Of a stretch of 64,000 nt of DNA, positions 1 to 64,000 are shown piece by piece. Every line of letters starts with the position of its first letter. Position 1 is the first letter of the stretch. The stretch is from the NCBI GenBank assembly GCA_021792365.1, contig JAJYUT010000002.1:62001-126000 (forward strand), given 5' to 3'. A model generated the notes under the pieces. The model was not told where the DNA came from, made no database searches, and worked only from the letters and a program-made list of their open reading frames with translations. Position numbers and translations under genes: made by a program. This stretch comes from Pseudomonadota bacterium (lineage in GTDB: Bacteria > Pseudomonadota > Alphaproteobacteria > Dongiales > Dongiaceae).

Positions 1-753
1 CAGGAATTCGGCGCCCAGGTGGCGAGCATCCTGAACGAGGCGGGCATCCCCTTCTGCAAGGGCGGCGTCATGGCCTCGGAACCTCGCTTCCGCCACAACC
101 TGGCGGGCTGGCGGCACAATGTGGATGCCTGGTTCGCACGGCCCGAGCCGGACGCGATTCTGAACGCGGACATCTTCTACGACTTCGCGCCGGTCGAAGG
201 CAGCGTCACGCTGGCCGCCGACCTGCGGCGTTATGCTGTGCGCGCGGAGCACGCACCCTTGTTCCTCAACCTGATGGCGGGCGACATCGGCGAGAAGAGC
301 GGCGCGCTCAACTGGTTCGGCTGGTTCCGGACCAGGCAGGGCCGTATCGACCTCAAGCTCGGCGGACTCTTTCCCATCGTCGCCGGCGGTCGCGTGCTCG
401 CGCTACGCCTCGGCAGCACGGCGTTATCCTCCCGCGAGCGGTGGAAAGCGGCATTCACCGCGGGAATTATCGTGGAGGAGGACCTGGCGCGGCTACTCGA
501 TGCGCATGAGATGATCCTGGGCCTGATCCTGGACCAGCAACTGGCGGATCTGGCGAAGGGGCAGCCGGCGACGTCGCGCGTCAAGGTACGGCGGCTGATG
601 GAGCTGGAGCAGGACCGCCTCAAGGAAGCGCTGCACGTGGTGGGGCAGATCGACCATATCGTGAAGACGGCGCTGATGGACGCGAGAGAGTTGCGTCGGC
701 GGGCCGATCCGAAAACGACGCCCGGCGCCCCAGGCAGGACGCTCCCGGAATGA
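1..753 (+). CDS. DUF294-type nucleotidyltransferase, C-terminal part (5' truncated by window)
   Basis: The reading frame is open from base 1, so the N-terminal part lies outside the window and only about 250 residues are visible. The motifs FCKGGVMAS, GDIGEKSGALNWFGWF and DLKLGGLFPIVAGGRVLAL are typical of the GlnD-like nucleotidyltransferase core and substrate-binding domain of the DUF294 proteins, which usually also carry an N-terminal CBS or cyclic-nucleotide-binding module. The substrate of this group is not established. The stop TGA (751-753) lies 32 bases before the pabB start, so co-transcription is likely. Family assignment is good; function is unknown. Confidence 0.75.
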   Translation, partial: QEFGAQVASILNEAGIPFCKGGVMASEPRFRHNLAGWRHNVDAWFARPEPDAILNADIFYDFAPVEGSVTLAADLRRYAVRAEHAPLFLNLMAGDIGEKSGALNWFGWFRTRQGRIDLKLGGLFPIVAGGRVLALRLGSTALSSRERWKAAFTAGIIVEEDLARLLDAHEMILGLILDQQLADLAKGQPATSRVKVRRLMELEQDRLKEALHVVGQIDHIVKTALMDARELRRRADPKTTPGAPGRTLPE

Positions 754-785
754 CGGGGCCCCAACCCCGTGCTAGCCTCCACGCC

Positions 786-2243
786 ATGAGAACCACGCTA
801 ATAGTCCAGGAACTGCCGCCTCACGAGATACCGGCCGACCCGGTCGCCTGGTGCCGCGCCTTCGCGGACCGGCCGGGCTCGACGCTGCTCGACAGCGCAC
901 TGAGACACGAGCGCCTCGGCCGCTATACCTTCCTCGGCATCGATCCGTTCGCGCGGCTCGAAGCTAGCCGCACCGGTGTGTGCCTGAACGGCGCGGAGAT
1001 CGGCAGCGACCCGTTCGCCGCCATTGCTGACCTCGCCGAGCGGTACAGCGTCGAGGGACGATCGGACCTGCCGCCGTTCCAGACCGGCATGGCCGGGTAT
1101 TTTGGCTACGGCCTGCGCCATCATGTGGAGGAGGTGCCGGCCCACGCTCGGTCCGACATCGTCTGGCCGGATCTCATCCTCGGGCTCTACGACCTCGTGC
1201 TGGCCGTGGATCACGTGGATGGGCGCGCCTGGCTGTTGGCCAGCGGCTATCCCGAAACATCGACCGCCACGCGCCGGGATCGCGCGAATGCCCGCATCGG
1301 CTGGGCGCGCGAGAGACTGCGACGCGCCCCGCAAGCTTCGCCCGCGTCGTCCTGGGCGATCGCCGCAAAGCCGGACCTCTCACCGATGGCGTTCAAGCAC
1401 GCGGTGCAGCGGACCATCGACTACATCGAAGCCGGCGACATCTATCAGGCAAACATCACCCAGCGGTTCCGCGCAAAGCTGCCGTCCGGCTTCGATCGCC
1501 TGTCGCTCTATCAGGCCTTGCGCACGCGCAACCCGGCGACCTTCGCCGCCTATCTCGATTTCGGTGCGACCAGCATCCTTTCCTCGTCGCCGGAGCGCTT
1601 CCTGAAGGTCTCGGATGGCCAAGTGGAAACACGGCCGATCAAGGGCACGCGCCCGCGTGGCCGCGGGCCCGCCGAGGACAAGGCACTCGCCGTCGAACTG
1701 CTGGCGAGCGCAAAGGACCGCGCGGAGAACTTGATGATCGTGGACCTGCTGCGCAACGACATCAGCCGCGTCTGCCGGATCGGTTCCGTGAAGGTGCCGA
1801 CGCTGTTCGGGCTCGAAAGCTATGCCACGGTGCATCACCTGGTCTCGGTGGTGACGGGCGCGCTTGCCGACGGCCGCAATTCCGTTGACCTGCTGCGCGC
1901 CTGTTTTCCCGGCGGCTCGGTCACCGGTGCGCCGAAGATCCGCGCCATGGAGATCATCGCGGAACTGGAGCCGACCGCGCGCGGACCCTATTGCGGCTCT
2001 GTCGGCTATCTCAGCGCCGATGGCGCGATGGACAGCAACATCGTCATTCGCACCTATTGCATCCAGGACCAGGACCTGACCTTGCAGGTCGGCGGCGGCA
2101 TCGTCGCCGATTCCGACCCGCAGGCCGAGTATGAAGAGAGCCTCGCCAAGGCCAAGGCGCTGATCGAGGTCCTCGCCCACGGCCTGCCAACGGCGCCGGC
2201 CATGCTGAGCGGCGCCCAGGCCGCCCGCGGATCGGCGGCATGA
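786..2243 (+). CDS. pabB: Aminodeoxychorismate synthase component I
   Basis: Chorismate-binding enzyme of the TrpE/PabB family. With a glutaminase partner it makes 4-amino-4-deoxychorismate for folate synthesis in the cytoplasm. The C-terminal half carries the family blocks RPIKGTRPRG, DLLRNDISRV, PGGSVTGAPKIRAMEII and GPYCGSVGYL, and 485 residues is normal length. The start at 786 (MRTTLIVQEL) was chosen because homologues begin close to this point; an in-frame ATG at 750 that overlaps the upstream stop would add 12 residues. The gene overlaps the next one by four bases, and that neighbour (PabC-like) supports PabB rather than anthranilate synthase. No pabA is in the window. Confidence 0.9.
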   Translation: MRTTLIVQELPPHEIPADPVAWCRAFADRPGSTLLDSALRHERLGRYTFLGIDPFARLEASRTGVCLNGAEIGSDPFAAIADLAERYSVEGRSDLPPFQTGMAGYFGYGLRHHVEEVPAHARSDIVWPDLILGLYDLVLAVDHVDGRAWLLASGYPETSTATRRDRANARIGWARERLRRAPQASPASSWAIAAKPDLSPMAFKHAVQRTIDYIEAGDIYQANITQRFRAKLPSGFDRLSLYQALRTRNPATFAAYLDFGATSILSSSPERFLKVSDGQVETRPIKGTRPRGRGPAEDKALAVELLASAKDRAENLMIVDLLRNDISRVCRIGSVKVPTLFGLESYATVHHLVSVVTGALADGRNSVDLLRACFPGGSVTGAPKIRAMEIIAELEPTARGPYCGSVGYLSADGAMDSNIVIRTYCIQDQDLTLQVGGGIVADSDPQAEYEESLAKAKALIEVLAHGLPTAPAMLSGAQAARGSAA

Positions 2244-3076
2244 TCTGGCTCAACGGCCGGCTGGTCCCGCGCGATCAGGCGCATATCGATATCGCCGATC
2301 GCGGTCTGCTGCTGGGCGATGGATTATTTGAAACCCTGCGGGTCTATGGCGGGCACGTCTTCAAGCTGGAGGACCATCTGGGACGCCTCGCGCGCGGCGC
2401 CGGGGAGCTCGGTATACCCATGCCGCTCGATCCCCCCGACATCGCATCCGCCGTTCACGAGACGCTGGAAGCGCATCACCTCGACGCAGCCTCCGCCGCT
2501 CTGCGCGTGACGCTCACCCGCGGTCCGGGCCAGCGCGGCTTGCTGCCGCCGGAGGATCCCAGGCCCAACCTCATCATCTCGGTATCGCCCTATCATCCGA
2601 GCGTGCCGGACGACGGCTTCGCCGTGGTGACAGCGGAACGGGCGCGGCGCAATGAAGGTTCGCTCACGGCGCGCCTGAAGACGCTCGGCTATCTCGACAA
2701 CGTCGTCGCGCAGACCGAAGCGGCGGCGGCGGGCGCGGACGAGGCGCTGCTGCTCAACAACAAGAACGCCGTGGCGTGCGGCGCGCGCAGCAACATCTTC
2801 GCCGTGATCAAGGGCACGCTGCTGACGCCGGCGATCGAGGAGGGCGCGCTGCCCGGCATCACGCGCGCCACGGTGCTGCATCTTGCCAGGGAACTGTCTG
2901 TGCAGGCGAGCGAGACGCGCATCACCCTCGGCGACCTCGTAAAGGCGGAGGAAGCCTTTCTCACCAACTCGCTGCTGGAGATCGTGCCGATCCGGCGGGT
3001 CGATACCTGGCAGGTGCCGACCGGCACCGTGACGCGCCGCCTCAACGATGCCTATCGCGCCCTGACGCCGCGCTGA
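2240..3076 (+). CDS. Class IV PLP-dependent aminotransferase, probable aminodeoxychorismate lyase
   Basis: Branched-chain aminotransferase/4-amino-4-deoxychorismate lyase fold, 278 residues. The N terminus MIWLNGRLVP and the block DRGLLLGDGLFETLRV are characteristic, and the PLP lysine is probably K147 in ARLKTLGYLDN. ATGA overlap with pabB implies translational coupling. PabC, which converts aminodeoxychorismate to 4-aminobenzoate and pyruvate, is therefore the likeliest role. D-amino-acid and branched-chain aminotransferases share this fold and cannot be excluded from sequence alone, so no symbol is given. Confidence 0.8.
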   Translation: MIWLNGRLVPRDQAHIDIADRGLLLGDGLFETLRVYGGHVFKLEDHLGRLARGAGELGIPMPLDPPDIASAVHETLEAHHLDAASAALRVTLTRGPGQRGLLPPEDPRPNLIISVSPYHPSVPDDGFAVVTAERARRNEGSLTARLKTLGYLDNVVAQTEAAAAGADEALLLNNKNAVACGARSNIFAVIKGTLLTPAIEEGALPGITRATVLHLARELSVQASETRITLGDLVKAEEAFLTNSLLEIVPIRRVDTWQVPTGTVTRRLNDAYRALTPR

Positions 3077-3079
3077 TGC

Positions 3080-4411
3080 TCAGCGGACGACGGCACCCCA
3101 CAAATCGTATTCGTCGGCCTGGGTGATCTTCGCCTGCACCAGGTCGCCGGGCTTCAGGCCGGTTTCGCCGTCGAGATACACATTGCCGTCGATCTCCGGC
3201 GCATCGGCGGGGGAGCGGCCGGTCGCGCCGTCCTCGTCCGCCTCGTCGATCAGGACGGGCAGGGTGCGGCCGACCTTCTGCGCCATGCGGCGCTCGCTGA
3301 TCTGGCGCTGCGCTTCCATGAAGCGGTCGAAGCGGTCCTGCTTCTCGTCCTCGTCGACCGGCTCGGCGATCTCGTTGGCCTTGGCGCCCTCGACCGGCTC
3401 GTATTTGAAGCAGCCGACGCGATCCAGCTCCGCCTCGTGCAGCCAGTCCAGCATCTCGTCGAACTCCGCCTCGGTCTCGCCGGGGAAGCCGACGATGAAA
3501 GTGGAACGGATGGTGAGGTCGGGGCAGATCTCTCGCCACTTCCGGATGCGCCCCAGCACCTTCTCCTGGTTCGCCGGTCGGCGCATGGCCTTGAGCACGC
3601 GCGGGGACGCATGCTGGAACGGGATGTCGAGATAAGGGAGGATCTTGCCCTCCGCCATCAGCGGCAGGACCTCGTCAACGTGCGGATAGGGATAGACGTA
3701 GTGCAGCCGGACCCAGATGCCGAGCTGGCTCAGCGCCGCGCACAGCTCCGTCATGCGCGCCTTCACCATCTCGCCACGCCACTTGCTCTCGGCATATTTG
3801 AGATCGACGCCATAGGCGCTGGTGTCCTGGGAGATGACCAGCAGCTCTTTCACGCCGGCCTTGGCCAAGTTCTCCGCCTCGATCAGCACGTCGCGCGCGG
3901 GCCGGCTGACGAGGTCGCCGCGCAGGCTGGGAATGATGCAAAAGGTGCAGCGGTTGTTGCAGCCCTCTGAAATCTTGAGATAGGCGTAGTGGCGCGGCGT
4001 GAGGCGCAGGCCCTGCGGCGGCACCAGATCGACGAACGGATCATGCTCCGGCGGAACCGCTCTGTGGACCGCGTCCACCACGGATTCATATTGCTGCGGA
4101 CCGGTCACCGACAGCACGCCGGGATGCACCGCACGGATCGCCTGCTCGTTGCCGCCCATGCAGCCGGTGACGATAACCTTGCCGTTCTCCTTCAGCGCCT
4201 CGCCGATCGCATCCAGCGATTCTTGCTTGGCGGTGTTGAGGAAGCCGCAGGTGTTGACGATCACCACGTCGGCGCCGTCATAGGAATCCGCGACGACGTA
4301 GCCCTCGGCCCGCAGCTTGGTCAGGATCCGCTCGGAATCCACCAACGCCTTCGGACAGCCGAGGCTGACGATGCCGACCTTGGGGGCGGCTTTGGACGCG
4401 CTCTGTCTCAT
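3080..4411 (-). CDS. rimO: Ribosomal protein S12 methylthiotransferase RimO
   Basis: Radical-SAM methylthiotransferase that modifies the conserved aspartate of ribosomal protein S12. The N-terminal UPF0004 domain shows [16 protein letters not shown] and VIVNTCGF. The radical-SAM triad CNNRCTFC lies in the middle of the protein, and a TRAM-like region (VDEADEDG... [15 protein letters not shown]) closes it. The choice of RimO over MiaB rests on the GCPKA(L/N)VDSE signature. The start at 4411 gives a normal 443-residue protein. It is convergent with the PabC-like gene, 3 bases apart, and the same strand as the EamA gene 129 bases upstream. Confidence 0.93.
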
Positions 4412-4540
4412 CGGGACCTGGAAGCAGGATGGCGGCCCACGCCGCCCGAATTCGCCGGGCGGTCCTATCGCGAAAGCCGTCAGGGCGCAAGAGCGGGTGG
4501 CGCAGGCCTGCCATTCGCCCGCAGCCGGTTCATCCGCCAT

Positions 4541-5485
4541 CTAATTCTGCTGTGGCAAAGCTCGGCGTTTGAAAGATATGCCGGGTACGGCGCCGCCCGC
4601 CAGCGCAACGCCGCCGCCGACCACCAGAACCGCAACAACCGTCACGGCATCGGGCCACTCGCCGAGCGTCACGGCGCCGATCACGGCGGTAAGGGCAGGG
4701 GTCAGCGAAACGAACGCCGAGGCCCTGGACGCGCCCAGCACGCCAACGGCGTAGCTGTAGGCCGCCAACGCCAGCAGGCCGGACAAAATGCCCTGGGCGA
4801 AGCCTTGGGTCGCCAGGGTTTGCCAGGGTATGTCCCAGAGGCTTGGGCCGTCCTGGAATGCGTCGATCGCCACCATAACGACCACAGAAACCGCGTTGAT
4901 GAGAGCGGCCGCTTGCCACGCCGTCAATCCCGAGCGCTTGAAGGCGAGCGTGAAACAGGCCCACGAAGCCGCTGAAAGCAGCAGTAAAGCGTGGCCGCGC
5001 CAATCGCCTGCGCCAGCCGCGAGCAGGCTCGCGCTGGCCAGACCCAGAACGCCCGCCAGAACGAGCCCGTAGCCCAGCAGGCGCGCGCCGCCATAGCGCT
5101 CCCCGAACAGCAGGAACGCGAACAGGGCGACAAACATCGGCATTACGCCCGGCAGCATCACGCCGACATGGGCCGCCGGTGCGAAGGTCATGCCCAGCGA
5201 ACAGAGCAGGAAGAATGGCGCACCCGACCCGCAGACCATGATTGCGCACTTGAGCCACCCAGCCCGGCGGAACGCGGTCCCGCTCCGCAGTAGCAAAGGC
5301 AGCATGACCACCGTGGGAATGGCATAGCGGAGCAAACCGAGCGTCACGGGCGGTATATCGGTCGTCACGCCGTGCCGCGTGAATACGATCCAGCCGCTCC
5401 AGATCAGCACTGACCCGAGGGCCGCCAATGATCCCGTCAGCGCCGGCCTCGATGAAACGCCCGTCTTCTCCTGCATGGAGCACAT
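4541..5485 (-). CDS. EamA/DMT-family transporter
   Basis: About ten predicted membrane segments arranged as two EamA repeats (ALGSVLIWSGWIVFTRHG at the start of the first; LLLLSAASWACFTLAFKR at the start of the second). Family members often export amino acids or metabolites; the substrate here is unknown. ATG candidates lie at 5485 and 5476; 5485 has GGAG ten bases upstream. The gene is divergent from an Lrp-family regulator across a 113-base, relatively AT-rich gap carrying dyads, an arrangement common for exporters controlled by their own Lrp-like regulator. Confidence 0.8.
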   Translation of the reverse strand: MCSMQEKTGVSSRPALTGSLAALGSVLIWSGWIVFTRHGVTTDIPPVTLGLLRYAIPTVVMLPLLLRSGTAFRRAGWLKCAIMVCGSGAPFFLLCSLGMTFAPAAHVGVMLPGVMPMFVALFAFLLFGERYGGARLLGYGLVLAGVLGLASASLLAAGAGDWRGHALLLLSAASWACFTLAFKRSGLTAWQAAALINAVSVVVMVAIDAFQDGPSLWDIPWQTLATQGFAQGILSGLLALAAYSYAVGVLGASRASAFVSLTPALTAVIGAVTLGEWPDAVTVVAVLVVGGGVALAGGAVPGISFKRRALPQQN

Positions 5486-5549
5486 CCAGCTCAATCTCCA
5501 GTCTCGATTGGAATATATGGGAAGCGCTGGCCAAAGATCATTGCAAAGC

Positions 5550-5586
5550 TAGCCGCATTTGGCTAAAATAGCGCAATAAAATAGCG
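5550..5586. promoter_or_regulatory. Candidate Lrp-type operator region between transporter and regulator
   Basis: An inverted repeat TAGCC-N6-GGCTA (5550-5565) is followed by a 10-bp direct repeat TAAAATAGCG at 5564-5573 and 5577-5586, spaced 13 bp. The patch is AT-rich compared with its surroundings and sits between the two divergent starts. Binding by the adjacent Lrp-like protein is an inference. Confidence 0.45.
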
Positions 5587-5598
5587 GAGTAGTGGAGA

Positions 5599-6087
5599 TT
5601 GCAGGCTGAAAATGCCATTGCGAGCCTGGATGCCCTGGATAGCAAGATCCTGGCTGTATTGCAGGAGGACGGGCGTCTGAGCAATGTCGAGCTCGCCGAG
5701 CGGGTGGGCCTGTCGCCCTCGCCCTGTCTGCGCCGAGTCAAGCGGCTGGAAGAGGAGGGCTACATCGCCGGCTATAAGGCGAGGGTGGACCGGCGGCGGC
5801 TCGGCCTCGGCATGACGATCTTCGTGGGCGTGAAGGTGGACGGCCACCGCGATGCGAATGCGCGGGCCTTCCAGGACGCGATGCACAAGCTGCCGGAGGT
5901 GGTCGCGTGCCACATGGTGTCCGGCGAGGCCGACTTCCTGCTCGAGGTGGTTGTTGCAGATTTAGCGGCTTATGACTCGTTCCTGTCCCGGACTCTTCTC
6001 ACCATGCCCATGGTGCGGGACATCCGCAGCAACTTCGCCATCCGTACCGTGAAGTCCGACGGCCCGCTGCCGGTGTCCGGCAGCTAG
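5599..6087 (+). CDS. Lrp/AsnC-family transcriptional regulator
   Basis: N-terminal winged helix-turn-helix (LDSKILAVLQEDGRLSNVEL, then SPSPCLRRVKRLEEEGYI) followed by the AsnC ligand-binding/oligomerisation domain with VSGEADFLLEVVVADL. Length 162 residues, normal for the family. The only suitable start is TTG at 5599: an in-frame TAG lies at 5590-5592 and no ATG occurs before the DNA-binding domain. Divergent from the EamA exporter, which it probably regulates in response to an amino acid; the effector is not visible. Confidence 0.9.
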   Translation: MQAENAIASLDALDSKILAVLQEDGRLSNVELAERVGLSPSPCLRRVKRLEEEGYIAGYKARVDRRRLGLGMTIFVGVKVDGHRDANARAFQDAMHKLPEVVACHMVSGEADFLLEVVVADLAAYDSFLSRTLLTMPMVRDIRSNFAIRTVKSDGPLPVSGS

Positions 6088-6166
6088 CCATGTCAGCTTT
6101 ACGGAATCGGCGTTGGTCCCTATAACCCGGAACAAGCTTTGCTCATGAATTCGGCGGCGCGCTCAC

Positions 6167-7447
6167 ATGTTTGACGTCAGGTGGATTCGGGACAATCCCG
6201 AGGCTTTCGACCGTGGCCGCGCGCGCCGGAACCTGCCGCCGTTGTCGGCGGAGATCATCGCGCTCGATGCCAGGCGCCGCGCTGCCCAGACAAGCTGGCA
6301 GGAGATGCAGGCGCGCCGCAACGAACTCTCCAAGCAGATCGGCCAGCTCAAGGCCAAGGGCCAGGATGCCGCTGGCACCATGGCGGAGGTCGCCACGCTC
6401 AAGGACAGAATGGCGGAGGCCGAAGCCGCCGAGCAGGCGGTGGCGAAAGAACTGGAGACCATCCTCGCCAGCATTCCCAACCTGCCGGCCGAGGACGTGC
6501 CCGACGGGCTGGACGAGACGGGAAATCGCGAGGAGCGGTCGGTTGGCGGGAAGCCGAACTTCGCCTTCACGCCCAGGCAGCATTTCGAGATCGGGGAGGG
6601 GCTCGGCCTGATGAGCTTCGACGATGCCGCGAAGCTTTCCGGCGCGCGCTTCGTCGTCCTGAAGGGCGCGCTTGCGCGGCTGGAGCGGGCGATCGCGCAG
6701 TTCATGCTCGACTTGCACACGGGCGAATTCGGCTACACGGAAGTCTCCCCGCCCTTTCTGGTGCGCGACACGGCGCTGTTCGGCACCGGGCAGCTTCCCA
6801 AATTCGCCGAGGACCAGTTCCGCACCGAGCAGGGCCTGTGGCTGATCCCGACCTCGGAAGTGCCGCTCACCAATCTTGCGGCCGACGAGATCATCGACGA
6901 GGCGGCGCTGCCCTGGCGCTTCACGGCCCTCACTCCGTGCTTCCGCTCGGAGGCCGGCGCGGCGGGCAAGGACACGCGCGGCATGATCCGCCAGCACCAG
7001 TTCCTGAAGGTGGAGCTGGTCTCGATCGCCCATCCCGACCATTCGGATGAGGAGCACCGGCGCATGACGAATTGCGCGGAAGAGGTGCTGAAGCGCCTCG
7101 GCCTGCCGTATCGCGTCCTTACGCTCTCCACCGGCGACATGGGTTTCTCGGCGCAGAAGACCTACGACATCGAGGTGTGGCTGCCCGGGCAGAACGCCTA
7201 TCGCGAGATATCAAGCTGCTCGAATTGCGGCGAGTTCCAGGCGCGGCGCATGAAAGCGCGCTGCCGCAAGCCGGGCGAGAAGGGCACGCGCTTCGTTCAC
7301 ACGCTGAACGGCTCGGGCCTCGCGGTCGGCCGCACCCTGGTCGCCATCCTCGAGAACTATCAGCAGCAGGATGGGTCGGTCGCCATCCCCGAAGCGCTGC
7401 GTCCCTATATGAACGGCCAAGAAAGAATCACAAAACCAAATGGCTAA
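6167..7447 (+). CDS. serS: Seryl-tRNA synthetase
   Basis: Class II aminoacyl-tRNA synthetase, 426 residues. The N terminus [17 protein letters not shown] and a long helical hairpin (about residues 30-105) form the tRNA-binding coiled coil. Class II motifs follow: [13 protein letters not shown], the TSEVPLTN block, [21 protein letters not shown] (motif 2) and [21 protein letters not shown] (motif 3). Heads the serS-surE-pcm-lipoprotein run and overlaps surE by 8 bases. Confidence 0.97.
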
Positions 7448-8270
7448 GGTACTACTCAGGACTCTCTCAGAAGCGCGCATCCTGGTTTCCAACGACGACG
7501 GCATCCACGCACCGGGCTTGAAGGTGCTGGAGCGCGTCGCGCGCTCTCTATCGAAGGACGTGTGGGTGATCGCGCCCGAAGCGGAGCAGAGCGGCGCCAG
7601 CCACGGGCTGACGCTGCGCCGGCCGCTGCCGATCCACAAGATCGGCCCGCGGCGCTTCGCGGTGGGCGGCACCCCGTCGGATTGCGTGCTGATGGCCGTC
7701 AAGCACATCATCATGGACCGCCCGCCCGATCTCGTGATCTCCGGCGTCAATCGCGGCGCCAACCTGGGCGAGGACGTGTTCTATTCCGGCACGGTCGCGG
7801 CGGCGCGCGAGGCCGCGCTGCTGGGCCTTCCTGCGATCGCCTTCAGCCAGGTGCGCAGGGGCGAGGCGCTCCACTGGAAGACCGCCGAGAAGTTCGCGCC
7901 CGCGATCATCCGCCGGCTCTATAACGGCTCCTGGCCGAAATCCATCCTGATGAACGTGAACTTCCCGCCGGTCCCGCCCGAGCAGGTGATCGGTGTGAAG
8001 GTCGCGCCGCAGGGACGGCGCCTGGAGCACACGCAGGTCAAGCTGGCGAAGGATCCCTATGGCCGCGACGTGATCTGGATCGGCGATTTCCCAACCGACG
8101 ATCCGCAGGATCCGAACACCGACCTCGGCGCGATCCTGGAGAACATGGTCTCCGTCACGCCGCTGGAATGCGATTCAACCCATGAAGCAATGCTGCCGCA
8201 GATCGCCGCGCGCTTCGCCGATATGAAGCCGGCGCGCCCGAAGGCGCCTCGCAAGCGGGCGGTGGGATGA
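7440..8270 (+). CDS. surE: 5'/3'-nucleotidase SurE
   Basis: Metal-dependent survival nucleotidase that dephosphorylates nucleoside monophosphates. The acidic metal site [13 protein letters not shown] and the block [19 protein letters not shown] are diagnostic. The ATG at 7440 adds about ten residues before the usual beginning of SurE (RILVSNDDG). I kept it because it overlaps the serS stop and no better start is seen. 276 residues; overlaps pcm by four bases. Confidence 0.95.
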
Positions 8271-8941
8271 GCCTGCAGGCGCGCAAGATCCGCCTCATCA
8301 TGAGCCTGCGGCGCGCGGGCATCACCGACACGCGCGTGCTCGCGGCGCTGGAGCGCATCCCGCGCGAGAGCTTCGTGCTGCCGCATTTCCACGATCAGGC
8401 CTACGAGGACCAGGCGCTGCCGATCGCGCAGGGCCAGACCATCAGCCAGCCGCAGATCGTGGCGCTGATGACGGAGGCCCTGCAGGTCGAGAAGAACCAC
8501 AAGGTGCTGGAGATCGGCACCGGCTCCGGCTACCAGGCGGCGGTGCTCTCCCGCCTCGCGCGGCGCGTCTACACGATCGAGCGCTTTGCGTCCCTGCTCA
8601 AGGAGGCGGAGGCGCGCTTCCACGAATTGCGTATCCACAACATCACCTCGAAGGTAGCCGACGGCGCAAAGGGCTGGAAGGAACAGGCTCCGTTCGACCG
8701 CATCATCGTGACGGCCGCGGCGGATTCCGTGCCGCAGGTCCTGGTGGACCAACTGGCCGAAGGCGGCATCATGGTGGTGCCGGTCGGCGCCGAGCGTGGC
8801 GACCAGGTGCTGCTGCGCATGACCAAGACGGCGGAAGGCGTCAATCAGGAGATCCTCGCCGAGGTACGCTTCGTGCCCCTGGTCGGCGGCGCGCTGCCGG
8901 AGGAAGAGGGGCGCCCGCGGGCGGCGCAGAACGGCCGGTAG
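8267..8941 (+). CDS. pcm: Protein-L-isoaspartate O-methyltransferase
   Basis: SAM-dependent repair enzyme that methylates isoaspartyl residues in damaged proteins. Shows RESFVLPHF, the catalytic-loop segment IAQGQTISQPQIVALMTEAL and the SAM motif VLEIGTGSGYQAAVLS. 224 residues. ATGA overlap with surE. The surE-pcm-lipoprotein order is conserved in many proteobacteria. Confidence 0.95.
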   Translation: MSLQARKIRLIMSLRRAGITDTRVLAALERIPRESFVLPHFHDQAYEDQALPIAQGQTISQPQIVALMTEALQVEKNHKVLEIGTGSGYQAAVLSRLARRVYTIERFASLLKEAEARFHELRIHNITSKVADGAKGWKEQAPFDRIIVTAAADSVPQVLVDQLAEGGIMVVPVGAERGDQVLLRMTKTAEGVNQEILAEVRFVPLVGGALPEEEGRPRAAQNGR

Positions 8942-8943
8942 CG

Positions 8944-10119
8944 ATGGCGGGCCGCTGTTCCCTCCGCAGCCTCCTGGCGGTCGCAATGGCGGCAGTGACG
9001 CTGGCCGGCTGCAACCTCGACACCATGCTGGCCGCCCCGCCGCCGCCCGATCCCGCCGTCCCGGCCGGATCGCCGTTCGGTGAGGTGAGGAACGGGCAGT
9101 ATGTCGTGGCGCCCGGCGATACAGTCGCGATCGTCTCGGAGCGCACCAACACCCCGATCCGCACGCTGATCGATCTCAACGGCCTGGCGCCGCCCTATGT
9201 GCTGAGGGCCGGTCAGCTTCTCAACCTGCAGCCGCGCGGCAGTTATCTGGTGCAGAAGGGCGATACCGTCTACGGCATCGCGTCGCGCGAGGGCGTGTCG
9301 ATCAGCGCGCTCACCCAGCTCAACAACCTGCGGCCGCCCTACACGCTGCAGGTCGGTCAGGCGCTCGTGCTGCCGACCAGCGCCGATGCACCCACCGCGG
9401 TCGCGAGCGCTCCGCAACCGCTGTCCCTGCCGGGCGACTCACAGCCGAAGCCCTTCGTGCCGGATGGCGGCCCCACCGCCGCCGCCGCACCGGCTGGTGG
9501 CACGCAAGACGCCGTGACGTCGCAGCCGGGCGGAATCGCGTCCGGCGCGCTGCCGCCCTTGCAAGGCGCGCCCCTGCCGGGGCCTGCCCAATCTGCGATT
9601 CCGGCGCCGATGCCGATCGATCCGCCTTCATCGGCGCAAACCCCGCCGCAGCTAAACCAGCCGGCGCAGACCGCGCAGATCGAGCCTCCGCCGCCGGCCA
9701 AGCCGCTGCCTTCGGGCGACCCGCTGCCCACTCTGCGGCCCGGCAGCCCCTTCATCTGGCCAGTGGACGGCAAGATCGTGTCGAGGTTCGGGCCGGCCAA
9801 CGACAACCTGCGCAATGATGGCATCAACATCGCCGCGCCGGTCGGCGCGCCGGTCAAGGCCTCGGCCGCCGGCGTGGTCGCCTATGCGGGCAATGAGTTG
9901 CGTGGCTTCGGCAATATGGTGCTGCTGCGCCACGAAGATGGCTGGGTGACCGCCTACGCGCACAATTCGTCGCTGCTCGTCCAGAAGGGCGACACGGTCG
10001 CCCAGGGCCAGACCATTGCGCGCGTCGGCAGCTCCGGCAACGTCGACACGCCGCAACTCCATTTCGAGCTACGCCAGGGAACGAAAGCCGTCGATCCGCT
10101 AAAGGTGCTGACGCGATAA
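8944..10119 (+). CDS. LysM/LytM-domain lipoprotein, NlpD-like (degenerate metal site)
   Basis: Outer-membrane-type lipoprotein: signal peptide with lipobox LAGC (Cys23), two LysM peptidoglycan-binding motifs (about residues 54-97 and 99-143), a long Pro/Ala/Gln-rich linker, and a C-terminal LytM/M23 fold from about residue 270. The segment normally reading HxGxD here reads NDGINIAAP, and the normal HxH near the end reads QLHFEL, so several zinc ligands are replaced. It is therefore more likely a non-catalytic activator of cell-wall amidases, like NlpD or EnvC, than a peptidase. Two bases downstream of pcm; same operon. Confidence 0.88.
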   Translation: MAGRCSLRSLLAVAMAAVTLAGCNLDTMLAAPPPPDPAVPAGSPFGEVRNGQYVVAPGDTVAIVSERTNTPIRTLIDLNGLAPPYVLRAGQLLNLQPRGSYLVQKGDTVYGIASREGVSISALTQLNNLRPPYTLQVGQALVLPTSADAPTAVASAPQPLSLPGDSQPKPFVPDGGPTAAAAPAGGTQDAVTSQPGGIASGALPPLQGAPLPGPAQSAIPAPMPIDPPSSAQTPPQLNQPAQTAQIEPPPPAKPLPSGDPLPTLRPGSPFIWPVDGKIVSRFGPANDNLRNDGINIAAPVGAPVKASAAGVVAYAGNELRGFGNMVLLRHEDGWVTAYAHNSSLLVQKGDTVAQGQTIARVGSSGNVDTPQLHFELRQGTKAVDPLKVLTR

Positions 10120-10134
10120 GGAGCAGCGCGTCGG

Positions 10135-10614
10135 CTATCCCTGCCGGTCCTTGTATTCCGTATAGATCAGGATCTTGTTCACCGTCTCGCCGTCGTCGGA
10201 CAGCGGCAGGAAGATCGTTCCGGCCTCCAGCCAGTTGCGCTCCGGATCCATGGTGCGGTCGGCGTCGTAAAGCACGCACTTCTTCGAGATCACCAGCCGG
10301 TAGTTTTCCAGCACGTCCTCCTGCGAGCGGCCGTCCCAGTTGTCGAACACGCTCCTGCCGGTGGGATTGTGGCCGCGCGCCTCGGCTTCGCGCGTGCCGA
10401 CGAGGCGATAGGTGAGGCTGTAGGGATCGTAGCCGACATCCACCATGACGATGCCAGGCAGGAAGCTCGGCAGGTCCATGGGCTCGATGTCGGCCCGGCG
10501 CGGCATTGTCTGGCCACCGCGCCTGCGGTCCCAATAATCGTAGATCTCGCGCAGCCGCGGATGGCAGAAGTCAAGGAACTCGAGCGTCGTCCAGCGTGGG
10601 TATCGGTTGCTCAT
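10135..10614 (-). CDS. PAS_5-family (PAS-like) domain protein
   Basis: 159 residues, a single PAS-like domain of the type common in alphaproteobacteria. Typical blocks are LLDFCHP-like LEFLDFCHPRLREIYDYWD, RADIEPMDLPSFLPGIVMVDV, YRLVGTREAEARGHNPTG and the final IFLPLSDDGETVNKILIYTEY. No output domain is present, so it probably acts as a stand-alone sensor or adaptor. The ligand is unknown. Convergent with the lipoprotein gene. Confidence 0.75.
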   Translation of the reverse strand: MSNRYPRWTTLEFLDFCHPRLREIYDYWDRRRGGQTMPRRADIEPMDLPSFLPGIVMVDVGYDPYSLTYRLVGTREAEARGHNPTGRSVFDNWDGRSQEDVLENYRLVISKKCVLYDADRTMDPERNWLEAGTIFLPLSDDGETVNKILIYTEYKDRQG

Positions 10615-10695
10615 GGATATGCGGATGTCAAATGTCGGATCGCTGAATGCTCCGACACTAGAGCCGGCCCTGCGAGTCGGGCAAACCTCGCGTGC

Positions 10696-11529
10696 TCAGC
10701 AGTCCTGCCAGATCGGCTTGCGCTTGTGGAGAAAGGCGTCGATGCCTTCGGCCGCGTCCAGGGCCTGCATGTTCTCCGTCATCACATGCGCCGCATAGTC
10801 ATAGGCGCGCTTCAGGTCCATGTCGATCTGCCGATAGAAGGCGGCCTTTCCGATCTTCAACGTCTGGATCGACTTGCCCGCGATCTTGGTCGCGAGCGCC
10901 ATCGTCGCCTTCGTGAGCTCCGCCGCCGGCACCGCGCGATTGATGAGGCCGATGCGCCGCGCCTCCTGCGCGCCGATCATGTCGCCGGTCAGCAGCATTT
11001 CCATCGCGTGCTTGGATGCCACCGCCCGGCTCAGCGCGACCATGGGAGTCGAGCAGAACAGGCCGATATTGACTCCCGGCGTCGCGAAGCGCGCATCCTC
11101 CGCCGCGATCGCGAGGTCCGCTGTCGCGACCAGTTGGGCCCCCGCCGCGGTCGCGATGCCCTGCACCTCGGCGATCACCGGGCGCTGGAAGTCGGTGATG
11201 GTCAGCATCAGGCGGCCGGCCAGCCCGAACACCTTGGCATGGAAATCGACCGTGGGCTCGCCGCTCAGTTCCTTGAGGTCGTGCCCCGCGCAGAAGGCCG
11301 GACCTGCGCCCGCAAGGATGACCACGCGCACCTTGTCGTCATGCGCCATGGATTCGAACTGCGTCATCAATTGCCGGATCATTTCCAACGATAGTGCGTT
11401 GCGCGCCTCCGGCCTGTTCATCGTCAGCCGCACGATGCCGTTCTCCAGCTCGTCCCGCAGGATCAGGTTGGTATCCGGGCAAACTCTTTGCTGGTTGCTG
11501 TCGCCGAACGATGTCAGTGCGATGTCCAT
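10696..11529 (-). CDS. Enoyl-CoA hydratase/isomerase family protein
   Basis: Crotonase fold, 277 residues. Oxyanion-hole segments are RPEARNALSLEM and GAGPAFCAGHDLKEL, followed by ATAAGAQLVATADLAIA and LLTGDMIGAQEARRIGLIN. GGGAG lies seven bases before the ATG at 11529. Last gene of a leftward operon with a methyltransferase (17 bases upstream) and an alpha/beta hydrolase. The acyl-CoA substrate cannot be read from the sequence. Confidence 0.88.
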   Translation of the reverse strand: MDIALTSFGDSNQQRVCPDTNLILRDELENGIVRLTMNRPEARNALSLEMIRQLMTQFESMAHDDKVRVVILAGAGPAFCAGHDLKELSGEPTVDFHAKVFGLAGRLMLTITDFQRPVIAEVQGIATAAGAQLVATADLAIAAEDARFATPGVNIGLFCSTPMVALSRAVASKHAMEMLLTGDMIGAQEARRIGLINRAVPAAELTKATMALATKIAGKSIQTLKIGKAAFYRQIDMDLKRAYDYAAHVMTENMQALDAAEGIDAFLHKRKPIWQDC

Positions 11530-11546
11530 GGCGCTTCTCCCGATGA

Positions 11547-12350
11547 TCAGACCTGCGCGGCGATGAACAGATAGTCCCCGCCGACGTCCTCGTATTCGGC
11601 CGTCGTCCGCTCGAACCGTCCCTTTGCAAGGTCGTTGCGCAGGCGCTCGAGCCCTTCGCCCAATTCATTCGGATCCGCCAGGTTGGCGAAGGCCGAGATG
11701 TTCGCCCGCACTCGTTGCTCTAGATAAAGATGGGGCTGGTGCTTGCCGCTGTAAAGCAGCATGTCCACCGGTTGTTCCGGCATCCAGTGGAGCTTCTGCG
11801 TCCAGGTGCGGAAGCCCGCTCGGCGCAGCGAAATCTCGATGGTGTTCCAGTGCGGCATCGTCTCTGCCGCTCGCGCCATCATGATGGGGAAGTAGGCGCT
11901 GAGCCAGTAGCGCTTGATCTGCTCCGGCAGTGCCGTGAAGATCACCAGCCGGCCGCGGTCGAGCACGCGCGCAGCCTCCGCGAAGGGTGCCTCGAGGTCG
12001 TCGAAATGATGGATCGCAAGGGTACAGATCGCGCCGTCGAAGCTGCGATTGGGGAAGGGCAGGTTGGCGGCGTCTGCACCGATGAGCGGCAAGCACGGCA
12101 CCTTCGCGCGCGCGGTGCGCAGCATCAGGCCGGAGCGGTCGAGGCCCAGCATCTCGAAGCCCCGCGCGCCGAGCGCGGTCGTGTAGTTGCCGGTGCCGCA
12201 GCCGATGTCCAGCACGTCGGCGCCCTGCCGCAGGTCGAGCAATTCCACCAATGCATCGAGGATCGCAGGTTCGGCATGCCGCGTCGCGTCATAGGTGGCG
12301 CCGATCTTGTCGTACAAAGGCTGGAAGGCAAGGCTGCTCATGGAGGTCAT
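11547..12350 (-). CDS. Class I SAM-dependent methyltransferase
   Basis: 267 residues with the SAM motif VLDIGCGTGNYTTAL, motif II LGLDRSGLML, and FDGAICTLAIHHFDDLE as motif IV, typical of the UbiE/COQ5-like small-molecule group. The ATG at 12350 overlaps the hydrolase stop (ATGA); a second ATG at 12341 is possible. Small-molecule substrate unknown. Middle gene of the three-gene operon. Confidence 0.85.
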   Translation of the reverse strand: MTSMSSLAFQPLYDKIGATYDATRHAEPAILDALVELLDLRQGADVLDIGCGTGNYTTALGARGFEMLGLDRSGLMLRTARAKVPCLPLIGADAANLPFPNRSFDGAICTLAIHHFDDLEAPFAEAARVLDRGRLVIFTALPEQIKRYWLSAYFPIMMARAAETMPHWNTIEISLRRAGFRTWTQKLHWMPEQPVDMLLYSGKHQPHLYLEQRVRANISAFANLADPNELGEGLERLRNDLAKGRFERTTAEYEDVGGDYLFIAAQV

Positions 12351-13210
12351 CAGTGAACCAGGTCAAGTATGGCGCGCGTCAGCGGCGCGGCGTGTTTGGA
12401 CAATGATTGGGTGATCGAGAAATGGTGCAGGCCAGGCACCTCCATCAGGCGGACGTCCGCGCCGGTGGTGGAGAGCTTGGCGGCGAAGCGTCGCGACTGC
12501 TCGATCCATAGCGGCGGCTCGGCGCCGCCCGCGGCGACGATGGTCGGCACGCGGCAATGGAGCGGCAGGAATTGCGGGCTGAGCCCCGCCACGTCCTCCG
12601 CCGTCAGGCGCACATCCTCGTTGACGTCGATGCGCAGGACGGGACGCAGGTCAAAGATGCCGGTGACCAGGATCGCGCCCGCGACCGGCGCGCGGGGCAA
12701 GCCGTGGCGCGACCAGTCCTCCGCCATCATCATGGCGGCGAGGTGGGCGCCCGCCGAATTGCCGGCGATATAGATGCGGTCCGGGTCGGCGTTGAGCTGG
12801 CGGGCGCGCTGGCGCGTCCAGAGCAGAGCCTCCCTGGCCTGCGCGACCACCGTCCGCAGCGGGACGGCCGGGCACAGGTCGTAGCCCGGCACGACCACCG
12901 CCGCGCCCCGCTCGACCAGCGGCCCGGCCACATGGCCGACATGGTCCTTGGACAAGGCCCGCCAGAAGCCGCCATGGAAGAACAGGACAATCGGCGCGCC
13001 CGGGCGTGTGGCGGGGAAGAGATCGGCAAGCTGGCGCGGACCCTCGCCGTAGCGCTGGTCTGGGATCACGGAAAGGCGGGACTTGGCCTCCTCGGACAGC
13101 GCCAGATCCCGGGCCAGCCATTGCTCGTGGTCGGGCACCGCAATCCGCGGCATCATCTGCCGGGAAAGGTCCTGGTCGCTGTATAGGTCGTAGTCAGGGT
13201 CGGGCGACAT
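12350..13210 (-). CDS. Alpha/beta hydrolase, kynurenine-formamidase-like
   Basis: 286 residues. The oxyanion-hole motif FFHGGFWRALSK, the nucleophile elbow GNSAGAHLAAMM (Ser in GNSAG) and the distal histidine in GLHHFSI form a complete hydrolase site, closest in style to arylformamidase/esterase members of the HSL-like alpha/beta hydrolases. No other kynurenine pathway gene is nearby, so formamidase activity is only a possibility. First gene of a leftward operon; upstream lie AT-rich dyads at 13278-13315. Confidence 0.8.
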   Translation of the reverse strand: MSPDPDYDLYSDQDLSRQMMPRIAVPDHEQWLARDLALSEEAKSRLSVIPDQRYGEGPRQLADLFPATRPGAPIVLFFHGGFWRALSKDHVGHVAGPLVERGAAVVVPGYDLCPAVPLRTVVAQAREALLWTRQRARQLNADPDRIYIAGNSAGAHLAAMMMAEDWSRHGLPRAPVAGAILVTGIFDLRPVLRIDVNEDVRLTAEDVAGLSPQFLPLHCRVPTIVAAGGAEPPLWIEQSRRFAAKLSTTGADVRLMEVPGLHHFSITQSLSKHAAPLTRAILDLVH

Positions 13211-13277
13211 GGTCGTCCATGGCGCTCATCATTCCCAAACGCGGCCGAAATGTCGAGAACAGCGAATTCAAATTGTG

Positions 13278-13315
13278 TGGTATCATAATACCAAAATCAT
13301 AAGCTATTGATTTTG
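13278..13315. promoter_or_regulatory. Two adjacent dyads in AT-rich intergenic DNA
   Basis: TGGTAT-CATA-ATACCA (13278-13293) is followed directly, overlapping by two bases, by CAAAATCA-N8-TGATTTTG (13292-13315). Both arms pairs are perfect. They lie 67-105 bases upstream of the hydrolase operon and just upstream of the rplM promoter, so they could be operators for either. The binding protein is unknown. Confidence 0.5.
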
Positions 13316-13330
13316 TGTATCTTCCTGGCA

Positions 13331-13359
13331 TTGACGTGCTGCATTGGGTCTACTATACG
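13331..13359 (+). promoter_or_regulatory. Sigma-70 promoter for rplM-rpsI
   Basis: TTGACG (13331-13336), exactly 17 bases, then TATACG (13354-13359). It lies 56 bases upstream of the rplM ATG, near consensus and ideal spacing. Confidence 0.7.
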
Positions 13360-13414
13360 ATCCGCCGGCAGCCGGCAGGGCTTCGCTCCCAGGCCGGCCA
13401 ACAGGAGCAGACAG

Positions 13415-13879
13415 ATGAAAACCTATTCCGCCAAGCCGAGCGAGGTGGTCAAGAAGTGGATCCTGATCGACGCCGACGGCCTCGTGCTGGGTCGCTTGGC
13501 CTCGATCGTGGCGAACCGCCTGCGCGGCAAGCACAAGACGACCTACACCCCGCATGTCGATTGCGGCGACAATGTCGTTGTGATCAACGCCGCCAAAGTG
13601 AAGGTCACCGGCAACAAGCTCAATGACAAGGTCTTCCACTGGCACACCGGTCATCCCGGGGGCGTCAAGGAAGTCACCATGGGCAAGACCCTGGGTGGCC
13701 GTTTCCCGGAGCGCGCGATCGTCAAGGCGGTGGAGCGCATGGTGCCGCGTGGTCCCTTGGGCCGCCAGCAGATGAAGAACCTGCGCGTGTTCGCCGGCGC
13801 CGACCATCCGCATGCCGCCCAGCAGCCCGAGACGCTGGATGTCGGCGCCATGAACCCGAAGAACAAGCGGAGCGCGTAA
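13415..13879 (+). CDS. rplM: 50S ribosomal protein L13
   Basis: 154-residue ribosomal protein of the large subunit. Diagnostic blocks are [33 protein letters not shown] and [19 protein letters not shown] at 13403-13407 sits seven bases before the ATG at 13415. One base separates it from rpsI. Confidence 0.98.
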
Positions 13880-13880
13880 C

Positions 13881-14387
13881 ATGAGCAATGAAACCAGCCG
13901 CGTCACGGACCTGAAGGATCTGAGGGACCTCGGTACCGTCCGCGCCGCCGCCGCCCAGCAGCCGGCCGCCGCGCCCAGGCGCGAGCGCAAGGTCGACGCC
14001 CAGGGTCGCTCCTACGCGACCGGAAAGCGCAAGGACGCCATTGCCCGCGTCTGGATCAAGCCCGGCAGCGGCAAGATCACCGTCAACGGCCGCGACAGCA
14101 CGGTCTATTTCGCCCGTCCGGTGCTCCGCATGATGATCAACCAGCCGTTCGGCGTGGTGAACCGTGCGGGCCAGTTCGACGTGGTCTGCACCGTCGTCGG
14201 TGGCGGCCTCTCGGGCCAGGCCGGCGCGGTCCGCCACGGCATCAGCCGCGCGCTGACCCTGTTCGAGCCGGACCTCCGTCCAGCGCTGAAGCAGGGCGGG
14301 TTCCTGACCCGCGATCCGCGCACGGTCGAGCGCAAGAAGTACGGCCGCGCCAAGGCGCGCCGGAGCTTCCAGTTCTCGAAGCGCTAA
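13881..14387 (+). CDS. rpsI: 30S ribosomal protein S9
   Basis: 168 residues. The S9 core begins at about residue 45 with [20 protein letters not shown], continues through [21 protein letters not shown], and ends with the conserved C terminus [17 protein letters not shown] that reaches the ribosomal P site. It has an Ala/Gln-rich N-terminal extension of about 40 residues, frequent in alphaproteobacterial S9. Followed by a terminator. Confidence 0.98.
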
Positions 14388-14410
14388 GCGCTGCAGAGCG
14401 AGCAATCAGC

Positions 14411-14440
14411 AAAGGCCGGGCATCGTCCCGGCCTTTGTCA
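14411..14440 (+). terminator. Rho-independent terminator of rplM-rpsI
   Basis: Perfect 10-bp stem AAAGGCCGGG/CCCGGCCTTT with a six-base loop, followed by GTCATTTCC. It lies 24 bases after the rpsI stop. Confidence 0.8.
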
Positions 14441-14469
14441 TTTCCAGGCATTTGCGGCACTGTTGCGCC

Positions 14470-15642
14470 ATGGAACACGCGCAACACATCTGGATCGACG
14501 AGGCCGATTGCCGGCTTGAGGATTTCCGCCGCCTGGTGGAGCGGCACGCGCGCCTAGCGGATTATCCGATGGCCAGCGCGGTCCATTCGAACGTGCTCGC
14601 CTATCAGGGCGGGGACATCCGCCGTGCCGCGGCCGATCTGGAGTGGCGCAAGGCGCTGATGGCGGAATGGGTACGGGCGCTGACGGAGGGGCCGGGCATC
14701 CTGCTGTTCCGCGACGCCTTCCCCGACCTGGCGGTCGTCGATGCGGCCACCGAGCGGTTTTTCGCGATGATCGAGGAGCAGCGCGCCGGCGCGGGCAACG
14801 CCGGCGACCACTTCGCCAAGCCCGGGGCCAATGACCGCATCTGGAACGCGCTGGAGAAGCTCTGCTTGCGTGATCCGCGCCTGTTCGCGCGCTACTACGG
14901 CAATGCGGCGGTCGCCCTGGTGAGCGAGGCTTGGCTCGGCCCTGGCTACCAGGTCACCTCGCAGATCAACGTGGTCAACCCGGGCGGGGAGGCGCAGCAG
15001 CCGCACCGCGACTACCACATGGGCTTCCAGACGGCCCAGACGCTGGCGCGCTTCCCGGCGCATGCCCATCGCCTGTCACCGACATTGACGCTGCAGGGCG
15101 CAGTCGCGCATTGCGAGATGCCGGTGGAGACCGGGCCGACGCTCTACCTGCCGTACTCGCAGAGCTACGAGCTTGGCTACCTCGCATGGCGCCGGCCGGA
15201 CTTCATCGAGTATTTCAGCCGCCATCGCATCCAGCTCCCGCTGCACAAGGGCGACGCGGTGTTCTTCAACCCGGCCCTGTTCCACGCGGCGGGCAACAAC
15301 CGCACCAGCGACGTGAGGCGCATCGCCAACCTGCTGCAGGTCTCCTCCGCCTATGGCCGCGCGATGGAAAGCGTCGACCGGACGCGCATGAGCGCCGCGC
15401 TCTATCCGGTCCTGCTGGCGATGCGCGCGGCCGGGGATCTCGACACCGACGAATGCGCCAACGCCGTGGCGGCGTGCGCGGAGGGATACTCGTTTCCGAC
15501 CAACCTCGATCGCGATCCGCCGCTCTACGGCCTCGCGCCCGAAACCCAGGCGCAACTGATGCTGAAGGCGCTGTCCGAACAGTGGTCGGCCGGCCAGTTC
15601 AACGAAGCGCTGGAGAAACAAGCATGGCGGCGTTTGGCCTAG
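14470..15642 (+). CDS. Phytanoyl-CoA dioxygenase (PhyH) family protein
   Basis: 390-residue Fe(II)/2-oxoglutarate oxygenase-like protein. The metal motif HRD (His179, Asp181) lies in EAQQPHRDYHMGF; the distal His (about 272) is in FFNPALFHAAGNNRTSD, with a following Arg that could bind 2-oxoglutarate. The substrate is unknown. The ATG at 14470 was preferred to an upstream codon. It ends 9 bases from a convergent second PhyH-type gene. It sits between rpsI and argC. Confidence 0.8.
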   Translation: MEHAQHIWIDEADCRLEDFRRLVERHARLADYPMASAVHSNVLAYQGGDIRRAAADLEWRKALMAEWVRALTEGPGILLFRDAFPDLAVVDAATERFFAMIEEQRAGAGNAGDHFAKPGANDRIWNALEKLCLRDPRLFARYYGNAAVALVSEAWLGPGYQVTSQINVVNPGGEAQQPHRDYHMGFQTAQTLARFPAHAHRLSPTLTLQGAVAHCEMPVETGPTLYLPYSQSYELGYLAWRRPDFIEYFSRHRIQLPLHKGDAVFFNPALFHAAGNNRTSDVRRIANLLQVSSAYGRAMESVDRTRMSAALYPVLLAMRAAGDLDTDECANAVAACAEGYSFPTNLDRDPPLYGLAPETQAQLMLKALSEQWSAGQFNEALEKQAWRRLA

Positions 15643-15651
15643 AAGCCGGCG

Positions 15652-17271
15652 CTATCGGCGGCGGCGTCTTCCTGCGAACTTGCTGAGCCGGCGAACCAAT
15701 CGCCGCACAAGGTCGCCCTTCTTCTTCGATTCCTGCTTTGCGGAATCCGCCGTGAGCGGGCTATGGAACTCGAAGACCAGGTACGTCGCGGGCCCGGCGC
15801 CGACATTCCTGATCCCGTGCGCCTGGCCGGCGGCATAGTAGATGATTCCCGGTGCGCGGACCCCCGCGCCGACCGTCTCTACCTCGCCGGACAGCAGCAC
15901 GATTCCCACGTCGTAGGGGTCCGCGTGCGGCGCGTAGCCCGCCGCCGGCCGCAAGGTCGTGAGATGGGCCTGGAGCTTGCTCAGCGAGTGGGTCGGCTGC
16001 TCGAAGAGAAGCTTCTGGGCGACCGCCTTTTGCTCCACGACGGCCGCGTCAGGCTTGAAGATGCTTGCGCACAAGGGCGTTTCGCTGTCGGCCACGCCGC
16101 CACGCCACTTGAACATGAGATAGCTTGCCGGTCGCGCGCTGACATTGTGGATCGTATGGTGCTGCCCGATCGGATAATAGCTGAACATGCCGGGCGCCAT
16201 GTGGTGACGCCTGATGGCGGTGCCGTTCGGATCGTCCGCAAGCTCGACCTCCACCTCGCCATCCAGCATGACCAGCAGTTCTTCCTCCTCGTGAGTATGA
16301 GGCGGGTGCGGGCGATGGCCGGCACTGAGCACCGATACATGGCATGACATGATGTTCAGCGCGGCGGTTCGTCCGCTGAACTGGGGATATGCCCGCCAGC
16401 GCTTGGTCGCATCCTCGGCGAGGGGGACCGCGATAGACTTCGCCACTGTCGTGATCGCCATCGGCACTTCCTTCAAGGGCCGCATTGGCGGGGGCACGAT
16501 CCGGTTGGCCGAGCGACGCGCCGAGCCGCTGACGAGAACGGTTGGCACGCGCGGGCTCTCCGCGACCTTCCAGGGCCAGGCGTAGTCGGCATTGAGCGGC
16601 ATCGGGATCGGGTTGTCCGCTGCCGCGTATTGCAGCAGGAGCGCCGTGCGGGTACCTGGCGTGCCGCTATTGTACCCGGCATGCCAGAGGCGCCCGTCGA
16701 ACAGGACCATGTCCCCGTCGCGGCAATCCGGACCATCGATCTGCGCCGCGGGATCGATCTTCCGCACGACCTCCAGCAGCTGTTCGTCGGTCACGGTAAA
16801 CCGGTCGACATTCTGCTCCGCCGCCACGTCCTGTGCGGGACGGCCGAACAGATGCGAGCGCGTAACGAACCGCAGGCCCGACGTGCTGCTCGTGTTACGC
16901 AACCCGATCCAGACCGATATGGCGCGGGAGCCCGGATCCGACGTTTCCATGTCGGAGTGCCAGACCTGCCGCGTATCGGGGAGCCTGCGGATGAGCATCG
17001 CGCCCCACAGCACGATGTCATCGCCCAGCAACGGTCGCAGCAAGGCGGTGATTTCCGGACGTGATGCGATCTCATGGACCCCCGCGTTGGTGGCGGCATG
17101 GCCCTTGAACCAAGTGAGGGGCCGCGGAGCATCAGGAGTGCTCAAATACTCCTCGACGGCCGTGCATTCGGCTGGCGACAGGAGCGGAACCGGGCCGTAG
17201 AAGCCGAAGTGCTTGAGGTCGGCGCTGACGCGGTCGGTCAATCCCGAGGTCTCTGTCAGCTGAGTTTGCAT
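15652..17271 (-). CDS. PhyH dioxygenase-bicupin fusion protein
   Basis: 539 residues. Residues 1-245 are a PhyH-type 2-oxoglutarate oxygenase with a full facial triad (His105, Asp107 in WHSDME; His197 in RLWHAGYN) and a 2-oxoglutarate Arg near 208. After a basic, proline-rich joint, two cupin barrels follow: the first with HPPHTHEEEELLVML and a second with APHADPYDVGIVLLSGEVE and GIRNVGAGPATYLVFEFH. The tail is very basic. The start at 17271 is the first ATG consistent with the fold. Possibly a two-step oxygenase; substrate unknown. Confidence 0.75.
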   Translation of the reverse strand: MQTQLTETSGLTDRVSADLKHFGFYGPVPLLSPAECTAVEEYLSTPDAPRPLTWFKGHAATNAGVHEIASRPEITALLRPLLGDDIVLWGAMLIRRLPDTRQVWHSDMETSDPGSRAISVWIGLRNTSSTSGLRFVTRSHLFGRPAQDVAAEQNVDRFTVTDEQLLEVVRKIDPAAQIDGPDCRDGDMVLFDGRLWHAGYNSGTPGTRTALLLQYAAADNPIPMPLNADYAWPWKVAESPRVPTVLVSGSARRSANRIVPPPMRPLKEVPMAITTVAKSIAVPLAEDATKRWRAYPQFSGRTAALNIMSCHVSVLSAGHRPHPPHTHEEEELLVMLDGEVEVELADDPNGTAIRRHHMAPGMFSYYPIGQHHTIHNVSARPASYLMFKWRGGVADSETPLCASIFKPDAAVVEQKAVAQKLLFEQPTHSLSKLQAHLTTLRPAAGYAPHADPYDVGIVLLSGEVETVGAGVRAPGIIYYAAGQAHGIRNVGAGPATYLVFEFHSPLTADSAKQESKKKGDLVRRLVRRLSKFAGRRRRR

Positions 17272-17482
17272 GTCGGTATCGCTCACAAGACAGACGCCAA
17301 AGAATCTCGCGGCGAAGATACAGACGAGTGCATGGACGAGCAATCCGGCGGCTACGCTTCAAGGTTGAAATCAGGCCGCTTTGAGTTCATTGACACTGGA
17401 AAGTCACATGGCGAGATGCCGAAGGGCAATGATCAGCACCGATCTGCGAGGCATTCTGTGATGCCGCGCTGGCGCATGATTC

Positions 17483-17749
17483 TCAGCGCTCCTTGCTCTT
17501 GCCTTCTTTCTCGCCCTCTTCGAACAGGCGTCTGATCCAGTCCGGATGGCGGGCTGCGAAAAATAGAACCACGCAGGTTACGGGCGTGCCGATATTCCTT
17601 ATGCCCTGCGGCCGACTGTTGGAACTGTAGATGACACCGAGCGGTTTGAGCCGCGGCGATAGATCCGGGATCGGCGCGTTGTAGCCGCCTGCCTCGGTCT
17701 GCTCGGGACGGTACCGCTCGGGCCGCGCATCGCGCGTTGAGATCGACAC
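17483..17749 (-). pseudogene. Truncated cupin-like gene, relative of the neighbouring bicupin C terminus
   Basis: 88 residues from a GTG codon. The stretch GVIYSSNSRPQGIRNIGTP aligns with GIIYYAAGQAHGIRNVGAG in the second cupin of the adjacent fusion protein, and the following hydrophobic strand (TCVVLFFAARH against ATYLVFEFHSP) also corresponds. The metal-binding half of the cupin barrel is absent, so it looks like the remnant of a duplicated gene, though a small functional protein is not excluded. Confidence 0.5.
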
Positions 17750-17751
17750 CC

Positions 17752-18305
17752 CTAGACCGGCGCTACGCCGAACGGCTCGGCGTGGAAACGGAAGACGATC
17801 GCGTAGACCAGCAATCCGGCGGCGATGCCTGCGAGATCAACCTTGAAGCTGCCATCGGTGCGGCCCGGGCGCTTGCCGCGATACGTGGCCGATAGGATCG
17901 CGAGCACGGCCCACAAAGCGAAAGCACCGAACAGGATATTCGACGCGAGATCGCCGTTTGCCAGCAGGTGAAAACCGGCCCAGATCAGGATTCCGGTCAG
18001 TATCGGATGTCGCAGCAGGTGACGGAGCCGCCCGGTATGCTGCCGGCCGCCACCAGCACGAAGGCGACCGCCATGGCTGCGGGGAGGAGGGTGCGGGCCG
18101 TCTGCGAGAGTTCGAAGATCTGCTCCTGCGGCGCCTGGCCGTAGCCGATGCCGGTCAGGACGAGCCCGTCCGCCGAAACCAGCGAGAACAGGATGTTGTA
18201 GCCCGCCTTGCCCAGACGGGCGACGAGCGCCGCCAGCGGGCCGCCGAAGTTCGGCAGGATGTGAATGCCGACAAACAGGACCAAGCCCCCGATCAGCAGC
18301 GCCAC
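17752..18305 (-). pseudogene. nnrU: NnrU family membrane protein, frameshifted
   Basis: The N-terminal half reads from ATG 18305 (MALLIGGLVLFVGIHILPNF ... AAMAVAFVLVAAGSIPGG) and then runs into a stop after CCDIRY. The C-terminal half (RHLLRHPILTGILIWAGFHL, NGDLASNILFGAFALWAV, ending EPFGVAPV) continues in a second frame to 17752. The two halves join at about 18023-18035, in the run GCCGCCCGG, by a single-base shift, and together give the usual five-to-six-helix NnrU length of about 185. Either a genuine frameshift or a base-calling error in GC-rich sequence. NnrU proteins are associated with nitrite/nitric oxide metabolism, but no such genes are nearby. Confidence 0.75.
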
Positions 18306-18457
18306 GGCTCCGCCTCACGCGCGGATTGGGAGGCTAGGTTATGGGGGAAAGCAGGGCATTGCCAATCGGCACACCGGCATCGCGAGAATTTCTGTTGTCG
18401 GCGGGGGACGCTTTCGCTAGCACTCCCCCGGAACGGCCAGTCAAGGCGAGGGGTGAA

Positions 18458-19504
18458 ATGGCGAGCAACAAGCTTCGGGTCGCGATCCTGGGTGCCAGCG
18501 GCTATACCGGCGCCGAGCTGGTGCGCCTGCTCTCGCGCCATCCGCACGTCGCCATCGTTGCGCTGACCGCCGACCGGCAGGCGGGCAAGCCGGCCGCGGA
18601 GGTCTTCCCGCAGTTCCAGCTGCAGGAGCTGCCCACCCTGACCAAGATCGACGATGTCGACTGGGCTGGGGTGGATTTCGCATTCTGCTGCCTGCCGCAC
18701 GGCCTGACGCAGGAGGTGATTGCCAGGCTGCCGCGGCACCTCAGGATCGTCGATCTCTCTGCCGATTTCCGCCTCGCGGACATCGCGACCTACGCCACCT
18801 GGTACGGGCACGAGCATCACGCGCCCGACCTGCAGAAGGAAGCGGTCTACGGCCTCACGGAAATCAACCGCGATGCGGTGCGCAAGGCGCGGCTGGTCGC
18901 CAATCCCGGCTGCTACCCGACGGCCGCTCAACTGCCCCTGATCCCGCTGCTCGAGAAGAAGCTGATCGACCCCGCGGACATCATCATCGATGCGAAGTCG
19001 GGCGTTACCGGCGCGGGGCGCGATGTGAAGCTCGGCAGTCTCTTTTCCGAGGTGACCGAGGGCATTCACGCTTACGGGGTGGCGAGCCATCGTCACGCAC
19101 CGGAGATCGAGCAGGGGCTGTCCGAGGCCGCCGGCAAGCCGATCCTGGTGAACTTCACGCCGCACCTGATGCCGATGAGCCGCGGCATCCTTGCCAGCAT
19201 CTATGTGAAGCTGGCTCCGGGCGTGACGGCCGATCAGTTGCGTTCGGCGCTGAGCGAGCGCTATCGCGGTGAATACTTCCTGCGCGTCCTGCCGAACGGT
19301 GCAGCGCCCGCGACACGTCATGTGCGCGGCAGCAATTTCGTGCTCATGTCGGTGCACGCCGATCGCGTGCCGAACCGGGCGATCCTGATGTCGGTGGAGG
19401 ACAACCTGGTGAAGGGCGCATCCGGGCAGGCAGTGCAGAACATGAACGTGATGGCCGGCTTCCCGGAGGAGACGGCGCTCGAGCAATTGCCGCTGTTCCC
19501 GTAG
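18458..19504 (+). CDS. argC: N-acetyl-gamma-glutamyl-phosphate reductase
   Basis: Third enzyme of arginine synthesis: NADPH-dependent reduction of N-acetylglutamyl phosphate. The nucleotide-binding motif is VAILGASGYTGAELVRLLSRH; the catalytic cysteine lies in VANPGCYPTAA; a C-terminal HRHAPEIEQ segment is typical. 348 residues from ATG 18458, preceded by GAGGGG. A gamma carbonic anhydrase follows after 11 bases. Confidence 0.96.
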   Translation: MASNKLRVAILGASGYTGAELVRLLSRHPHVAIVALTADRQAGKPAAEVFPQFQLQELPTLTKIDDVDWAGVDFAFCCLPHGLTQEVIARLPRHLRIVDLSADFRLADIATYATWYGHEHHAPDLQKEAVYGLTEINRDAVRKARLVANPGCYPTAAQLPLIPLLEKKLIDPADIIIDAKSGVTGAGRDVKLGSLFSEVTEGIHAYGVASHRHAPEIEQGLSEAAGKPILVNFTPHLMPMSRGILASIYVKLAPGVTADQLRSALSERYRGEYFLRVLPNGAAPATRHVRGSNFVLMSVHADRVPNRAILMSVEDNLVKGASGQAVQNMNVMAGFPEETALEQLPLFP

Positions 19505-19515
19505 GGAGCCTCGCG

Positions 19516-20049
19516 ATGGCCGCGCTCATCCGTCCGCATCATGGCGTCACGCCCAGGATCGCGCCCAGTGCCTTCGTCGCGGAGACCGCTGTCGTGATCG
19601 GCGATGTGGAGATCGGGGAGCATGCGTCGATCTGGTATGGCTGCGTGCTGCGCGGCGATGACAACACGATCCGGGTCGGCGCACGCACCAACATCCAGGA
19701 CGGCACCATCGTCCACATCAATCACGAGCGCGATGGCGCGGCCGGCACCAGGACCGTCATCGGCGCCGACGTCACGATCGGCCACATGGCGCTGATCCAT
19801 GCCTGCACGCTGGAGGACGGCTGCTTCATCGGCATGAAGGCGTGCGTCATGGACGGTGCGGTGGTGGAATCGGGTGCCATGGTCGCGGCCGGTGCGCTGG
19901 TAACTCCCGGCAAGCGCGTGAAGCGCGGCGAGTTGTGGGCCGGCAGTCCCGCCAGGCTGATGCGCAAATTGAGCGAGGCGGAGCTGAGGTATTTCAGCTA
20001 CACGGCGCAGCATTACGCCGAGCTGGCGGCGAGCTATCGCGACGCCTGA
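19516..20049 (+). CDS. Gamma carbonic anhydrase family protein
   Basis: 177-residue left-handed beta-helix protein with hexapeptide repeats (VIGDVEIGEHASIWYGCVLRG, VRVGARTNIQDGTIVH-like, TIGHMALIHACTLEDGCFIGM, VSGAMVAAGALVTPGKRV). Metal-ligand histidines are present in IVHINHE, TIGHMA and LIHAC. Family members include true carbonic anhydrases and inactive relatives, so activity is uncertain. Overlaps the convergent DUF1194 gene by 16 bases. Confidence 0.85.
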   Translation: MAALIRPHHGVTPRIAPSAFVAETAVVIGDVEIGEHASIWYGCVLRGDDNTIRVGARTNIQDGTIVHINHERDGAAGTRTVIGADVTIGHMALIHACTLEDGCFIGMKACVMDGAVVESGAMVAAGALVTPGKRVKRGELWAGSPARLMRKLSEAELRYFSYTAQHYAELAASYRDA

Positions 20050-20759
20050 AGCGCCCGCGCACGGCTGGAGACGATTTCGGTCGTGAACTTGCGCGCCAGC
20101 ACCTCGACCAGGTGCTCCGGATCGCTGGCGGCGAACGCGAAGGCGTGAGGGCCGCCGATGACCTCCCGCTTGAAGTAGCGGTAAATGGTCCGGTCGCGGC
20201 CCAGCGCGACGCCGTTGATGGTGATGCCTTGCGCGACCGCGCGGTCGCGCGCCGACCCGGCGTGCTCGCCCACATTGTCGACCCCGTTGCCGATGATGTT
20301 GATGATCCGGCGCTCCGTGGCAAAGGGAGCGGCCTGCAGCATCCCGGCGCCGTAATCGATCGCGCCCGACAGGTCGGTGAGGGCACCCAGCCTGACGACG
20401 ATGTCGGAGCCGCGGATGGCGCGCAGTTGCTTGGCCGCCTCGGTCGACACCGCAGCGGCATCTTCCGGCGAGCCGATCACGCGCCAAGCGGCGAGCACCG
20501 GGTGGTTGCCGTCGGCCCAGACGAACAGGGCAAAGCCGATGCGCCCGTGCTGTCCTTGCTGGATCGCGGCGACGATCTGCGGAGAACGGATCGCCATGAC
20601 GATACCGTCGACCTGCAGCAGGGCTTCCGGCGCCTCGATCGAGCTGGAGAGGTCGAGGCCTGTGACGATGTTGGCATCCGTCCTGATGCCGTCCGCGAAC
20701 CCGACGCGGCCCGCGAGGACGGCGCAGCCAACGACAATGAATGCAAGCAGACGGCGCAC
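20034..20759 (-). CDS. DUF1194 domain protein (von Willebrand A-like), copy 1
   Basis: Secreted protein of about 241 residues: a hydrophobic signal sequence (RRLLAFIVVGCAVLAG), then a von Willebrand A-like fold with the MIDAS-type motif TGLDLSSSIEAPE, FALFVWADG, and NIIGNGVDNVGEHAG. A GTG at 20759 and a TTG at 20795 are both possible starts. Function unknown; it forms a tandem pair with the next gene. Confidence 0.75.
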   Translation of the reverse strand: MRRLLAFIVVGCAVLAGRVGFADGIRTDANIVTGLDLSSSIEAPEALLQVDGIVMAIRSPQIVAAIQQGQHGRIGFALFVWADGNHPVLAAWRVIGSPEDAAAVSTEAAKQLRAIRGSDIVVRLGALTDLSGAIDYGAGMLQAAPFATERRIINIIGNGVDNVGEHAGSARDRAVAQGITINGVALGRDRTIYRYFKREVIGGPHAFAFAASDPEHLVEVLARKFTTEIVSSRARALQASR

Positions 20760-20825
20760 GACACCAGCTTTCGTCCCGCCGCCCGGGCGCGTCAAGCCGA
20801 ATATGCGGCCAGCCCTCCGGGCAAT

Positions 20826-20866
20826 CTACAATCGGGCAGGCTACAATCCGGGCAGGCTACATTCGG
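20826..20866. repeat. Short tandem repeat between the two DUF1194 genes
   Basis: CTACAATCGGGCAGG (20826-20840), CTACAATCCGGGCAGG (20841-20856) and a partial third unit CTACATTCGG (20857-20866). The third unit contains the TAG stop codon of the upstream DUF1194 copy. Confidence 0.75.
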
Positions 20867-21588
20867 TCCGGTCGCGAAGCGGGCTCGATGTTCAGCGCAA
20901 TCTCCGATACGAATTTCATCGCGAACACCTGGACCAGGGTCTCTGCATTGTCGGCCGGCAGCACGAATGCCGTTCGGCCGCCGATGACCTGGCTGCGATA
21001 GTAGTTGAGCACGGCCGGATCACCGCCGACGACGACGCCGTTGATGGTGGCGCCGCTTGCCAGCAACGCGGCGCGGGCACGCTGCGGATCCTCGCCCACA
21101 TTGTCCTCGCCGTTGCCGATGATGTTCACGAGCGCACGTTTCGCGCGGAAGGGAGCTTGCGACAGCATCTCGGAGGCATGTTCCATCGCGCCGGAGAGGT
21201 TCGTCAGCGTTCCGACCGAACGGGCGGACGACTTCAACAGCGAGTCGAGACGCGCGGTGATCTCCTGCGACGTCGCTTCGGCGTCCTCTTGCGAGCCGAT
21301 GGTGCGCCATGACACCAGTTCCGGGTAATCGCCATCCGCCCATACGAACACGGCAAAGCCGATTCGACGGTGCTGGCCGTGCTGGATCGCCGCGAGAATA
21401 GCTGGCGACCGGATGGCTTGGGCCATGCCGTCGATCTGGAGCATGGTCTCTTGGGCGTTGATCGAACTCGAGACGTCGAGGCCGGTGATAATATTGGCGT
21501 CGGTGCTCAGTTCATCATTTGCGACCGCTGGAACACAGCTCAGCGCGCCGCACAGAGCGAAGAAGGCAACGAGGGCGGAACGAACCAT
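20857..21588 (-). CDS. DUF1194 domain protein (von Willebrand A-like), copy 2
   Basis: 243 residues, paralogous to its downstream neighbour: same order of TGLDVSSSINAQE, FAVFVWADGDYPELVSW, NIIGNGEDNVGEDPQ and VIGGRTAFV. The N terminus MVRSALVAFFALCGALSC is a signal peptide ending near AVA-N. The ATG at 21588 is preceded by GGAGG, five bases away, which decides the start against a longer frame. Role unknown. Confidence 0.8.
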   Translation of the reverse strand: MVRSALVAFFALCGALSCVPAVANDELSTDANIITGLDVSSSINAQETMLQIDGMAQAIRSPAILAAIQHGQHRRIGFAVFVWADGDYPELVSWRTIGSQEDAEATSQEITARLDSLLKSSARSVGTLTNLSGAMEHASEMLSQAPFRAKRALVNIIGNGEDNVGEDPQRARAALLASGATINGVVVGGDPAVLNYYRSQVIGGRTAFVLPADNAETLVQVFAMKFVSEIALNIEPASRPDRM

Positions 21589-21757
21589 ATTGACCTCCAG
21601 TCGCCGACCACCGGCGACCGCCGAAGCAACGTTGACATCACCTCCCTTGAGCACAGCTTATGCTAAACAGCCTTAATGAGCCGTTAAGCGCCGACCGGAT
21701 CGCCAGCATACCGGGGCGTTGAGAGAACGGACTAGGCCGCTAAGTGGTTCCCCCGCG

Positions 21758-23425
21758 CTATGCGCTTCTGACTTCCCGTAGGAAATCAGTGACCTTGGTC
21801 TGCACCTGCGCGGACCGGTCGGCGAGCTTGGCGACTGCGGCGAGCATCGCGCGCACCGCGCCTCCCGTCTGGGTGGCTGCCTCGGAAACGTGGCCGATGC
21901 TGCTGCTGACCGATTGCGTGCCGCTCGATGCGCCTTCGACATTGCGAGCGATCTCGCGCGTCGCCGAATCCTGCTGCTCGATGGCAGTGGCGATGGCGGC
22001 GGCGATCTGGTTGATCTCGCCCACAATGCTCGAGATGCCCTGGATTGCGCCGACCGCGGTCTTGGTCTCTCCCTGGATCATGGCGACCTGCTGGGCGATC
22101 TCGTCGGTCGCGTGGGCGGTCTGGTTGGCGAGGTTCTTCACCTCGCTGGCAACCACCGCGAAGCCCTTGCCGGCCTCGCCCGCGCGGGCCGCCTCGATGG
22201 TCGCGTTGAGCGCCAGCAGGTTGGTCTGCTCCGCAATATCGGTGATCAGCTTGACCACGTCGCCGACCTTCTGGGCTGCGTCCGCGAGGCCCTGGATCTG
22301 CTTGTCGGTCTCGCTCGCGCGCGCCACGGCGTGGGCCGCGATCTCGGCTGAGCGCTCCGTCTGGCGCCCGATCTCGCCGACCGATGCCACCAGCTCCTCG
22401 GTCGCGCCGGCCACGGAATTGACGTTGCTGCCGGCCGATTGCGACGCTTCGTTCGCGGCCCTCGCTTCCGCCTCGGTCTGCCGCGCCGCGTCCGACATGA
22501 GCTCGACGGACTGACGCAGCTCGGCCATGACGCCTTCGAAGCTCTTGAGCAAATCTGTGATGCTTTGGTCAAAGCTGTGGCACACCGCCTCCATGCGGTC
22601 GCCGCGCCGGGCGCGCGCCTCCGCCTCGGCCTGCTGCTGATCGGCCAGGCGATCGGCCTGGCTGAGGCTCTCCTTGAAGGAGAAGAGGGCGGCGTACATC
22701 TGCCCGATCTCATCCGCGCGCCGCATGTCCGGTATCTCGATGGCGCGCTCGCCGCCGGCCATCCGCGCCATGATCGCCGTGACGGCCCTGACCGGACGGG
22801 AAACCGACCGGCCGATCACGAGATTGCCGAAGATGAGGCCGGCGATCACCAGCGCGATCGCGGACATCATCGCCGTCATCAGCGTGTTCTTGATGGCGGC
22901 GGTCTCGGCGGCGGTCTCGGCATTGACCGCCTCCAGCTTGTTGCTGACCGCGCTCATGCGGGCCATGAGCTCCGTAGACGAGTTGAGGAACGCTTCGAGC
23001 TCCTGGTTGGCCTTGTAGTTGTCGCTGAAGCCGAGTTCGACCAGCGTCAGGGCCCGCGCGGCGAACGCCTCCATGGCCTTGTGGGTCTCGGTCATATCGT
23101 GCCCGACATCCTCCGGCAGGCGGGCCGGCGGCTCCTTGACCAAGTGAGTCCCCAATGGTGCCGCATGCGCCTTCGTGGCCTGGAGCACCACGGGTCCCTG
23201 GTCGCGTTTCATGCGTCCGATGCGGATCGCCGCCTCGACATCGTTGGCGAGGGTGGCGCGCGTCAGGTCGGCGCCCATATGCTGCTTCAGCAGCGATCCC
23301 ACGGCGACCTGCGCCTCGATCGCGCTATTGATCTTGGTCATGCCGTAGAGGCCGGCTGCGCCGACCAGGATCGTCGCCAGCACGGCCGCGCCGGCTGACA
23401 GCATCATCTTGCCCCCGATGTTCAT
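21758..23425 (-). CDS. Methyl-accepting chemotaxis protein 1
   Basis: About 555 residues. Membrane helix 1 (residues 9-30), a periplasmic segment of about 150 residues, helix 2 ([15 protein letters not shown]), a HAMP domain ([22 protein letters not shown]) and a long signalling coiled coil. The hairpin tip [20 protein letters not shown] identifies it as a chemoreceptor that contacts CheA/CheW. The ligand is unknown. ATG 23425 has AAGGAG eleven bases upstream. No che genes lie nearby. Confidence 0.93.
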
Positions 23426-23532
23426 GACGACGGCCACTCCTTGCAACACCCCGTGCTGCAAGGGTACGGCGCAGCCGTAAACAGAATCCTAAGAGACGGC
23501 CCGGGAGAGAAACGGCCCGGGAGCAGGCGCGT

Positions 23533-24675
23533 CTAGGCACCCAGCGCTTGTGACAGGTCGGCGAACAACTCCCCGGCATCCTCGATGCCCGCCGACAGGC
23601 GCAGCAGGTCGCCCGGCACCGGGGTGCCCGCTCCCTCGATCGAGGCGCGATGCTCGATCAGGCTCTCCACGCCGCCGAGCGACGTCGCGCGCTTCCACAG
23701 CTTCACCTGCGCGGCGCAGCGGATGGCCGCCGCCTCGCCGCCTTTGACTCGGATCGAGAGCATGCCCCCGAATCCGTTCCGCATCTGGCGCCGGGCCAAA
23801 TCATGCTGTGGATGGCTGGCGAGGCCGGGATACAGCACCTGCTCGACGCGGGGATGCCCCTCCAGCCGTTCGGCCAGGTGGAGCGCGTTCGCGCAGGCTT
23901 GCCTCACGCGCAGCGGCAGCGTCCGCATGCCGCGCAGCAGGAGCCACGCTTCGAAGCTGCCCAGCACCCCGCCGCAACTGGTGCGGACGCCGCAGATCCG
24001 CTGCCAGAACTCGTCGTGCCGCGCCGTGGTGAGGGAACCGGCAAGCACGTCCGAATGGCCGTTCAGGTATTTGGTCGCCGCATGCATGACGAGATCGGCG
24101 CCGAGGGCAACCGGCTGCGTGAGGATCGGCGTTGCGCAGGTGGAATCCACCGCCAGGCGCGCGCCGGCGCCATGCGCGATCTCCGCGAGTGCGGCCAGGT
24201 CGAACACCTGCCACATCGGATTAGCGGGCGTTTCCGCCCAGATGAGCTTGGTCCGGCCCGGCCGCATCGCCGCGCGCACCGCATCGAGATTGTCCATCTC
24301 GACGAAATCGGCCTTCAGGCCCCATTCGCTCGCCGGTCCAATAAGCCACTTGCGAAGCCCCCAATACATGACCTTCGGCGCGACGATGTGATCACCCGGC
24401 CTGAGCGCCAGGAAGGGCGCCGTGGCCGCCGCCATTCCAGCGGAGAACAGCAGCGTCGCGGCGCCGCCTTCCAATCGCGTCAGAAGCTCCTCCGCCTGGT
24501 CCCAGGTCGGGTTGTCCTCGCGTGCGTAGGAGCGGCCGGAGCGATATTCGTTGTCCTCGTCGCGCAGATAGGTGGTCGACATATGGACCGGCTGGACGAT
24601 TGCTTTGGTGGTCGGCTCGATCCAGCCCAAGGCCTGCGCGCACAGGGTTTCGGGGGAGAGGGGGTTGTCAGACAT
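23533..24675 (-). CDS. Cystathionine beta-lyase-like PLP enzyme
   Basis: Cys/Met-metabolism PLP-dependent enzyme, 380 residues. SGMAAATAPFLALRPGDHIV, WAETPANPMWQVFDLAAL and the PLP-lysine block MHAATKYLNGHSDVLAG are diagnostic, as is the SLGGVESLIEHR C-terminal motif. Closest in style to alphaproteobacterial MetC (cystathionine beta-lyase, feeding homocysteine synthesis), but cystathionine gamma-synthases and methionine gamma-lyases share these blocks. The ATG at 24675 (MSDNPLSPET) fits homologues. Confidence 0.85.
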   Translation of the reverse strand: MSDNPLSPETLCAQALGWIEPTTKAIVQPVHMSTTYLRDEDNEYRSGRSYAREDNPTWDQAEELLTRLEGGAATLLFSAGMAAATAPFLALRPGDHIVAPKVMYWGLRKWLIGPASEWGLKADFVEMDNLDAVRAAMRPGRTKLIWAETPANPMWQVFDLAALAEIAHGAGARLAVDSTCATPILTQPVALGADLVMHAATKYLNGHSDVLAGSLTTARHDEFWQRICGVRTSCGGVLGSFEAWLLLRGMRTLPLRVRQACANALHLAERLEGHPRVEQVLYPGLASHPQHDLARRQMRNGFGGMLSIRVKGGEAAAIRCAAQVKLWKRATSLGGVESLIEHRASIEGAGTPVPGDLLRLSAGIEDAGELFADLSQALGA

Positions 24676-24730
24676 GAGAGCGCTCGCGGAGTGGGTACTA
24701 GGGCGCGTCAGGCTAGACGATACGGCGGCA

Positions 24731-24777
24731 AACAAAAAGACCGCCCGCCCGAGGGATGCTCCCAGGGGCGGGCGGTC
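24731..24777 (-). terminator. Rho-independent terminator of glnB-glnA
   Basis: On the minus strand: a perfect 12-bp stem GGACC-free arms GACCGCCCGCCC/GGGCGGGCGGTC (24739-24750 and 24766-24777), then TTTTTGTTTG. It lies 34 bases after the glnA stop. Confidence 0.88.
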
Positions 24778-24811
24778 CGATGGTCCGCGGGTCGCAGGCC
24801 GCGGTCGGGAC

Positions 24812-26221
24812 TTAGCCGGAGTAGTACATCTGATACTCGATCGGATGCGGCGTGTGCTCCAGCGCGTAGACCTCTTCCCACTTCAAGGCCATATAAGCCT
24901 CGATGAAGTCCTTGTTGAACACGTCGCCCTTGAGCAGGAAGGCGTGGTCGGCCTCGAGCGACTGCAGCGCCTCGCGCAGCGAGCCGCACACGGTCGGCAC
25001 GTCCGCCAACTCTTCCGGCGGCAGGTCATAGAGGTTCTTGTCCATCGGGTCGCCCGGATGGATCTTGTTCTGGATGCCGTCCAGGCCCGCCATCAGCAGG
25101 GCGGAAAAAGCCAGGTATGGATTGGCGAGCGGATCGGGGAAGCGCACCTCGACGCGCTTGCCGTTCGGGCTCGCCACATACGGGATGCGGCAGGAGGCCG
25201 AGCGGTTGCGGGACGAGTAAGCCAGCAGCACCGGCGCCTCGAAGCCCGGGATAAGGCGCTTGTAGCTGTTGGTGGTCGGGTTGGTGAAGGCGTTGATCGC
25301 CTTGGCGTGCTTGATGACGCCGCCGATGTAGTAGAGCGCCGTCTCGGAGAGATCCGCATAGCCGTTGCCCGCGAACAGCGGCTTGCCGCCCTTCCAGATC
25401 GACTGATGGACGTGCATGCCCGAGCCGTTGTCGCCCTTGACCGGCTTCGGCATGAAGGTCGCGGTCTTGCCATAGGCATGCGCGACGTTCTTCACGACGT
25501 ACTTGTACTTGATCATGGCGTCGGCGCACTGCACCAGCGTGCCGAACTTCACGCCCAGCTCATGCTGGCTCGGCGCGACCTCGTGGTGATGCTTCTCGAC
25601 CTCCACGCCCATGGCGGCGAGGGTGGACAGCATCTCGGAGCGCAGGTCGCCGCCGGAGTCCAGCGGCGCCACCGGGAAGTAGCCGCCCTTCACCTTCATG
25701 CGGTGGCCGTGATTGCCTTCCTCGAACTTCTTGCCCGACACGTACGAGCCTTCTTCGGAGTCGAGATAGACGTAGGTCTCGTTCATCTTGACGTCGTAGC
25801 GAACGTCGTCGAACACGAAGAACTCGGCCTCCGGGCCGAAATAGGCGGTGTCGCCGATGCCGGAGCTCTTCACATAAGCTTCCGCCTTCTTGGCGATGGA
25901 GCGCGGATCGCGGCCATAGGCCTGACCGGTCAGCGGCTCGGCGATGTCGCAGAAGATGACCAGCAGCTTCTGGGCGGAGAAGGGGTCCAGCACCGCGGTG
26001 TCGCAATCCGGGATCAGCGTCATGTCGGATTCGTTGATGGCCTTCCAGCCCGCGATCGACGAGCCGTCGAACATCACGCCCTCGGTGAGGAAGTCCTCGT
26101 TGATCGTCGACACGTGATGCGCCAAGTGCTGCCACTGGCCCATGGGATCGGTGAAACGAAAATCGACATACTGGATCTCCTCCTTCTTGATGAGATCCAA
26201 CACTTTCTTGACGCTCGACAT
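24812..26221 (-). CDS. glnA: Type I glutamine synthetase
   Basis: Ammonium-assimilating dodecameric enzyme, 469 residues. Beta-grasp N-terminal domain ([20 protein letters not shown]), the PEAEFF metal-site motif, [16 protein letters not shown], and the ATP-binding block [18 protein letters not shown]. The adenylylation tyrosine is Tyr398 in NLYDLPPEE, so activity is probably controlled by GlnE. Preceded 73 bases upstream by glnB in the same direction; both should be read from the sigma-54 promoter at 26670. Confidence 0.98.
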
Positions 26222-26294
26222 GATACCTTCCTGATCTCTGGATTGATTGACTGGTCCGGCAGCTTGGCCGCCGGCGCCCTCGGCATGATTTGAG

Positions 26295-26867
<573 letters not shown>

Positions 26868-26912
26868 TCATGTTAAGGATATCAGCCCACCTCACCACCA
26901 CGGAGCCATGCC

Positions 26913-27815
26913 ATGCCGGAACTCGTCATCGATGCGCGCAGTGCGGATCTGGGCGGCGGCTTCACGGTGAAGCGAATCCTGCCGTTCCGGCAGCGCCGCA
27001 TGGTCGGGCCCTTCATCTTCCTGGACCACGCAGGGCCCCTGAGCCTTCCGCCGGAACGGCTGCGCAAGGCCGACGTGCGGCCCCACCCGCATATCGGCCT
27101 CTCCACCGTCAGCTACCTGTTCGAGGGCGCCATCACTCACCGCGACAGCCTCGGCGTGGAGCAGGTGATCCAGCCCGGCGCGGTGAACTGGATGACCGCT
27201 GGACGCGGCATCTCGCATTCGGAGCGCTTCGACGCGCCGGACAGCGCCGGGCAAGGTTGCGAACTGATCCAGAGCTGGGTGGCCTTGCCGGCGGGTGACG
27301 AGGAATGCGCGCCGGCATTCGATCACTATGCCGCCGAGCGGCTGCCGATGATGGAAGAGGGCGGCGCCTGGGCGCGGCTGATCGCGGGCTCCGCGTTCGG
27401 CGCGACCAGCCCCGTCGAGACGCGCTCGCCGCTTTTCTATCTCCACGTCATTCTGGGGCCGGGTGCGCGGATCGACCTGCCGCAGGGCTACGCGGAGCGC
27501 GCGGCCTATGTTGCGGACGGATCGGTGGAGGTCGACGGGCGCGCCTGTTCGGCCGGCCAGATGATCGTCTTCGGCCCTACGGAACAGCCGCTCCTATCTG
27601 CCAGCGCGCCGGCGACGGTCATGCTGCTCGGCGGCGAGCCGCTCGGGGAGCGGTTCATCTGGTGGAACTTCGTCTCCTCCCGCAAGGAGCGGATCGAGCA
27701 GGCGAAGGCCGACTGGAAGGCCGGCCGCATCGACCTGCCGCCCAACGACAACGCGGAGTTCATCCCGCTGCCCGAAGAGCGCACCAGGCCGGCTCGCCCC
27801 GAACCGCTGTCGTAG
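26913..27815 (+). CDS. Pirin family protein
   Basis: 300-residue bicupin with the pirin signature: VKRILPFRQRRMVGPFIFLDH, HPHIGLSTVSYLFEG and WMTAGRGISHSER supply the metal-binding histidines of the N-terminal cupin; the C-terminal cupin follows from about residue 170. Family members include quercetinase-like enzymes and regulators; the role here is unknown. GGAG lies seven bases before the ATG. The 279 bases upstream also hold the glnB promoter on the other strand. Confidence 0.9.
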   Translation: MPELVIDARSADLGGGFTVKRILPFRQRRMVGPFIFLDHAGPLSLPPERLRKADVRPHPHIGLSTVSYLFEGAITHRDSLGVEQVIQPGAVNWMTAGRGISHSERFDAPDSAGQGCELIQSWVALPAGDEECAPAFDHYAAERLPMMEEGGAWARLIAGSAFGATSPVETRSPLFYLHVILGPGARIDLPQGYAERAAYVADGSVEVDGRACSAGQMIVFGPTEQPLLSASAPATVMLLGGEPLGERFIWWNFVSSRKERIEQAKADWKAGRIDLPPNDNAEFIPLPEERTRPARPEPLS

Positions 27816-28002
27816 GCCGTGCAGTGGCGCGACCTCCAAGTGCCTCTACCTTGCGAACCTGAGAGCGGACTGATCGGGTTGCTGCCGATTGGTTGCTGTT
27901 GGAGTTGCATAGCCTGGATGAAAAAGCCTGTCTGCTGCGTTATTGACGGTTGTGGCGCCAGATGGTCCACTGCTTGGCGGCAACTTCGTTTTCGGGGGAC
28001 TC

Positions 28003-28608
28003 ATGTTTGGATCGCGTCGACGCTGGGCGATTGCCGCCCTTTTCATCCTTGCTGCCTGTGGCCAGACGCGCGAGCCATTGCCGATCGCCCGCGCGCCGGC
28101 GGACGCTCCACAGCCGAATCTCCCGCCCAGCAATTACGAGCTTGCGGATCCTGGAACGGTATTCGTATGGCGCGATCTCGGTAGTGCAGAAGAGAAGGAG
28201 GAAATTGTGGGGGAGCACAAAGGCCGCCAAATGGAAGCGATCTATGGAGGGCGGCGCTCCTTCGCCTATGCGCCGAACCCGTGGGCGGACGAGGAGAACA
28301 CCAACAAAGCGGATATCGAACCGCTGTTCCCGCTAGCAGTCGGCAAGAAGGTCACGTTCTACCGCCAACCGCCGGCGGGGCGGACCTTCGACACGGTGGA
28401 AGTGGTGCGTACCGAAACGCTTACTCTCCCGCTCGGGACGGTGGATACGTACGTGATCGAAACCACCTCGAAGCTGGTTTCCGGCAACTGGATCGGCCGA
28501 GCCACGGTCTGGTATGCGCCTTCACTGCGCTGGCAGGTTCAATGGGCGATCAGGGACAATGACGGCGATACTCGCCGGCGCCAGGTCATTGCAATCAAGA
28601 AGCCATGA
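28003..28608 (+). CDS. Uncharacterised lipoprotein
   Basis: 201 residues with an N-terminal signal sequence MFGSRRRWAIAALFILAACG whose lipobox LAAC gives a lipid-anchored Cys19. The mature part is soluble, mostly beta-strand by appearance, with repeated short polar turns and no motif I recognise. GGGGGAC just before the ATG at 28003 acts as a ribosome binding site. Not obviously in an operon. Confidence 0.7.
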   Translation: MFGSRRRWAIAALFILAACGQTREPLPIARAPADAPQPNLPPSNYELADPGTVFVWRDLGSAEEKEEIVGEHKGRQMEAIYGGRRSFAYAPNPWADEENTNKADIEPLFPLAVGKKVTFYRQPPAGRTFDTVEVVRTETLTLPLGTVDTYVIETTSKLVSGNWIGRATVWYAPSLRWQVQWAIRDNDGDTRRRQVIAIKKP

Positions 28609-28693
28609 GACCGCTTCCGATGGCAAGGCCGGAGCAGGTTCGACCATGCCATGAGAGTTCGAGGTGAGCGGCTAGTTCGGACGGGGAAGCAGC

Positions 28694-29047
28694 ATGACGT
28701 ACATCAAGAAGCCGGCTGGCACGGCCTGGTCCATTGTCGCTGGAGCCGTCTGCGCGGCGCTCATGGCACCTTCGGCGAGAGCGGACACGCAGTATTGGAT
28801 CGATTCGGAGGTCTGGGCGGCCTATCAGCGCTACGCCAACGCCGTCGGATCGACCAGACCCGGAGCATTCGCGATCACCGAAGATGGACACAGCTTCTGG
28901 TATGTGAAATGCCGGACAACCAGATGTGCCGGCTCCACGACCTACCGGCATGATGCAAAGCATGCTTGCGAGAAAGAGTACAGCATACCGTGCATCGTCT
29001 TCGCGCTGCGGCAGGAGATCCTTGTGGAGTATGCGATCCGTCCGTGA
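28694..29047 (+). CDS. Small secreted cysteine-containing protein
   Basis: 117 residues. The N terminus (TAWSIVAGAVCAALMAPSARA) is a signal peptide with cleavage near ARA-D. The mature part has four cysteines in CRTTRC ... HACEKEYSIPC, which suggests disulfides in the periplasm. No family recognised. The coding call rests on the clear signal peptide and on an uninterrupted frame. Confidence 0.6.
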   Translation: MTYIKKPAGTAWSIVAGAVCAALMAPSARADTQYWIDSEVWAAYQRYANAVGSTRPGAFAITEDGHSFWYVKCRTTRCAGSTTYRHDAKHACEKEYSIPCIVFALRQEILVEYAIRP

Positions 29048-29140
29048 CGCTCAGCATCTGCTGGCAATGCAGCCTGCTGCCGTTTGCTGGCGATTATATT
29101 GCTTAAGTGACACAGCAAGAGTCTGCCCGCCAGGCCGGCG

Positions 29141-29767
29141 CTACTTTGCCCGATTTTGACGCTTCGATTTCCGAAGCGATGCTTGCTGCTGGCGCAGACG
29201 TCCTAATTGCTTCCGGCTTGGTTGAGATGAAGTTGCCTCGCTCGGCACTAGAACCAGCCGTTCGAGATGTTTTGTGGGATGTTCTGTTTTCTCAATATCG
29301 TGAAGCGCGTAAACGATCACATTCGTTAGGGCCAGAAAATTAGCGCAAGCGGTTTCAACTTGCGATGCGCTGATCCCATCTGGTTCGTTCCACTTATTGC
29401 CCTCCTTGAGGCGCCATTCGATCGGACCACCATTGTCATCAAGCGCATTGGGATGAAAGGTGCGGTGCGCTAGCTGGTTTCGGAAGCCTTCATAACCGAC
29501 GGCCTTAAGAAGCACCCCCTCAACAAAATCAGTCCATGCGGGGTTCAGCTTTGAATGGGTAAGTGCGGCAGCCAGTAAGTCTGCGCGGGAACGAAAGCTG
29601 CGCCCAGAGTAAAATATCGCCTCAGCCACCTGGAAAGTCAGATCAGCGGCGCAGGCAAAAAGTAGCGAGAGGTAATACTCTAGCTCGGCCCACTGAGCGA
29701 GCGCCTTGCCAAAAGTGTGATAGAATCGGTCGATCTCCGACAACTCATCCAGCGGTGTTTTGGTCAT
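29141..29767 (-). CDS. HEPN-like protein of unknown function
   Basis: 208 residues, mostly alpha-helical. The segment YEGFRNQLAHRTFHP contains R-N-x-x-x-H (RNQLAH), the RX4-6H motif of HEPN ribonucleases, preceded by long helices (ALAQWAELEYYLSLLFACA). The C-terminal 40 residues are basic and low complexity. GGAG lies eight bases before ATG 29767. Base composition is lower in GC than most of the window. An HEPN identity is my inference from the motif and fold pattern, not certain. Confidence 0.55.
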   Translation of the reverse strand: MTKTPLDELSEIDRFYHTFGKALAQWAELEYYLSLLFACAADLTFQVAEAIFYSGRSFRSRADLLAAALTHSKLNPAWTDFVEGVLLKAVGYEGFRNQLAHRTFHPNALDDNGGPIEWRLKEGNKWNEPDGISASQVETACANFLALTNVIVYALHDIEKTEHPTKHLERLVLVPSEATSSQPSRKQLGRLRQQQASLRKSKRQNRAK

Positions 29768-29903
29768 GCCAGACTCCAAGTCAGAAGTAGATCAAAAACG
29801 AGACGAAGCCCTGCGGCGCATGCTGAACACGCCGCGCACGCCGCATCAGCAGGTGAAGGCGAAGCCGAAAGCGAAAGGCAATACAAAGAAGCCCGCCAAA
29901 TAG
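29766..29903 (+). CDS. 45-residue basic protein of a small conserved alphaproteobacterial type
   Basis: Coding frame from ATG 29766 to TAG 29901-29903. The product begins MPDSKSEVDQKRDEALRRML and continues NTPRTPHQQVKAKPKAKGNT, ending KKPAK. The DEALRRMLNTP...PH pattern with a lysine-rich tail is one I have seen in many small alphaproteobacterial proteins. The ATG shares bases 29766-29767 with the start codon of the divergent gene. A terminator overlaps the stop. Function unknown. Confidence 0.65.
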   Translation: MPDSKSEVDQKRDEALRRMLNTPRTPHQQVKAKPKAKGNTKKPAK

Positions 29904-29916
29904 GCGGGGCCTTTTG
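29891..29916 (+). terminator. Terminator overlapping the end of the 45-residue gene
   Basis: GCCCGCC (29891-29897), loop AAATA, GGCGGGG (29903-29909), then CCTTTT. One mismatch in seven pairs. Confidence 0.6.
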
Positions 29917-30053
29917 CTTTAACTGTCGGAGCAAATGTCACGTGGTCATTGGCTGCGGGGGCATGCGCTCTCGCCGACATTTGTGGCGCAATCATTGGCT
30001 CGCCCTTTGCTATGGTCGCGCCGCTCGTATTGCTGGTCCTGATTGGACTCACG

Positions 30054-30350
30054 CTAGAGGTCCAAGCAGCGATAGGCGCCAAAGAGCACAAGCGCAATGC
30101 CTGCACCGTCGAGGAGCAGGCCGAAGGCTGAGGCATCGCGCGCCGTTGATGTGATGATATAGCCAGGCACGACGCCACTGCGTTTCGGATGGTTTATCCA
30201 TTCGCCGAAACCGAAGATGAGCGCGCCGGCTGCGATCAGCGCGACATCATTTCTGTTCGCTGTGAGTGCGGCGATAAGCACGACCAGCGATGCCGCAATG
30301 AGAGCCTTATACCAAGAGTCAATCTTGAGTCCCGACATCAGACCGTCCAT
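30054..30350 (-). CDS. Small membrane protein
   Basis: 98 residues with three predicted membrane segments: ALIAASLVVLIAALTAN, VALIAAGALIFGFGEWI and AFGLLLDGAGIALVLFGAY. Starts at ATG 30350 or 30338. No homologous function recognised. It lies just left of the IS1595-family element, on the same strand as its transposase. The 150 bases between 29904 and 30053 hold no convincing gene. Confidence 0.55.
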   Translation of the reverse strand: MDGLMSGLKIDSWYKALIAASLVVLIAALTANRNDVALIAAGALIFGFGEWINHPKRSGVVPGYIITSTARDASAFGLLLDGAGIALVLFGAYRCLDL

Positions 30351-30387
30351 CTTCTAGCGTCCCGCGCACCCGAGTTTGGCGACTCGG

Positions 30388-31389
30388 GATTATACTCTGG
30401 CTGCGGGCGACAGTCGCAAAACTGTCGCCCGTTGCAATTCAAGATGTTAGGGCGTCTTTTAGCGCCACTTCTTGCCCTTGCGGTGCTGCCTCAAAGCCTG
30501 TTGCCAGTCTTAGGCCCGGTCAATCCGCCGATACGTGAGGCGCTTACCTGCTGCGCCCTTGTGGGCCAGGACGGCGCGCTGGTCATCGTCCACCTTGAGT
30601 GCGGCGCGGCGGTTGTAACGGAAATCAAACTCGGTCAGGTAGCGGTAAAGGTGCTGCTCGTCGCAGTGCTGATAGACGCCGTTCATGCAGCGCTTGAACA
30701 CGGAGAATAGATGCCCGCCTCGTCGGTCATGATGGCAGTCTCGCGGTCCACGTTGGCGCGCATGAGCGGCAGCACGTTGGCGACCGTGGCGCGGTCAACA
30801 TGGAACGAGCGAGCCTTGCCGCCGCGCTCGACAAAGGTGAACACGGCGATTTTGTGATTGTAGCCACTCTTGCCCTTGCGACCGGCCTTGCCAGACTTGC
30901 GACCGATGTAGGTTTCGTCGGCTTCCACGATCTTGCCCGAGCCGCCCATCGGTTCCTTGTCGGCGGGCTTCATGGCTTCGCGAATACGATGGGCCATGAA
31001 CCATGCCGACTTGTAGGTGATGCCCAGCATGCGGTGGAGCTGATGGCCGCTGATGCCATTCTTGCTGGCCGCCATCAGGTGAGTGGCCAGAACCCACTTG
31101 TGCAGGGGAATATGGGAACGCTCGTAAACGGAGCCGACGCGAACCGTATACTTCTTGCGGCAGGCTTTGCACTGATACCAGCCTTCGCCCGCGCTCTCGC
31201 CGCCCAGTTCCGTGCTGGCTTCGATCGTGCCGCAGTAAGGGCAAACCGGACCATCGGGCCAGCGAATAGCCTCAAGGTGTTTGCGGGCTGCGGTCTCATC
31301 GGTGAAGATCGGTGCGGTAAGGTCGGTCATGGCTCTCTCCCCTACAGGTTCATATGGGGATGGAGCCTTGCGCAGTCAAGTATATAATC
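30388..31389. mobile_element. Degenerate IS1595-family insertion sequence
   Basis: About 1.0 kb bounded by imperfect inverted repeats: GATTATACTCTGGCTGCG at 30388-30405, and GATTATATACTTGACTGCG read inward from 31389 to 31371. Inside are the broken transposase and, near the left end, a perfect 11-bp hairpin CGGGCGACAGT/ACTGTCGCCCG (30404-30414, 30421-30431), probably a transcription stop. I find no matching direct repeats in the flanks, in keeping with an old insertion. Exact ends are uncertain by a few bases. Confidence 0.7.
30510..31330 (-). pseudogene. IS1595-family (ISXO2-like) transposase with internal deletion and frameshift
   Basis: The N-terminal part (ATG 31330 to about 30705) has the zinc ribbon CPYCG ... 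CKACRKKYT and the catalytic aspartates in VEADETYIGR and MTDEAG. At IYS the frame shifts and reads a premature stop at about 30683. The C-terminal part FSVFKRCMNGVYQHCDEQHL ... GAAGKRLTYR continues in another frame to 30510. Roughly 35 codons expected between MTDEAG and FSVFKR, including the third catalytic residue, are missing. The element cannot encode an active enzyme. Confidence 0.88.
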
Positions 31390-31478
31390 GCCATTTGCTG
31401 ACAGTGAATAATTCCAACGTGCAGGATGGCCGAGCAGCCTTGCGGCGCCCGCCGGACCTCTCTGAAAGGAGACATCGG

Positions 31479-31889
31479 ATGCCTGATGACGCGCTTGCGA
31501 AAGCCCTGTTCCGCGCCCTGTTGGCGCTTCGAATCACGCTCGGGCTATTCCTGCTGCAATGGGGCGTGGAGAAGTTCATCGTGCCCCAGTCCAACACCTT
31601 CATCTGGAGCCATTTCTACGGCATCGACGTGTCGCACATGCTCGGTTACGCCTTCGGCGCGGCGGAGATCGCCATCGCGCTGTGCATGATCCTCGGCCAG
31701 TTCCGGACGATCGTCTATGGCGCGGCCCTGGCGCTGCACGCGGTCACCGTGGTGGTGACCTGGCGGCAGCTCATCGATCCCTGGGGCGATCCGGTCAATC
31801 ACCTGTTCACGGCCGGCGTGCCGGTGCTGGGCGCGTTCCTGGCGCTGTTCCTGCTGCGCCAGTGGGATCGCGGGCTGCTCGAGAAATGA
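31479..31889 (+). CDS. DoxX-like small membrane protein
   Basis: 136 residues with four predicted membrane helices (RALLALRITLGLFLLQWG; MLGYAFGAAEIAIALCMILG; YGAALALHAVTVVVTW; LGAFLALFLLRQW). The pattern ITLGLFLLQWGVEKF resembles DoxX/DoxD-type proteins. AAAGGAG lies six bases before ATG 31479. Function unknown. Confidence 0.65.
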   Translation: MPDDALAKALFRALLALRITLGLFLLQWGVEKFIVPQSNTFIWSHFYGIDVSHMLGYAFGAAEIAIALCMILGQFRTIVYGAALALHAVTVVVTWRQLIDPWGDPVNHLFTAGVPVLGAFLALFLLRQWDRGLLEK

Positions 31890-31892
31890 AAT

Positions 31893-31913
31893 GGGCCGGG
31901 AATGACCCGGCCC
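31893..31913. terminator. Convergent-gene terminator hairpin
   Basis: Perfect 8-bp stem GGGCCGGG/CCCGGCCC with loop AATGA. On the minus strand it is followed by ATTTCATTTC, so it best serves the aminotransferase gene; it may act for both genes. Confidence 0.6.
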
Positions 31914-31937
31914 CTTCGGCTGAAATGATCGCCTGCG

Positions 31938-33125
31938 CTACTCCGCCGCCTTCTTGCGCTGCTCCAGGAAGCCGCGCATGCGGCGCATCGCTTCGGCGAT
32001 GTTCTCCAGGCTGTTGGCGTAGGAGATGCGCAGATAGCCTTCGCCAAAGGCGCCGAAGCTGGTGCCGGCGATCGAGGCGACGCCCGCATCGTCCAGCAAC
32101 CCGACCTCCATCTGCTTCGACTTGAGGCCGGTGCCCTTGATGTTGGGGAAGGCGTAGAACGCGCCAAGCGGCGTGATGCACGAGACGCCGGGCAGCTTGT
32201 TCAACTCGGCCACCACAAACTTCCGGCGCTCGTCGAACGCAATCATCATCTTGTCGATCTCGCCGCGCGGACCCTTCAGGGCCGCGATGCCGGCCCATTG
32301 CGCGGCCGCGTTGACGCAGGAATGCACGTTGATGCAGAGCCGCGTCGCCTGGTCGATCAGCGATTTCGGCCAGACCGAATAGCCCATGCGCCAGCCGGTC
32401 ATCGCGTAGGTCTTGGACCAACCATCCAGCACGATCAGGCGGTCGGCGAGCTCCGGATACTTGAGCAGGCTGGTGTGCACGTTGCCGTCATAGAGCATCT
32501 CGGAATAGATCTCGTCCGACATGATGGCGACGTTCGGATGCTGCACGAGGCCGGCTACCAGCTTGTCGATCTCCGCCTTGACGCAGATGCCGCCGGTCGG
32601 GTTGGCGGGCGAGTTGATGATGATGAGCCGCGTCTTCGGCGTGATGCGGGAGAGCACGTCCTCCGCCTTGAAGCCGAAGCCGTTCTCCTCGAGCAGCGGC
32701 AGCGGCACCGGCGTCGCGCCGACGAACTTGATGACGGATTCGTAGATCGGGAAACCGGGGTTGGGATAGATGATCTCGGCGCCGGGCTCGCCGAACATCG
32801 AGATCGCGAAATACATCGTCACCTTGCCGCCGGGCACGATCAGGACGTTGCCCGGATCGACCTCGACGCCATGGCGGCGATGGAGATCGGCGGCAACCGC
32901 CTCGCGCACCTGCGGGATGCCGTTGGCGGGAGTATAGCCGTGGTGGCCGTCCTTCAGCGCCTTGACGGCGGCCTCGACGATATGCCCGGGGGTCTGGAAG
33001 TCCGGCTGGCCGATCGAGAGGCTGATGATCGACTTGCCCTGCGCCTCCAGGGCCTTGGCGCGGGCCAGAACCTCGAACGCCGATTCGGTGCCAAGGCGGC
33101 TCATGCCGCTCGCCAACTGAAGCAT
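31938..33125 (-). CDS. Class I/II PLP-dependent aminotransferase, AspC-like
   Basis: 395 residues, fold type I. Substrate and PLP blocks: ISLSIGQPDFQTPGHIVEA, IIINSPANPTGGICVK, MSDEIYSEMLYDG, and the PLP lysine in DGWSKTYAMTGWRMGY. The C-terminal ISYANSLENIAEAMRRM is usual. The preferred amino acid is not determinable. It is not a class III omega-aminotransferase, so it is not an obvious enzyme for the beta-alanine made by the nearby pyrimidine pathway. Confidence 0.87.
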   Translation of the reverse strand: MLQLASGMSRLGTESAFEVLARAKALEAQGKSIISLSIGQPDFQTPGHIVEAAVKALKDGHHGYTPANGIPQVREAVAADLHRRHGVEVDPGNVLIVPGGKVTMYFAISMFGEPGAEIIYPNPGFPIYESVIKFVGATPVPLPLLEENGFGFKAEDVLSRITPKTRLIIINSPANPTGGICVKAEIDKLVAGLVQHPNVAIMSDEIYSEMLYDGNVHTSLLKYPELADRLIVLDGWSKTYAMTGWRMGYSVWPKSLIDQATRLCINVHSCVNAAAQWAGIAALKGPRGEIDKMMIAFDERRKFVVAELNKLPGVSCITPLGAFYAFPNIKGTGLKSKQMEVGLLDDAGVASIAGTSFGAFGEGYLRISYANSLENIAEAMRRMRGFLEQRKKAAE

Positions 33126-33296
33126 CGCTTATTCCCTTTGCAGTCGTGAGCCCGCCGTCCGGGCCCCGGTCAGCCGCGGATTTTATGGAGTTGGCCACCG
33201 GTGGTGGCTGTCCGCGCCGACAGGAATTTGCGAAATGGCGACAGCCCCCTGTCGTTGAAAGGGGATTGGGCCATGCTTAACTTGGCCTCCAAGACC

Positions 33297-33325
33297 TTGA
33301 CCCGGCGGGCTCCCTGGTTTAGACC
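33297..33325 (+). promoter_or_regulatory. Candidate promoter for tRNA-His
   Basis: TTGACC (33297-33302), 17 bases, TAGACC (33320-33325), then a GC-rich discriminator CCGCGGCGCGG leading into the tRNA. The -35 is good and the -10 weak. Confidence 0.45.
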
Positions 33326-33338
33326 CCGCGGCGCGGTG

Positions 33339-33415
33339 GCGGGTGTAGCTCAATTGGTTAGAGCACCAGATTGTGGATCTGGGGGTTGCCGGTTCAATCC
33401 CGGTCACTCGCCCCA
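33339..33415 (+). tRNA. tRNA-His (GTG anticodon)
   Basis: Cloverleaf with acceptor GCGGGTG/CACTCGC, D-arm GCTC...GAGC, anticodon stem CCAGA/TCTGG around TTGTGGA, T-arm GCCGG-TTCAATC-CCGGT and encoded CCA. G at 33338 is the extra G-1 that pairs with discriminator C73, the histidine identity element. Confidence 0.95.
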
Positions 33416-33626
33416 AATTCTTCCCGGAAATGGCGGTTCCGCTACATGCCCCTGATGCAGGGCAGGCATGAAGTTTCCGCGTGACACCCGTGTCAAGCTG
33501 AGATACGTTCCTGCGCCTGTCGGTCGCAGACCGGCGAGCTTCCAGTTGGCGCGAGCCACGGTCCAAGTTCTGGGATGACAAGCTTTCGGGGCCGCCTCAA
33601 GTGCGGTTCTCTGCTGCAAGATCAGC
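33416..33626. other. Region between tRNA-His and a strong terminator, no protein gene
   Basis: No convincing coding frame with a ribosome binding site is visible. The 211 bases end in the strong terminator at 33627-33659, so the stretch may be the trailer of the tRNA-His transcript or a small untranslated RNA. I see no family-specific RNA motif. Confidence 0.4.
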
Positions 33627-33659
33627 AAAAAAGGCAGGCGTGATGGGCCTGCCTTTTTT
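33627..33659. terminator. Strong bidirectional terminator
   Basis: Perfect 13-bp stem AAAAAAGGCAGGC/GCCTGCCTTTTTT with a seven-base loop. Six U residues at either end would end transcription in both directions. It isolates the tRNA-His unit from the hydA promoter region. Confidence 0.88.
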
Positions 33660-33731
33660 GCGTCGGCTGCGCGGCGCCGCGGGCCGACGCACGGATTCCG
33701 GCTGGCCTCTCAACCGACCCTGCGATAGAAT

Positions 33732-35256
<1,525 letters not shown>

Positions 35257-35277
35257 TCACGCTTCTCCTCCCTCAAG

Positions 35278-35304
35278 CGGCCGGCACATCGCCGGCCGTT
35301 CTCT
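35278..35304 (+). terminator. Terminator after hydA
   Basis: Perfect 8-bp stem CGGCCGGC/GCCGGCCG, loop ACATC, followed by TTCTCTT. It lies 22 bases after the hydA stop. Confidence 0.75.
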
Positions 35305-35733
35305 TACGGTCGTAACCCGCCTGGCTGCTGCGACGATTGGTAGTGACGGCCGGGGAGGCGCTACTACCATTATGCTCAAAGCGCGCGCGGACGCACCGGT
35401 GCAACAGGACCGCGCTTGACTCATCATTCAAAAAATATGGACACTATCCATGCCGACGGCCTGGATATTGTCAGGCCGGTATGCGTTCGGGGTGCGTATG
35501 CTGATTGTGCCTTGTCGGCAGGCGAGGAAGTGGGGCTCAGCACACGCTGTGGAGTCTTTCGTCGCCGGATCGCGTGCGATCCGGCGAAGGATGTCTCACA
35601 CCCGTGCCGGATCGCGAAGGGCGGCAAGACCCGGTGCGACGGCGCGGCGCGGTGGTTCCTCGGACGAGTGGCCGGTTTGGAGAACAGGCAGCGTGGCATT
35701 GGAAATTGTTTGCCATTTGAGGGGAGTCACGCA
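35305..35733. other. Intergenic region without protein gene
   Basis: 429 bases between the hydA terminator and a small gene. It includes the AT-rich patch AAAAAATATGGACACTATCC near 35430 and the perfect palindrome at 35562-35587. No coding frame with a credible start is seen. It may be the leader of the 55-residue gene that follows. Confidence 0.4.
35562..35587. repeat. 26-bp perfect palindrome upstream of a small gene
   Basis: Arms TCGCCGGATCGC and GCGATCCGGCGA separated by GT. The core GCCGGATCGCG recurs at 35606-35616. Could be a protein-binding site or an RNA hairpin about 150 bases before the next start codon. Confidence 0.65.
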
Positions 35734-35901
35734 ATGCGCACCGCGGATCACGATCATATTCGCAAGGAGCTTGTCAGGTTGAGCAAGATGGCGCGCGAGC
35801 TTCGGATGAACGAAGTCGCGCATTTCATCGACGTCGCCCGCGAGGTCGCCTCGGAGTTGGCGGCGTCGAAGCCGGAGAAATCCAACGTAACGCGGCACTG
35901 A
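35734..35901 (+). CDS. 55-residue helical protein of unknown function
   Basis: Product starts MRTADHDHIRKELVRLSKMA and is entirely helical, charged, ending in a serine/lysine-rich tail. GGGGAG at 35720-35725 lies eight bases before ATG 35734; the frame is open further upstream but that part does not look coding. Small helical proteins of this kind are frequent in alphaproteobacteria. No function recognised. Confidence 0.6.
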   Translation: MRTADHDHIRKELVRLSKMARELRMNEVAHFIDVAREVASELAASKPEKSNVTRH

Positions 35902-36016
35902 ACGCTTCGGGCGTCGCCGCGGGGGGAGCCGCGGCGACGTTTCTCTGCGCTCCATCGCAGCCCACGTAGATGCCGCCCGATTCTGTCGAGGCCAGCGACC
36001 GAGCGTGTCCGTCGGC

Positions 36017-36817
36017 CTATTGGGTTGCGCGCCGAGGCGTACGGGCGATGATCAGGGGGCACCGCTCCGCAAGCGGGTAGCTGCCGGTCGGGACGGCTTC
36101 GACGTCCTGGAACCAGCGTCGCAGCGTCGCCAGGATCATTGGCTCGGTCGGGAAGTTATAGACGGCCGTCGAGCGGTCATAGACGTCGATCGTGTCGATT
36201 TCGGCGCGTTGCCACGCCGTCATCCGGCACAACGCCTCCCGATCCGGGAACTGCGTCACCATGGCATCGCGGATCAGCGTGACGGCAATGTCGGAGCAAG
36301 ACGGGTCAGGCAGCGCGGACATGGCGATGCGCCACTTCAAGGCATGAAAGGAATCCACCCGGCCCAGGGCAACATCGCGCCTGATGTCCTCCGCATGCTC
36401 GGCGGCCTCGGGCCTGCAGAACACCCGCGCGATCAGGACGCCATCGGGCCGCAGGACACGTGTCACCTCGTCCAGCACGGACGGGAGCACCGATGTCGAG
36501 ACGGCATTGAGGCTGCCGTCGCCCAGCACATGGGAGAGCATGCCGGTCTTGATGGGCATGCGGGCCCAATCCGACTGGATGGCAAGCCTGGCCGGCTTGC
36601 CGTTTTTCCAGAGCGCGGCGAGGAATCCGAAGGTCACGTCGACTGCGATGATCTGCACGTCCAGCGCGGCATATTCCGGGGTCGAGCCGAGCAGAAGGCA
36701 CCTGGCCTCGCCTGCCCCGACGAGGGACCGGATCCGATCAATGACCTCCGCGTGAGGCCGCAGCGGCGGCCGCAACAATTCCCAATGCTGGATGTAACGC
36801 GCCCAGTGAGTTGTCAT
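36017..36817 (-). CDS. SAM-dependent methyltransferase-like protein
   Basis: 266 residues. The motif-I position is CLLLGSTPEYAAL (atypical, with GST rather than GxGxG), followed by VQIIAVDVTFGFLAAL and LNAVSTSVLPSVLDEVTRVLRPDGVLIAR, a standard post-motif segment. No catalytic residue for a defined acceptor is recognisable. It begins divergently 59 bases from the ATP-grasp gene, suggesting the two belong to one pathway. The start at 36817 (MTTHWARYIQHWE) fits. Confidence 0.65.
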   Translation of the reverse strand: MTTHWARYIQHWELLRPPLRPHAEVIDRIRSLVGAGEARCLLLGSTPEYAALDVQIIAVDVTFGFLAALWKNGKPARLAIQSDWARMPIKTGMLSHVLGDGSLNAVSTSVLPSVLDEVTRVLRPDGVLIARVFCRPEAAEHAEDIRRDVALGRVDSFHALKWRIAMSALPDPSCSDIAVTLIRDAMVTQFPDREALCRMTAWQRAEIDTIDVYDRSTAVYNFPTEPMILATLRRWFQDVEAVPTGSYPLAERCPLIIARTPRRATQ

Positions 36818-36876
36818 GAGACGCCGAATTCGGGATAGTGCTGGCGGGGAACGGGCACAACGCTCGGCCGGGGAAC

Positions 36877-37698
36877 ATGCCACACCTCGTGGTCATTAGC
36901 CACAAGCTCGACAGTTTCACCAGGCGCTCGTTCCTGCTCAGAAGCATTGTGGAAGAGCTTGAGAATGCGGGCGTAGCAATCGAGGTCACCCGGGGGACCA
37001 AGCGTTTTGTCCCCGCCGACCTTGCGATCCTGCACGTCAATCAGACAGTCATCGACCCGAAATACCGCGAACTCGCAAAGCGCTATCCCCGCACGCTCAA
37101 TCTTGCCGTCGGCAATGTCGGCAAGAGCCGGATCAGCGATGCGCTCCTGTCACGTCACGACACCTGGCCGGGGCGCGTCATCGTCAAGACGGAGCTCAAT
37201 TCCCGCGGCATGCCCGAACTGTATCATAATCGTATGGCCGAGAAACGCGGCAGGCCTGCCCCCTACCCGGCGGTGACCGGGCTGCGGGAATATGCGCTGC
37301 ATGATCGCCTGAGCGATGTTCCGGATGAGGTCTGGAGGGATCCGCAGCTGGTCGTGGAGAAGTTCATACCGGAGCCGGACCCGGGTGGCTTTGCGCTGCG
37401 TACCTGGCTGTTCCTGGGCGGTCGCGAGACCTGCTCCCGCTGCGTCAGCCCGGACCCCGTTGTGAAGGGGAACTCGGTCGTTACGCGCGAACTCATATCG
37501 GTACCGGAGGAACTCAGGCAGGTCCGAAAGCGTCTCGGCTTCGATTACGGGAAGTTCGATTTCGTGCTGCATGACGGCAGGCCGATTCTGTTCGACGCGA
37601 ACCATACGCCGACCATTCCGCAGAACCTTTCCGACGCGCTGCGCCACAGCACGCGGGAACTCGCCCAGGGCCTCCTGGAACTGCTGAGGGAGAGATGA
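36877..37698 (+). CDS. ATP-grasp-like protein of unknown substrate
   Basis: 273 residues. The layout resembles RimK/glutathione-synthetase-type ATP-grasp enzymes: RVIVKTELNSRGMPELY (lysine of the first ATP-binding strand), QLVVEKFIPEPDPGGFALRT (hinge Glu-Lys), and FDFVLHDGRPILFDANHTPT (acidic Mg site, Asp...Asn). Such enzymes join a carboxylate to an amine. Substrates are unknown and no partner peptide is seen. The next gene, rutR, is convergent, six bases away. Confidence 0.6.
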   Translation: MPHLVVISHKLDSFTRRSFLLRSIVEELENAGVAIEVTRGTKRFVPADLAILHVNQTVIDPKYRELAKRYPRTLNLAVGNVGKSRISDALLSRHDTWPGRVIVKTELNSRGMPELYHNRMAEKRGRPAPYPAVTGLREYALHDRLSDVPDEVWRDPQLVVEKFIPEPDPGGFALRTWLFLGGRETCSRCVSPDPVVKGNSVVTRELISVPEELRQVRKRLGFDYGKFDFVLHDGRPILFDANHTPTIPQNLSDALRHSTRELAQGLLELLRER

Positions 37699-37704
37699 AG
37701 CGCT

Positions 37705-38370
37705 CTACTGAGCCGGCGGCGTCAGGCCGCAGCCGCGCAGGATGATCTCCGTCACCTGGCGCGCCACCGCCTTGTAGTCCTGCGGCGAGAGCTGCTCCTT
37801 GCCCAGCACGGCCGAGATCTGCGAGGCGAAATCGGCATAGGTCTGCGTGCTGGCCCAGATCATGAACAGCAGGTGCTTGGGGTCGATCTCGCGCATCTTG
37901 CCGGCGGCGATCCAGCCGCGGATGACCTTGGCCTTCGCGTCGACCCAGGCGCGCAGTTCCGTGCCGAGATAGCTCCCCAGATGCGGTGCGCCATGGATGA
38001 TCTCGTTGGCGAAAACGCGCGAGGGGATCGGCTGCTCGCGCGCAAGCTCGATCTTCGCGGTGATGTAGTGGGCGAGGGCGCGCGCTGGATCCGCATCGGC
38101 CGTGATCTCGTCCGCCGTGTGCAGCCACGTGCTGACGATGCCCGTCAGGACCTGCTGGTACAGCTCCTCCTTCGTGTTGAAGTAGTAGTGGAGATTCGCC
38201 TTGGGGATCGCCGCCCGGCGCGCGATTTCCGCCGTGGTTGCACCGTTGAAGCCCGCTTCCGCGAATACCGATTCCGCAGCCTCCAGGATGCGGCGTTCGA
38301 TGCTTGCCCGGCTGCGCTGTCGCACGCCGCCGCTGCCGACGCCGGCGTTTGGTTGATCGTTTACTGCCAA
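37705..38370 (-). CDS. rutR: RutR-type TetR-family regulator of pyrimidine catabolism
   Basis: 221 residues. An N-terminal TetR helix-turn-helix (AEIARRAAIPKANLHYYFNT) and a C-terminal ligand domain with ASTQTYADFASQI, the same as the ASTQHYADFASQV segment I recall from E. coli RutR, which binds uracil or thymine. Located directly beside preT-preA and the other pyrimidine genes, with two operator-like palindromes in its upstream gap. Function therefore follows from family and context. Confidence 0.85.
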   Translation of the reverse strand: MAVNDQPNAGVGSGGVRQRSRASIERRILEAAESVFAEAGFNGATTAEIARRAAIPKANLHYYFNTKEELYQQVLTGIVSTWLHTADEITADADPARALAHYITAKIELAREQPIPSRVFANEIIHGAPHLGSYLGTELRAWVDAKAKVIRGWIAAGKMREIDPKHLLFMIWASTQTYADFASQISAVLGKEQLSPQDYKAVARQVTEIILRGCGLTPPAQ

Positions 38371-38438
38371 AACGCCTGATCTCCTCTTGATTTGACTTCA
38401 TATTGGACGGCCCCGACGAGGGAAGGAAAGAAAAAAAC

Positions 38439-38477
38439 TTGATCATTCGGTCAGAAAAATCTTGATCGATTGGTCAA
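38439..38477. promoter_or_regulatory. Two RutR-like operators between rutR and preT
   Basis: TTGATCATTCGGTCAG (38439-38454) and TTGATCGATTGGTCAA (38462-38477), 23 bp centre to centre. The second differs from TTGACCA-NN-TGGTCAA at two positions, the first at three. They lie in the divergent rutR/preT gap, so repression of both genes by RutR, relieved by pyrimidine, is likely. Confidence 0.7.
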
Positions 38478-38587
38478 ATGTCCGCACACTGTTCATGGAC
38501 TAAGCCAGTGTCGGTCCGGGGCCGCGCGGCGACCCAAGCGCGATCCGGGCCGGATGAGTTTGTGGCTGAGACCCATGGGAGGGGTTG

Positions 38588-39952
38588 ATGACGCAATCGG
38601 CAGCGCCGGACATTGCCGCCGGCCGTCTGCGGCCGGATGAGATTGCCGCCAATTTCGAGGACATCAAGCCGCCGCTCGACGGCAAGCGTGCTTTGATCGA
38701 AAGCAGTCGCTGCTACTTCTGCCACGATGCGCCATGCATCGAAGCCTGTCCCACCTCGATCGACATTCCCAACTTCATCCGCATGATCAACACCGGCAAC
38801 ACGCTGGGCGCGGCGGAAAAGATACTCGAAGCCAACATCCTCGGAGGGATGTGCGCGCGGGTCTGCCCGACGGAGATCCTGTGCGAGGACAAGTGCGTCC
38901 GCAATACCTCGGAGGACAAGCCGGTCAATATCGGCATGCTCCAGCGCTACGCCGTCGACCACCTGATGGAGCAGGGGCGCCACCCCTTCACGCGCGCGGC
39001 GCCCACGAACATGCGCGTCGCCGTCGTCGGCGGCGGGCCGGCCGGCCTCTCCTGCGCGCATCGGCTCGCCACGCTCGGGCACAACGTCACCATCTTCGAT
39101 GCCAGGAACAAGCTCGGCGGTCTCAACGAGTATGGCATCGCGACCTACAAGACGGTGAACAACTTCGCCCAGGCGGAGGTGGATTTCGTCCTGGCCATCG
39201 GCGGCATCAGCATGAAGACTGGCCAGATGCTTGGCCGCGACATCACGCTCGATGAGTTGCGGCGCGACTTCGACGCGGTGTTTCTGGGCCTCGGCCTCTC
39301 CGGCGTGAACGCGCTGGGGCTTGATGGAGAAGAGCAGTTGTCCGGTGTCGTCGATGCGGTCAGCTACATCGCCGATCTGCGCCAGGCAACGGACAAGGGC
39401 AGCCTGAAGGTCGGGCGCAAGGTGGTTGTGATCGGGGGCGGCAACACCGCCATCGACATCGCGGTGCAGAGCAGGAAGCTGGGCGCGGAGGATGTGACCC
39501 TGGTCTATCGGCGCGCGCCGGAAAACATGAGCGCCACCTGGCACGAGCAGGAATTCGCGCAGATCAACGGCGTCAAGATCAAGCATTGGGCCCGCCCCGT
39601 GCGCCTGATCGGCCAGAACGGCGCGGTGCGGGAGGTGGAGTTCGAGCGCACCTTGCTTGACGATCGCGGGCGCCTGGTCGGCACCGGCGAGACTTTCTCC
39701 ATCTTGTGCGACCAGGTGTTCAAGGCGATCGGGCAGAGATTCGTGAATGACCCGGTCAACGGCAAGGCGCGCGAATCCATCGACCTCATTGACGGCAAGA
39801 TCGCCGTGAACGAGGAGATGAAGACCTCGCTCGCCAATGTCTGGGCCGGCGGCGATTGCGTCGCCAGCGGCACCGACCTCACCGTGCAGGGCGTTGAGGA
39901 CGGCAAGGTCGCCGCCCACGCCATCGACCGCTACCTGCGCGGCGCGAACTAA
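38588..39952 (+). CDS. preT: NAD(P)-dependent dihydropyrimidine dehydrogenase subunit PreT
   Basis: 454 residues; the electron-entry subunit. The N-terminal iron-sulfur region has CYFCHDAPCIEACPTSIDI and CARVCPTEILCEDKC; an FAD motif VAVVGGGPAGLSCA and an NAD(P) motif VVVIGGGNTAIDIAVQ follow. It passes electrons to PreA for uracil or thymine reduction. ATG 38588 is preceded by GGGAGGGG, and a TTG immediately before is not preferred. preA follows after 25 bases. Confidence 0.95.
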   Translation: MTQSAAPDIAAGRLRPDEIAANFEDIKPPLDGKRALIESSRCYFCHDAPCIEACPTSIDIPNFIRMINTGNTLGAAEKILEANILGGMCARVCPTEILCEDKCVRNTSEDKPVNIGMLQRYAVDHLMEQGRHPFTRAAPTNMRVAVVGGGPAGLSCAHRLATLGHNVTIFDARNKLGGLNEYGIATYKTVNNFAQAEVDFVLAIGGISMKTGQMLGRDITLDELRRDFDAVFLGLGLSGVNALGLDGEEQLSGVVDAVSYIADLRQATDKGSLKVGRKVVVIGGGNTAIDIAVQSRKLGAEDVTLVYRRAPENMSATWHEQEFAQINGVKIKHWARPVRLIGQNGAVREVEFERTLLDDRGRLVGTGETFSILCDQVFKAIGQRFVNDPVNGKARESIDLIDGKIAVNEEMKTSLANVWAGGDCVASGTDLTVQGVEDGKVAAHAIDRYLRGAN

Positions 39953-39977
39953 GCGAGCGGCTGGAAAGGAGAACCGC

Positions 39978-41252
39978 ATGGCCGACCTTCGCAGCAGTTT
40001 CCTCGGCATTAAGTCGCCCAATCCGTTCTGGCTGGCCTCCGCGCCGCCGACGGACAAGGAATACAACGTCGTGCGCGCCTTCAAGGCGGGCTGGGGCGGC
40101 GTGGTGTGGAAGACCCTTGGCGAGGATCCGCCGATCGTGAATGTCAGCTCGCGCTATGGCGCGCTGCATTCCGCCGACCAGCGCATGATCGGCTTCAACA
40201 ATATCGAGCTCATCACCGACCGGCCGCTGGACGTGAACCTGCGCGAGATCAAGCAGGTGAAGCGGGACTGGCCCGATCGCGCGGTCGTCGTCTCGCTGAT
40301 GGTGCCCTGCACCGAGCAGGCCTGGAAGGCCATCCTGCCCCGGGTCGAGGAGACCGGCGCCGATGCGGTGGAGCTCAATTTCGGCTGTCCGCATGGCATG
40401 TCGGAGCGCGGCATGGGCTCGGCCGTCGGGCAGGTGCCGGAATATGTCGGCATGGTCGCCAAGTGGTGCAAGCAGCACACCCGCATGCCGGTGATCGTGA
40501 AGCTGACGCCCAATATTACCGACGTCCGCAAGCCCGCGCGTGCGGCCAAGGAGGGCGGCGCCGACGCCGTCTCCCTCATCAACACCATCAATTCCATTAC
40601 CTCCATCGACCTCGACATCATGGCGCCGACACCGACCGTAGACGGGAAGGGCACTCATGGCGGCTATTGCGGCCCGGCGGTGAAGCCCATCGCCATGCAC
40701 ATGGTGGCGGACATTGCGCGCGACCCGGAAACGTATGGCTTGCCGATCTCGGCCATCGGGGGGATCGCCAACTGGCGCGACGCGGCAGAGTTCATCAGCC
40801 TGTCGGCCGGCACGGTGCAGGTCTGCACCGCCGCGATGCATTACGGCTTCAAGATCGTCGACGACATGATCTCCGGCCTCAAGAACTGGATGGACAGCAA
40901 GGGCTACGCCACCATCGAGGACTTCCGGGGCAAGGCGGTGCCGAACGTCACGGACTGGCAGTATCTCAACATCAACTACAAGAGCATCGCCCGGATCGAC
41001 CAGGACAAGTGCATCAAGTGCGGCCTGTGCCACATCGCCTGCGAGGATACCTCGCACCAGGCGATCGCGAAGATGAAGGACAACGGTACCCGGCGTTATC
41101 AGGTCATCGACGGGGAATGCGTGGGGTGCAACCTCTGTGCCCATGTCTGCCCGGTGCCGGAGTGCATCAGCATGGTTTCGGTCGATACGGGCAGGTCCTA
41201 TCTCAACTGGACCCAGGATCCCCGCAACCCGATGCGCAAGGCCGCGGAATAG
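39978..41252 (+). CDS. preA: NAD-dependent dihydropyrimidine dehydrogenase subunit PreA
   Basis: 424 residues; the catalytic subunit. A dihydroorotate-dehydrogenase-like FMN barrel (NPFWLASAPPTDKEYNVVRA, ELNFGCPHGMSERGMGSAVG, TVDGKGTHGGYCGPAVKP), followed by two [4Fe-4S] motifs CIKCGLCHIAC and CVGCNLCAHVCPVPEC. It reduces uracil/thymine to the dihydro form, first step of the pathway. AAAGGAG lies seven bases before the ATG at 39978, which was chosen over an upstream in-frame extension. Confidence 0.96.
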   Translation: MADLRSSFLGIKSPNPFWLASAPPTDKEYNVVRAFKAGWGGVVWKTLGEDPPIVNVSSRYGALHSADQRMIGFNNIELITDRPLDVNLREIKQVKRDWPDRAVVVSLMVPCTEQAWKAILPRVEETGADAVELNFGCPHGMSERGMGSAVGQVPEYVGMVAKWCKQHTRMPVIVKLTPNITDVRKPARAAKEGGADAVSLINTINSITSIDLDIMAPTPTVDGKGTHGGYCGPAVKPIAMHMVADIARDPETYGLPISAIGGIANWRDAAEFISLSAGTVQVCTAAMHYGFKIVDDMISGLKNWMDSKGYATIEDFRGKAVPNVTDWQYLNINYKSIARIDQDKCIKCGLCHIACEDTSHQAIAKMKDNGTRRYQVIDGECVGCNLCAHVCPVPECISMVSVDTGRSYLNWTQDPRNPMRKAAE

Positions 41253-41388
41253 AGTGGCGATGCGGGGCGTGATTCCGTGCCCGACCAGTATCCACTTCGG
41301 TGGAAAATGGTCTAAAGTGCTCGCAAGATCCGGAAGATCAGGGAAGCGCCCGGGAACCGGGCAACATACAGGGAGATAGGGGGCAGAA

Positions 41389-42396
41389 ATGCTGTTTTCG
41401 CGTCGTAATGTCCTGCTCGCGACGGGCGGGATGGCTGTTGTTTCGGCGATGGGCGCGCTGCCGCGCCGGAGCCTGGCGGCGGAGAAGATCAAGACCGCGG
41501 CGATCTACACCGTTCCGGTCGAGCAGCAATGGGTGAGCCGCATCCACAAGGCCGCGACCGCGGCGCAGGAGCGCGGCGATGTCGAATACACCTTCTCGGA
41601 GAAGGTCGCGAACACCGATTATGAGCGCGTGATGCGCGAGTATTGCGAGGCCGGGCATCAGTTGATCGTAGGAGAGGTCTTCGGGGTGGAGGATGCCGCC
41701 CGTGCGGTGGCGCGGGACTATCCCGACCGCGCCTTCCTGATGGGGTCCAGCTTCAAGCCCGATGCGTCCGTGCCGAACTTCGCGGTGTTCGACAACTATA
41801 TCCAGGACGCCTCATATCTGACCGGCATCATCGCCGGCGCAATGAGCAAGAAGAAGAACATCGGCATGGTTGGCGGTTACCCGATCCCGGAGGTCAACCG
41901 TCTGATGAACGCCTTCATGGCTGGCGTGCGCGAGACCGCGCCTGACACCAGGTTCCAGGTCGCCTTCATCGGGTCCTGGTTCGATCCGCCCAAAGCCAAG
42001 GAAACCGCCTTCGCCCAGATCGATTCCGGGGCCGACATCATGTATGCCGAGCGCTTCGGCGTGTCGGATGCGGCGAAGGAACGGGGCGTGCTTGCGATCG
42101 GCAACGTGATCGACACCCAGGCCGACTATCCCGACACGGTCGTCGCCTCCGCGCTCTGGCATTTCGAGCCGACCTTCGACGCCGCCGTCAACGCGGTGAA
42201 GGCCGGCAGCTTCAAGGCGGACGATTACGGCGTCTATTCCTTCATGAAAGCGGGCGGCTGCAGCCTCGCGCCGCTCGGCACCTTCGAGGGCAAGGTGCCC
42301 GCCGAGGCGATGGCCAAGGTCGCCGAGAAGGAGAAGGCGATCAGGGACGGCAGCTTCACCGTCACGATCGACGACAGCGAGCCCAAGTCCAGCTGA
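41389..42396 (+). CDS. BMP-family ABC transporter substrate-binding protein
   Basis: 335 residues. The signal sequence begins MLFSRRNVLLATGGMAVVSA, with two arginines like a Tat signal. The mature part has PnrA/BMP-type features: IYTVPVEQQWVSRIHKA, YIQDASYLTGIIAGAMSKKKNIGMVGGY and GADIMYAERFGVSDAAKERG. BMP proteins bind purine or pyrimidine nucleosides. Followed by ATPase and two permeases, then cytosine deaminase; the context suggests nucleosides or cytosine-type substrates. Confidence 0.87.
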   Translation: MLFSRRNVLLATGGMAVVSAMGALPRRSLAAEKIKTAAIYTVPVEQQWVSRIHKAATAAQERGDVEYTFSEKVANTDYERVMREYCEAGHQLIVGEVFGVEDAARAVARDYPDRAFLMGSSFKPDASVPNFAVFDNYIQDASYLTGIIAGAMSKKKNIGMVGGYPIPEVNRLMNAFMAGVRETAPDTRFQVAFIGSWFDPPKAKETAFAQIDSGADIMYAERFGVSDAAKERGVLAIGNVIDTQADYPDTVVASALWHFEPTFDAAVNAVKAGSFKADDYGVYSFMKAGGCSLAPLGTFEGKVPAEAMAKVAEKEKAIRDGSFTVTIDDSEPKSS

Positions 42397-42430
42397 GAGT
42401 AGCTTCGCTTGTTACAAGCGCGCGCCGTGC

Positions 42431-42638
42431 CCCGTCCCCCATTGTGGGGGAAGGTTGGGATGGGGGGTGACGCCGCACGACTGCAGGCAAGTAGCAATGA
42501 ACTGCTTGCAACGGCCGAGCACTTGGACGCGCGGAGAGCCCATTCAGATGCTCGTGCGGCATCACCCCCCATCCAACTCCGGCTAGGCTCGCTTCGCTCG
42601 CAAAGCCTCCGAATCCTTCCCCCACAAGGGGGGAAGGG
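42431..42638. repeat. Interrupted inverted-repeat element (REP/MITE-like)
   Basis: Left arm 42431-42480 and right arm 42552-42638 are near complements: both read GTGGGGGAAGG, then GGATGGGGGGTGA, then GCCGCACGA. The right arm has an extra 30-40 bases, including the self-complementary GCTTCGCTCGCAAAGC patch, between the two blocks. About 70 bases separate the arms. It resembles mobile interspersed palindromes of alphaproteobacterial chromosomes. The GGGGAG at its right edge (42635-42640) serves as the ribosome binding site of the next gene. Confidence 0.7.
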
Positions 42639-42649
42639 GAGCAGCAAGC

Positions 42650-44194
42650 ATGTCTGACTCCTCCGATACCTCCGACGTCGTCCTCCGGCTGAGCGGCATT
42701 ACGAAGCGCTTCGGCCCATTGGTGGCGAACGATGCGATCAGCCTCGATCTGCATCGCGGCGAGGTGCTGGCGCTGCTCGGCGAGAACGGCGCCGGCAAGA
42801 CCACGCTGATGAACATCCTGTTCGGCCACTATGTGGCCGATGAGGGTACCATCGAAGCGTTCGGCGTCGTCCTGCCGCCGGGCTCACCCAAGGCCGCCCT
42901 GGCGCGCGGCATCGGCATGGTGCACCAGCACTTCACGCTGGCTGACAACCTGACCGTCCTCGATAATGTGGTGCTCGGCACGGAACCATTGTGGCGCGCC
43001 CGGTCCCGCCATGCGAAAGCACGCGGGCGGCTGGCGGAACTGTCCGAAACCTTCGGGCTTGCCGTGAAGTCGGATGCACGGGTCGCGGACCTCTCGGTGG
43101 GCGAGCGGCAGCGCGTCGAGATCCTGAAGGCGCTCTATCGCGACGCCCGCATCCTGATCCTGGACGAGCCGACCGCGGTCCTGACCCCGCAAGAGACGGA
43201 GGCCTTGTTCGCAACGCTGCAGAAGCTGGTTGAGCGGGGCCTCGCGATCATTTTCATCTCGCACAAGCTGCACGAGGTGATGGCGGTCAGCCGGCGCGTC
43301 ATCGTGCTGCGCCAGGGCAGGCTGGTGGCGGAGCGCAAGACATCCGAGACGGACCGTCACGACTTGGCCGAGTTGATGGTCGGCCGCGCGATCCCGGAGC
43401 CAAAGGTCGAGCCTATCTCCCTTGGCTCGGTCGCGCTGTCCTTGCAATCCGTCACGTTGGAGGGTGAGGGGCATCCGCGCCTGCAGGACGTCTCGCTGGA
43501 GCTGCACGGCAATGAGATCGTCGGAATAGCCGGGGTGTCCGGAAACGGCCAGGGCGCGCTGGCGGAAATCATCAGCGGCATCGTTGCGCCGAGCGGCGGC
43601 ACAGTTTCGCTGTTCGGCCAGCCCGTCCGGCACTTCGATCCGGCGCGGATGGTGGCCCATGGTATCGCACGCATCCCGGAGGACCGGCATGCGGTCGGCG
43701 TGGTGGGCGATTTGTCGCTGGAGGAGAACGTTATCTCCGCGCGCTACCGCGAGGCCCCGTTCTCGCGACGCGGCCTGGTCGACTGGAAGAAGGTCCGGGA
43801 ATTCGCAACACGCATCATCGCCGATTACGACGTGCGCTGCCCAGGCCCGCAGGCCGCCACCCGACTGCTCTCCGGCGGTAACATGCAGAAGTTGATCCTG
43901 GGCCGTGAAATGGCGCGGGAGCCGCGCATCATCCTCGCCAACCAGCCGACACGCGGCCTCGATATCGGCGCGGTTGGCTATGTGCACCAGCAGCTTCTCA
44001 AGGCGCGCGGGAATGGCGCCGGCATCCTGCTGATCTCCGAGGACCTGGACGAGTTGCTCGTGCTCTCCGACCGCGTTGTCGTGATGTATCGTGGCCGGAT
44101 GTCACCGCCGATCGCGCGCAGTGACGTGGCCATCCGTCACCTCGGCCTGATGATGGCCGGCCATGGTTTCGCCGGGCAAGCCCATGCGGCTTGA
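42650..44194 (+). CDS. Nucleoside-type ABC transporter ATPase (two ABC domains)
   Basis: 514 residues. Domain 1 has Walker A GENGAGKTT, signature LSVGERQRVEI and Walker B ILILDEPTAVLTPQE. Domain 2 has degenerate Walker A GVSGNGQGAL, signature LSGGNMQKLIL and Walker B IILANQPTRG; this asymmetry is normal in BMP- and sugar-type importers. GGGGAG from the adjacent repeat lies ten bases before ATG 42650. Overlaps the first permease gene. Confidence 0.93.
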   Translation: MSDSSDTSDVVLRLSGITKRFGPLVANDAISLDLHRGEVLALLGENGAGKTTLMNILFGHYVADEGTIEAFGVVLPPGSPKAALARGIGMVHQHFTLADNLTVLDNVVLGTEPLWRARSRHAKARGRLAELSETFGLAVKSDARVADLSVGERQRVEILKALYRDARILILDEPTAVLTPQETEALFATLQKLVERGLAIIFISHKLHEVMAVSRRVIVLRQGRLVAERKTSETDRHDLAELMVGRAIPEPKVEPISLGSVALSLQSVTLEGEGHPRLQDVSLELHGNEIVGIAGVSGNGQGALAEIISGIVAPSGGTVSLFGQPVRHFDPARMVAHGIARIPEDRHAVGVVGDLSLEENVISARYREAPFSRRGLVDWKKVREFATRIIADYDVRCPGPQAATRLLSGGNMQKLILGREMAREPRIILANQPTRGLDIGAVGYVHQQLLKARGNGAGILLISEDLDELLVLSDRVVVMYRGRMSPPIARSDVAIRHLGLMMAGHGFAGQAHAA

Positions 44195-45233
44195 ACCGCG
44201 CACCGAATCTGGTCGAAGCATCTGGATCGTCGCGCCGCTGGCCGCGATCGGGGCGAGTTTTTTGGTCGCCGCGATCCTGGCGCTGATCGGCGGCGCCTCG
44301 CCGTTCTCCGTCTTCGCGGCTGTGATCAACGGCGCGGCGGGAACGCAATTCGCGTTTCTTGAGACGCTGACCCGCGCGACACCGCTCATCTTCACCGGTC
44401 TTGCCGCCGCCGTCGCGTTCCGCGCCAAGCTGTGGAACATCGGCGCCGAGGCCCAGCTCTATGCCGGCGCGATCATGACTGTGGTGCTCGGCACCGGCGC
44501 ATTGCCGCTGCCTGGGCCGGTCGTCATTCCCATGATCATGGCGGCGGGCGTGATGGCCGGCGCATTGCTCCTGCTCGGGCCGACCTGGCTCAAGACCCGC
44601 TTCGGCGTCGATGAGGTCGTGACGACGCTGCTCTTGAACTTCGTCATGGTGCTGTTCGTCAGCATGCTGCTCGACGGCGTGCTCAAGGACCCGATGGGGC
44701 TCGGCTGGCCACAATCCAAGCGGGTCGTGGCCGATGCCACGCTGCCCAAGCTGGTCCAAGGCAAGCGCCTGCATCTCGGCTTTGTCATTGCCATCGGCGC
44801 TGCGCTGGTCGTCTGGTTCATCAATGCGCGCACCACCTTCGGTTATGAGATGCGCGCCGTGGGATTCAACCCGCGCGCCGCACGCTTCGCCGGGATCCCG
44901 GTGAACCGGGTCATGGCAAAGACCGCGCTGCTCTCCGGCGGCCTCGCGGCGCTCGCGGGAGTCAGCGAGGTGGCCGGGCTGAAGGGCAACCTGACGCTCG
45001 ATCTGTCGCCGGGCTTCGGCTACACGGGAATCGTGGTCGCCATGCTGGCGGTGCTGCATCCGATCGGCGTGATCGCCGCCGCGATCTTCGTCGCCGCCAT
45101 GTTCGTCGGCGCCGACGCCATGAGCCGGACGGTCGGCGTGCCCACCTACATCGCCAACGTGATGGTCGCCACGGCCCTGCTGACCATGGTGACGGCCATG
45201 TTGTTCACCCGCTTCCGCCTGAGGCTGAGCTAG
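44184..45233 (+). CDS. ABC transporter permease, BMP/nucleoside type, subunit 1
   Basis: 349 residues, about nine to ten membrane helices; BPD_transp_2 family. AFRAKLWNIGAEAQLYAGAI and GFNPRAARFAGIPVNRVMAKTALLSGGLA are typical of the NupB/YufP type. Starts at 44184 (overlap 11 bases with the ATPase) or ATG 44163. Forms the membrane pore with the next gene. Confidence 0.9.
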   Translation: MRLEPRTESGRSIWIVAPLAAIGASFLVAAILALIGGASPFSVFAAVINGAAGTQFAFLETLTRATPLIFTGLAAAVAFRAKLWNIGAEAQLYAGAIMTVVLGTGALPLPGPVVIPMIMAAGVMAGALLLLGPTWLKTRFGVDEVVTTLLLNFVMVLFVSMLLDGVLKDPMGLGWPQSKRVVADATLPKLVQGKRLHLGFVIAIGAALVVWFINARTTFGYEMRAVGFNPRAARFAGIPVNRVMAKTALLSGGLAALAGVSEVAGLKGNLTLDLSPGFGYTGIVVAMLAVLHPIGVIAAAIFVAAMFVGADAMSRTVGVPTYIANVMVATALLTMVTAMLFTRFRLRLS

Positions 45234-45236
45234 GGC

Positions 45237-46178
45237 ATGGACGCGATCAGCATGATCTTCGAGGCGAGCCTGTGGGCGGCGGCGGTCCGCATCGCCTCGC
45301 CGCTGATCTTCGCCACCCTGGGCGAGTTGATCTGCGAGCGGGCAGGTGTGCTCAATCTCGGGATCGAAGGCATCATGACCGTCGGCGCCTTTGCCGGCTG
45401 GGTGACGGTCTATAGCGGCGCCGATCTGTGGACCGGGGTTATGGTCGCCGCGCTGGCCGGCGCGGCCTTTGGGTTGCTGCACGGATTTCTCACGGTTCCG
45501 CTCGGACTGTCGCAGCATGTCACGGGCATCGGCATTACGCTTCTTGCCACCTCGCTCACGTACTATGCGTATCGTGTCGCCTTCCCGGAGGTGACCTCGC
45601 CTCCCAAGATCGAGACCTTCGTGCCGCTCGAAATCCCGCTGTTGTCGCAGATTCCCATTTTGGGCGAGGCTTTGTTCCGCCAAACGCCGCTGACCTATCT
45701 CGCCTTCATCGCCGTGATCCTCGTTGCCTATGTGCTCTATCGCACGCCGATCGGCCTCGCGGTGCGCACGGTCGGCGAGAATCCGGCGGCGGTGGAGGCG
45801 CAGGGGATCGACGTGACCTGGCTGCGTCTCGGCGCGGTGGCGGTGGGCAGCGCCTTCATGGCGCTCGGCGGCGCGTTCCTCACCATGTCTGCCTTCAACT
45901 CGTTCTATTTCGACATGGTGAACGGGCGCGGCTGGATCTGCATCGCGCTGGTGGTGTTCGGCTCCTGGCGGCCGGGCAAGGCGCTGCTGGGCGCAATCCT
46001 GTTCGCGGCATTCGATGCCTATCAGCTGCGCCTGCAGCAGCTCGCCGGGGCTTATCTGCCCTATCAGGTCTTCCTGATGCTGCCCTATATTCTATCGATC
46101 CTGGCGCTGATCGCGATGTCGCGCCGCGCCGGTTATCCACGCGCGCTGATGATCCCTTACCGCAAGGGCGAGCGCTGA
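45237..46178 (+). CDS. ABC transporter permease, BMP/nucleoside type, subunit 2
   Basis: 313 residues, eight to nine membrane helices; BPD_transp_2 family, NupC/YufQ type. ERAGVLNLGIEGIMTVGAFAG and GENPAAVEAQGIDVTWLRLGA are characteristic. Three bases after subunit 1 and 18 before codA, so translation is probably coupled through the transporter operon. Confidence 0.9.
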   Translation: MDAISMIFEASLWAAAVRIASPLIFATLGELICERAGVLNLGIEGIMTVGAFAGWVTVYSGADLWTGVMVAALAGAAFGLLHGFLTVPLGLSQHVTGIGITLLATSLTYYAYRVAFPEVTSPPKIETFVPLEIPLLSQIPILGEALFRQTPLTYLAFIAVILVAYVLYRTPIGLAVRTVGENPAAVEAQGIDVTWLRLGAVAVGSAFMALGGAFLTMSAFNSFYFDMVNGRGWICIALVVFGSWRPGKALLGAILFAAFDAYQLRLQQLAGAYLPYQVFLMLPYILSILALIAMSRRAGYPRALMIPYRKGER

Positions 46179-46196
46179 TCGGAGACAAAGGTAGAC

Positions 46197-47477
46197 ATGC
46201 TGGATCTCATCATTCGCGGCGCCAACCTGCCGGACGGGCGGCAGGGCATCGATATCGGCATTCAGGGCAGCAGGATCGCCGCCGTCGAGCCCGCTTTGGA
46301 GGCCAGCGCAGCCCAGGAGATCGACGCCAAGAGCCGGCTGGTCAGCCCGCCCTTCGTCGATGCGCATTTCCACATGGACGCGACCCTGTCGCTCGGCCTG
46401 CCGCGGCTTAACCAGTCCGGCACCCTGCTGGAAGGCATCGCGCTCTGGGGCGAGTTGAAGCCGCTCCTGACGCAGGAGGCGATCGCGGAGCGGGCGTTGG
46501 CTTATTGCGACTGGGCGATCGCCAAGGGGCTGCTTGCCGTTCGCTCGCACGTTGATGTCTGCGATCCGCGCCTGCTGGCGGTCGACGCGTTGCTGGAGGT
46601 GAAGAAGAAGGTCAAGCCCTATCTCGATCTGCAAATCGTCGCTTTTCCGCAGGATGGCGTGTTCCGCTCCCCCGGTGCGATGGAGCTGTTGAAGACCGCG
46701 CTGGATCGCGGCGTTGATGTCGTCGGCGGCATCCCGCATTTCGAGCGCACCATGGCGGACGGCGCGGCCGCGGTGCGCGCGCTGTGCGAACTTGCGGCGG
46801 AGCGCGGGCTGCTGGTCGACATGCATTGCGACGAGACGGACGATCCGATGTCGCGCCATGTCGAGACGTTGGCCTGCGAGACGCAGCGCCTGGGCTTGCA
46901 GGGCAGGGTGACGGGCTCGCACCTCACCTCCATGCACTCGATGGACAATTGCTACGTCAGCAAGCTGATCCCGCTGATGGCGGAGGCGCGGCTCAACGCC
47001 ATCGCCAATCCACTGATCAACATCACCATCCAGGGCCGCCACGACACGTATCCCAAGCGCCGCGGCATGACCCGCGTGCCCGAGCTGATGGCGGCCGGCA
47101 TCACTGTCGCCTTCGGCCATGATTGCGTGATGGACCCCTGGTACGGCATGGGCTCCGGCGACATGCTCGAGGTCGCGCATATGGGTTTGCATGTCGCGCA
47201 GATGACGGGGCAGGACGCGATGCGCGCCTGCTTCGCCGCGGTCACGGAGAATCCCGCGCGCATCCTGGGACTGGAGGGCTACGGCATCGCGCCCGGCAAG
47301 AACGCCGACATGGTCATCCTGCAGGCGGCCGATCCGGTGGAGGCGATCCGCGTGCGGGCGACCCGCCTTGCGGTCCTGCGGCGCGGCAAGGTGGTCGCGG
47401 AGACCCCGGCCCAGACCGCGCGCCTCAACCTGCCCGGACGCCCGGAAACCGTGGATTTCCTGCGGAAACGGAGTTGA
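46197..47477 (+). CDS. codA: Cytosine deaminase (CodA-like amidohydrolase)
   Basis: 426 residues; metal-dependent amidohydrolase. His57 and His59 (DAHFHMD), a helix-end His/Glu/Asp set in DMHCDETDDPMSRH, and the metal Asp in FGHDCVMDPWYG match E. coli CodA positions. It would convert cytosine to uracil, which then enters the PreTA pathway. GGAGACAAAGG precedes the ATG at 46197. Some related enzymes deaminate isocytosine or creatinine, so the substrate is inferred from motifs and context. Confidence 0.88.
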   Translation: MLDLIIRGANLPDGRQGIDIGIQGSRIAAVEPALEASAAQEIDAKSRLVSPPFVDAHFHMDATLSLGLPRLNQSGTLLEGIALWGELKPLLTQEAIAERALAYCDWAIAKGLLAVRSHVDVCDPRLLAVDALLEVKKKVKPYLDLQIVAFPQDGVFRSPGAMELLKTALDRGVDVVGGIPHFERTMADGAAAVRALCELAAERGLLVDMHCDETDDPMSRHVETLACETQRLGLQGRVTGSHLTSMHSMDNCYVSKLIPLMAEARLNAIANPLINITIQGRHDTYPKRRGMTRVPELMAAGITVAFGHDCVMDPWYGMGSGDMLEVAHMGLHVAQMTGQDAMRACFAAVTENPARILGLEGYGIAPGKNADMVILQAADPVEAIRVRATRLAVLRRGKVVAETPAQTARLNLPGRPETVDFLRKRS

Positions 47478-47587
47478 CCGTCTGGTCAGGCAGCGCCAAA
47501 CTTGATTACAGAATTATGAGCGGCGAATCCGCGACGAAGCCGCCAAGCGTCCGGCTTTGGGCTGGCGAACAATCTGGGAGTTTCACC

Positions 47588-48826
47588 TTGGCTACCAATC
47601 TGCGGATCAATGCCGACCGTCTCTGGGACAGTCTCATGGAGATGGCCAAGATCGGCGCCACCGAGAAGGGCGGCGTCTGCCGGCTGGCCCTGACCGATCT
47701 CGACAAGCAGGCGCGCGACCTGTTCTGCCAGTGGGCGAAGGAGGCCGGCTGCACCATCACGATCGATAAGATGGGCAACATCTTCGCGCGCCGCCCGGGC
47801 AAGGACAATTCCCTGGCGCCGGTCATGACCGGCAGCCACATCGACAGCCAGCCGACCGGCGGCAAGTTTGATGGCATCTACGGCATCATGGCCGGGCTCG
47901 AGGTCGTGCGCACGCTGAACGATTTCAACTACGAGACCCAGCGGCCGGTCGAGGTCGCGGTCTGGACCAACGAGGAAGGCTCGCGCTTCGCTCCGGCGAT
48001 GGTCGCCTCGGGCGTGTTCGCCGGCGTGTTTCCGCTCGAATACGGCCTGTCGCGCGCCGACCTCGACGGCAAGACGATGGGCGCGGAACTGCAGCGCATC
48101 GGCTATGACGGGCCTGAAGAGGTCGGCGGGCGGCCGGTGTTCGCATTCTTCGAGACCCATATCGAGCAGGGCCCGATCCTGGAGGCCGAGAAGAAGACCA
48201 TCGGCGTGGTGCAGGGCGCGCAGGGCCAGCGCTGGTTCGAAGTCACCATGGTGGGGCAGGAGGCCCATGCCGGCCCGACGCCCATGAAGGTGCGCAAGGA
48301 TGCGCTGGTCGGCGCGGCCCATGTCGTCACCGCCATCAACCGCATCGGGCATGAGAACCAGCCCTTCGCCTGCGCCACCGTCGGGATGATCCAGTCCAGC
48401 CCGAACTCGCGCAACACGATTCCGGGCAAGGTGTTCTTCACCATCGACCTGCGCCACCCGGAGGATGCCGTGCTCTCCAGGATGGCAGCCGCCGCCAAGG
48501 CCGCCTGTGAAGAGGCGGCGGCGAACAATCGCCTCGAGCTCGACTTCAAGGAAATCTGGTATTCGCCGCCGGTGAAGTTCGACGCCGATTGCGTCGCGGC
48601 AGTGAAGGCCGGCGCCGAGGAGCTCGGGATGCCCAGCCTGCCGATCATCAGCGGCGCGGGCCACGACGCCTGCTACATGAGCCGGGTCGCCCCGACGGGC
48701 ATGATCTTCATCCCGTGCGAGGACGGCATCAGCCATAACGAGATCGAGAACGCGACGCGCGGGGATTGCGGTGCCGGCTGCGACGTTCTGCTGCGCGCGG
48801 TCGTGGAGCGCGCCAATGCCTTCTGA
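47588..48826 (+). CDS. Zn-dependent N-carbamoyl-beta-alanine amidohydrolase-like hydrolase
   Basis: 412 residues of the M20/M28-like AmaB/HyuC/allantoate-amidohydrolase family. Metal ligands are in GSHIDSQPTGGKFDG, WTNEEGSRFAPAMVASG, FETHIEQGPIL and SGAGHDACYM, and dimer-interface QEAHAGPTPMKVRKD is present. With hydA and preTA beside it, the third step (N-carbamoyl-beta-amino acid to beta-amino acid, CO2 and NH3) is likely; allantoate or L-carbamoylase activity is also possible. Start TTG 47588 has GGGAG seven bases upstream; an in-frame ATG at 47516 has no such site. Confidence 0.87.
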   Translation: MATNLRINADRLWDSLMEMAKIGATEKGGVCRLALTDLDKQARDLFCQWAKEAGCTITIDKMGNIFARRPGKDNSLAPVMTGSHIDSQPTGGKFDGIYGIMAGLEVVRTLNDFNYETQRPVEVAVWTNEEGSRFAPAMVASGVFAGVFPLEYGLSRADLDGKTMGAELQRIGYDGPEEVGGRPVFAFFETHIEQGPILEAEKKTIGVVQGAQGQRWFEVTMVGQEAHAGPTPMKVRKDALVGAAHVVTAINRIGHENQPFACATVGMIQSSPNSRNTIPGKVFFTIDLRHPEDAVLSRMAAAAKAACEEAAANNRLELDFKEIWYSPPVKFDADCVAAVKAGAEELGMPSLPIISGAGHDACYMSRVAPTGMIFIPCEDGISHNEIENATRGDCGAGCDVLLRAVVERANAF

Positions 48827-49676
48827 GCCGACGGCCAAGGTCGTCGATCTCCCGGTGCGCGGCCGCGGCGCAGGCGATTCGAGCGGCAGGGCGGCGGCGT
48901 CGGACGTCATCATCGACATCCGTAACCTCGGCTTGACGTTCCAGACTGCCGACGCGCCGGTCGTCGCGCTGAGCAATATCAATCTTACGATCCGCGCCGG
49001 GGAGTTCGTCTCGCTGATCGGTCCCTCGGGCTGCGGCAAGACCACCTTGATGCGCATCGTCGCCGATCTCGAGCAGCCCACCGAAGGGGCGGTCAGCGTC
49101 AACGGCGTCTCGCCGCGCGAGGCGCGGCTCAAGCGCGCGTACGGCTATATCTTCCAGGCGGCGGCGCTCTATCCCTGGCGCAACGTGCAGCGCAATGTCG
49201 AGCTGCCGCATGAGATCATGGGCGTGCCCAAGGAGGAGCGCGAGGCGAAGGCGAAGCGCTATCTGGAGCTGGTCGGCCTGAAGGACTTCGAGAAGAAGTT
49301 TCCCTGGCAGCTTTCGGGCGGCATGCAGCAGCGCGTCTCTCTCGCGCGCGCCCTGTCGTTCGATCCGCAGTTGCTGCTGATGGATGAGCCGTTCGGCGCG
49401 CTGGACGAGATCACGCGCGACCGGATGAACGAGGAGCTGCTGCAGATCTGGGAGAAGACCCGCAAGACGGTGATCTTCGTCACCCATTCAATCGACGAAG
49501 CGGTTTTGCTCTCCACCAGGATCGTGGTCATGAGCGCGCGACCGGGCCGCATTATCGACGTGATCGAGAGCACCCTGCCGCCGAAGCGCACGCTCGAGAC
49601 GCGCGAGATGCCGGCGGCCATCGAGCTGGCGCACCGGGTTCGCCAAGGCCTGAAGGCCGGCCACTCCTATGACTAG
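48816..49676 (+). CDS. ABC transporter ATPase, NMT1/THI5-type importer
   Basis: 286 residues, TauB/SsuB-like single ABC domain: Walker A GPSGCGKTTLM, Q-loop FQAAALYPW, signature LSGGMQQRVSLARAL, Walker B LLLMDEPFGALD. N-terminal 30 residues are a variable extension. ATG 48816 overlaps the amidohydrolase stop by 11 bases. Followed by two permeases and a binding protein. Confidence 0.9.
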   Translation: MPSEPTAKVVDLPVRGRGAGDSSGRAAASDVIIDIRNLGLTFQTADAPVVALSNINLTIRAGEFVSLIGPSGCGKTTLMRIVADLEQPTEGAVSVNGVSPREARLKRAYGYIFQAAALYPWRNVQRNVELPHEIMGVPKEEREAKAKRYLELVGLKDFEKKFPWQLSGGMQQRVSLARALSFDPQLLLMDEPFGALDEITRDRMNEELLQIWEKTRKTVIFVTHSIDEAVLLSTRIVVMSARPGRIIDVIESTLPPKRTLETREMPAAIELAHRVRQGLKAGHSYD

Positions 49677-49693
49677 CAAGGCACAGGGATAGC

Positions 49694-50587
49694 ATGAACG
49701 CCGGGCTCGGCATTCTGTCGCCGAAGGGGCGGGTGCTGCCGATCCTGACGATCGTCGCGATCATCGTTCTGCTGTGGTACGCGTTTGCGGTTCTGCTCAA
49801 CTACAACCGCGTTTCCGAGCAGCTTGCCGGCGTCAATCCGGAATATTCGATCGGCGATCTGCTGCGCGGCACCTGGAGCATGGAGCGGCCGGTGCTGCCG
49901 GCACCGGACCAGATCGCGGTTGACCTCTGGAACTCGACGGCGGAACTCCGAGTCACCAGCAAGCGCTCGCTGCTCTACCACGCCTACATCACGGCATCGG
50001 CGACCTTGGTCGGCTTCGCGTTCGGCTCTCTGCTGGGCATCCTGCTGGCGGCCGGCATCGTCCATGTGCGGACGCTGGACCGCTCCCTGATGCCGTGGAT
50101 CATCGCCTCGCAGACCATCCCGATCCTGGCGATCGCGCCGATGATCATCGTGATCCTGGCGAGCGTCGGCGTCACCGGGCTGGTGCCGAAAGCGATCATA
50201 TCGATGTATCTGTGCTTCTTCCCGGTGACCATCGGCATGGTGAAGGGCCTGCGCTCGCCCGATCCCCAGCAGATGGACCTGATGCGCACCTACAATGCCA
50301 GCCAGTGGCAGATCTTCTGGATGCTGCGCGTCCCGGCTTCCATTCCGTTCCTGTTCGCGAGCCTCAAGGTGGCAGTCGCGATCAGCCTGGTCGGCGCCAT
50401 CGTGGGAGAACTGCCGACGGGCGCGGAGGGTGGCCTCGGGTCGCGTATGCTGGCGGGCTCCTATTACGGGCAGATGGTGCAGATCTGGTCGGCCCTCGTG
50501 CTGGCCGCAATCCTCGGCATGGCGATGGTTTACTCGATCGCCGGCATCGAATGGGCGACGTTGCGCCGGACCGGAGGCCGCGCGTGA
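49694..50587 (+). CDS. ABC transporter permease 1, NMT1/THI5-type importer
   Basis: 297 residues; BPD_transp_1 family, about six membrane helices. The EAA-type cytoplasmic loop is MDLMRTYNASQWQIFWMLRVPASIPF. Overlaps the second permease by four bases (GTGA). Confidence 0.9.
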   Translation: MNAGLGILSPKGRVLPILTIVAIIVLLWYAFAVLLNYNRVSEQLAGVNPEYSIGDLLRGTWSMERPVLPAPDQIAVDLWNSTAELRVTSKRSLLYHAYITASATLVGFAFGSLLGILLAAGIVHVRTLDRSLMPWIIASQTIPILAIAPMIIVILASVGVTGLVPKAIISMYLCFFPVTIGMVKGLRSPDPQQMDLMRTYNASQWQIFWMLRVPASIPFLFASLKVAVAISLVGAIVGELPTGAEGGLGSRMLAGSYYGQMVQIWSALVLAAILGMAMVYSIAGIEWATLRRTGGRA

Positions 50588-51747
50588 ATCCGCGGCTCGC
50601 CTGGCTGAGCGCGCTGCTGATGGCCGCCGGCCTCGCCCTGCCGGTCGGCTATTACGAAGAGGGGCTAGTCTACTGGTACCAGTTCCCCTTGTCCGGGGCC
50701 TTTGTCGCCTTCGGCGTCGTCTCTGTCGTGGCCGGAGAGCGCTGGCTGCATCATCTGGTCAAAGGCGAGTTGTGGGCTTGGCTGGGCACGCTGGCAGTCG
50801 TGATCGCGGCCATCGGCCCGATGATGCTGCCGACTTCGGAACTGGCGATGCGCACCGCCTCCGAAGGATTCGTCGCGGCCCTGGCCGATGGCGTGACGAC
50901 GGCGCCCGGTTTCTGGCTGGTGGTCGCCGGGCTCCTGCTGTTCGCCTGGACGGTGATGCAGCACGTCTCGGCACAGCCTTCCGGGCGGATCTATGCGTTG
51001 CTGGTGCCGGCCTTGTTCGGCCTTGCGCTGATCTACCTCTGGCAGGCGGTGGTCGTCGGGTTCGCCATTCCCCGCGTGCTGCTGCCGGCGCCGACCGAGA
51101 TCTTCGCGGCGCTGACCCGCGAGGCGGCGACCCTCGCCAACGACTTCAAGGAAACCTTCCTGAAGGCGGTCCTGGCCGGCTTCGTGCTCGGCAACCTGCT
51201 CGGCCTGGGGACGGCGCTGGTGGTGGACCGGGTGCCGTTCCTCCAGCGTGGGCTGCTGCCGCTCGGCAACATGGTCAGTGCCGTGCCGATCGTGGCGGTG
51301 GCGCCGATCATGGTGATGTGGTTCGGCTTCGGCTGGGAATCCAAGACGGCGGTCATCGTCTTCATGATCTTCTTCCCCATGCTGGTGAACGCCGTCGCGG
51401 GGCTCAATGCCGCCGACCGCATGCAGCGCGACCTGATGCGCTCCTATGGCGCGCGCTATTGGCAGACCATGTGGGCGCTGCGCCTGCCGGCGGCGCTGCC
51501 TTTCATCTTCAATGCGCTCAAGATCAACTCGACCCTGGCGCTGATCGGCGGCATCGTGGCGGAGTTCTTCGGCTCCGGCATGGCCGGCATGGGTTTCCGC
51601 ATCAGCACCCAGGTGCAGGTCATGAATGTCGATGTCGTGTGGGCGACGATCGCAGTCGCTGCGGTGGCGGGCTCGGCCTCGTACGGCATCCTGGCGCTGC
51701 TGGAGCGGAGTTTCACTTTCTGGCATCCATCTTACCGCAGTCGATGA
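50584..51747 (+). CDS. ABC transporter permease 2, NMT1/THI5-type, with N-terminal membrane extension
   Basis: 387 residues from GTG 50584. The first about 160 residues are four extra hydrophobic segments (LAWLSALLMAAGLALPVGYY, FVAFGVVSVVAGE, LAVVIAAIGPMML, WLVVAGLLLFAWTVM). Then comes a standard BPD_transp_1 permease with MQRDLMRSYGARYWQTMWALRLPAALP. Longer than its partner by the extension, whose role is unknown. Confidence 0.87.
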   Translation: MNPRLAWLSALLMAAGLALPVGYYEEGLVYWYQFPLSGAFVAFGVVSVVAGERWLHHLVKGELWAWLGTLAVVIAAIGPMMLPTSELAMRTASEGFVAALADGVTTAPGFWLVVAGLLLFAWTVMQHVSAQPSGRIYALLVPALFGLALIYLWQAVVVGFAIPRVLLPAPTEIFAALTREAATLANDFKETFLKAVLAGFVLGNLLGLGTALVVDRVPFLQRGLLPLGNMVSAVPIVAVAPIMVMWFGFGWESKTAVIVFMIFFPMLVNAVAGLNAADRMQRDLMRSYGARYWQTMWALRLPAALPFIFNALKINSTLALIGGIVAEFFGSGMAGMGFRISTQVQVMNVDVVWATIAVAAVAGSASYGILALLERSFTFWHPSYRSR

Positions 51748-51770
51748 ACGCAAAAACGAGGAGGCAGACG

Positions 51771-52781
51771 ATGCGTGCGAGAACTTGGAGGGGCGCGGTG
51801 GCGGCAGCGGCGACGCTGGCGCTCTGGACTGGCGCGGCCGAAGCGGCCGATGAGATCACGCTGCAACTGAAATGGGTGACACAGGCCCAGTTCGCCGGCT
51901 ATTTCGTGGCGAAGGACAAGGGCTTCTACGACGAGGTCGGGCTCGACGTGACGATCAAGCCGGGCGGCCCCGACATCAATCCCAGCCAGGTGATCGCCGG
52001 CGGCGGCGCCGACGTGGTGGTGGACTGGATGCCCTCGGCCCTGGCCACGCGCGAGAAGGGCGTGCCGTTGGTCAACATCGCTCAGGTGTTCCAGACGTCT
52101 GGAATGATGCTGACGTGCCGCAACGACAGCGGCGTGACCTCGCCCGACAAGTTCGCCGACAAGACGCTCGGCGTCTGGTTCGGCGGCAACGAGTATCCGT
52201 TCCTCAACTGGATGGGCAAGCTCGGCCTCAAGACCGACGGCAGCGCCGGCGGCGTGAAAGTGCTGAAGCAAGGCTTCAACGTCGACCCGCTGCTGCAGAA
52301 GCAGGCCGACTGCATCTCCACCATGACCTACAACGAGTACTGGCAGGTGATCGACGCCGGCATGAAGCCGGACCAGCTCACCACCTTCAAATACGAGGAC
52401 CAGGGCGTCGCGACGCTGGAAGATGGGCTCTACACGCTCGAGAAGAACCTGCAGGACCCGGCGATGGTCGAGAAGCTGGCCAAGTTCGTGAAGGCCTCGA
52501 TGAAGGGCTGGGACTATGCCGTCGACAATCCCGACGAGGCGGCGATGATCACGCTCGAAAACGACGAGACCGGCGCGCAGACGGAGAAGCACCAGAAGCG
52601 CATGATGGGCGAGATCGCGAAGCTGGTCGGCGAGAACCCGAAGGGGACGGGCTACCTGGACGAGGCGGCCTATGAGCGCACCGTCGAGACGTTGATGGGC
52701 GGCGGCTCCGACCCCGTCATCAGCAAGAAGCCGGAAGGCGCCTGGACCCATGCGGTGATGGAGAAGGCGCTCGCGATGTAG
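51771..52781 (+). CDS. NMT1/THI5-type ABC transporter substrate-binding protein
   Basis: 336 residues. Signal peptide RGAVAAAATLALWTGAAEA; mature ITLQLKWVTQAQFAGYFVAK and KGFYDEVGLDVTIKPGGPDI are characteristic of the NMT1/ThiY group, which binds pyrimidine-derived compounds. The cluster suggests a pyrimidine or dihydropyrimidine substrate, not verified. The ATG at 51771 has GAGGAGG six bases upstream; ATG 51744 overlaps the permease stop. Confidence 0.87.
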   Translation: MRARTWRGAVAAAATLALWTGAAEAADEITLQLKWVTQAQFAGYFVAKDKGFYDEVGLDVTIKPGGPDINPSQVIAGGGADVVVDWMPSALATREKGVPLVNIAQVFQTSGMMLTCRNDSGVTSPDKFADKTLGVWFGGNEYPFLNWMGKLGLKTDGSAGGVKVLKQGFNVDPLLQKQADCISTMTYNEYWQVIDAGMKPDQLTTFKYEDQGVATLEDGLYTLEKNLQDPAMVEKLAKFVKASMKGWDYAVDNPDEAAMITLENDETGAQTEKHQKRMMGEIAKLVGENPKGTGYLDEAAYERTVETLMGGGSDPVISKKPEGAWTHAVMEKALAM

Positions 52782-52798
52782 TTGAGGGATGTAGCTGA

Positions 52799-52836
52799 GC
52801 GAAGGGCCGCCGGCATCCTTGCGGCCCTTCGCCATT
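52799..52836 (+). terminator. Terminator at the end of the pyrimidine cluster
   Basis: Perfect 12-bp stem GCGAAGGGCCGC/GCGGCCCTTCGC, ten-base loop, followed by CATTTACG. It lies 18 bases after the binding-protein stop. Confidence 0.75.
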
Positions 52837-52993
52837 TACGAGTGAATAGAGGGCGGTCGCTCACGCCGAATTGGAGTAGGCTTTTGGCTGATCCCTCAGG
52901 ACCATAAGCTCTACAGGGAAAATTAAACTGTTCGCCTCACCTTCTGCGCTGTCACGCGATTGTAACATCACTGTCGCAGGAGGAGGTTTCGTC

Positions 52994-54955
52994 GTGTTGT
53001 CTGTGCTCAATCGGGTGCCCATCCGAACGCTGGTCTATGGGATCGCGGGAATTGCGATCCTCGGCACGATTGCGCTCGGCGTGCTTTTCGGCTGGAGCGC
53101 CGTCAACGAGAACCGCCTTTCGGAGAAGCAGGCGCACGCCATCACACGCCACGGCCATTCGGGCGCACTCAACCGGGCGCTTCTGCAGGCCCGACGGTCC
53201 GAAAAAGATTTCCTGCTGCGCAAGGCCGACGAACATGTGGAGAAGAATGCGTCAGCGGTGAAATCGGCTCTGGCGACTCTCGATGAGCTCGAGGCGCTGG
53301 GCGCCGGCGGATCAGGGTCGATTGCTGCCGTCCGCGCCGGGATCGCATCCTACGCGTCCACCTTTGCAGACGTGGTCGCGCTGCAGCGTACCGTCGGATA
53401 CGACCCGGAGAGTGGTGCGGAGGGCGCGTTGCGCACCGCAGTCCGTGATGCCGAGGCGACGCTCGCCTCCCTCGATGACCCGCACTTGACAATCCTGATG
53501 CTGATGATGCGGCGGCACGAGAAGGATTTCATCATGCGGCTCGACAGCAAATACGTCGAGGATATGGCCAAGCGAAGCGCACAGTTCGAGACGGCTCTCG
53601 CCACCAGCGGTGTGGTCCCCGACACCAAGGCCAAGGTGCGTTCGCTCATGAAGGCCTACACCGAGGGATTTCAGGTGCTGGTTACGGCATCTCTTGCTCT
53701 GAAGGAGAAGAGCGCCGAGCTCAGCGCCGTCTACAAATCCCTGGAGCCCAATCTGCAGGCGCTCGACCAGGAAAGCGAAGCCGCTTATGCGTCCGCGCAG
53801 GCGGAAATCGCGGCGGCCAAAGAGCAGGCGCATTGGCTGATGATGATAGTGGTGGGCGTGGTTGCGATGCTGGCGGCCGCCATCTCGTTTGTTGTCGGCC
53901 GCGCGGTATGCGGCCAGGTTGGACGCATGGCGGGCGCATTGTCACAGCTGGCGGGCGGCGACACCGATGTCGCCGTGGCTGGCGCGGATCGCGGCGACGA
54001 GATCGGCGCCATGGCGCGGGCACTCGTCGTGTTCCGCGACAACGCCGTCGCCCTGCGCGCCGCGGAGAACGAGCGCGAGGCCCAGAAGGCGCGGGCCGAG
54101 CAGGAGCGTAAGACGGCGCTTCGGAACGTCGCCGACGATCTCAATCGGGCGGTCAAATCGACGGTCGACGTCCTCGGGGTGGCAGCGGAGAAGATCAGGC
54201 ACTCGGCCGAGCATTTGGCGGAATCCGCCGAGGACACCGCCGGTCGCCTCGGCCTGGCCGGTGCGGCCTCGACAGAGGCGACGGAGAACGTCAGAGCCGT
54301 TGCCGCGGCGACCGAAGAACTCTCCGCCTCCGTGCAGGAAATCAGCACACAGGTATCTGGATCGGCTCACCTTGCTCAAACAGCCGTCGCGGAAGCCGAA
54401 AAGACCAACTCCTCAGTGCAAGGCCTGGCAGAAGCGGCACAGCGGATCGGCGATGTCGTGGATCTCATCAACGATATTGCGAGCCAGACCAACCTGCTGG
54501 CACTGAATGCGACGATCGAAGCGGCACGCGCCGGCGATGCCGGCAAGGGATTCGCCGTTGTCGCATCGGAGGTGAAGAACCTCGCAAACCAGACCTCCCA
54601 GGCGACCGACGATATCGCTGCGCAAGTAGCGGCGATCCAGGAAGCGACCAGAAGGGCGGTTTCCGAGATTGCCGAGATCGGCAGAAGCATCGGCGAGATC
54701 AATGAGGCGTCCAACGGGATCGCCTCGGCTGTCGAACAGCAGAGCGCGGCGACCCGGGAGATATCCAGCAATGTTCAATCCGCATCGCAAGGCGTTGCGG
54801 ATGTCTCGTCGAACCTGGTGAAGGTCCAGGGCGCGGCCGACGGCACCAAGACGTCGGCGCACGAGCTGCTCGGAAATGCGGAAGTGGTCACGAAGCAGAT
54901 CCATGCCTTGATGGCCGAGGTCGACAACCTGGTGAAGCGGGTGCTGGCGGCATAG
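52994..54955 (+). CDS. Methyl-accepting chemotaxis protein 2, probable HBM sensor domain
   Basis: 653 residues from GTG 52994, preceded by AGGAGGAGG. Membrane helix 1 ([20 protein letters not shown]), a periplasmic helical domain with the repeated motif [11 protein letters not shown] and [12 protein letters not shown] (helical bimodular type), helix 2 ([21 protein letters not shown]), HAMP, then the chemoreceptor hairpin tip [23 protein letters not shown]-type receptors often bind organic acids; the ligand here is unknown. Confidence 0.9.
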
Positions 54956-55029
54956 CGCCTTGGCAATTCCATGCGACCGCCAGATTGCGCCGCTTTACGC
55001 CTCGGCCCAGGTGGCTATCATGCGCCGCT

Positions 55030-55569
55030 ATGGACTACACCATCAGTGAACTGGCCCTGCCGAACGGCGGTCATCTGGGCCTCGGGTGCTGTCCCGGGCA
55101 CCGGCTGAGACTGTCGCCTCTGGGATTGGTGCGCACGCCTGAGCGCGTCATGGATGACCTCAAGGCGATCGCGGCGTGGAAGCCGCATGCGGTGCTATCG
55201 CTGATGGAGGAGCATGAGCTGGTCGAGGCCGGCGCGCCCGTGCACCTGCTGGCGGAAGAGCTGGCGGGGCATGCGATCGAGTGGCTGCACCTGCCGATCT
55301 GCGACATGATGGCCCCGGACGCGCGCTTCGAAACAGCCTGGGTCGATCTCTGGCCCCGGCTGGATCGGAAGCTCCGGGAAGGTGGCCGCGTCTTCATCCA
55401 TTGCTATGCCGGCCTGGGACGAACCGGGACAGTCGCGTCACTCATCCTCATGCAATATGGACTCAGCGCGCGCGATGCCATCCAGCGGGTGAGGGCGGCG
55501 CGGCCCGGATCAATCCAGTCCTTGGACCAGGAGCAGTATCTGTCAATGATCCGCCGAGCGCAGGATTAG
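55030..55569 (+). CDS. Dual-specificity/tyrosine-type protein phosphatase
   Basis: 179 residues. Signature HCYAGLGRTGT (Cys-x5-Arg) with a general-acid aspartate probably in LPICDMMAPD. Cytoplasmic; no membrane segment. Substrate unknown. Overlaps the convergent DUF899 gene by four bases. Confidence 0.85.
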   Translation: MDYTISELALPNGGHLGLGCCPGHRLRLSPLGLVRTPERVMDDLKAIAAWKPHAVLSLMEEHELVEAGAPVHLLAEELAGHAIEWLHLPICDMMAPDARFETAWVDLWPRLDRKLREGGRVFIHCYAGLGRTGTVASLILMQYGLSARDAIQRVRAARPGSIQSLDQEQYLSMIRRAQD

Positions 55570-56300
55570 CGGCCCTGCTCCTTCGCCTTGAGCCGCTCGT
55601 CCTCGTACTTGTCGTGGTGCCGCCACCAGGCGGACGGGAAGGGCAGGTTTTCCTCGTCGCGGCCCTTGGGCGCGAGGTCGAGATAGGCATAGGCCGTGCT
55701 CAGCAATTCATCGCCCCGGCCGTAGGTCGAGTAGGTGTGGAAGATGGCGCCGGCCTCGTCCTTGTAGAAAGCGCTGATGCCGGACAGATCTTCCATCTGG
55801 CTTTCGATCGGCACGTAGTTGTAGACAACCTTGCTCTTGGCGAGTTGCTCCTTGGTGAAGGAGACGCCGAAATCGTAGTTGAAGTCGCTATCGAGCGACG
55901 ACACCCACTTGAACGTCCAGCCCATCCGCCGCTTGAACGCCTCGATCTTCGCGATCGAGGTGCGTGATACCGCCGCAAAGGAGAGGTCGCGGTGCTCGAA
56001 ATGCTGCCGCGCGCTGTCCACGTGATCCGCGCCGAAGGAACAGCCGACGCAGCCCTCCTCCCAATCCGGCCCGAACATGAAATGCTGGATGATGAGCTGG
56101 CTGCGCCCGTCGAACAGATCGGCGAGCGTCTCATTGCCGTCAGGCCCCGCGAAGACGTAGGGCTTGTCGACCTTGACCCAGGGCAGGTTGCGCCGCTCGG
56201 CCGCAAGTTGGTCGCGCTGGCGGGTCAAAAGTTTTTCCTTGGCCAGCAGGGCCTTGCGGACGGCGATCCATTCCTCGCGAGAGACCACGGGGTGCTGCAT
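55566..56300 (-). CDS. DUF899 thioredoxin-like protein, copy 1
   Basis: 244 residues. Thioredoxin-like fold: FMFGPDWEEGCVGCSFGADH (CxxC), AAVSRTSIAKIEAFKRRMGW and SALGR-like HTYSTYGRGDEL are family blocks. Start at ATG 56300 (MQHPVVSREEW). Last gene of the ArsR-led operon. About half of the residues match copy 2 in corresponding positions by eye. Redox role unproven. Confidence 0.85.
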   Translation of the reverse strand: MQHPVVSREEWIAVRKALLAKEKLLTRQRDQLAAERRNLPWVKVDKPYVFAGPDGNETLADLFDGRSQLIIQHFMFGPDWEEGCVGCSFGADHVDSARQHFEHRDLSFAAVSRTSIAKIEAFKRRMGWTFKWVSSLDSDFNYDFGVSFTKEQLAKSKVVYNYVPIESQMEDLSGISAFYKDEAGAIFHTYSTYGRGDELLSTAYAYLDLAPKGRDEENLPFPSAWWRHHDKYEDERLKAKEQGR

Positions 56301-56311
56301 GTCGCTCCTCC

Positions 56312-56719
56312 TCACAAGTGACGTGTCACCGCCGGCGCCGCCGCATCCCAGCGGTCGTTCCTGCCGTCCTCGTATTGCACCGGCGCGGCGGCCAACTCCT
56401 CCGGCGTCGCATCGTCCAGGCAGGCGAGGTTTACCGCATAGAACGCCCCGCCCAGCTCCGGCACGTTCGCGCGGCCGAATGGCTTGACGCCGCAGGTCTT
56501 GCAGAACAGGTGATGGATGACCTTCTGTCCGAACTGATAGTCCGACAGAGACTCCGCGCCCTGCTTGAGCCGGAAGGAATCGACCATGACGATCGCCTTC
56601 CAGAAGCGCGCCTTGGCGCAGGCCGAGCAATTGCACTTGCTGGTGCCCTTGGCGAGGTCGAGGTCGCATTCGAAGCGGATTGCGCCGCAATGGCAGCTCC
56701 CGTGATAGGTCTTCATCAT
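56312..56719 (-). CDS. GFA-family protein (glutathione-dependent formaldehyde-activating-like)
   Basis: 135 residues. Zinc-cysteine motifs CHCGAIRFEC, CNCSAC and CKTCGVKPFG are typical. Family members bind glutathione adducts or zinc; no formaldehyde pathway gene is adjacent. ATG 56719 or 56716. Three bases separate it from the SRPBCC gene upstream. Confidence 0.87.
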   Translation of the reverse strand: MMKTYHGSCHCGAIRFECDLDLAKGTSKCNCSACAKARFWKAIVMVDSFRLKQGAESLSDYQFGQKVIHHLFCKTCGVKPFGRANVPELGGAFYAVNLACLDDATPEELAAAPVQYEDGRNDRWDAAAPAVTRHL

Positions 56720-56721
56720 GC

Positions 56722-57192
56722 TCAACGCTCCCCGGCGAGGTACTGGACCAGGCGATCGAAGCACTCGCTCCAACCTTCGTTGTGGGAATCGCGCTCGGTG
56801 ACGGATTCGAAGAAGGCCTGACGGAAGGTCATGCGCGTCCTGGTGCCGTCCTCCGCCAAAGTGATGCTGATGATGGTTTCGCGGCCGCGCTCGCCTTCCT
56901 CTTCCCAGGCGAAGGTGAAGACCAGGCGTTGGGGCTCGACGATCTCGCGATATGTCCCGCGCATCCAGTATTCCTTGCCGTCGGGCGCGCAGATGCAGGC
57001 GCGATAGGCGCCGCCAGGCCGGAAGTCCAAGGTGCAGGAGGGCGCCGTGAAATTCTTGGGCCCAAGCCAGCGCACCATGTGTTCCGCCTTGGCCCAGGCC
57101 CGGAACACCAACGCGCGCGGCGCGTCGAAGGTGCGGGTGATGACGAGTTCGTGCTGAGCCGTCGCGGTGGTCGCGCTTGCCGTTGCGGTCAT
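56722..57192 (-). CDS. SRPBCC (AHSA1-type) domain protein, copy 1
   Basis: 156 residues. START-like barrel: ELVITRTFDAPRALVFRAWA, VRWLGPKNFTAP, REIVEPQRLVFTFAWEEEGE and HNEGWSECFDRLVQYLA. Ligand-binding role inferred from fold only. Paralogous to the gene at 58323. Confidence 0.87.
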   Translation of the reverse strand: MTATASATTATAQHELVITRTFDAPRALVFRAWAKAEHMVRWLGPKNFTAPSCTLDFRPGGAYRACICAPDGKEYWMRGTYREIVEPQRLVFTFAWEEEGERGRETIISITLAEDGTRTRMTFRQAFFESVTERDSHNEGWSECFDRLVQYLAGER

Positions 57193-57195
57193 GGC

Positions 57196-57501
57196 TTACT
57201 CCTCGATGATTGGTCGATCGATCATGCGATCGCCCGGCGTGCCGTCGCGGCAGAAGGGCAGGGCGCCGGGATCCGTCAAAATTGCGACATCGCCGCTGCC
57301 CGCATGGACGCCATGGCGGGAGATATGCTCCAGCGCGAGGGCGGCGGCCGTCATGATGCCCACCGCCAGGACAGAAGCGGTCAGGACCGATTGTGCACCC
57401 GGGCGCGGGTGCACGAAACGCCGGAATCGTCTCGATCCAACCGCACCCGTCCCGATCGCACCGGTCGCGACCGCCGCAACGCCTATGGCACAGCAGAGCA
57501 T
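57196..57501 (-). CDS. Small membrane protein in the ArsR-led operon
   Basis: 101 residues with two hydrophobic segments (MLCCAIGVAAVATGAIGTG and SVLTASVLAVGIMTAAALAL). It lies three bases from its downstream neighbour and 24 from copy 2 of DUF899, which supports a real gene, but no family is recognised. Confidence 0.45.
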   Translation of the reverse strand: MLCCAIGVAAVATGAIGTGAVGSRRFRRFVHPRPGAQSVLTASVLAVGIMTAAALALEHISRHGVHAGSGDVAILTDPGALPFCRDGTPGDRMIDRPIIEE

Positions 57502-57525
57502 GATCGTGCCTCTGTTGCCGGCGTC

Positions 57526-58311
57526 TTATTCCGCCGCGGCGCCGTGGCAGCAGCCCGCGCCGCCTTCGGCCGGAACCCAGCGCCCGACCGCGCTCACATG
57601 GCCGGGCGCGCCATAGCGGTCGTGATGGCGGACCCAGTCCGTCAGGCTGTTATTGGGCCCGGTCTCGTTGCGGCCCTTCGGCGTGATGTCGAGGAACATG
57701 TAGGTGCCGAGCACCTCCTCCAGGCCGCGGCCGAAGGTCGAATAGGTGTGGAAGATCTGCCCCGTGCCGTCCTTGTAGAACACGCTGAAGCCCGACAGGT
57801 CTTCGAGCGGCAGCGGGCCGGCGCGGTAATTGTAGAATGCCGTGCCGTTGGCCAACTGCGCCGGCGTGAAGGACGCATTGAAGTCGTAGTTGAACTCGCT
57901 GCCGAACGAGGAGACCCAGCGGAAGCGCCAGCCCATCCGCGTCTTGAAGGCTTCGATCTCGTCCAGCGGCGCGCGGGCGACCGCGACATAGGAGACGTCA
58001 TGGTTCCGCAGATGCACCAACGTGCCGTCGACGTGGTCGGCTTCGAAGGAGCAGCCGACGCAACCTTCCTTTTGTCCCGGCGCCAGCATGAAATGCTTGA
58101 TAATGAGCTGGCTTCGGCCGTCGAACAGGTCGGACAAGGTCGCCTTGCCGCTCGGGGTATCGAACACGTAGGTCTTCTCCACCTTCACCCATGGCAATTC
58201 GCGGCGCGCGGCGGCCAGCCGGTCGCGCAGGCGGGTGAGTTCCTTCTCCTGCGCGAGCAGCGCGATGCGTTCCTTGAGCCATTGGTCGCGCGATACGATC
58301 TGGTGCTGCAT
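57526..58311 (-). CDS. DUF899 thioredoxin-like protein, copy 2
   Basis: 261 residues; same blocks as copy 1 (FMLAPGQKEGCVGCSFEADH with CxxC, AFKTRMGWRFRWVSSFGSEF, HTYSTFGRGLEEV), plus a Cys-containing tail AEGGAGCCHGAAAE. Start at ATG 58311 (MQHQIVSRDQW). Between an SRPBCC gene and the small membrane gene. Confidence 0.85.
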   Translation of the reverse strand: MQHQIVSRDQWLKERIALLAQEKELTRLRDRLAAARRELPWVKVEKTYVFDTPSGKATLSDLFDGRSQLIIKHFMLAPGQKEGCVGCSFEADHVDGTLVHLRNHDVSYVAVARAPLDEIEAFKTRMGWRFRWVSSFGSEFNYDFNASFTPAQLANGTAFYNYRAGPLPLEDLSGFSVFYKDGTGQIFHTYSTFGRGLEEVLGTYMFLDITPKGRNETGPNNSLTDWVRHHDRYGAPGHVSAVGRWVPAEGGAGCCHGAAAE

Positions 58312-58322
58312 GGTGCCTCTCC

Positions 58323-58799
58323 TCAAAGGGCTGCGAGGTATTCCTCGAGCAGGTCCAGCGTGCTGGTCCAGCCGCCGCGGTGCAGGTCGCGGGACGTCAC
58401 GGATTCGAACAAGGTCTGCTTGAGGGTGAGCTTGGTCTGGCCGCCCTGCTCGGCAAAGGTGATGGTCACCAGGGTCTCGTGCTTCGGCGAGCCGTCGGGA
58501 TGTTCCCACGCGTGAGTGAAAGTGAGTCTCTCCGGCGGCGTGACGTCGCGATAGGTGCCGTGCGCCCAATGCTCGGTCCCTTCCGGCGAGCGCGTGCCGA
58601 ACCGGTACGTGCCGCCGACCCGCACGTCCGCCTTGTACGCGATGAGGCTATAGCCGCGTGGGCCCCACCAGCGCGCCAGGTGCTCCGGCTGCGTCCACAC
58701 CTTGAAGACGAGGGCGCGCGGCGCATCGAACACGCGGGACAGTATGAGGGTGCGTTCCTCGATCTCGTGGTCACTTGAGGCGCTGTTTCCCGGGGCCAT
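58323..58799 (-). CDS. SRPBCC (AHSA1-type) domain protein, copy 2
   Basis: 158 residues. TLILSRVFDAPRALVFKVWT, ARWWGPRGYSL, RDVTPPERLTFTHAWEHPDG and LHRGGWTSTLDLLEEYLA align with copy 1. Overlaps the ArsR gene end by 29 bases, so translation is probably coupled. Confidence 0.87.
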   Translation of the reverse strand: MAPGNSASSDHEIEERTLILSRVFDAPRALVFKVWTQPEHLARWWGPRGYSLIAYKADVRVGGTYRFGTRSPEGTEHWAHGTYRDVTPPERLTFTHAWEHPDGSPKHETLVTITFAEQGGQTKLTLKQTLFESVTSRDLHRGGWTSTLDLLEEYLAAL

Positions 58800-59133
58800 C
58801 TTTCTTTCCCTTGCCTTGCAGCTCTTTCAGGTATTCGTCCAGGCGATCGAAGCTCTGCTCCCAGAAGCGGCGGTATTGCTCGACCCAGTCGGCGATGTCC
58901 TTGAGCGGCCCGGCCTGCAGCGTGCAGGGGCGCCACTGCGCCGTACGGCCGCGGGCAATCAGGCCGGCGCGCTCCAGCACCTTGAGGTGCTTGGAAACCG
59001 CGGGAAGGCTCATGTCGAACGGCTCCGCCAATTCGTTGACCGAAGCCTCGCCCAAGGTGAGGCGCGCCAGGATCGCGCGCCGCGTCGGATCGGCGAGCGC
59101 TGCGAAGGTGGCGTTGAGGCGGTCGGGATCCAT
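58771..59133 (-). CDS. ArsR-family transcriptional regulator
   Basis: 120 residues. Winged helix: ALADPTRRAILARLTLGEAS, then ELAEPFDMSLPAVSKHLKVLERAGLI, and a WVEQYRRFWEQSFDRLDEYL tail. No metal-binding cysteines are seen. This type often precedes AHSA1/SRPBCC genes. First gene of the operon, seven bases from a 28-bp palindrome that is its probable autoregulatory operator. Confidence 0.9.
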   Translation of the reverse strand: MDPDRLNATFAALADPTRRAILARLTLGEASVNELAEPFDMSLPAVSKHLKVLERAGLIARGRTAQWRPCTLQAGPLKDIADWVEQYRRFWEQSFDRLDEYLKELQGKGKKDGPGKQRLK

Positions 59134-59140
59134 TTAGATA

Positions 59141-59168
59141 AACCGTGCAGTTAAATAACTACATGGTT
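59141..59168. promoter_or_regulatory. 28-bp operator palindrome of the ArsR-led operon
   Basis: AACCGTGCAGTTA-AA-TAACTACATGGTT: arms agree at 11 of 13 positions. It lies between the -10 element and the ArsR start codon, so bound regulator would block transcription start. Confidence 0.7.
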
Positions 59169-59169
59169 A

Positions 59170-59196
59170 AATATAGGCCATAGCGCGACTTGTCAA
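59170..59196 (-). promoter_or_regulatory. Promoter of the ArsR-led operon
   Basis: Minus strand TTGACA (59196-59191), 15 bases, TATATT (59175-59170). The -35 is a perfect consensus; the spacing is short. The -35 overlaps the stop of the acyltransferase gene. Confidence 0.6.
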
Positions 59197-61184
59197 GGGC
59201 CGGCCGATGCACCGAGAAATCGTGCGAACTGGACTCTCGTCCGTTGCACAACGAATTTCGAGCCCCACACCGAAAGATGACCGCTGTCGGAGTAGACCGG
59301 ACGCTTGCCGATCATATTGAGACATCCGCGGCCATCGCAAAGCGCGTCGGTCGGAGAGATGAATGGAATCTCCGCCTCCTTGAGCGCCGCACCCAAGAGC
59401 TGATTGAATTCGAAGGCAAAGCTCTTCTTAGATAACGTGCAACTGTCACCGGCAAGAGGCCTGCCGATGCAGGCCAATGGGTCACCGACATCACCGAACC
59501 GGTTCACTTCGCCCGTTACCATGATGCGGCCGTGACCCAGGTATTCGTCAACCCGCTGCAGCTCGCGAACGAGAAAGTGCACGTATTGTTCGGTCGTCTC
59601 AAATGAATGAAACGTCCCGGTCTTCGGATCATAGTGTGATCGGCGATCGAACCAAGCTTGGCCGATGATCACCTTATCCGTACTCTGCTTCAGGAAGCGG
59701 AATTGCTCAATCTTCTCCAGAACATATTTGGAGTCCTGATACTTGCCCGCATAGCACATGTCGAGCGTGTTGAAGCGGCATCGACTGTCAAGATGAGTGA
59801 ACTGAAAATCGGGAAAGGCGGCAACAAGGCCGGACGCGTATTGCTGAGAGTGGGAATCGCCGACGAAGAAGACGTTCGGCCCCTTTCCCCGATTGACGAT
59901 GCAATTATCACTGGGCTTACAGATCGCGCCGCCATAGTACGTCCTGTGAAACTCTCGCGGATCGGCGAAATTTGCAAAGATTGCCTGCGCGTTCCCGTCA
60001 AGGCGCCAAAGCCAACCATTGTTGGCCCATGCGTTGGCCGCAGTGACGACCAGCAATAACGCCAGGAAGCCGGACGCGGCCACAAAGCGTGCATTCTTCG
60101 CACCGGCTAGAGATGCGCCGCGCCGAAACGGCTGCTCGATGAGGCCATACATCGCGGCGGCGATCGCGATTGAAGCAAGCGCAATGGCGATCTGCTCCCT
60201 GGCCGTCAACGGAGAAAGACTCCAGTATTTGGCGAATACGATCACCGGCCAGTGGACGAGATAGAGCGAGTAGCTGATCAGCCCTATGCCGACGGCAAGT
60301 TTGTTGCGCAGTAGCAGGCCAAGCAGTTTCGGGTTTCTGGCGTAGATGACAAGCGCAGCGCCGACGCAAGGCAGGAGAGCGTTGTACGATGGAAAGGTAA
60401 TATCGTCCGTGAAGAACACCACCGCGTAGGCGATCATCAGGATTCCAAGGGCGAGTAGGAGTTCATCGGCGTGGCGCCAGGCGATCCGGCGATCGATGAT
60501 GAACACGACAATCGCTCCGATGCCCAGTTCAAAGACTCGAAACGGCGTCAGGAAGAACAAGGCGGCGTCCAAGTTCTCGCGCGTATCGTTCGACATCTGC
60601 GGAAAGGTGAAATCGAGCACGTGGCCATCAAAAGCCAGATTGAGCAGAAAACTGGTCCCGACGATGACCAGCAGCACACGGAACGCACGCTTCCCGCCCC
60701 AGGCGGTGAACAAGGCCACAAGCGCAATCGGCCAGAGCAAATAGAATTGTTCCTCGACACTCAAAGACCAGGTATGGAGCAGCGCATTGAATTCCGTTCC
60801 GGCTTCGAAATACCCGGCCTGCGACCAGAAGTAGATGTTCGAAAGGCTTAGCACTGCATGCAGCATCCCACCGCCGTAGCGCTGCAGGTCCGCGGGCGCG
60901 AAGAGCAGAACCGCGGCGATCGTGGTGGCAAGCAGAGTTAACAGGAGCGCCGGTCCAAGCCGTCGCAGACGGCGTAGATAGAAATGCGGGAAACTGAAAC
61001 TCCCGGTCTCGACCAGTTCCGCGAGGATGAGCCGTGTGATCAGAAATCCGCTGATGACGAAGAAAACGTCAACTCCGACATAGCCGCCGCTGAAGGCATC
61101 AACGTCCAAGTGAAAGAGCAATACGGCAAGGACCGCCACTGAACGAAGGCCGTCAATATCCGGCCTGTACTCCCGCAGCGTCAT
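59193..61184 (-). CDS. Acyltransferase 3-SGNH hydrolase membrane protein (OafA-like)
   Basis: 663 residues. N-terminal acyltransferase 3 domain: YRPDIDGLRSVAVLAVLLFHLD, GGYVGVDVFFVISGFLIT and TWSLSVEEQFYLLWP with about ten membrane helices. Residues from about 430 form a periplasmic SGNH domain with FFVGDSHSQQYASGL and DSGHLSVWG (Asp-x2-His). Proteins of this layout O-acetylate cell-surface polysaccharide or lipopolysaccharide. The acceptor is unknown. Confidence 0.9.
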   Translation of the reverse strand: MTLREYRPDIDGLRSVAVLAVLLFHLDVDAFSGGYVGVDVFFVISGFLITRLILAELVETGSFSFPHFYLRRLRRLGPALLLTLLATTIAAVLLFAPADLQRYGGGMLHAVLSLSNIYFWSQAGYFEAGTEFNALLHTWSLSVEEQFYLLWPIALVALFTAWGGKRAFRVLLVIVGTSFLLNLAFDGHVLDFTFPQMSNDTRENLDAALFFLTPFRVFELGIGAIVVFIIDRRIAWRHADELLLALGILMIAYAVVFFTDDITFPSYNALLPCVGAALVIYARNPKLLGLLLRNKLAVGIGLISYSLYLVHWPVIVFAKYWSLSPLTAREQIAIALASIAIAAAMYGLIEQPFRRGASLAGAKNARFVAASGFLALLLVVTAANAWANNGWLWRLDGNAQAIFANFADPREFHRTYYGGAICKPSDNCIVNRGKGPNVFFVGDSHSQQYASGLVAAFPDFQFTHLDSRCRFNTLDMCYAGKYQDSKYVLEKIEQFRFLKQSTDKVIIGQAWFDRRSHYDPKTGTFHSFETTEQYVHFLVRELQRVDEYLGHGRIMVTGEVNRFGDVGDPLACIGRPLAGDSCTLSKKSFAFEFNQLLGAALKEAEIPFISPTDALCDGRGCLNMIGKRPVYSDSGHLSVWGSKFVVQRTRVQFARFLGASAGP

Positions 61185-61349
61185 TCCCCCTCATCGCCCC
61201 CGTTCTTCCCCGCCGGCACTCTTGCCGAATGTGCCTGCTTGGTCAACCCTTGGGGATTCGACTTGGGAGAGCGGGCTTGGAAGCCGCAACTGGTTGGGCA
61301 GAGATCCTGTAACTGACCTCTTCAGGTGAATGTCTTTGCCTTGAGAAGG

Positions 61350-61550
61350 CTAGCGGCGCGCGGAGCCTTCTTCGCCGGTTTCGCCGCGTTCTCCGCGGTC
61401 GTCTCCGCGCTCATGCCATTCCTCGCCGCCTTCCTCGCTCTGCGGCGCCCGCTCAGTGTCGCGGAAGGTGTCATCGCGTCCGGTCTTGCCGGGGGGACGG
61501 CGACCGGTCGGCTCGGCGCCGCCGGATGGAGATTTGCGCTTATCGGCCAT
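61350..61550 (-). CDS. Small hydrophilic protein (66 residues)
   Basis: Starts MADKRKSPSGGAEPTGRRPP; rich in Gly, Glu, Arg, and likely disordered. GGAGGC lies eight bases before the ATG. Divergent from the 53-residue gene at 61685. The opposite strand has an open frame over this stretch, so the call is tentative. Confidence 0.45.
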   Translation of the reverse strand: MADKRKSPSGGAEPTGRRPPGKTGRDDTFRDTERAPQSEEGGEEWHERGDDRGERGETGEEGSARR

Positions 61551-61684
61551 GAGAGGCTGCCTCCGCTGATGGATCTCAGATCAACCGGACGGACGAGTGG
61601 CCGTTGCACGGAAGCCATTAAGGGCAGCGCGCGTCCGTTCGAGTTGTTAACGCGTGGCGCCACAACCGGCATCAGGAGGACGTC

Positions 61685-61846
61685 ATGGCTGAGCAGAACA
61701 AGGAATCGAGAAGGACACCGGACAAGAAGCCGGAAAAGAAACTCCCGGGCGACGAAGAGCGCGCAAAGGAGAAGCGTCTAAAGGAGCATCCGGAACGGGT
61801 CAACCAGGATCCGCAATTTGATCCGAGTCACATCCAGGAAGAGTAG
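61685..61846 (+). CDS. Small charged protein (53 residues)
   Basis: Frame from ATG 61685 to TAG 61844-61846; begins MAEQNKESRRTPDKKPEKKL and ends DPQFDPSHIQEE. Highly charged, probably disordered. AGGAGGA at 61674-61680 lies four bases before the ATG, and a terminator follows. Function unknown. Confidence 0.65.
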   Translation: MAEQNKESRRTPDKKPEKKLPGDEERAKEKRLKEHPERVNQDPQFDPSHIQEE

Positions 61847-61869
61847 GCGCAGTCGCTCCGCACGCCCCG

Positions 61870-61900
61870 CCCCGCTGGCGCACCGGCGGGGTTTCCTTTT
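61870..61900 (+). terminator. Terminator after the 53-residue gene
   Basis: CCCCGCTGG (61870-61878), loop CGCA, CCGGCGGGG (61883-61891), then TTTCCTTTTG; nine pairs with one G-U. Confidence 0.75.
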
Positions 61901-61916
61901 GCGAACAAGCGCAGCG

Positions 61917-62156
61917 TCAGAGCGATGACGACCGGCGCTCCGCGTCGGCGCGTGCCTGTCGCCGTGTATACCGCGCGAGCGCACGCCACCTGGTGGCCAT
62001 CTCGCCCAGAGCAGCCCGGTCAACGGGCTCCGCCATGCTCGCCGCCAATGCGTCGCACAGGCTCGCGTGTCTCAGGAATTCGCCGTATTTTGCCTGCACC
62101 GAGTCAGTTCTGTTTTGCATCGCAGATCTCGCCACTTCACCATCCAACAAAGGCAT
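61917..62156 (-). CDS. Small uncharacterised helical protein
   Basis: 79 residues from ATG 62156, or 67 from ATG 62120. Segment HASLCDALAASMAEPVDRAA followed by LGEMATRWRALARYTRRQA resembles small helical alphaproteobacterial proteins seen repeatedly. No known function. The 267 bases between this gene and the next, 62157-62423, hold nothing I can support. Confidence 0.5.
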   Translation of the reverse strand: MPLLDGEVARSAMQNRTDSVQAKYGEFLRHASLCDALAASMAEPVDRAALGEMATRWRALARYTRRQARADAERRSSSL

Positions 62157-62423
62157 GTCGGGATTGTTGCGGAAAGGCGATATGGCATATTTGTGAGGCT
62201 TGCCGCCGGGAGGCGCCCAAAGCAGGCAGGCGCCATACGTCGTCCGGCAAACGTGACGGGTTCAGGCCGTTGCCGCGCGTCCCTCGGGCGCAGCGAAGAG
62301 TTCGCGGCCGTGAGAACGCAAATCCGGTGTCTCGGAGTCAGCAACAGCCGGACGTCATGACGCACCCCGCAGCAATCGAAGATCTCGTGCTCGATCGGCG
62401 TCTTCGGAGTTGGCCTCTGTTCG

Positions 62424-63929
62424 TCAGTCAGGGGCGTGGACGTCAGGTGATGTCAGCCGGTAGACCTTGTACGGAGTGTCGCCGCGTTCGGTATCGATCC
62501 GAGTCACCGTCCACCCGATCAAACGGAGCGAGCCGGTCAAGCGAAAAACCTCATCCCAATGATCAAGGACGACGAAGTAGCGAGCGTCATGTTGCCGCGC
62601 GATTTGATCGAGCGCTCGGGCATCACGGGAGCAGGACTGATACGTGTGCCGCTTGTGCGCTTCGATGCTGGCTGGAGTTTTAAGGCCCACGATGTCCACG
62701 AGCGGGTGGGCGCCATGCAGAGAGATGTAGCCTGCATCGTGGATCGCGATCGTTTCGCTTGACGGAATGTTGGCGACGATCCAGTCGGAGAGATCGGGCA
62801 TTTCAACGCGGCTGTATAAATCAAGTTGCTCGTTGTAGAGACGCCAGACCTGCTCCAGATGAACCGCAGCAAGGCCAACCGCGGCAACAAGTCCGACCAT
62901 GGAAAGGCGTCGCACCCGCGTCATGAACGACGATACCATGGCCACCCATCCAACCATGATGAATGGGATCAAGACATAAAGGTAACGGTGAAAATTATGA
63001 CCCGGTGCGCTGGGCAACGTGACTATATAGGTAGCAAACAGGATGGCAATAAAGGCCGCCGCACGCCAACCCCACCTGCTGAGCGGAAGTCCTACAATTC
63101 CCAGAACAGCAAGGCCGATAGTCGCGAAGAATCCTCCAGACATGGTGATCGTCAAAACGAAACGGTGCAGGAGTGGCCGACAACCCTCCGCGAAGAAATA
63201 GGCCTTGGCCGATGCCGTGTTCGGCATCAGTGGCACATTGTTGAGGAGCAGAAACGCCACGACGGGCACCACACCAGCCGCAGCGTACGCGATGCAGGAT
63301 ACGATCCAGGCAGCTGACGGCCTGGTTTTGATCGCGCTCCAGCAGACTCTGACGGTGACGACTAGGCTGAGCGCCGCCAGTTCGGGCCTGATGAAAGGCA
63401 GGATGCCAAGCAGCGCAAATTTCCACGGTTTGTCCGGCAACGGATCCCGAAACCATCGAAGCGTCCAGATCACTGCCGCCATTGCCAGGCCGGTCTCGAG
63501 ACCATTGAACAACTGCCACAGGGTTAGCCCGGCAAGCGTCCCCAAAGCTGCGATGAGGGCAGCCCAGATCGTCGGCAGGCCCGCCGAGATCGCGAATCGG
63601 AAGACTCCCGCGATGTAGAGCACCGCCGCTGCGGCATTGATCAGGGCATGCGCCCAGATCGATGGCAGGATCGTTGAGAGCAGGACAATCGGCAGCAAAA
63701 ATGCCGGGCTCGTAATGCCATCGAGAGGCTGGCCGCCGATGAAGCGATCTTCATAGCCGAGAAAGAGGCCGTGGATGGAATGCTGGATTATATAGGGGTC
63801 ATCCATCGGGAAGTCCGGCCTGCCGAGGTATAGAAGCCAAGCCGCTGTAAGGGCGGACGCCATTAAGGCAACCGCGAGAGTTTTGGCTGAATCCGACACG
63901 CTGATCCCCGAATAGCAGTCGGAATTCAA
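62424..63929 (-). CDS. Multi-pass membrane protein, GT-C-like
   Basis: 501 residues. About ten to eleven membrane helices (for example AVALMASALTAAWLLYLG, AFLLPIVLLSTILPSIWA, IWAALIAALGTLAGLTL), an early luminal loop with FPMDDPYIIQHSIHG containing paired aspartates, and a soluble C-terminal domain of about 120 residues. This layout resembles lipid-linked-sugar glycosyltransferases of the GT-C fold; the assignment is by topology only. Bases 63930-64000 upstream hold no gene. Confidence 0.65.
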   Translation of the reverse strand: MNSDCYSGISVSDSAKTLAVALMASALTAAWLLYLGRPDFPMDDPYIIQHSIHGLFLGYEDRFIGGQPLDGITSPAFLLPIVLLSTILPSIWAHALINAAAAVLYIAGVFRFAISAGLPTIWAALIAALGTLAGLTLWQLFNGLETGLAMAAVIWTLRWFRDPLPDKPWKFALLGILPFIRPELAALSLVVTVRVCWSAIKTRPSAAWIVSCIAYAAAGVVPVVAFLLLNNVPLMPNTASAKAYFFAEGCRPLLHRFVLTITMSGGFFATIGLAVLGIVGLPLSRWGWRAAAFIAILFATYIVTLPSAPGHNFHRYLYVLIPFIMVGWVAMVSSFMTRVRRLSMVGLVAAVGLAAVHLEQVWRLYNEQLDLYSRVEMPDLSDWIVANIPSSETIAIHDAGYISLHGAHPLVDIVGLKTPASIEAHKRHTYQSCSRDARALDQIARQHDARYFVVLDHWDEVFRLTGSLRLIGWTVTRIDTERGDTPYKVYRLTSPDVHAPD

Positions 63930-64000
63930 TCATGCTACCGGGTTGATAGGCAAGGGCCAGTACAGCCATGCTCGCGCCTCGGTTGTGAACCAGTCGGCAG

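Follow-up and report, generated by a model that had tools for sequence, protein, structure and literature searches.

Genes between rpsI and argC

In the window, the 64,000-nucleotide stretch of DNA that was analyzed, rpsI (13881 to 14387, plus strand; assigned from the ORF list and genome comparison) and argC (18458 to 19504, plus strand; assigned from Semialdhyde_dh Pfam matches) form the upstream and downstream borders of an inserted block. The block begins with a stand-alone PhyH gene (14470 to 15642, plus strand), which both its ORF and its Pfam PhyH match (E = 1.8e-33) bear out and which is, as predicted, convergent with the gene that follows. That second gene (15652 to 17271, minus strand) encodes a 539-residue PhyH-bicupin fusion; its ORF in full spans 15652 to 17343 and would yield 563 residues from a TTG, while the ATG at 17271 gives 539. 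Beyond it lie an 88-residue frame that is a decayed second-cupin remnant of the same family (17483 to 17749, minus strand), and nnrU (17752 to 18305, minus strand), which matches Pfam NnrU in its N-terminal part (E = 6.8e-18). The original prediction overlooked nnrU; the remnant frame begins directly after its stop codon.

The prediction that this block interrupts an rpsI-argC pair stands, but its age has to be corrected. Of 13 genomes searched outside the genus, 7 have the two genes adjacent, and in other genera they nearly abut; in all four genomes of the genus, by contrast, they are split, with the PhyH gene and nnrU in between (for G001, the evidence spans two contig ends only). The block is therefore an old, genus-level insertion. 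We found no support for recent insertion of a mobile element: the stand-alone PhyH gene and nnrU occupy the same site in all four genomes, and the codon use of the PhyH gene is ordinary. The codon fit of the fusion gene is low (-0.148) and below that of most neighbors, though a neighboring gene at 20860 scores lower still (-0.184).

The stand-alone PhyH gene has orthologues in all four genomes of the genus and belongs to a separate family that is common on rhizobial plasmids (48 plasmid records), where its members adjoin LacI regulators and SDR or Gfo/Idh genes. We considered, and rejected, the idea that the fusion is a paralogue of this gene, as the best BLASTP segment between them covers 34 residues (E = 0.007).

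The remnant had been attributed to duplication and decay of a cupin, and alignment supports this origin. Against the second cupin of the window's own fusion it scored 54, and against the fusion of the same-genus genome G003 it scored 83; none of 500 shuffles reached either score (maxima, 45 and 55, respectively), so the likeness is beyond chance, while a Pfam search of the remnant returned no match. The G003 copy is the nearer in identical columns (18 of 46, versus 12 of 46 for the window fusion). In a tree, the remnant sits on a very long branch and groups with the window fusion with support of 51/64, and the alternative grouping with G003 was not rejected (p-AU = 0.437). The position of the remnant suggests that two tandem copies were ancestral in the genus.

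Could the fusion itself be a largely noncatalytic or decaying gene in an eroding region? Besides the nearby remnant and the fusion gene's low codon fit, nnrU is broken by one frameshift in the window (G002 and G003 each carry it intact, in one frame), the fusion has been lost from the sister genome G002, and it is only 54% identical to the G003 copy, compared with 81% for phyH and 92% for argC. However, the open frame is complete and retains all metal-site residues, and the same residues are invariant across bacteria and phages; we consider decay highly improbable.

A PhyH oxygenase joined to two cupin barrels

The claim that this gene fuses a PhyH oxygenase to a bicupin was confirmed by its ORF, by Pfam matches above the gathering cutoffs (37.8 bits versus 22 for PhyH, PF05721; 60.0 bits versus 27.2 for Cupin_2), by relatives of the same architecture, and by an AlphaFold2 model (mean pLDDT of 79.7); two barrels are predicted in a model of the bicupin (pLDDT of 89.9). 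Two cupin barrels in one chain, the mark of a bicupin, are thus indicated by Cupin_2, by the model, and by matches to solved bicupins at a Z score of about 20.

The oxygenase domain spans residues 1 to about 250 (16522 to 17271, minus strand). Judged by its residues, it has the putative H-x-D...H iron site and distal arginine expected of PhyH, a 2-oxoglutarate/Fe(II) oxygenase family: H105, D107, H197, and R208 are invariant in all four fusions and in all eight aligned PhyH domains, in agreement with the full facial triad noted originally. Its best solved relative is the ectoine hydroxylase EctD (E = 1.1e-13), and a weak match links its profile to EvdO2 (E = 0.0023). The former raises the alternative that the fusion is a small-molecule hydroxylase of the ectoine hydroxylase kind, whose bicupin makes or binds the substrate. 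The cupin enzyme EctC, which makes ectoine, offers a parallel, and several bacterial copies are solitary genes. Yet the fusion scores 18.7 bits against a cutoff of 336.5 with the NCBIfam ectoine hydroxylase equivalog model, and an activity of this type leaves unexplained the fused glycosyltransferase and sulfotransferase domains and the phage cassettes described below. We therefore regard it as unlikely.

In the first barrel (residues about 291 to 392; 16096 to 16401, minus strand), the metal-site residues, assigned by the spacing of the cupin motif, are H325, H327, E331, and H372; none of the four varies among the 11 aligned bicupins. In the second (residues about 417 to 504; 15760 to 16023, minus strand), H449-x-D451...H485 replaces the usual H-x-H, and all 12 aligned second cupins share these three residues. 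This barrel resembles RoxA, the L16 arginine hydroxylase, with an hhalign probability of 86.6% (nine controls gave 0.1 to 3.3%), over 63 columns around the metal site. With Pfam JmjC_2, it scores 11.5 bits against a cutoff of 22, and the nearest relatives, L096 (21.8) and L094 (21.3), also fall below that cutoff. The chain ends in a basic helix, predicted in the model at residues about 508 to 538 (15658 to 15750, minus strand). Basic tails are also present in L066, L079, L002, and a G001 fragment; they are absent from the G006 copy and the phage copies.

The bicupin model matches solved structures at Z scores of about 17 to 21 over about 200 to 234 residues, with sequence identities of 8 to 20%. 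Aromatic-ring dioxygenases and aminohydrolases are among the strongest matches, so a sugar function cannot be read from the fold; the bicupin profile reaches cupin sugar-phosphate isomerases, weakly (E = 0.0007 to 0.008). Scores of the fusion were below the cutoffs of the NCBIfam models for (S)-ureidoglycine aminohydrolase (18.0 versus 338 bits), the oxalate decarboxylase bicupin TIGR03404 (10.8 versus 254.2), and the WbuC cupin (16.4 versus 42), and a viral structure library returned weak or partial cupin matches only.

Relatives and partners of the bicupin

Looking for the fusion in other genomes yielded not only relatives of the same architecture but also a wider family that had gone unseen. 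The 15 bicupin loci that we read come from Pseudomonadota, Verrucomicrobiota/Lentisphaerota, and three phage contigs; the family is rare and scattered. PhyH is the partner of the bicupin in 11 of the 15, and the other 4 have a radical SAM enzyme instead.

Sugar-transferring enzymes recur in these loci. A glycosyltransferase-like TOD1_MUCI70 domain is fused to PhyH-bicupin in an intact 942-residue frame in G1143 (E = 2e-7, above the cutoff) and, as a weak match in a broken frame, in G196 (E = 0.003, below the cutoff). One 1,351-residue frame in G437 comprises a bicupin, a radical SAM enzyme, a bicupin, and a sulfotransferase (E = 1.6e-32), flanked by glycosyltransferases; a radical SAM/SPASM-bicupin gene lies directly behind a GT2 gene in L003; and the bicupin of G1118 adjoins a nucleotide-diphospho-sugar transferase/radical SAM protein. 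The three phage contigs, all from one clade, carry GT2, PhyH, bicupin, methyltransferase, glycosyltransferase-like, and GT4 genes in that order. In each of them, PhyH and bicupin are separate genes that share an ATGA or GTGA overlap. Head-tail connector genes are neighbors in L093 and L098, the latter also having head and tail genes. No glycan gene was present beside the fusion in the stretch read for the window, G003, G006, G353, or G795 (5 of the 15 loci; G110 was unclear).

The window fusion had no match among 50,697 phage records and none among 72,556 plasmid records, and the phage-contig bicupin and PhyH had none among the same 50,697 phage records. PHROGs assigned no family to the window fusion, nor to L093's PhyH and bicupin. 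We found no description of a PhyH-bicupin fusion or of a bicupin-radical SAM pairing in the literature covered, including passages of PMC3475032, PMC10955285, and PMC8234114; subscription papers and preprints fell outside this coverage.

Other neighbors point toward the ribosome: RlmL is a neighbor of the fusion in G006, a U32/DUF3656 protein (RlhA-type) adjoins the gene in K14 and L003, and in the genus the neighbors are rplM-rpsI. Taken with the basic C-terminal helix and the second cupin's likeness to RoxA, they raise the alternative of an oxygenase that acts on the ribosome or rRNA. But the RoxA similarity does not extend beyond its 63 columns, phage copies lack the basic tail, the neighboring genes vary between loci and may be accidental, and the glycosyltransferase and sulfotransferase fusions would go unexplained. 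Action on the ribosome is, in our estimate, improbable.

A possible role in glycan modification

Since relatives of the fusion sit beside or inside sugar-transferring enzymes, these loci suggest an undescribed sugar-modifying enzyme module, and we give about an even chance to the fusion being a glycan- or sugar-directed enzyme. Several bacterial groups keep the oxygenase and bicupin, each with conserved metal-site residues, in a single unit, and phages encode them in two genes that overlap. The oxygenase may oxidize (hydroxylate or dehydrogenate) one sugar carbon of a surface glycan or of a lipid- or nucleotide-linked precursor, and the bicupin could bind that sugar and/or carry out the next step, such as isomerization or epimerization. 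In other family members, a radical SAM enzyme would take the place of PhyH as the oxidizing partner. In bacteria, the basic C-terminal helix might keep the enzyme close to the membrane, the site of glycan precursor assembly.

In favor of a glycan-directed role are the TOD1_MUCI70 fusions, the phage cassettes, the G437, L003, and G1118 loci, and the weak isomerase and EvdO2 profile matches. Against it, 5 of the 15 loci have no glycan gene beside them in the stretch read, the phage link comes from one clade, the PhyH domain's best solved relatives have ectoine rather than sugars as their substrate, and the bicupin fold is silent on sugars.

A broader proposal, which we put forward tentatively, is that bacteria and tailed phages share an undescribed glycan-modifying module, built on one bicupin that can pair with either PhyH or a radical SAM enzyme as its oxidizing partner. 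The bicupin may bear a second, RoxA-like iron site, giving three metal centers and allowing successive oxidations, or oxidation plus isomerization, on one sugar. If this proposal is true, it would point to a new way of oxidizing sugars, employed by phages and on bacterial surfaces, and would supply a few small gene cassettes amenable to testing. Comparing family members that have an oxygenase with those that have a radical SAM enzyme next to the same conserved bicupin would then allow the role of the bicupin itself to be deduced.

Comparison with known systems

If right, the glycan reading would supplant "phytanoyl-CoA dioxygenase" in genome annotation, a label that would mislead for the fusion protein. 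The PhyH family of rhizobial plasmids includes the window's stand-alone gene and not the fusion, given their 34-residue match. The likeness to EctD is one of PhyH family membership, and EctD has no bicupin. To our knowledge, EvdO2 and the related orthosomycin oxygenases are not fused to cupins. According to PMC8234114, EvdO2 belongs to the oxygenases associated with orthoester linkages between sugars, and it and its relatives are sugar-acting 2-oxoglutarate oxygenases, as proposed here for the fusion, but the match of the PhyH domain to EvdO2 is too weak to assign family membership. The H-x-D...H site of RoxA, a JmjC_2 ribosomal oxygenase, aligns with H449, D451, and H485 of the second cupin, whereas the remainder of RoxA is absent from the fusion.

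Like the fusion, oxalate decarboxylase, ureidoglycine aminohydrolase/DUF861, BacB, AerE, and the salicylate and gentisate 1,2-dioxygenases have two cupin barrels per chain; these are the bicupins to which the Z scores of about 17 to 21 and the identities of 8 to 20% given above apply. We know of no PhyH or radical SAM partner for these bicupins, and the second metal site of the fusion's bicupin, H-x-D...H, is unlike theirs.

The PhyH-bicupin fusion and its occurrence

The fusion gene (15652-17271, minus strand; 539 residues counted from the ATG at 17271) lies in a source genome, G000, of 5.43 Mb. Its product joins a PhyH oxygenase domain (37.8 bits) to a bicupin (Cupin_2, 60.0 bits), both scores exceeding the Pfam cut-offs. 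The AlphaFold2 model of the whole protein had a mean pLDDT of 79.7 and a pTM of 0.50, so the relative placing of its two halves is unreliable, while the bicupin modeled alone gave a pLDDT of 89.9 and a pTM of 0.83. The C-terminal ~31 residues are predicted in the AlphaFold2 model to form a very basic helix; comparable tails were found in the G003, G353, and K14 proteins and in the G001 fragment, and none was found in the G006 copy or the phage copies.

Matches were few: 4 of 385 genomes in the class of G000 (bicupin query, E of 1e-20) and 2 of 398 in its phylum (E of 1e-30), G000 being counted in both. The phylum of K14 yielded 4/387 (K14 and a Lentisphaerae genome counted), the class of G437 1/48 (G437 itself), the family of G196 2/4, and the close relatives 3/17. 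A single-sequence scan of 84,980 species genomes, sensitive to close relatives only, returned 2 loci. We compared 15 bicupin loci: 12 bacterial (the window, G003, G006, K14 [locus L002], G353, G196, G1143, G795, L003, G437, G1118, and G110) and three on phage contigs (L093, L097, and L098; L099 and L093 are one contig). The G001 fragment was excluded, as its contig ends there. PhyH is fused to the bicupin at 8 of the 15 loci, bearing out the predicted domain fusion, and is a separate overlapping gene at the three phage loci. Radical SAM is the partner at four others, fused in L003 and G437, encoded by an adjacent gene in G1118, and lying 2.7 kb (a few genes) away in G110. Since the loci were sought partly with a PhyH-containing query and partly with the bicupin alone, the 11-to-4 ratio of PhyH to radical SAM is no census.

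A block inserted between rpsI and argC

In the window, the interval between rpsI (13881-14387, plus strand) and argC (18458-19504, plus strand) holds the stand-alone PhyH gene, the fusion, a cupin remnant, and nnrU. Both border genes were searched in 17 genomes, the four of the genus (G000 to G003) and 13 outside it. They are neighbors in 7 of the 13 outside genomes (G005 to G010 and G017), with a gap of ~40 to 140 bases in G005, G007, and G017; for G006, G008, G009, and G010, where the divergent argC aligns only from residue ~130 onwards, the gap was estimated from the missing length. The distance is 4.5 kb in G004 and, by an estimate from the missing argC length, ~1.2 kb in G020; G018, G019, G021, and G022 gave no usable pair. 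In the genus, the stand-alone PhyH gene and nnrU both lie between rpsI and argC in 4 of 4 genomes, the G001 block being split over two contigs that both end inside it. The original prediction of an insertion at this point is upheld by this distribution.

The insertion carrying the fusion is genus-level, and the block may be an insertion hot spot. G000 and G003 both carry the fusion, and a contig of G001 terminates with its C-terminal end. G002 lacks it, nnrU and the PhyH gene being separated by 37 bases there; because G000 and G002 are sisters on a four-protein tree (support 97/98), this absence is most simply explained by loss. The stand-alone PhyH gene (14470-15642, plus strand), between rpsI and the fusion, is an ordinary gene of a distinct family, matching the fusion at best over a single 34-residue segment (E of 0.007). 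Its relatives occur in 48 plasmid records, from genera including Rhizobium, Pantoea, and Sinorhizobium, and in the three examined, the relative adjoins a LacI regulator, with SDR or Gfo/Idh genes near.

Two further features were seen at this locus. The G003 block has an extra MFS transporter gene (L066:7283-8500, plus strand) between rpsI and the stand-alone PhyH gene, which the corresponding gap in the other three genomes is too short to hold. Beyond argC, neighboring window genes at 20037-20795 and 20860-21654 (minus strand) share the stretch TDANI(V/I)TGLD and appear to be tandem copies from a single protein family; both are also in G003.

The cupin remnant and nnrU

The decayed short frame at 17483-17749 (minus strand) was aligned to second cupins. 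It scored 83 against that of the G003 fusion and 54 against that of the window, scores reached by none of 500 shuffles, which supports the view that it is a duplicated, decayed cupin of the same family. Identities were 18/46 columns with G003, 12/46 with the window fusion, and 15/43 with L003. The adjacent nnrU (17752-18305, minus strand), missing from the original prediction, is split by one frameshift in the window, reflecting either decay or a sequencing error, and is intact in G002 and G003. The fusion of G003 begins with an ATG that overlaps the stop codon of nnrU; the window remnant begins directly past the nnrU stop. This arrangement fits an ancestral tandem pair whose nnrU-side copy was mostly lost in the window; a single copy with later duplication, the remnant retaining older residues, fits as well, and the tree does not choose between the two.

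Metal sites and a possible ribosomal role

Site residues are invariant throughout: H105, D107, H197, and R208 of PhyH in 8 of 8 aligned domains, including a phage copy; H325, H327, E331, and H372 of the first cupin, the usual cupin metal set, in 11 of 11 bicupins; and H449-x-D451...H485 of the second cupin, a triad typical of JmjC and 2-oxoglutarate oxygenases, in 12 of 12. Profile comparison of the second cupin with Escherichia coli RoxA, a JmjC_2 ribosomal oxygenase, gave a probability of 86.6% across 63 columns, and all three site residues aligned; nine controls in the same set-up, including reversed and shuffled RoxA and a window pirin, gave 0.1 to 3.3%. The likeness remains a lead, short of family assignment, because Pfam JmjC_2 scores fall under the 22-bit cut-off: 11.5 to 16.5 bits in 6 of 7 second cupins scanned alone, no match in that of L066 (G003), and at closest 21.8 and 21.3 bits, in L096 and L094 scanned at full length.

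A ribosomal role is the most interesting rival reading of the fusion. The RoxA-like site and the basic C-terminal tail would suit such a role, as would the genes next door: RlmL adjoins the G006 gene, and U32/DUF3656 genes adjoin the bicupin gene in the distant K14 and L003 (L002:3327-5873 and L003:6673-8532). However, a ribosomal role leaves the fused transferase domains of other family members unexplained, and we consider it improbable.

Glycan enzymes at bicupin loci and in phage cassettes

Glycan-type transferase domains are fused to, adjacent to, or within 2 kb of the bicupin at 9 of the 15 loci. TOD1_MUCI70 is fused in G1143 (E of 2e-7, frame intact) and G196 (E of 0.003, frame broken), and a sulfotransferase in G437, where glycosyltransferases flank both sides. 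A GT2 gene lies immediately upstream in L003 and another 1.5 kb downstream in K14, and G1118 has a nucleotide-diphospho-sugar transferase. Counting against a glycan link, no such gene was found within the stretches examined in the window, G003, G006, G353, or G795, and G110 is ambiguous. The G437 frame (L094:2201-6253, plus strand; 1351 residues) comprises a bicupin, radical SAM, a second bicupin, and the sulfotransferase.

The phage bicupins form one clade (support 100/99), and their contigs share the order GT2, PhyH, bicupin, methyltransferase, glycosyltransferase-like, GT4. Searches against Pfam or PHROGs covered three L093 genes (GT2, methyltransferase, and GT4), two L098 genes (methyltransferase and GT4), and the glycosyltransferase-like gene in L097; the remaining members were assigned by eye, on their resemblance in sequence and gene order. 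The L098 methyltransferase is a DNA methyltransferase by PHROGs, its L093 counterpart Methyltransf_24 by Pfam. The L098 cassette lies between tail genes and genes for a major head protein and head-tail adaptors, and that of L093 follows head-tail adaptor and connector genes. The L093 GT4 (5882-7405, plus strand) carries a Hint domain (Hint_2, E of 7.2e-8), probably an intein, and a candidate homing endonuclease with repeated motifs was noted by eye among the head-tail genes (1043-1849, plus strand). A virion-decorating role for the cassette would be plausible, because virion glycosylation is known from mycobacteriophages, according to a study cited in PMC10955285.

Observed, then, are the domains, their conserved metal-site residues, the pairing of PhyH with a bicupin across distant lineages and in phages, and the neighboring glycan enzymes at 9 of the 15 loci. 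The fused domains and gene neighborhoods of the relatives suggest a putative link to sugar modification, and a glycan- or sugar-directed enzyme is our best explanation, to which we give about an even chance. In such an enzyme, the oxidizing domain would act on a sugar, the bicupin would bind that sugar or convert it further, and the basic helix might keep the enzyme at the membrane.

Comparison with known enzymes

The modeled bicupin structure matched salicylate/gentisate dioxygenases, BacB, AerE, DUF861 proteins, and quercetinases at Z of ~18 to 21, many of them tied, so the fold names no reaction. Its sequence profile reaches oxalate decarboxylases, a DMSP lyase, and sugar-phosphate isomerases. 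The PhyH profile reached the ectoine hydroxylase EctD first (1.1e-13) and the orthosomycin oxygenase EvdO2 weakly (0.0023), yet the fusion scored far below the cut-off of the curated ectoine hydroxylase model, as it did with those for ureidoglycine aminohydrolase, oxalate decarboxylase, and WbuC. The protein is a real, rare domain fusion, a novel combination of already known domain families.
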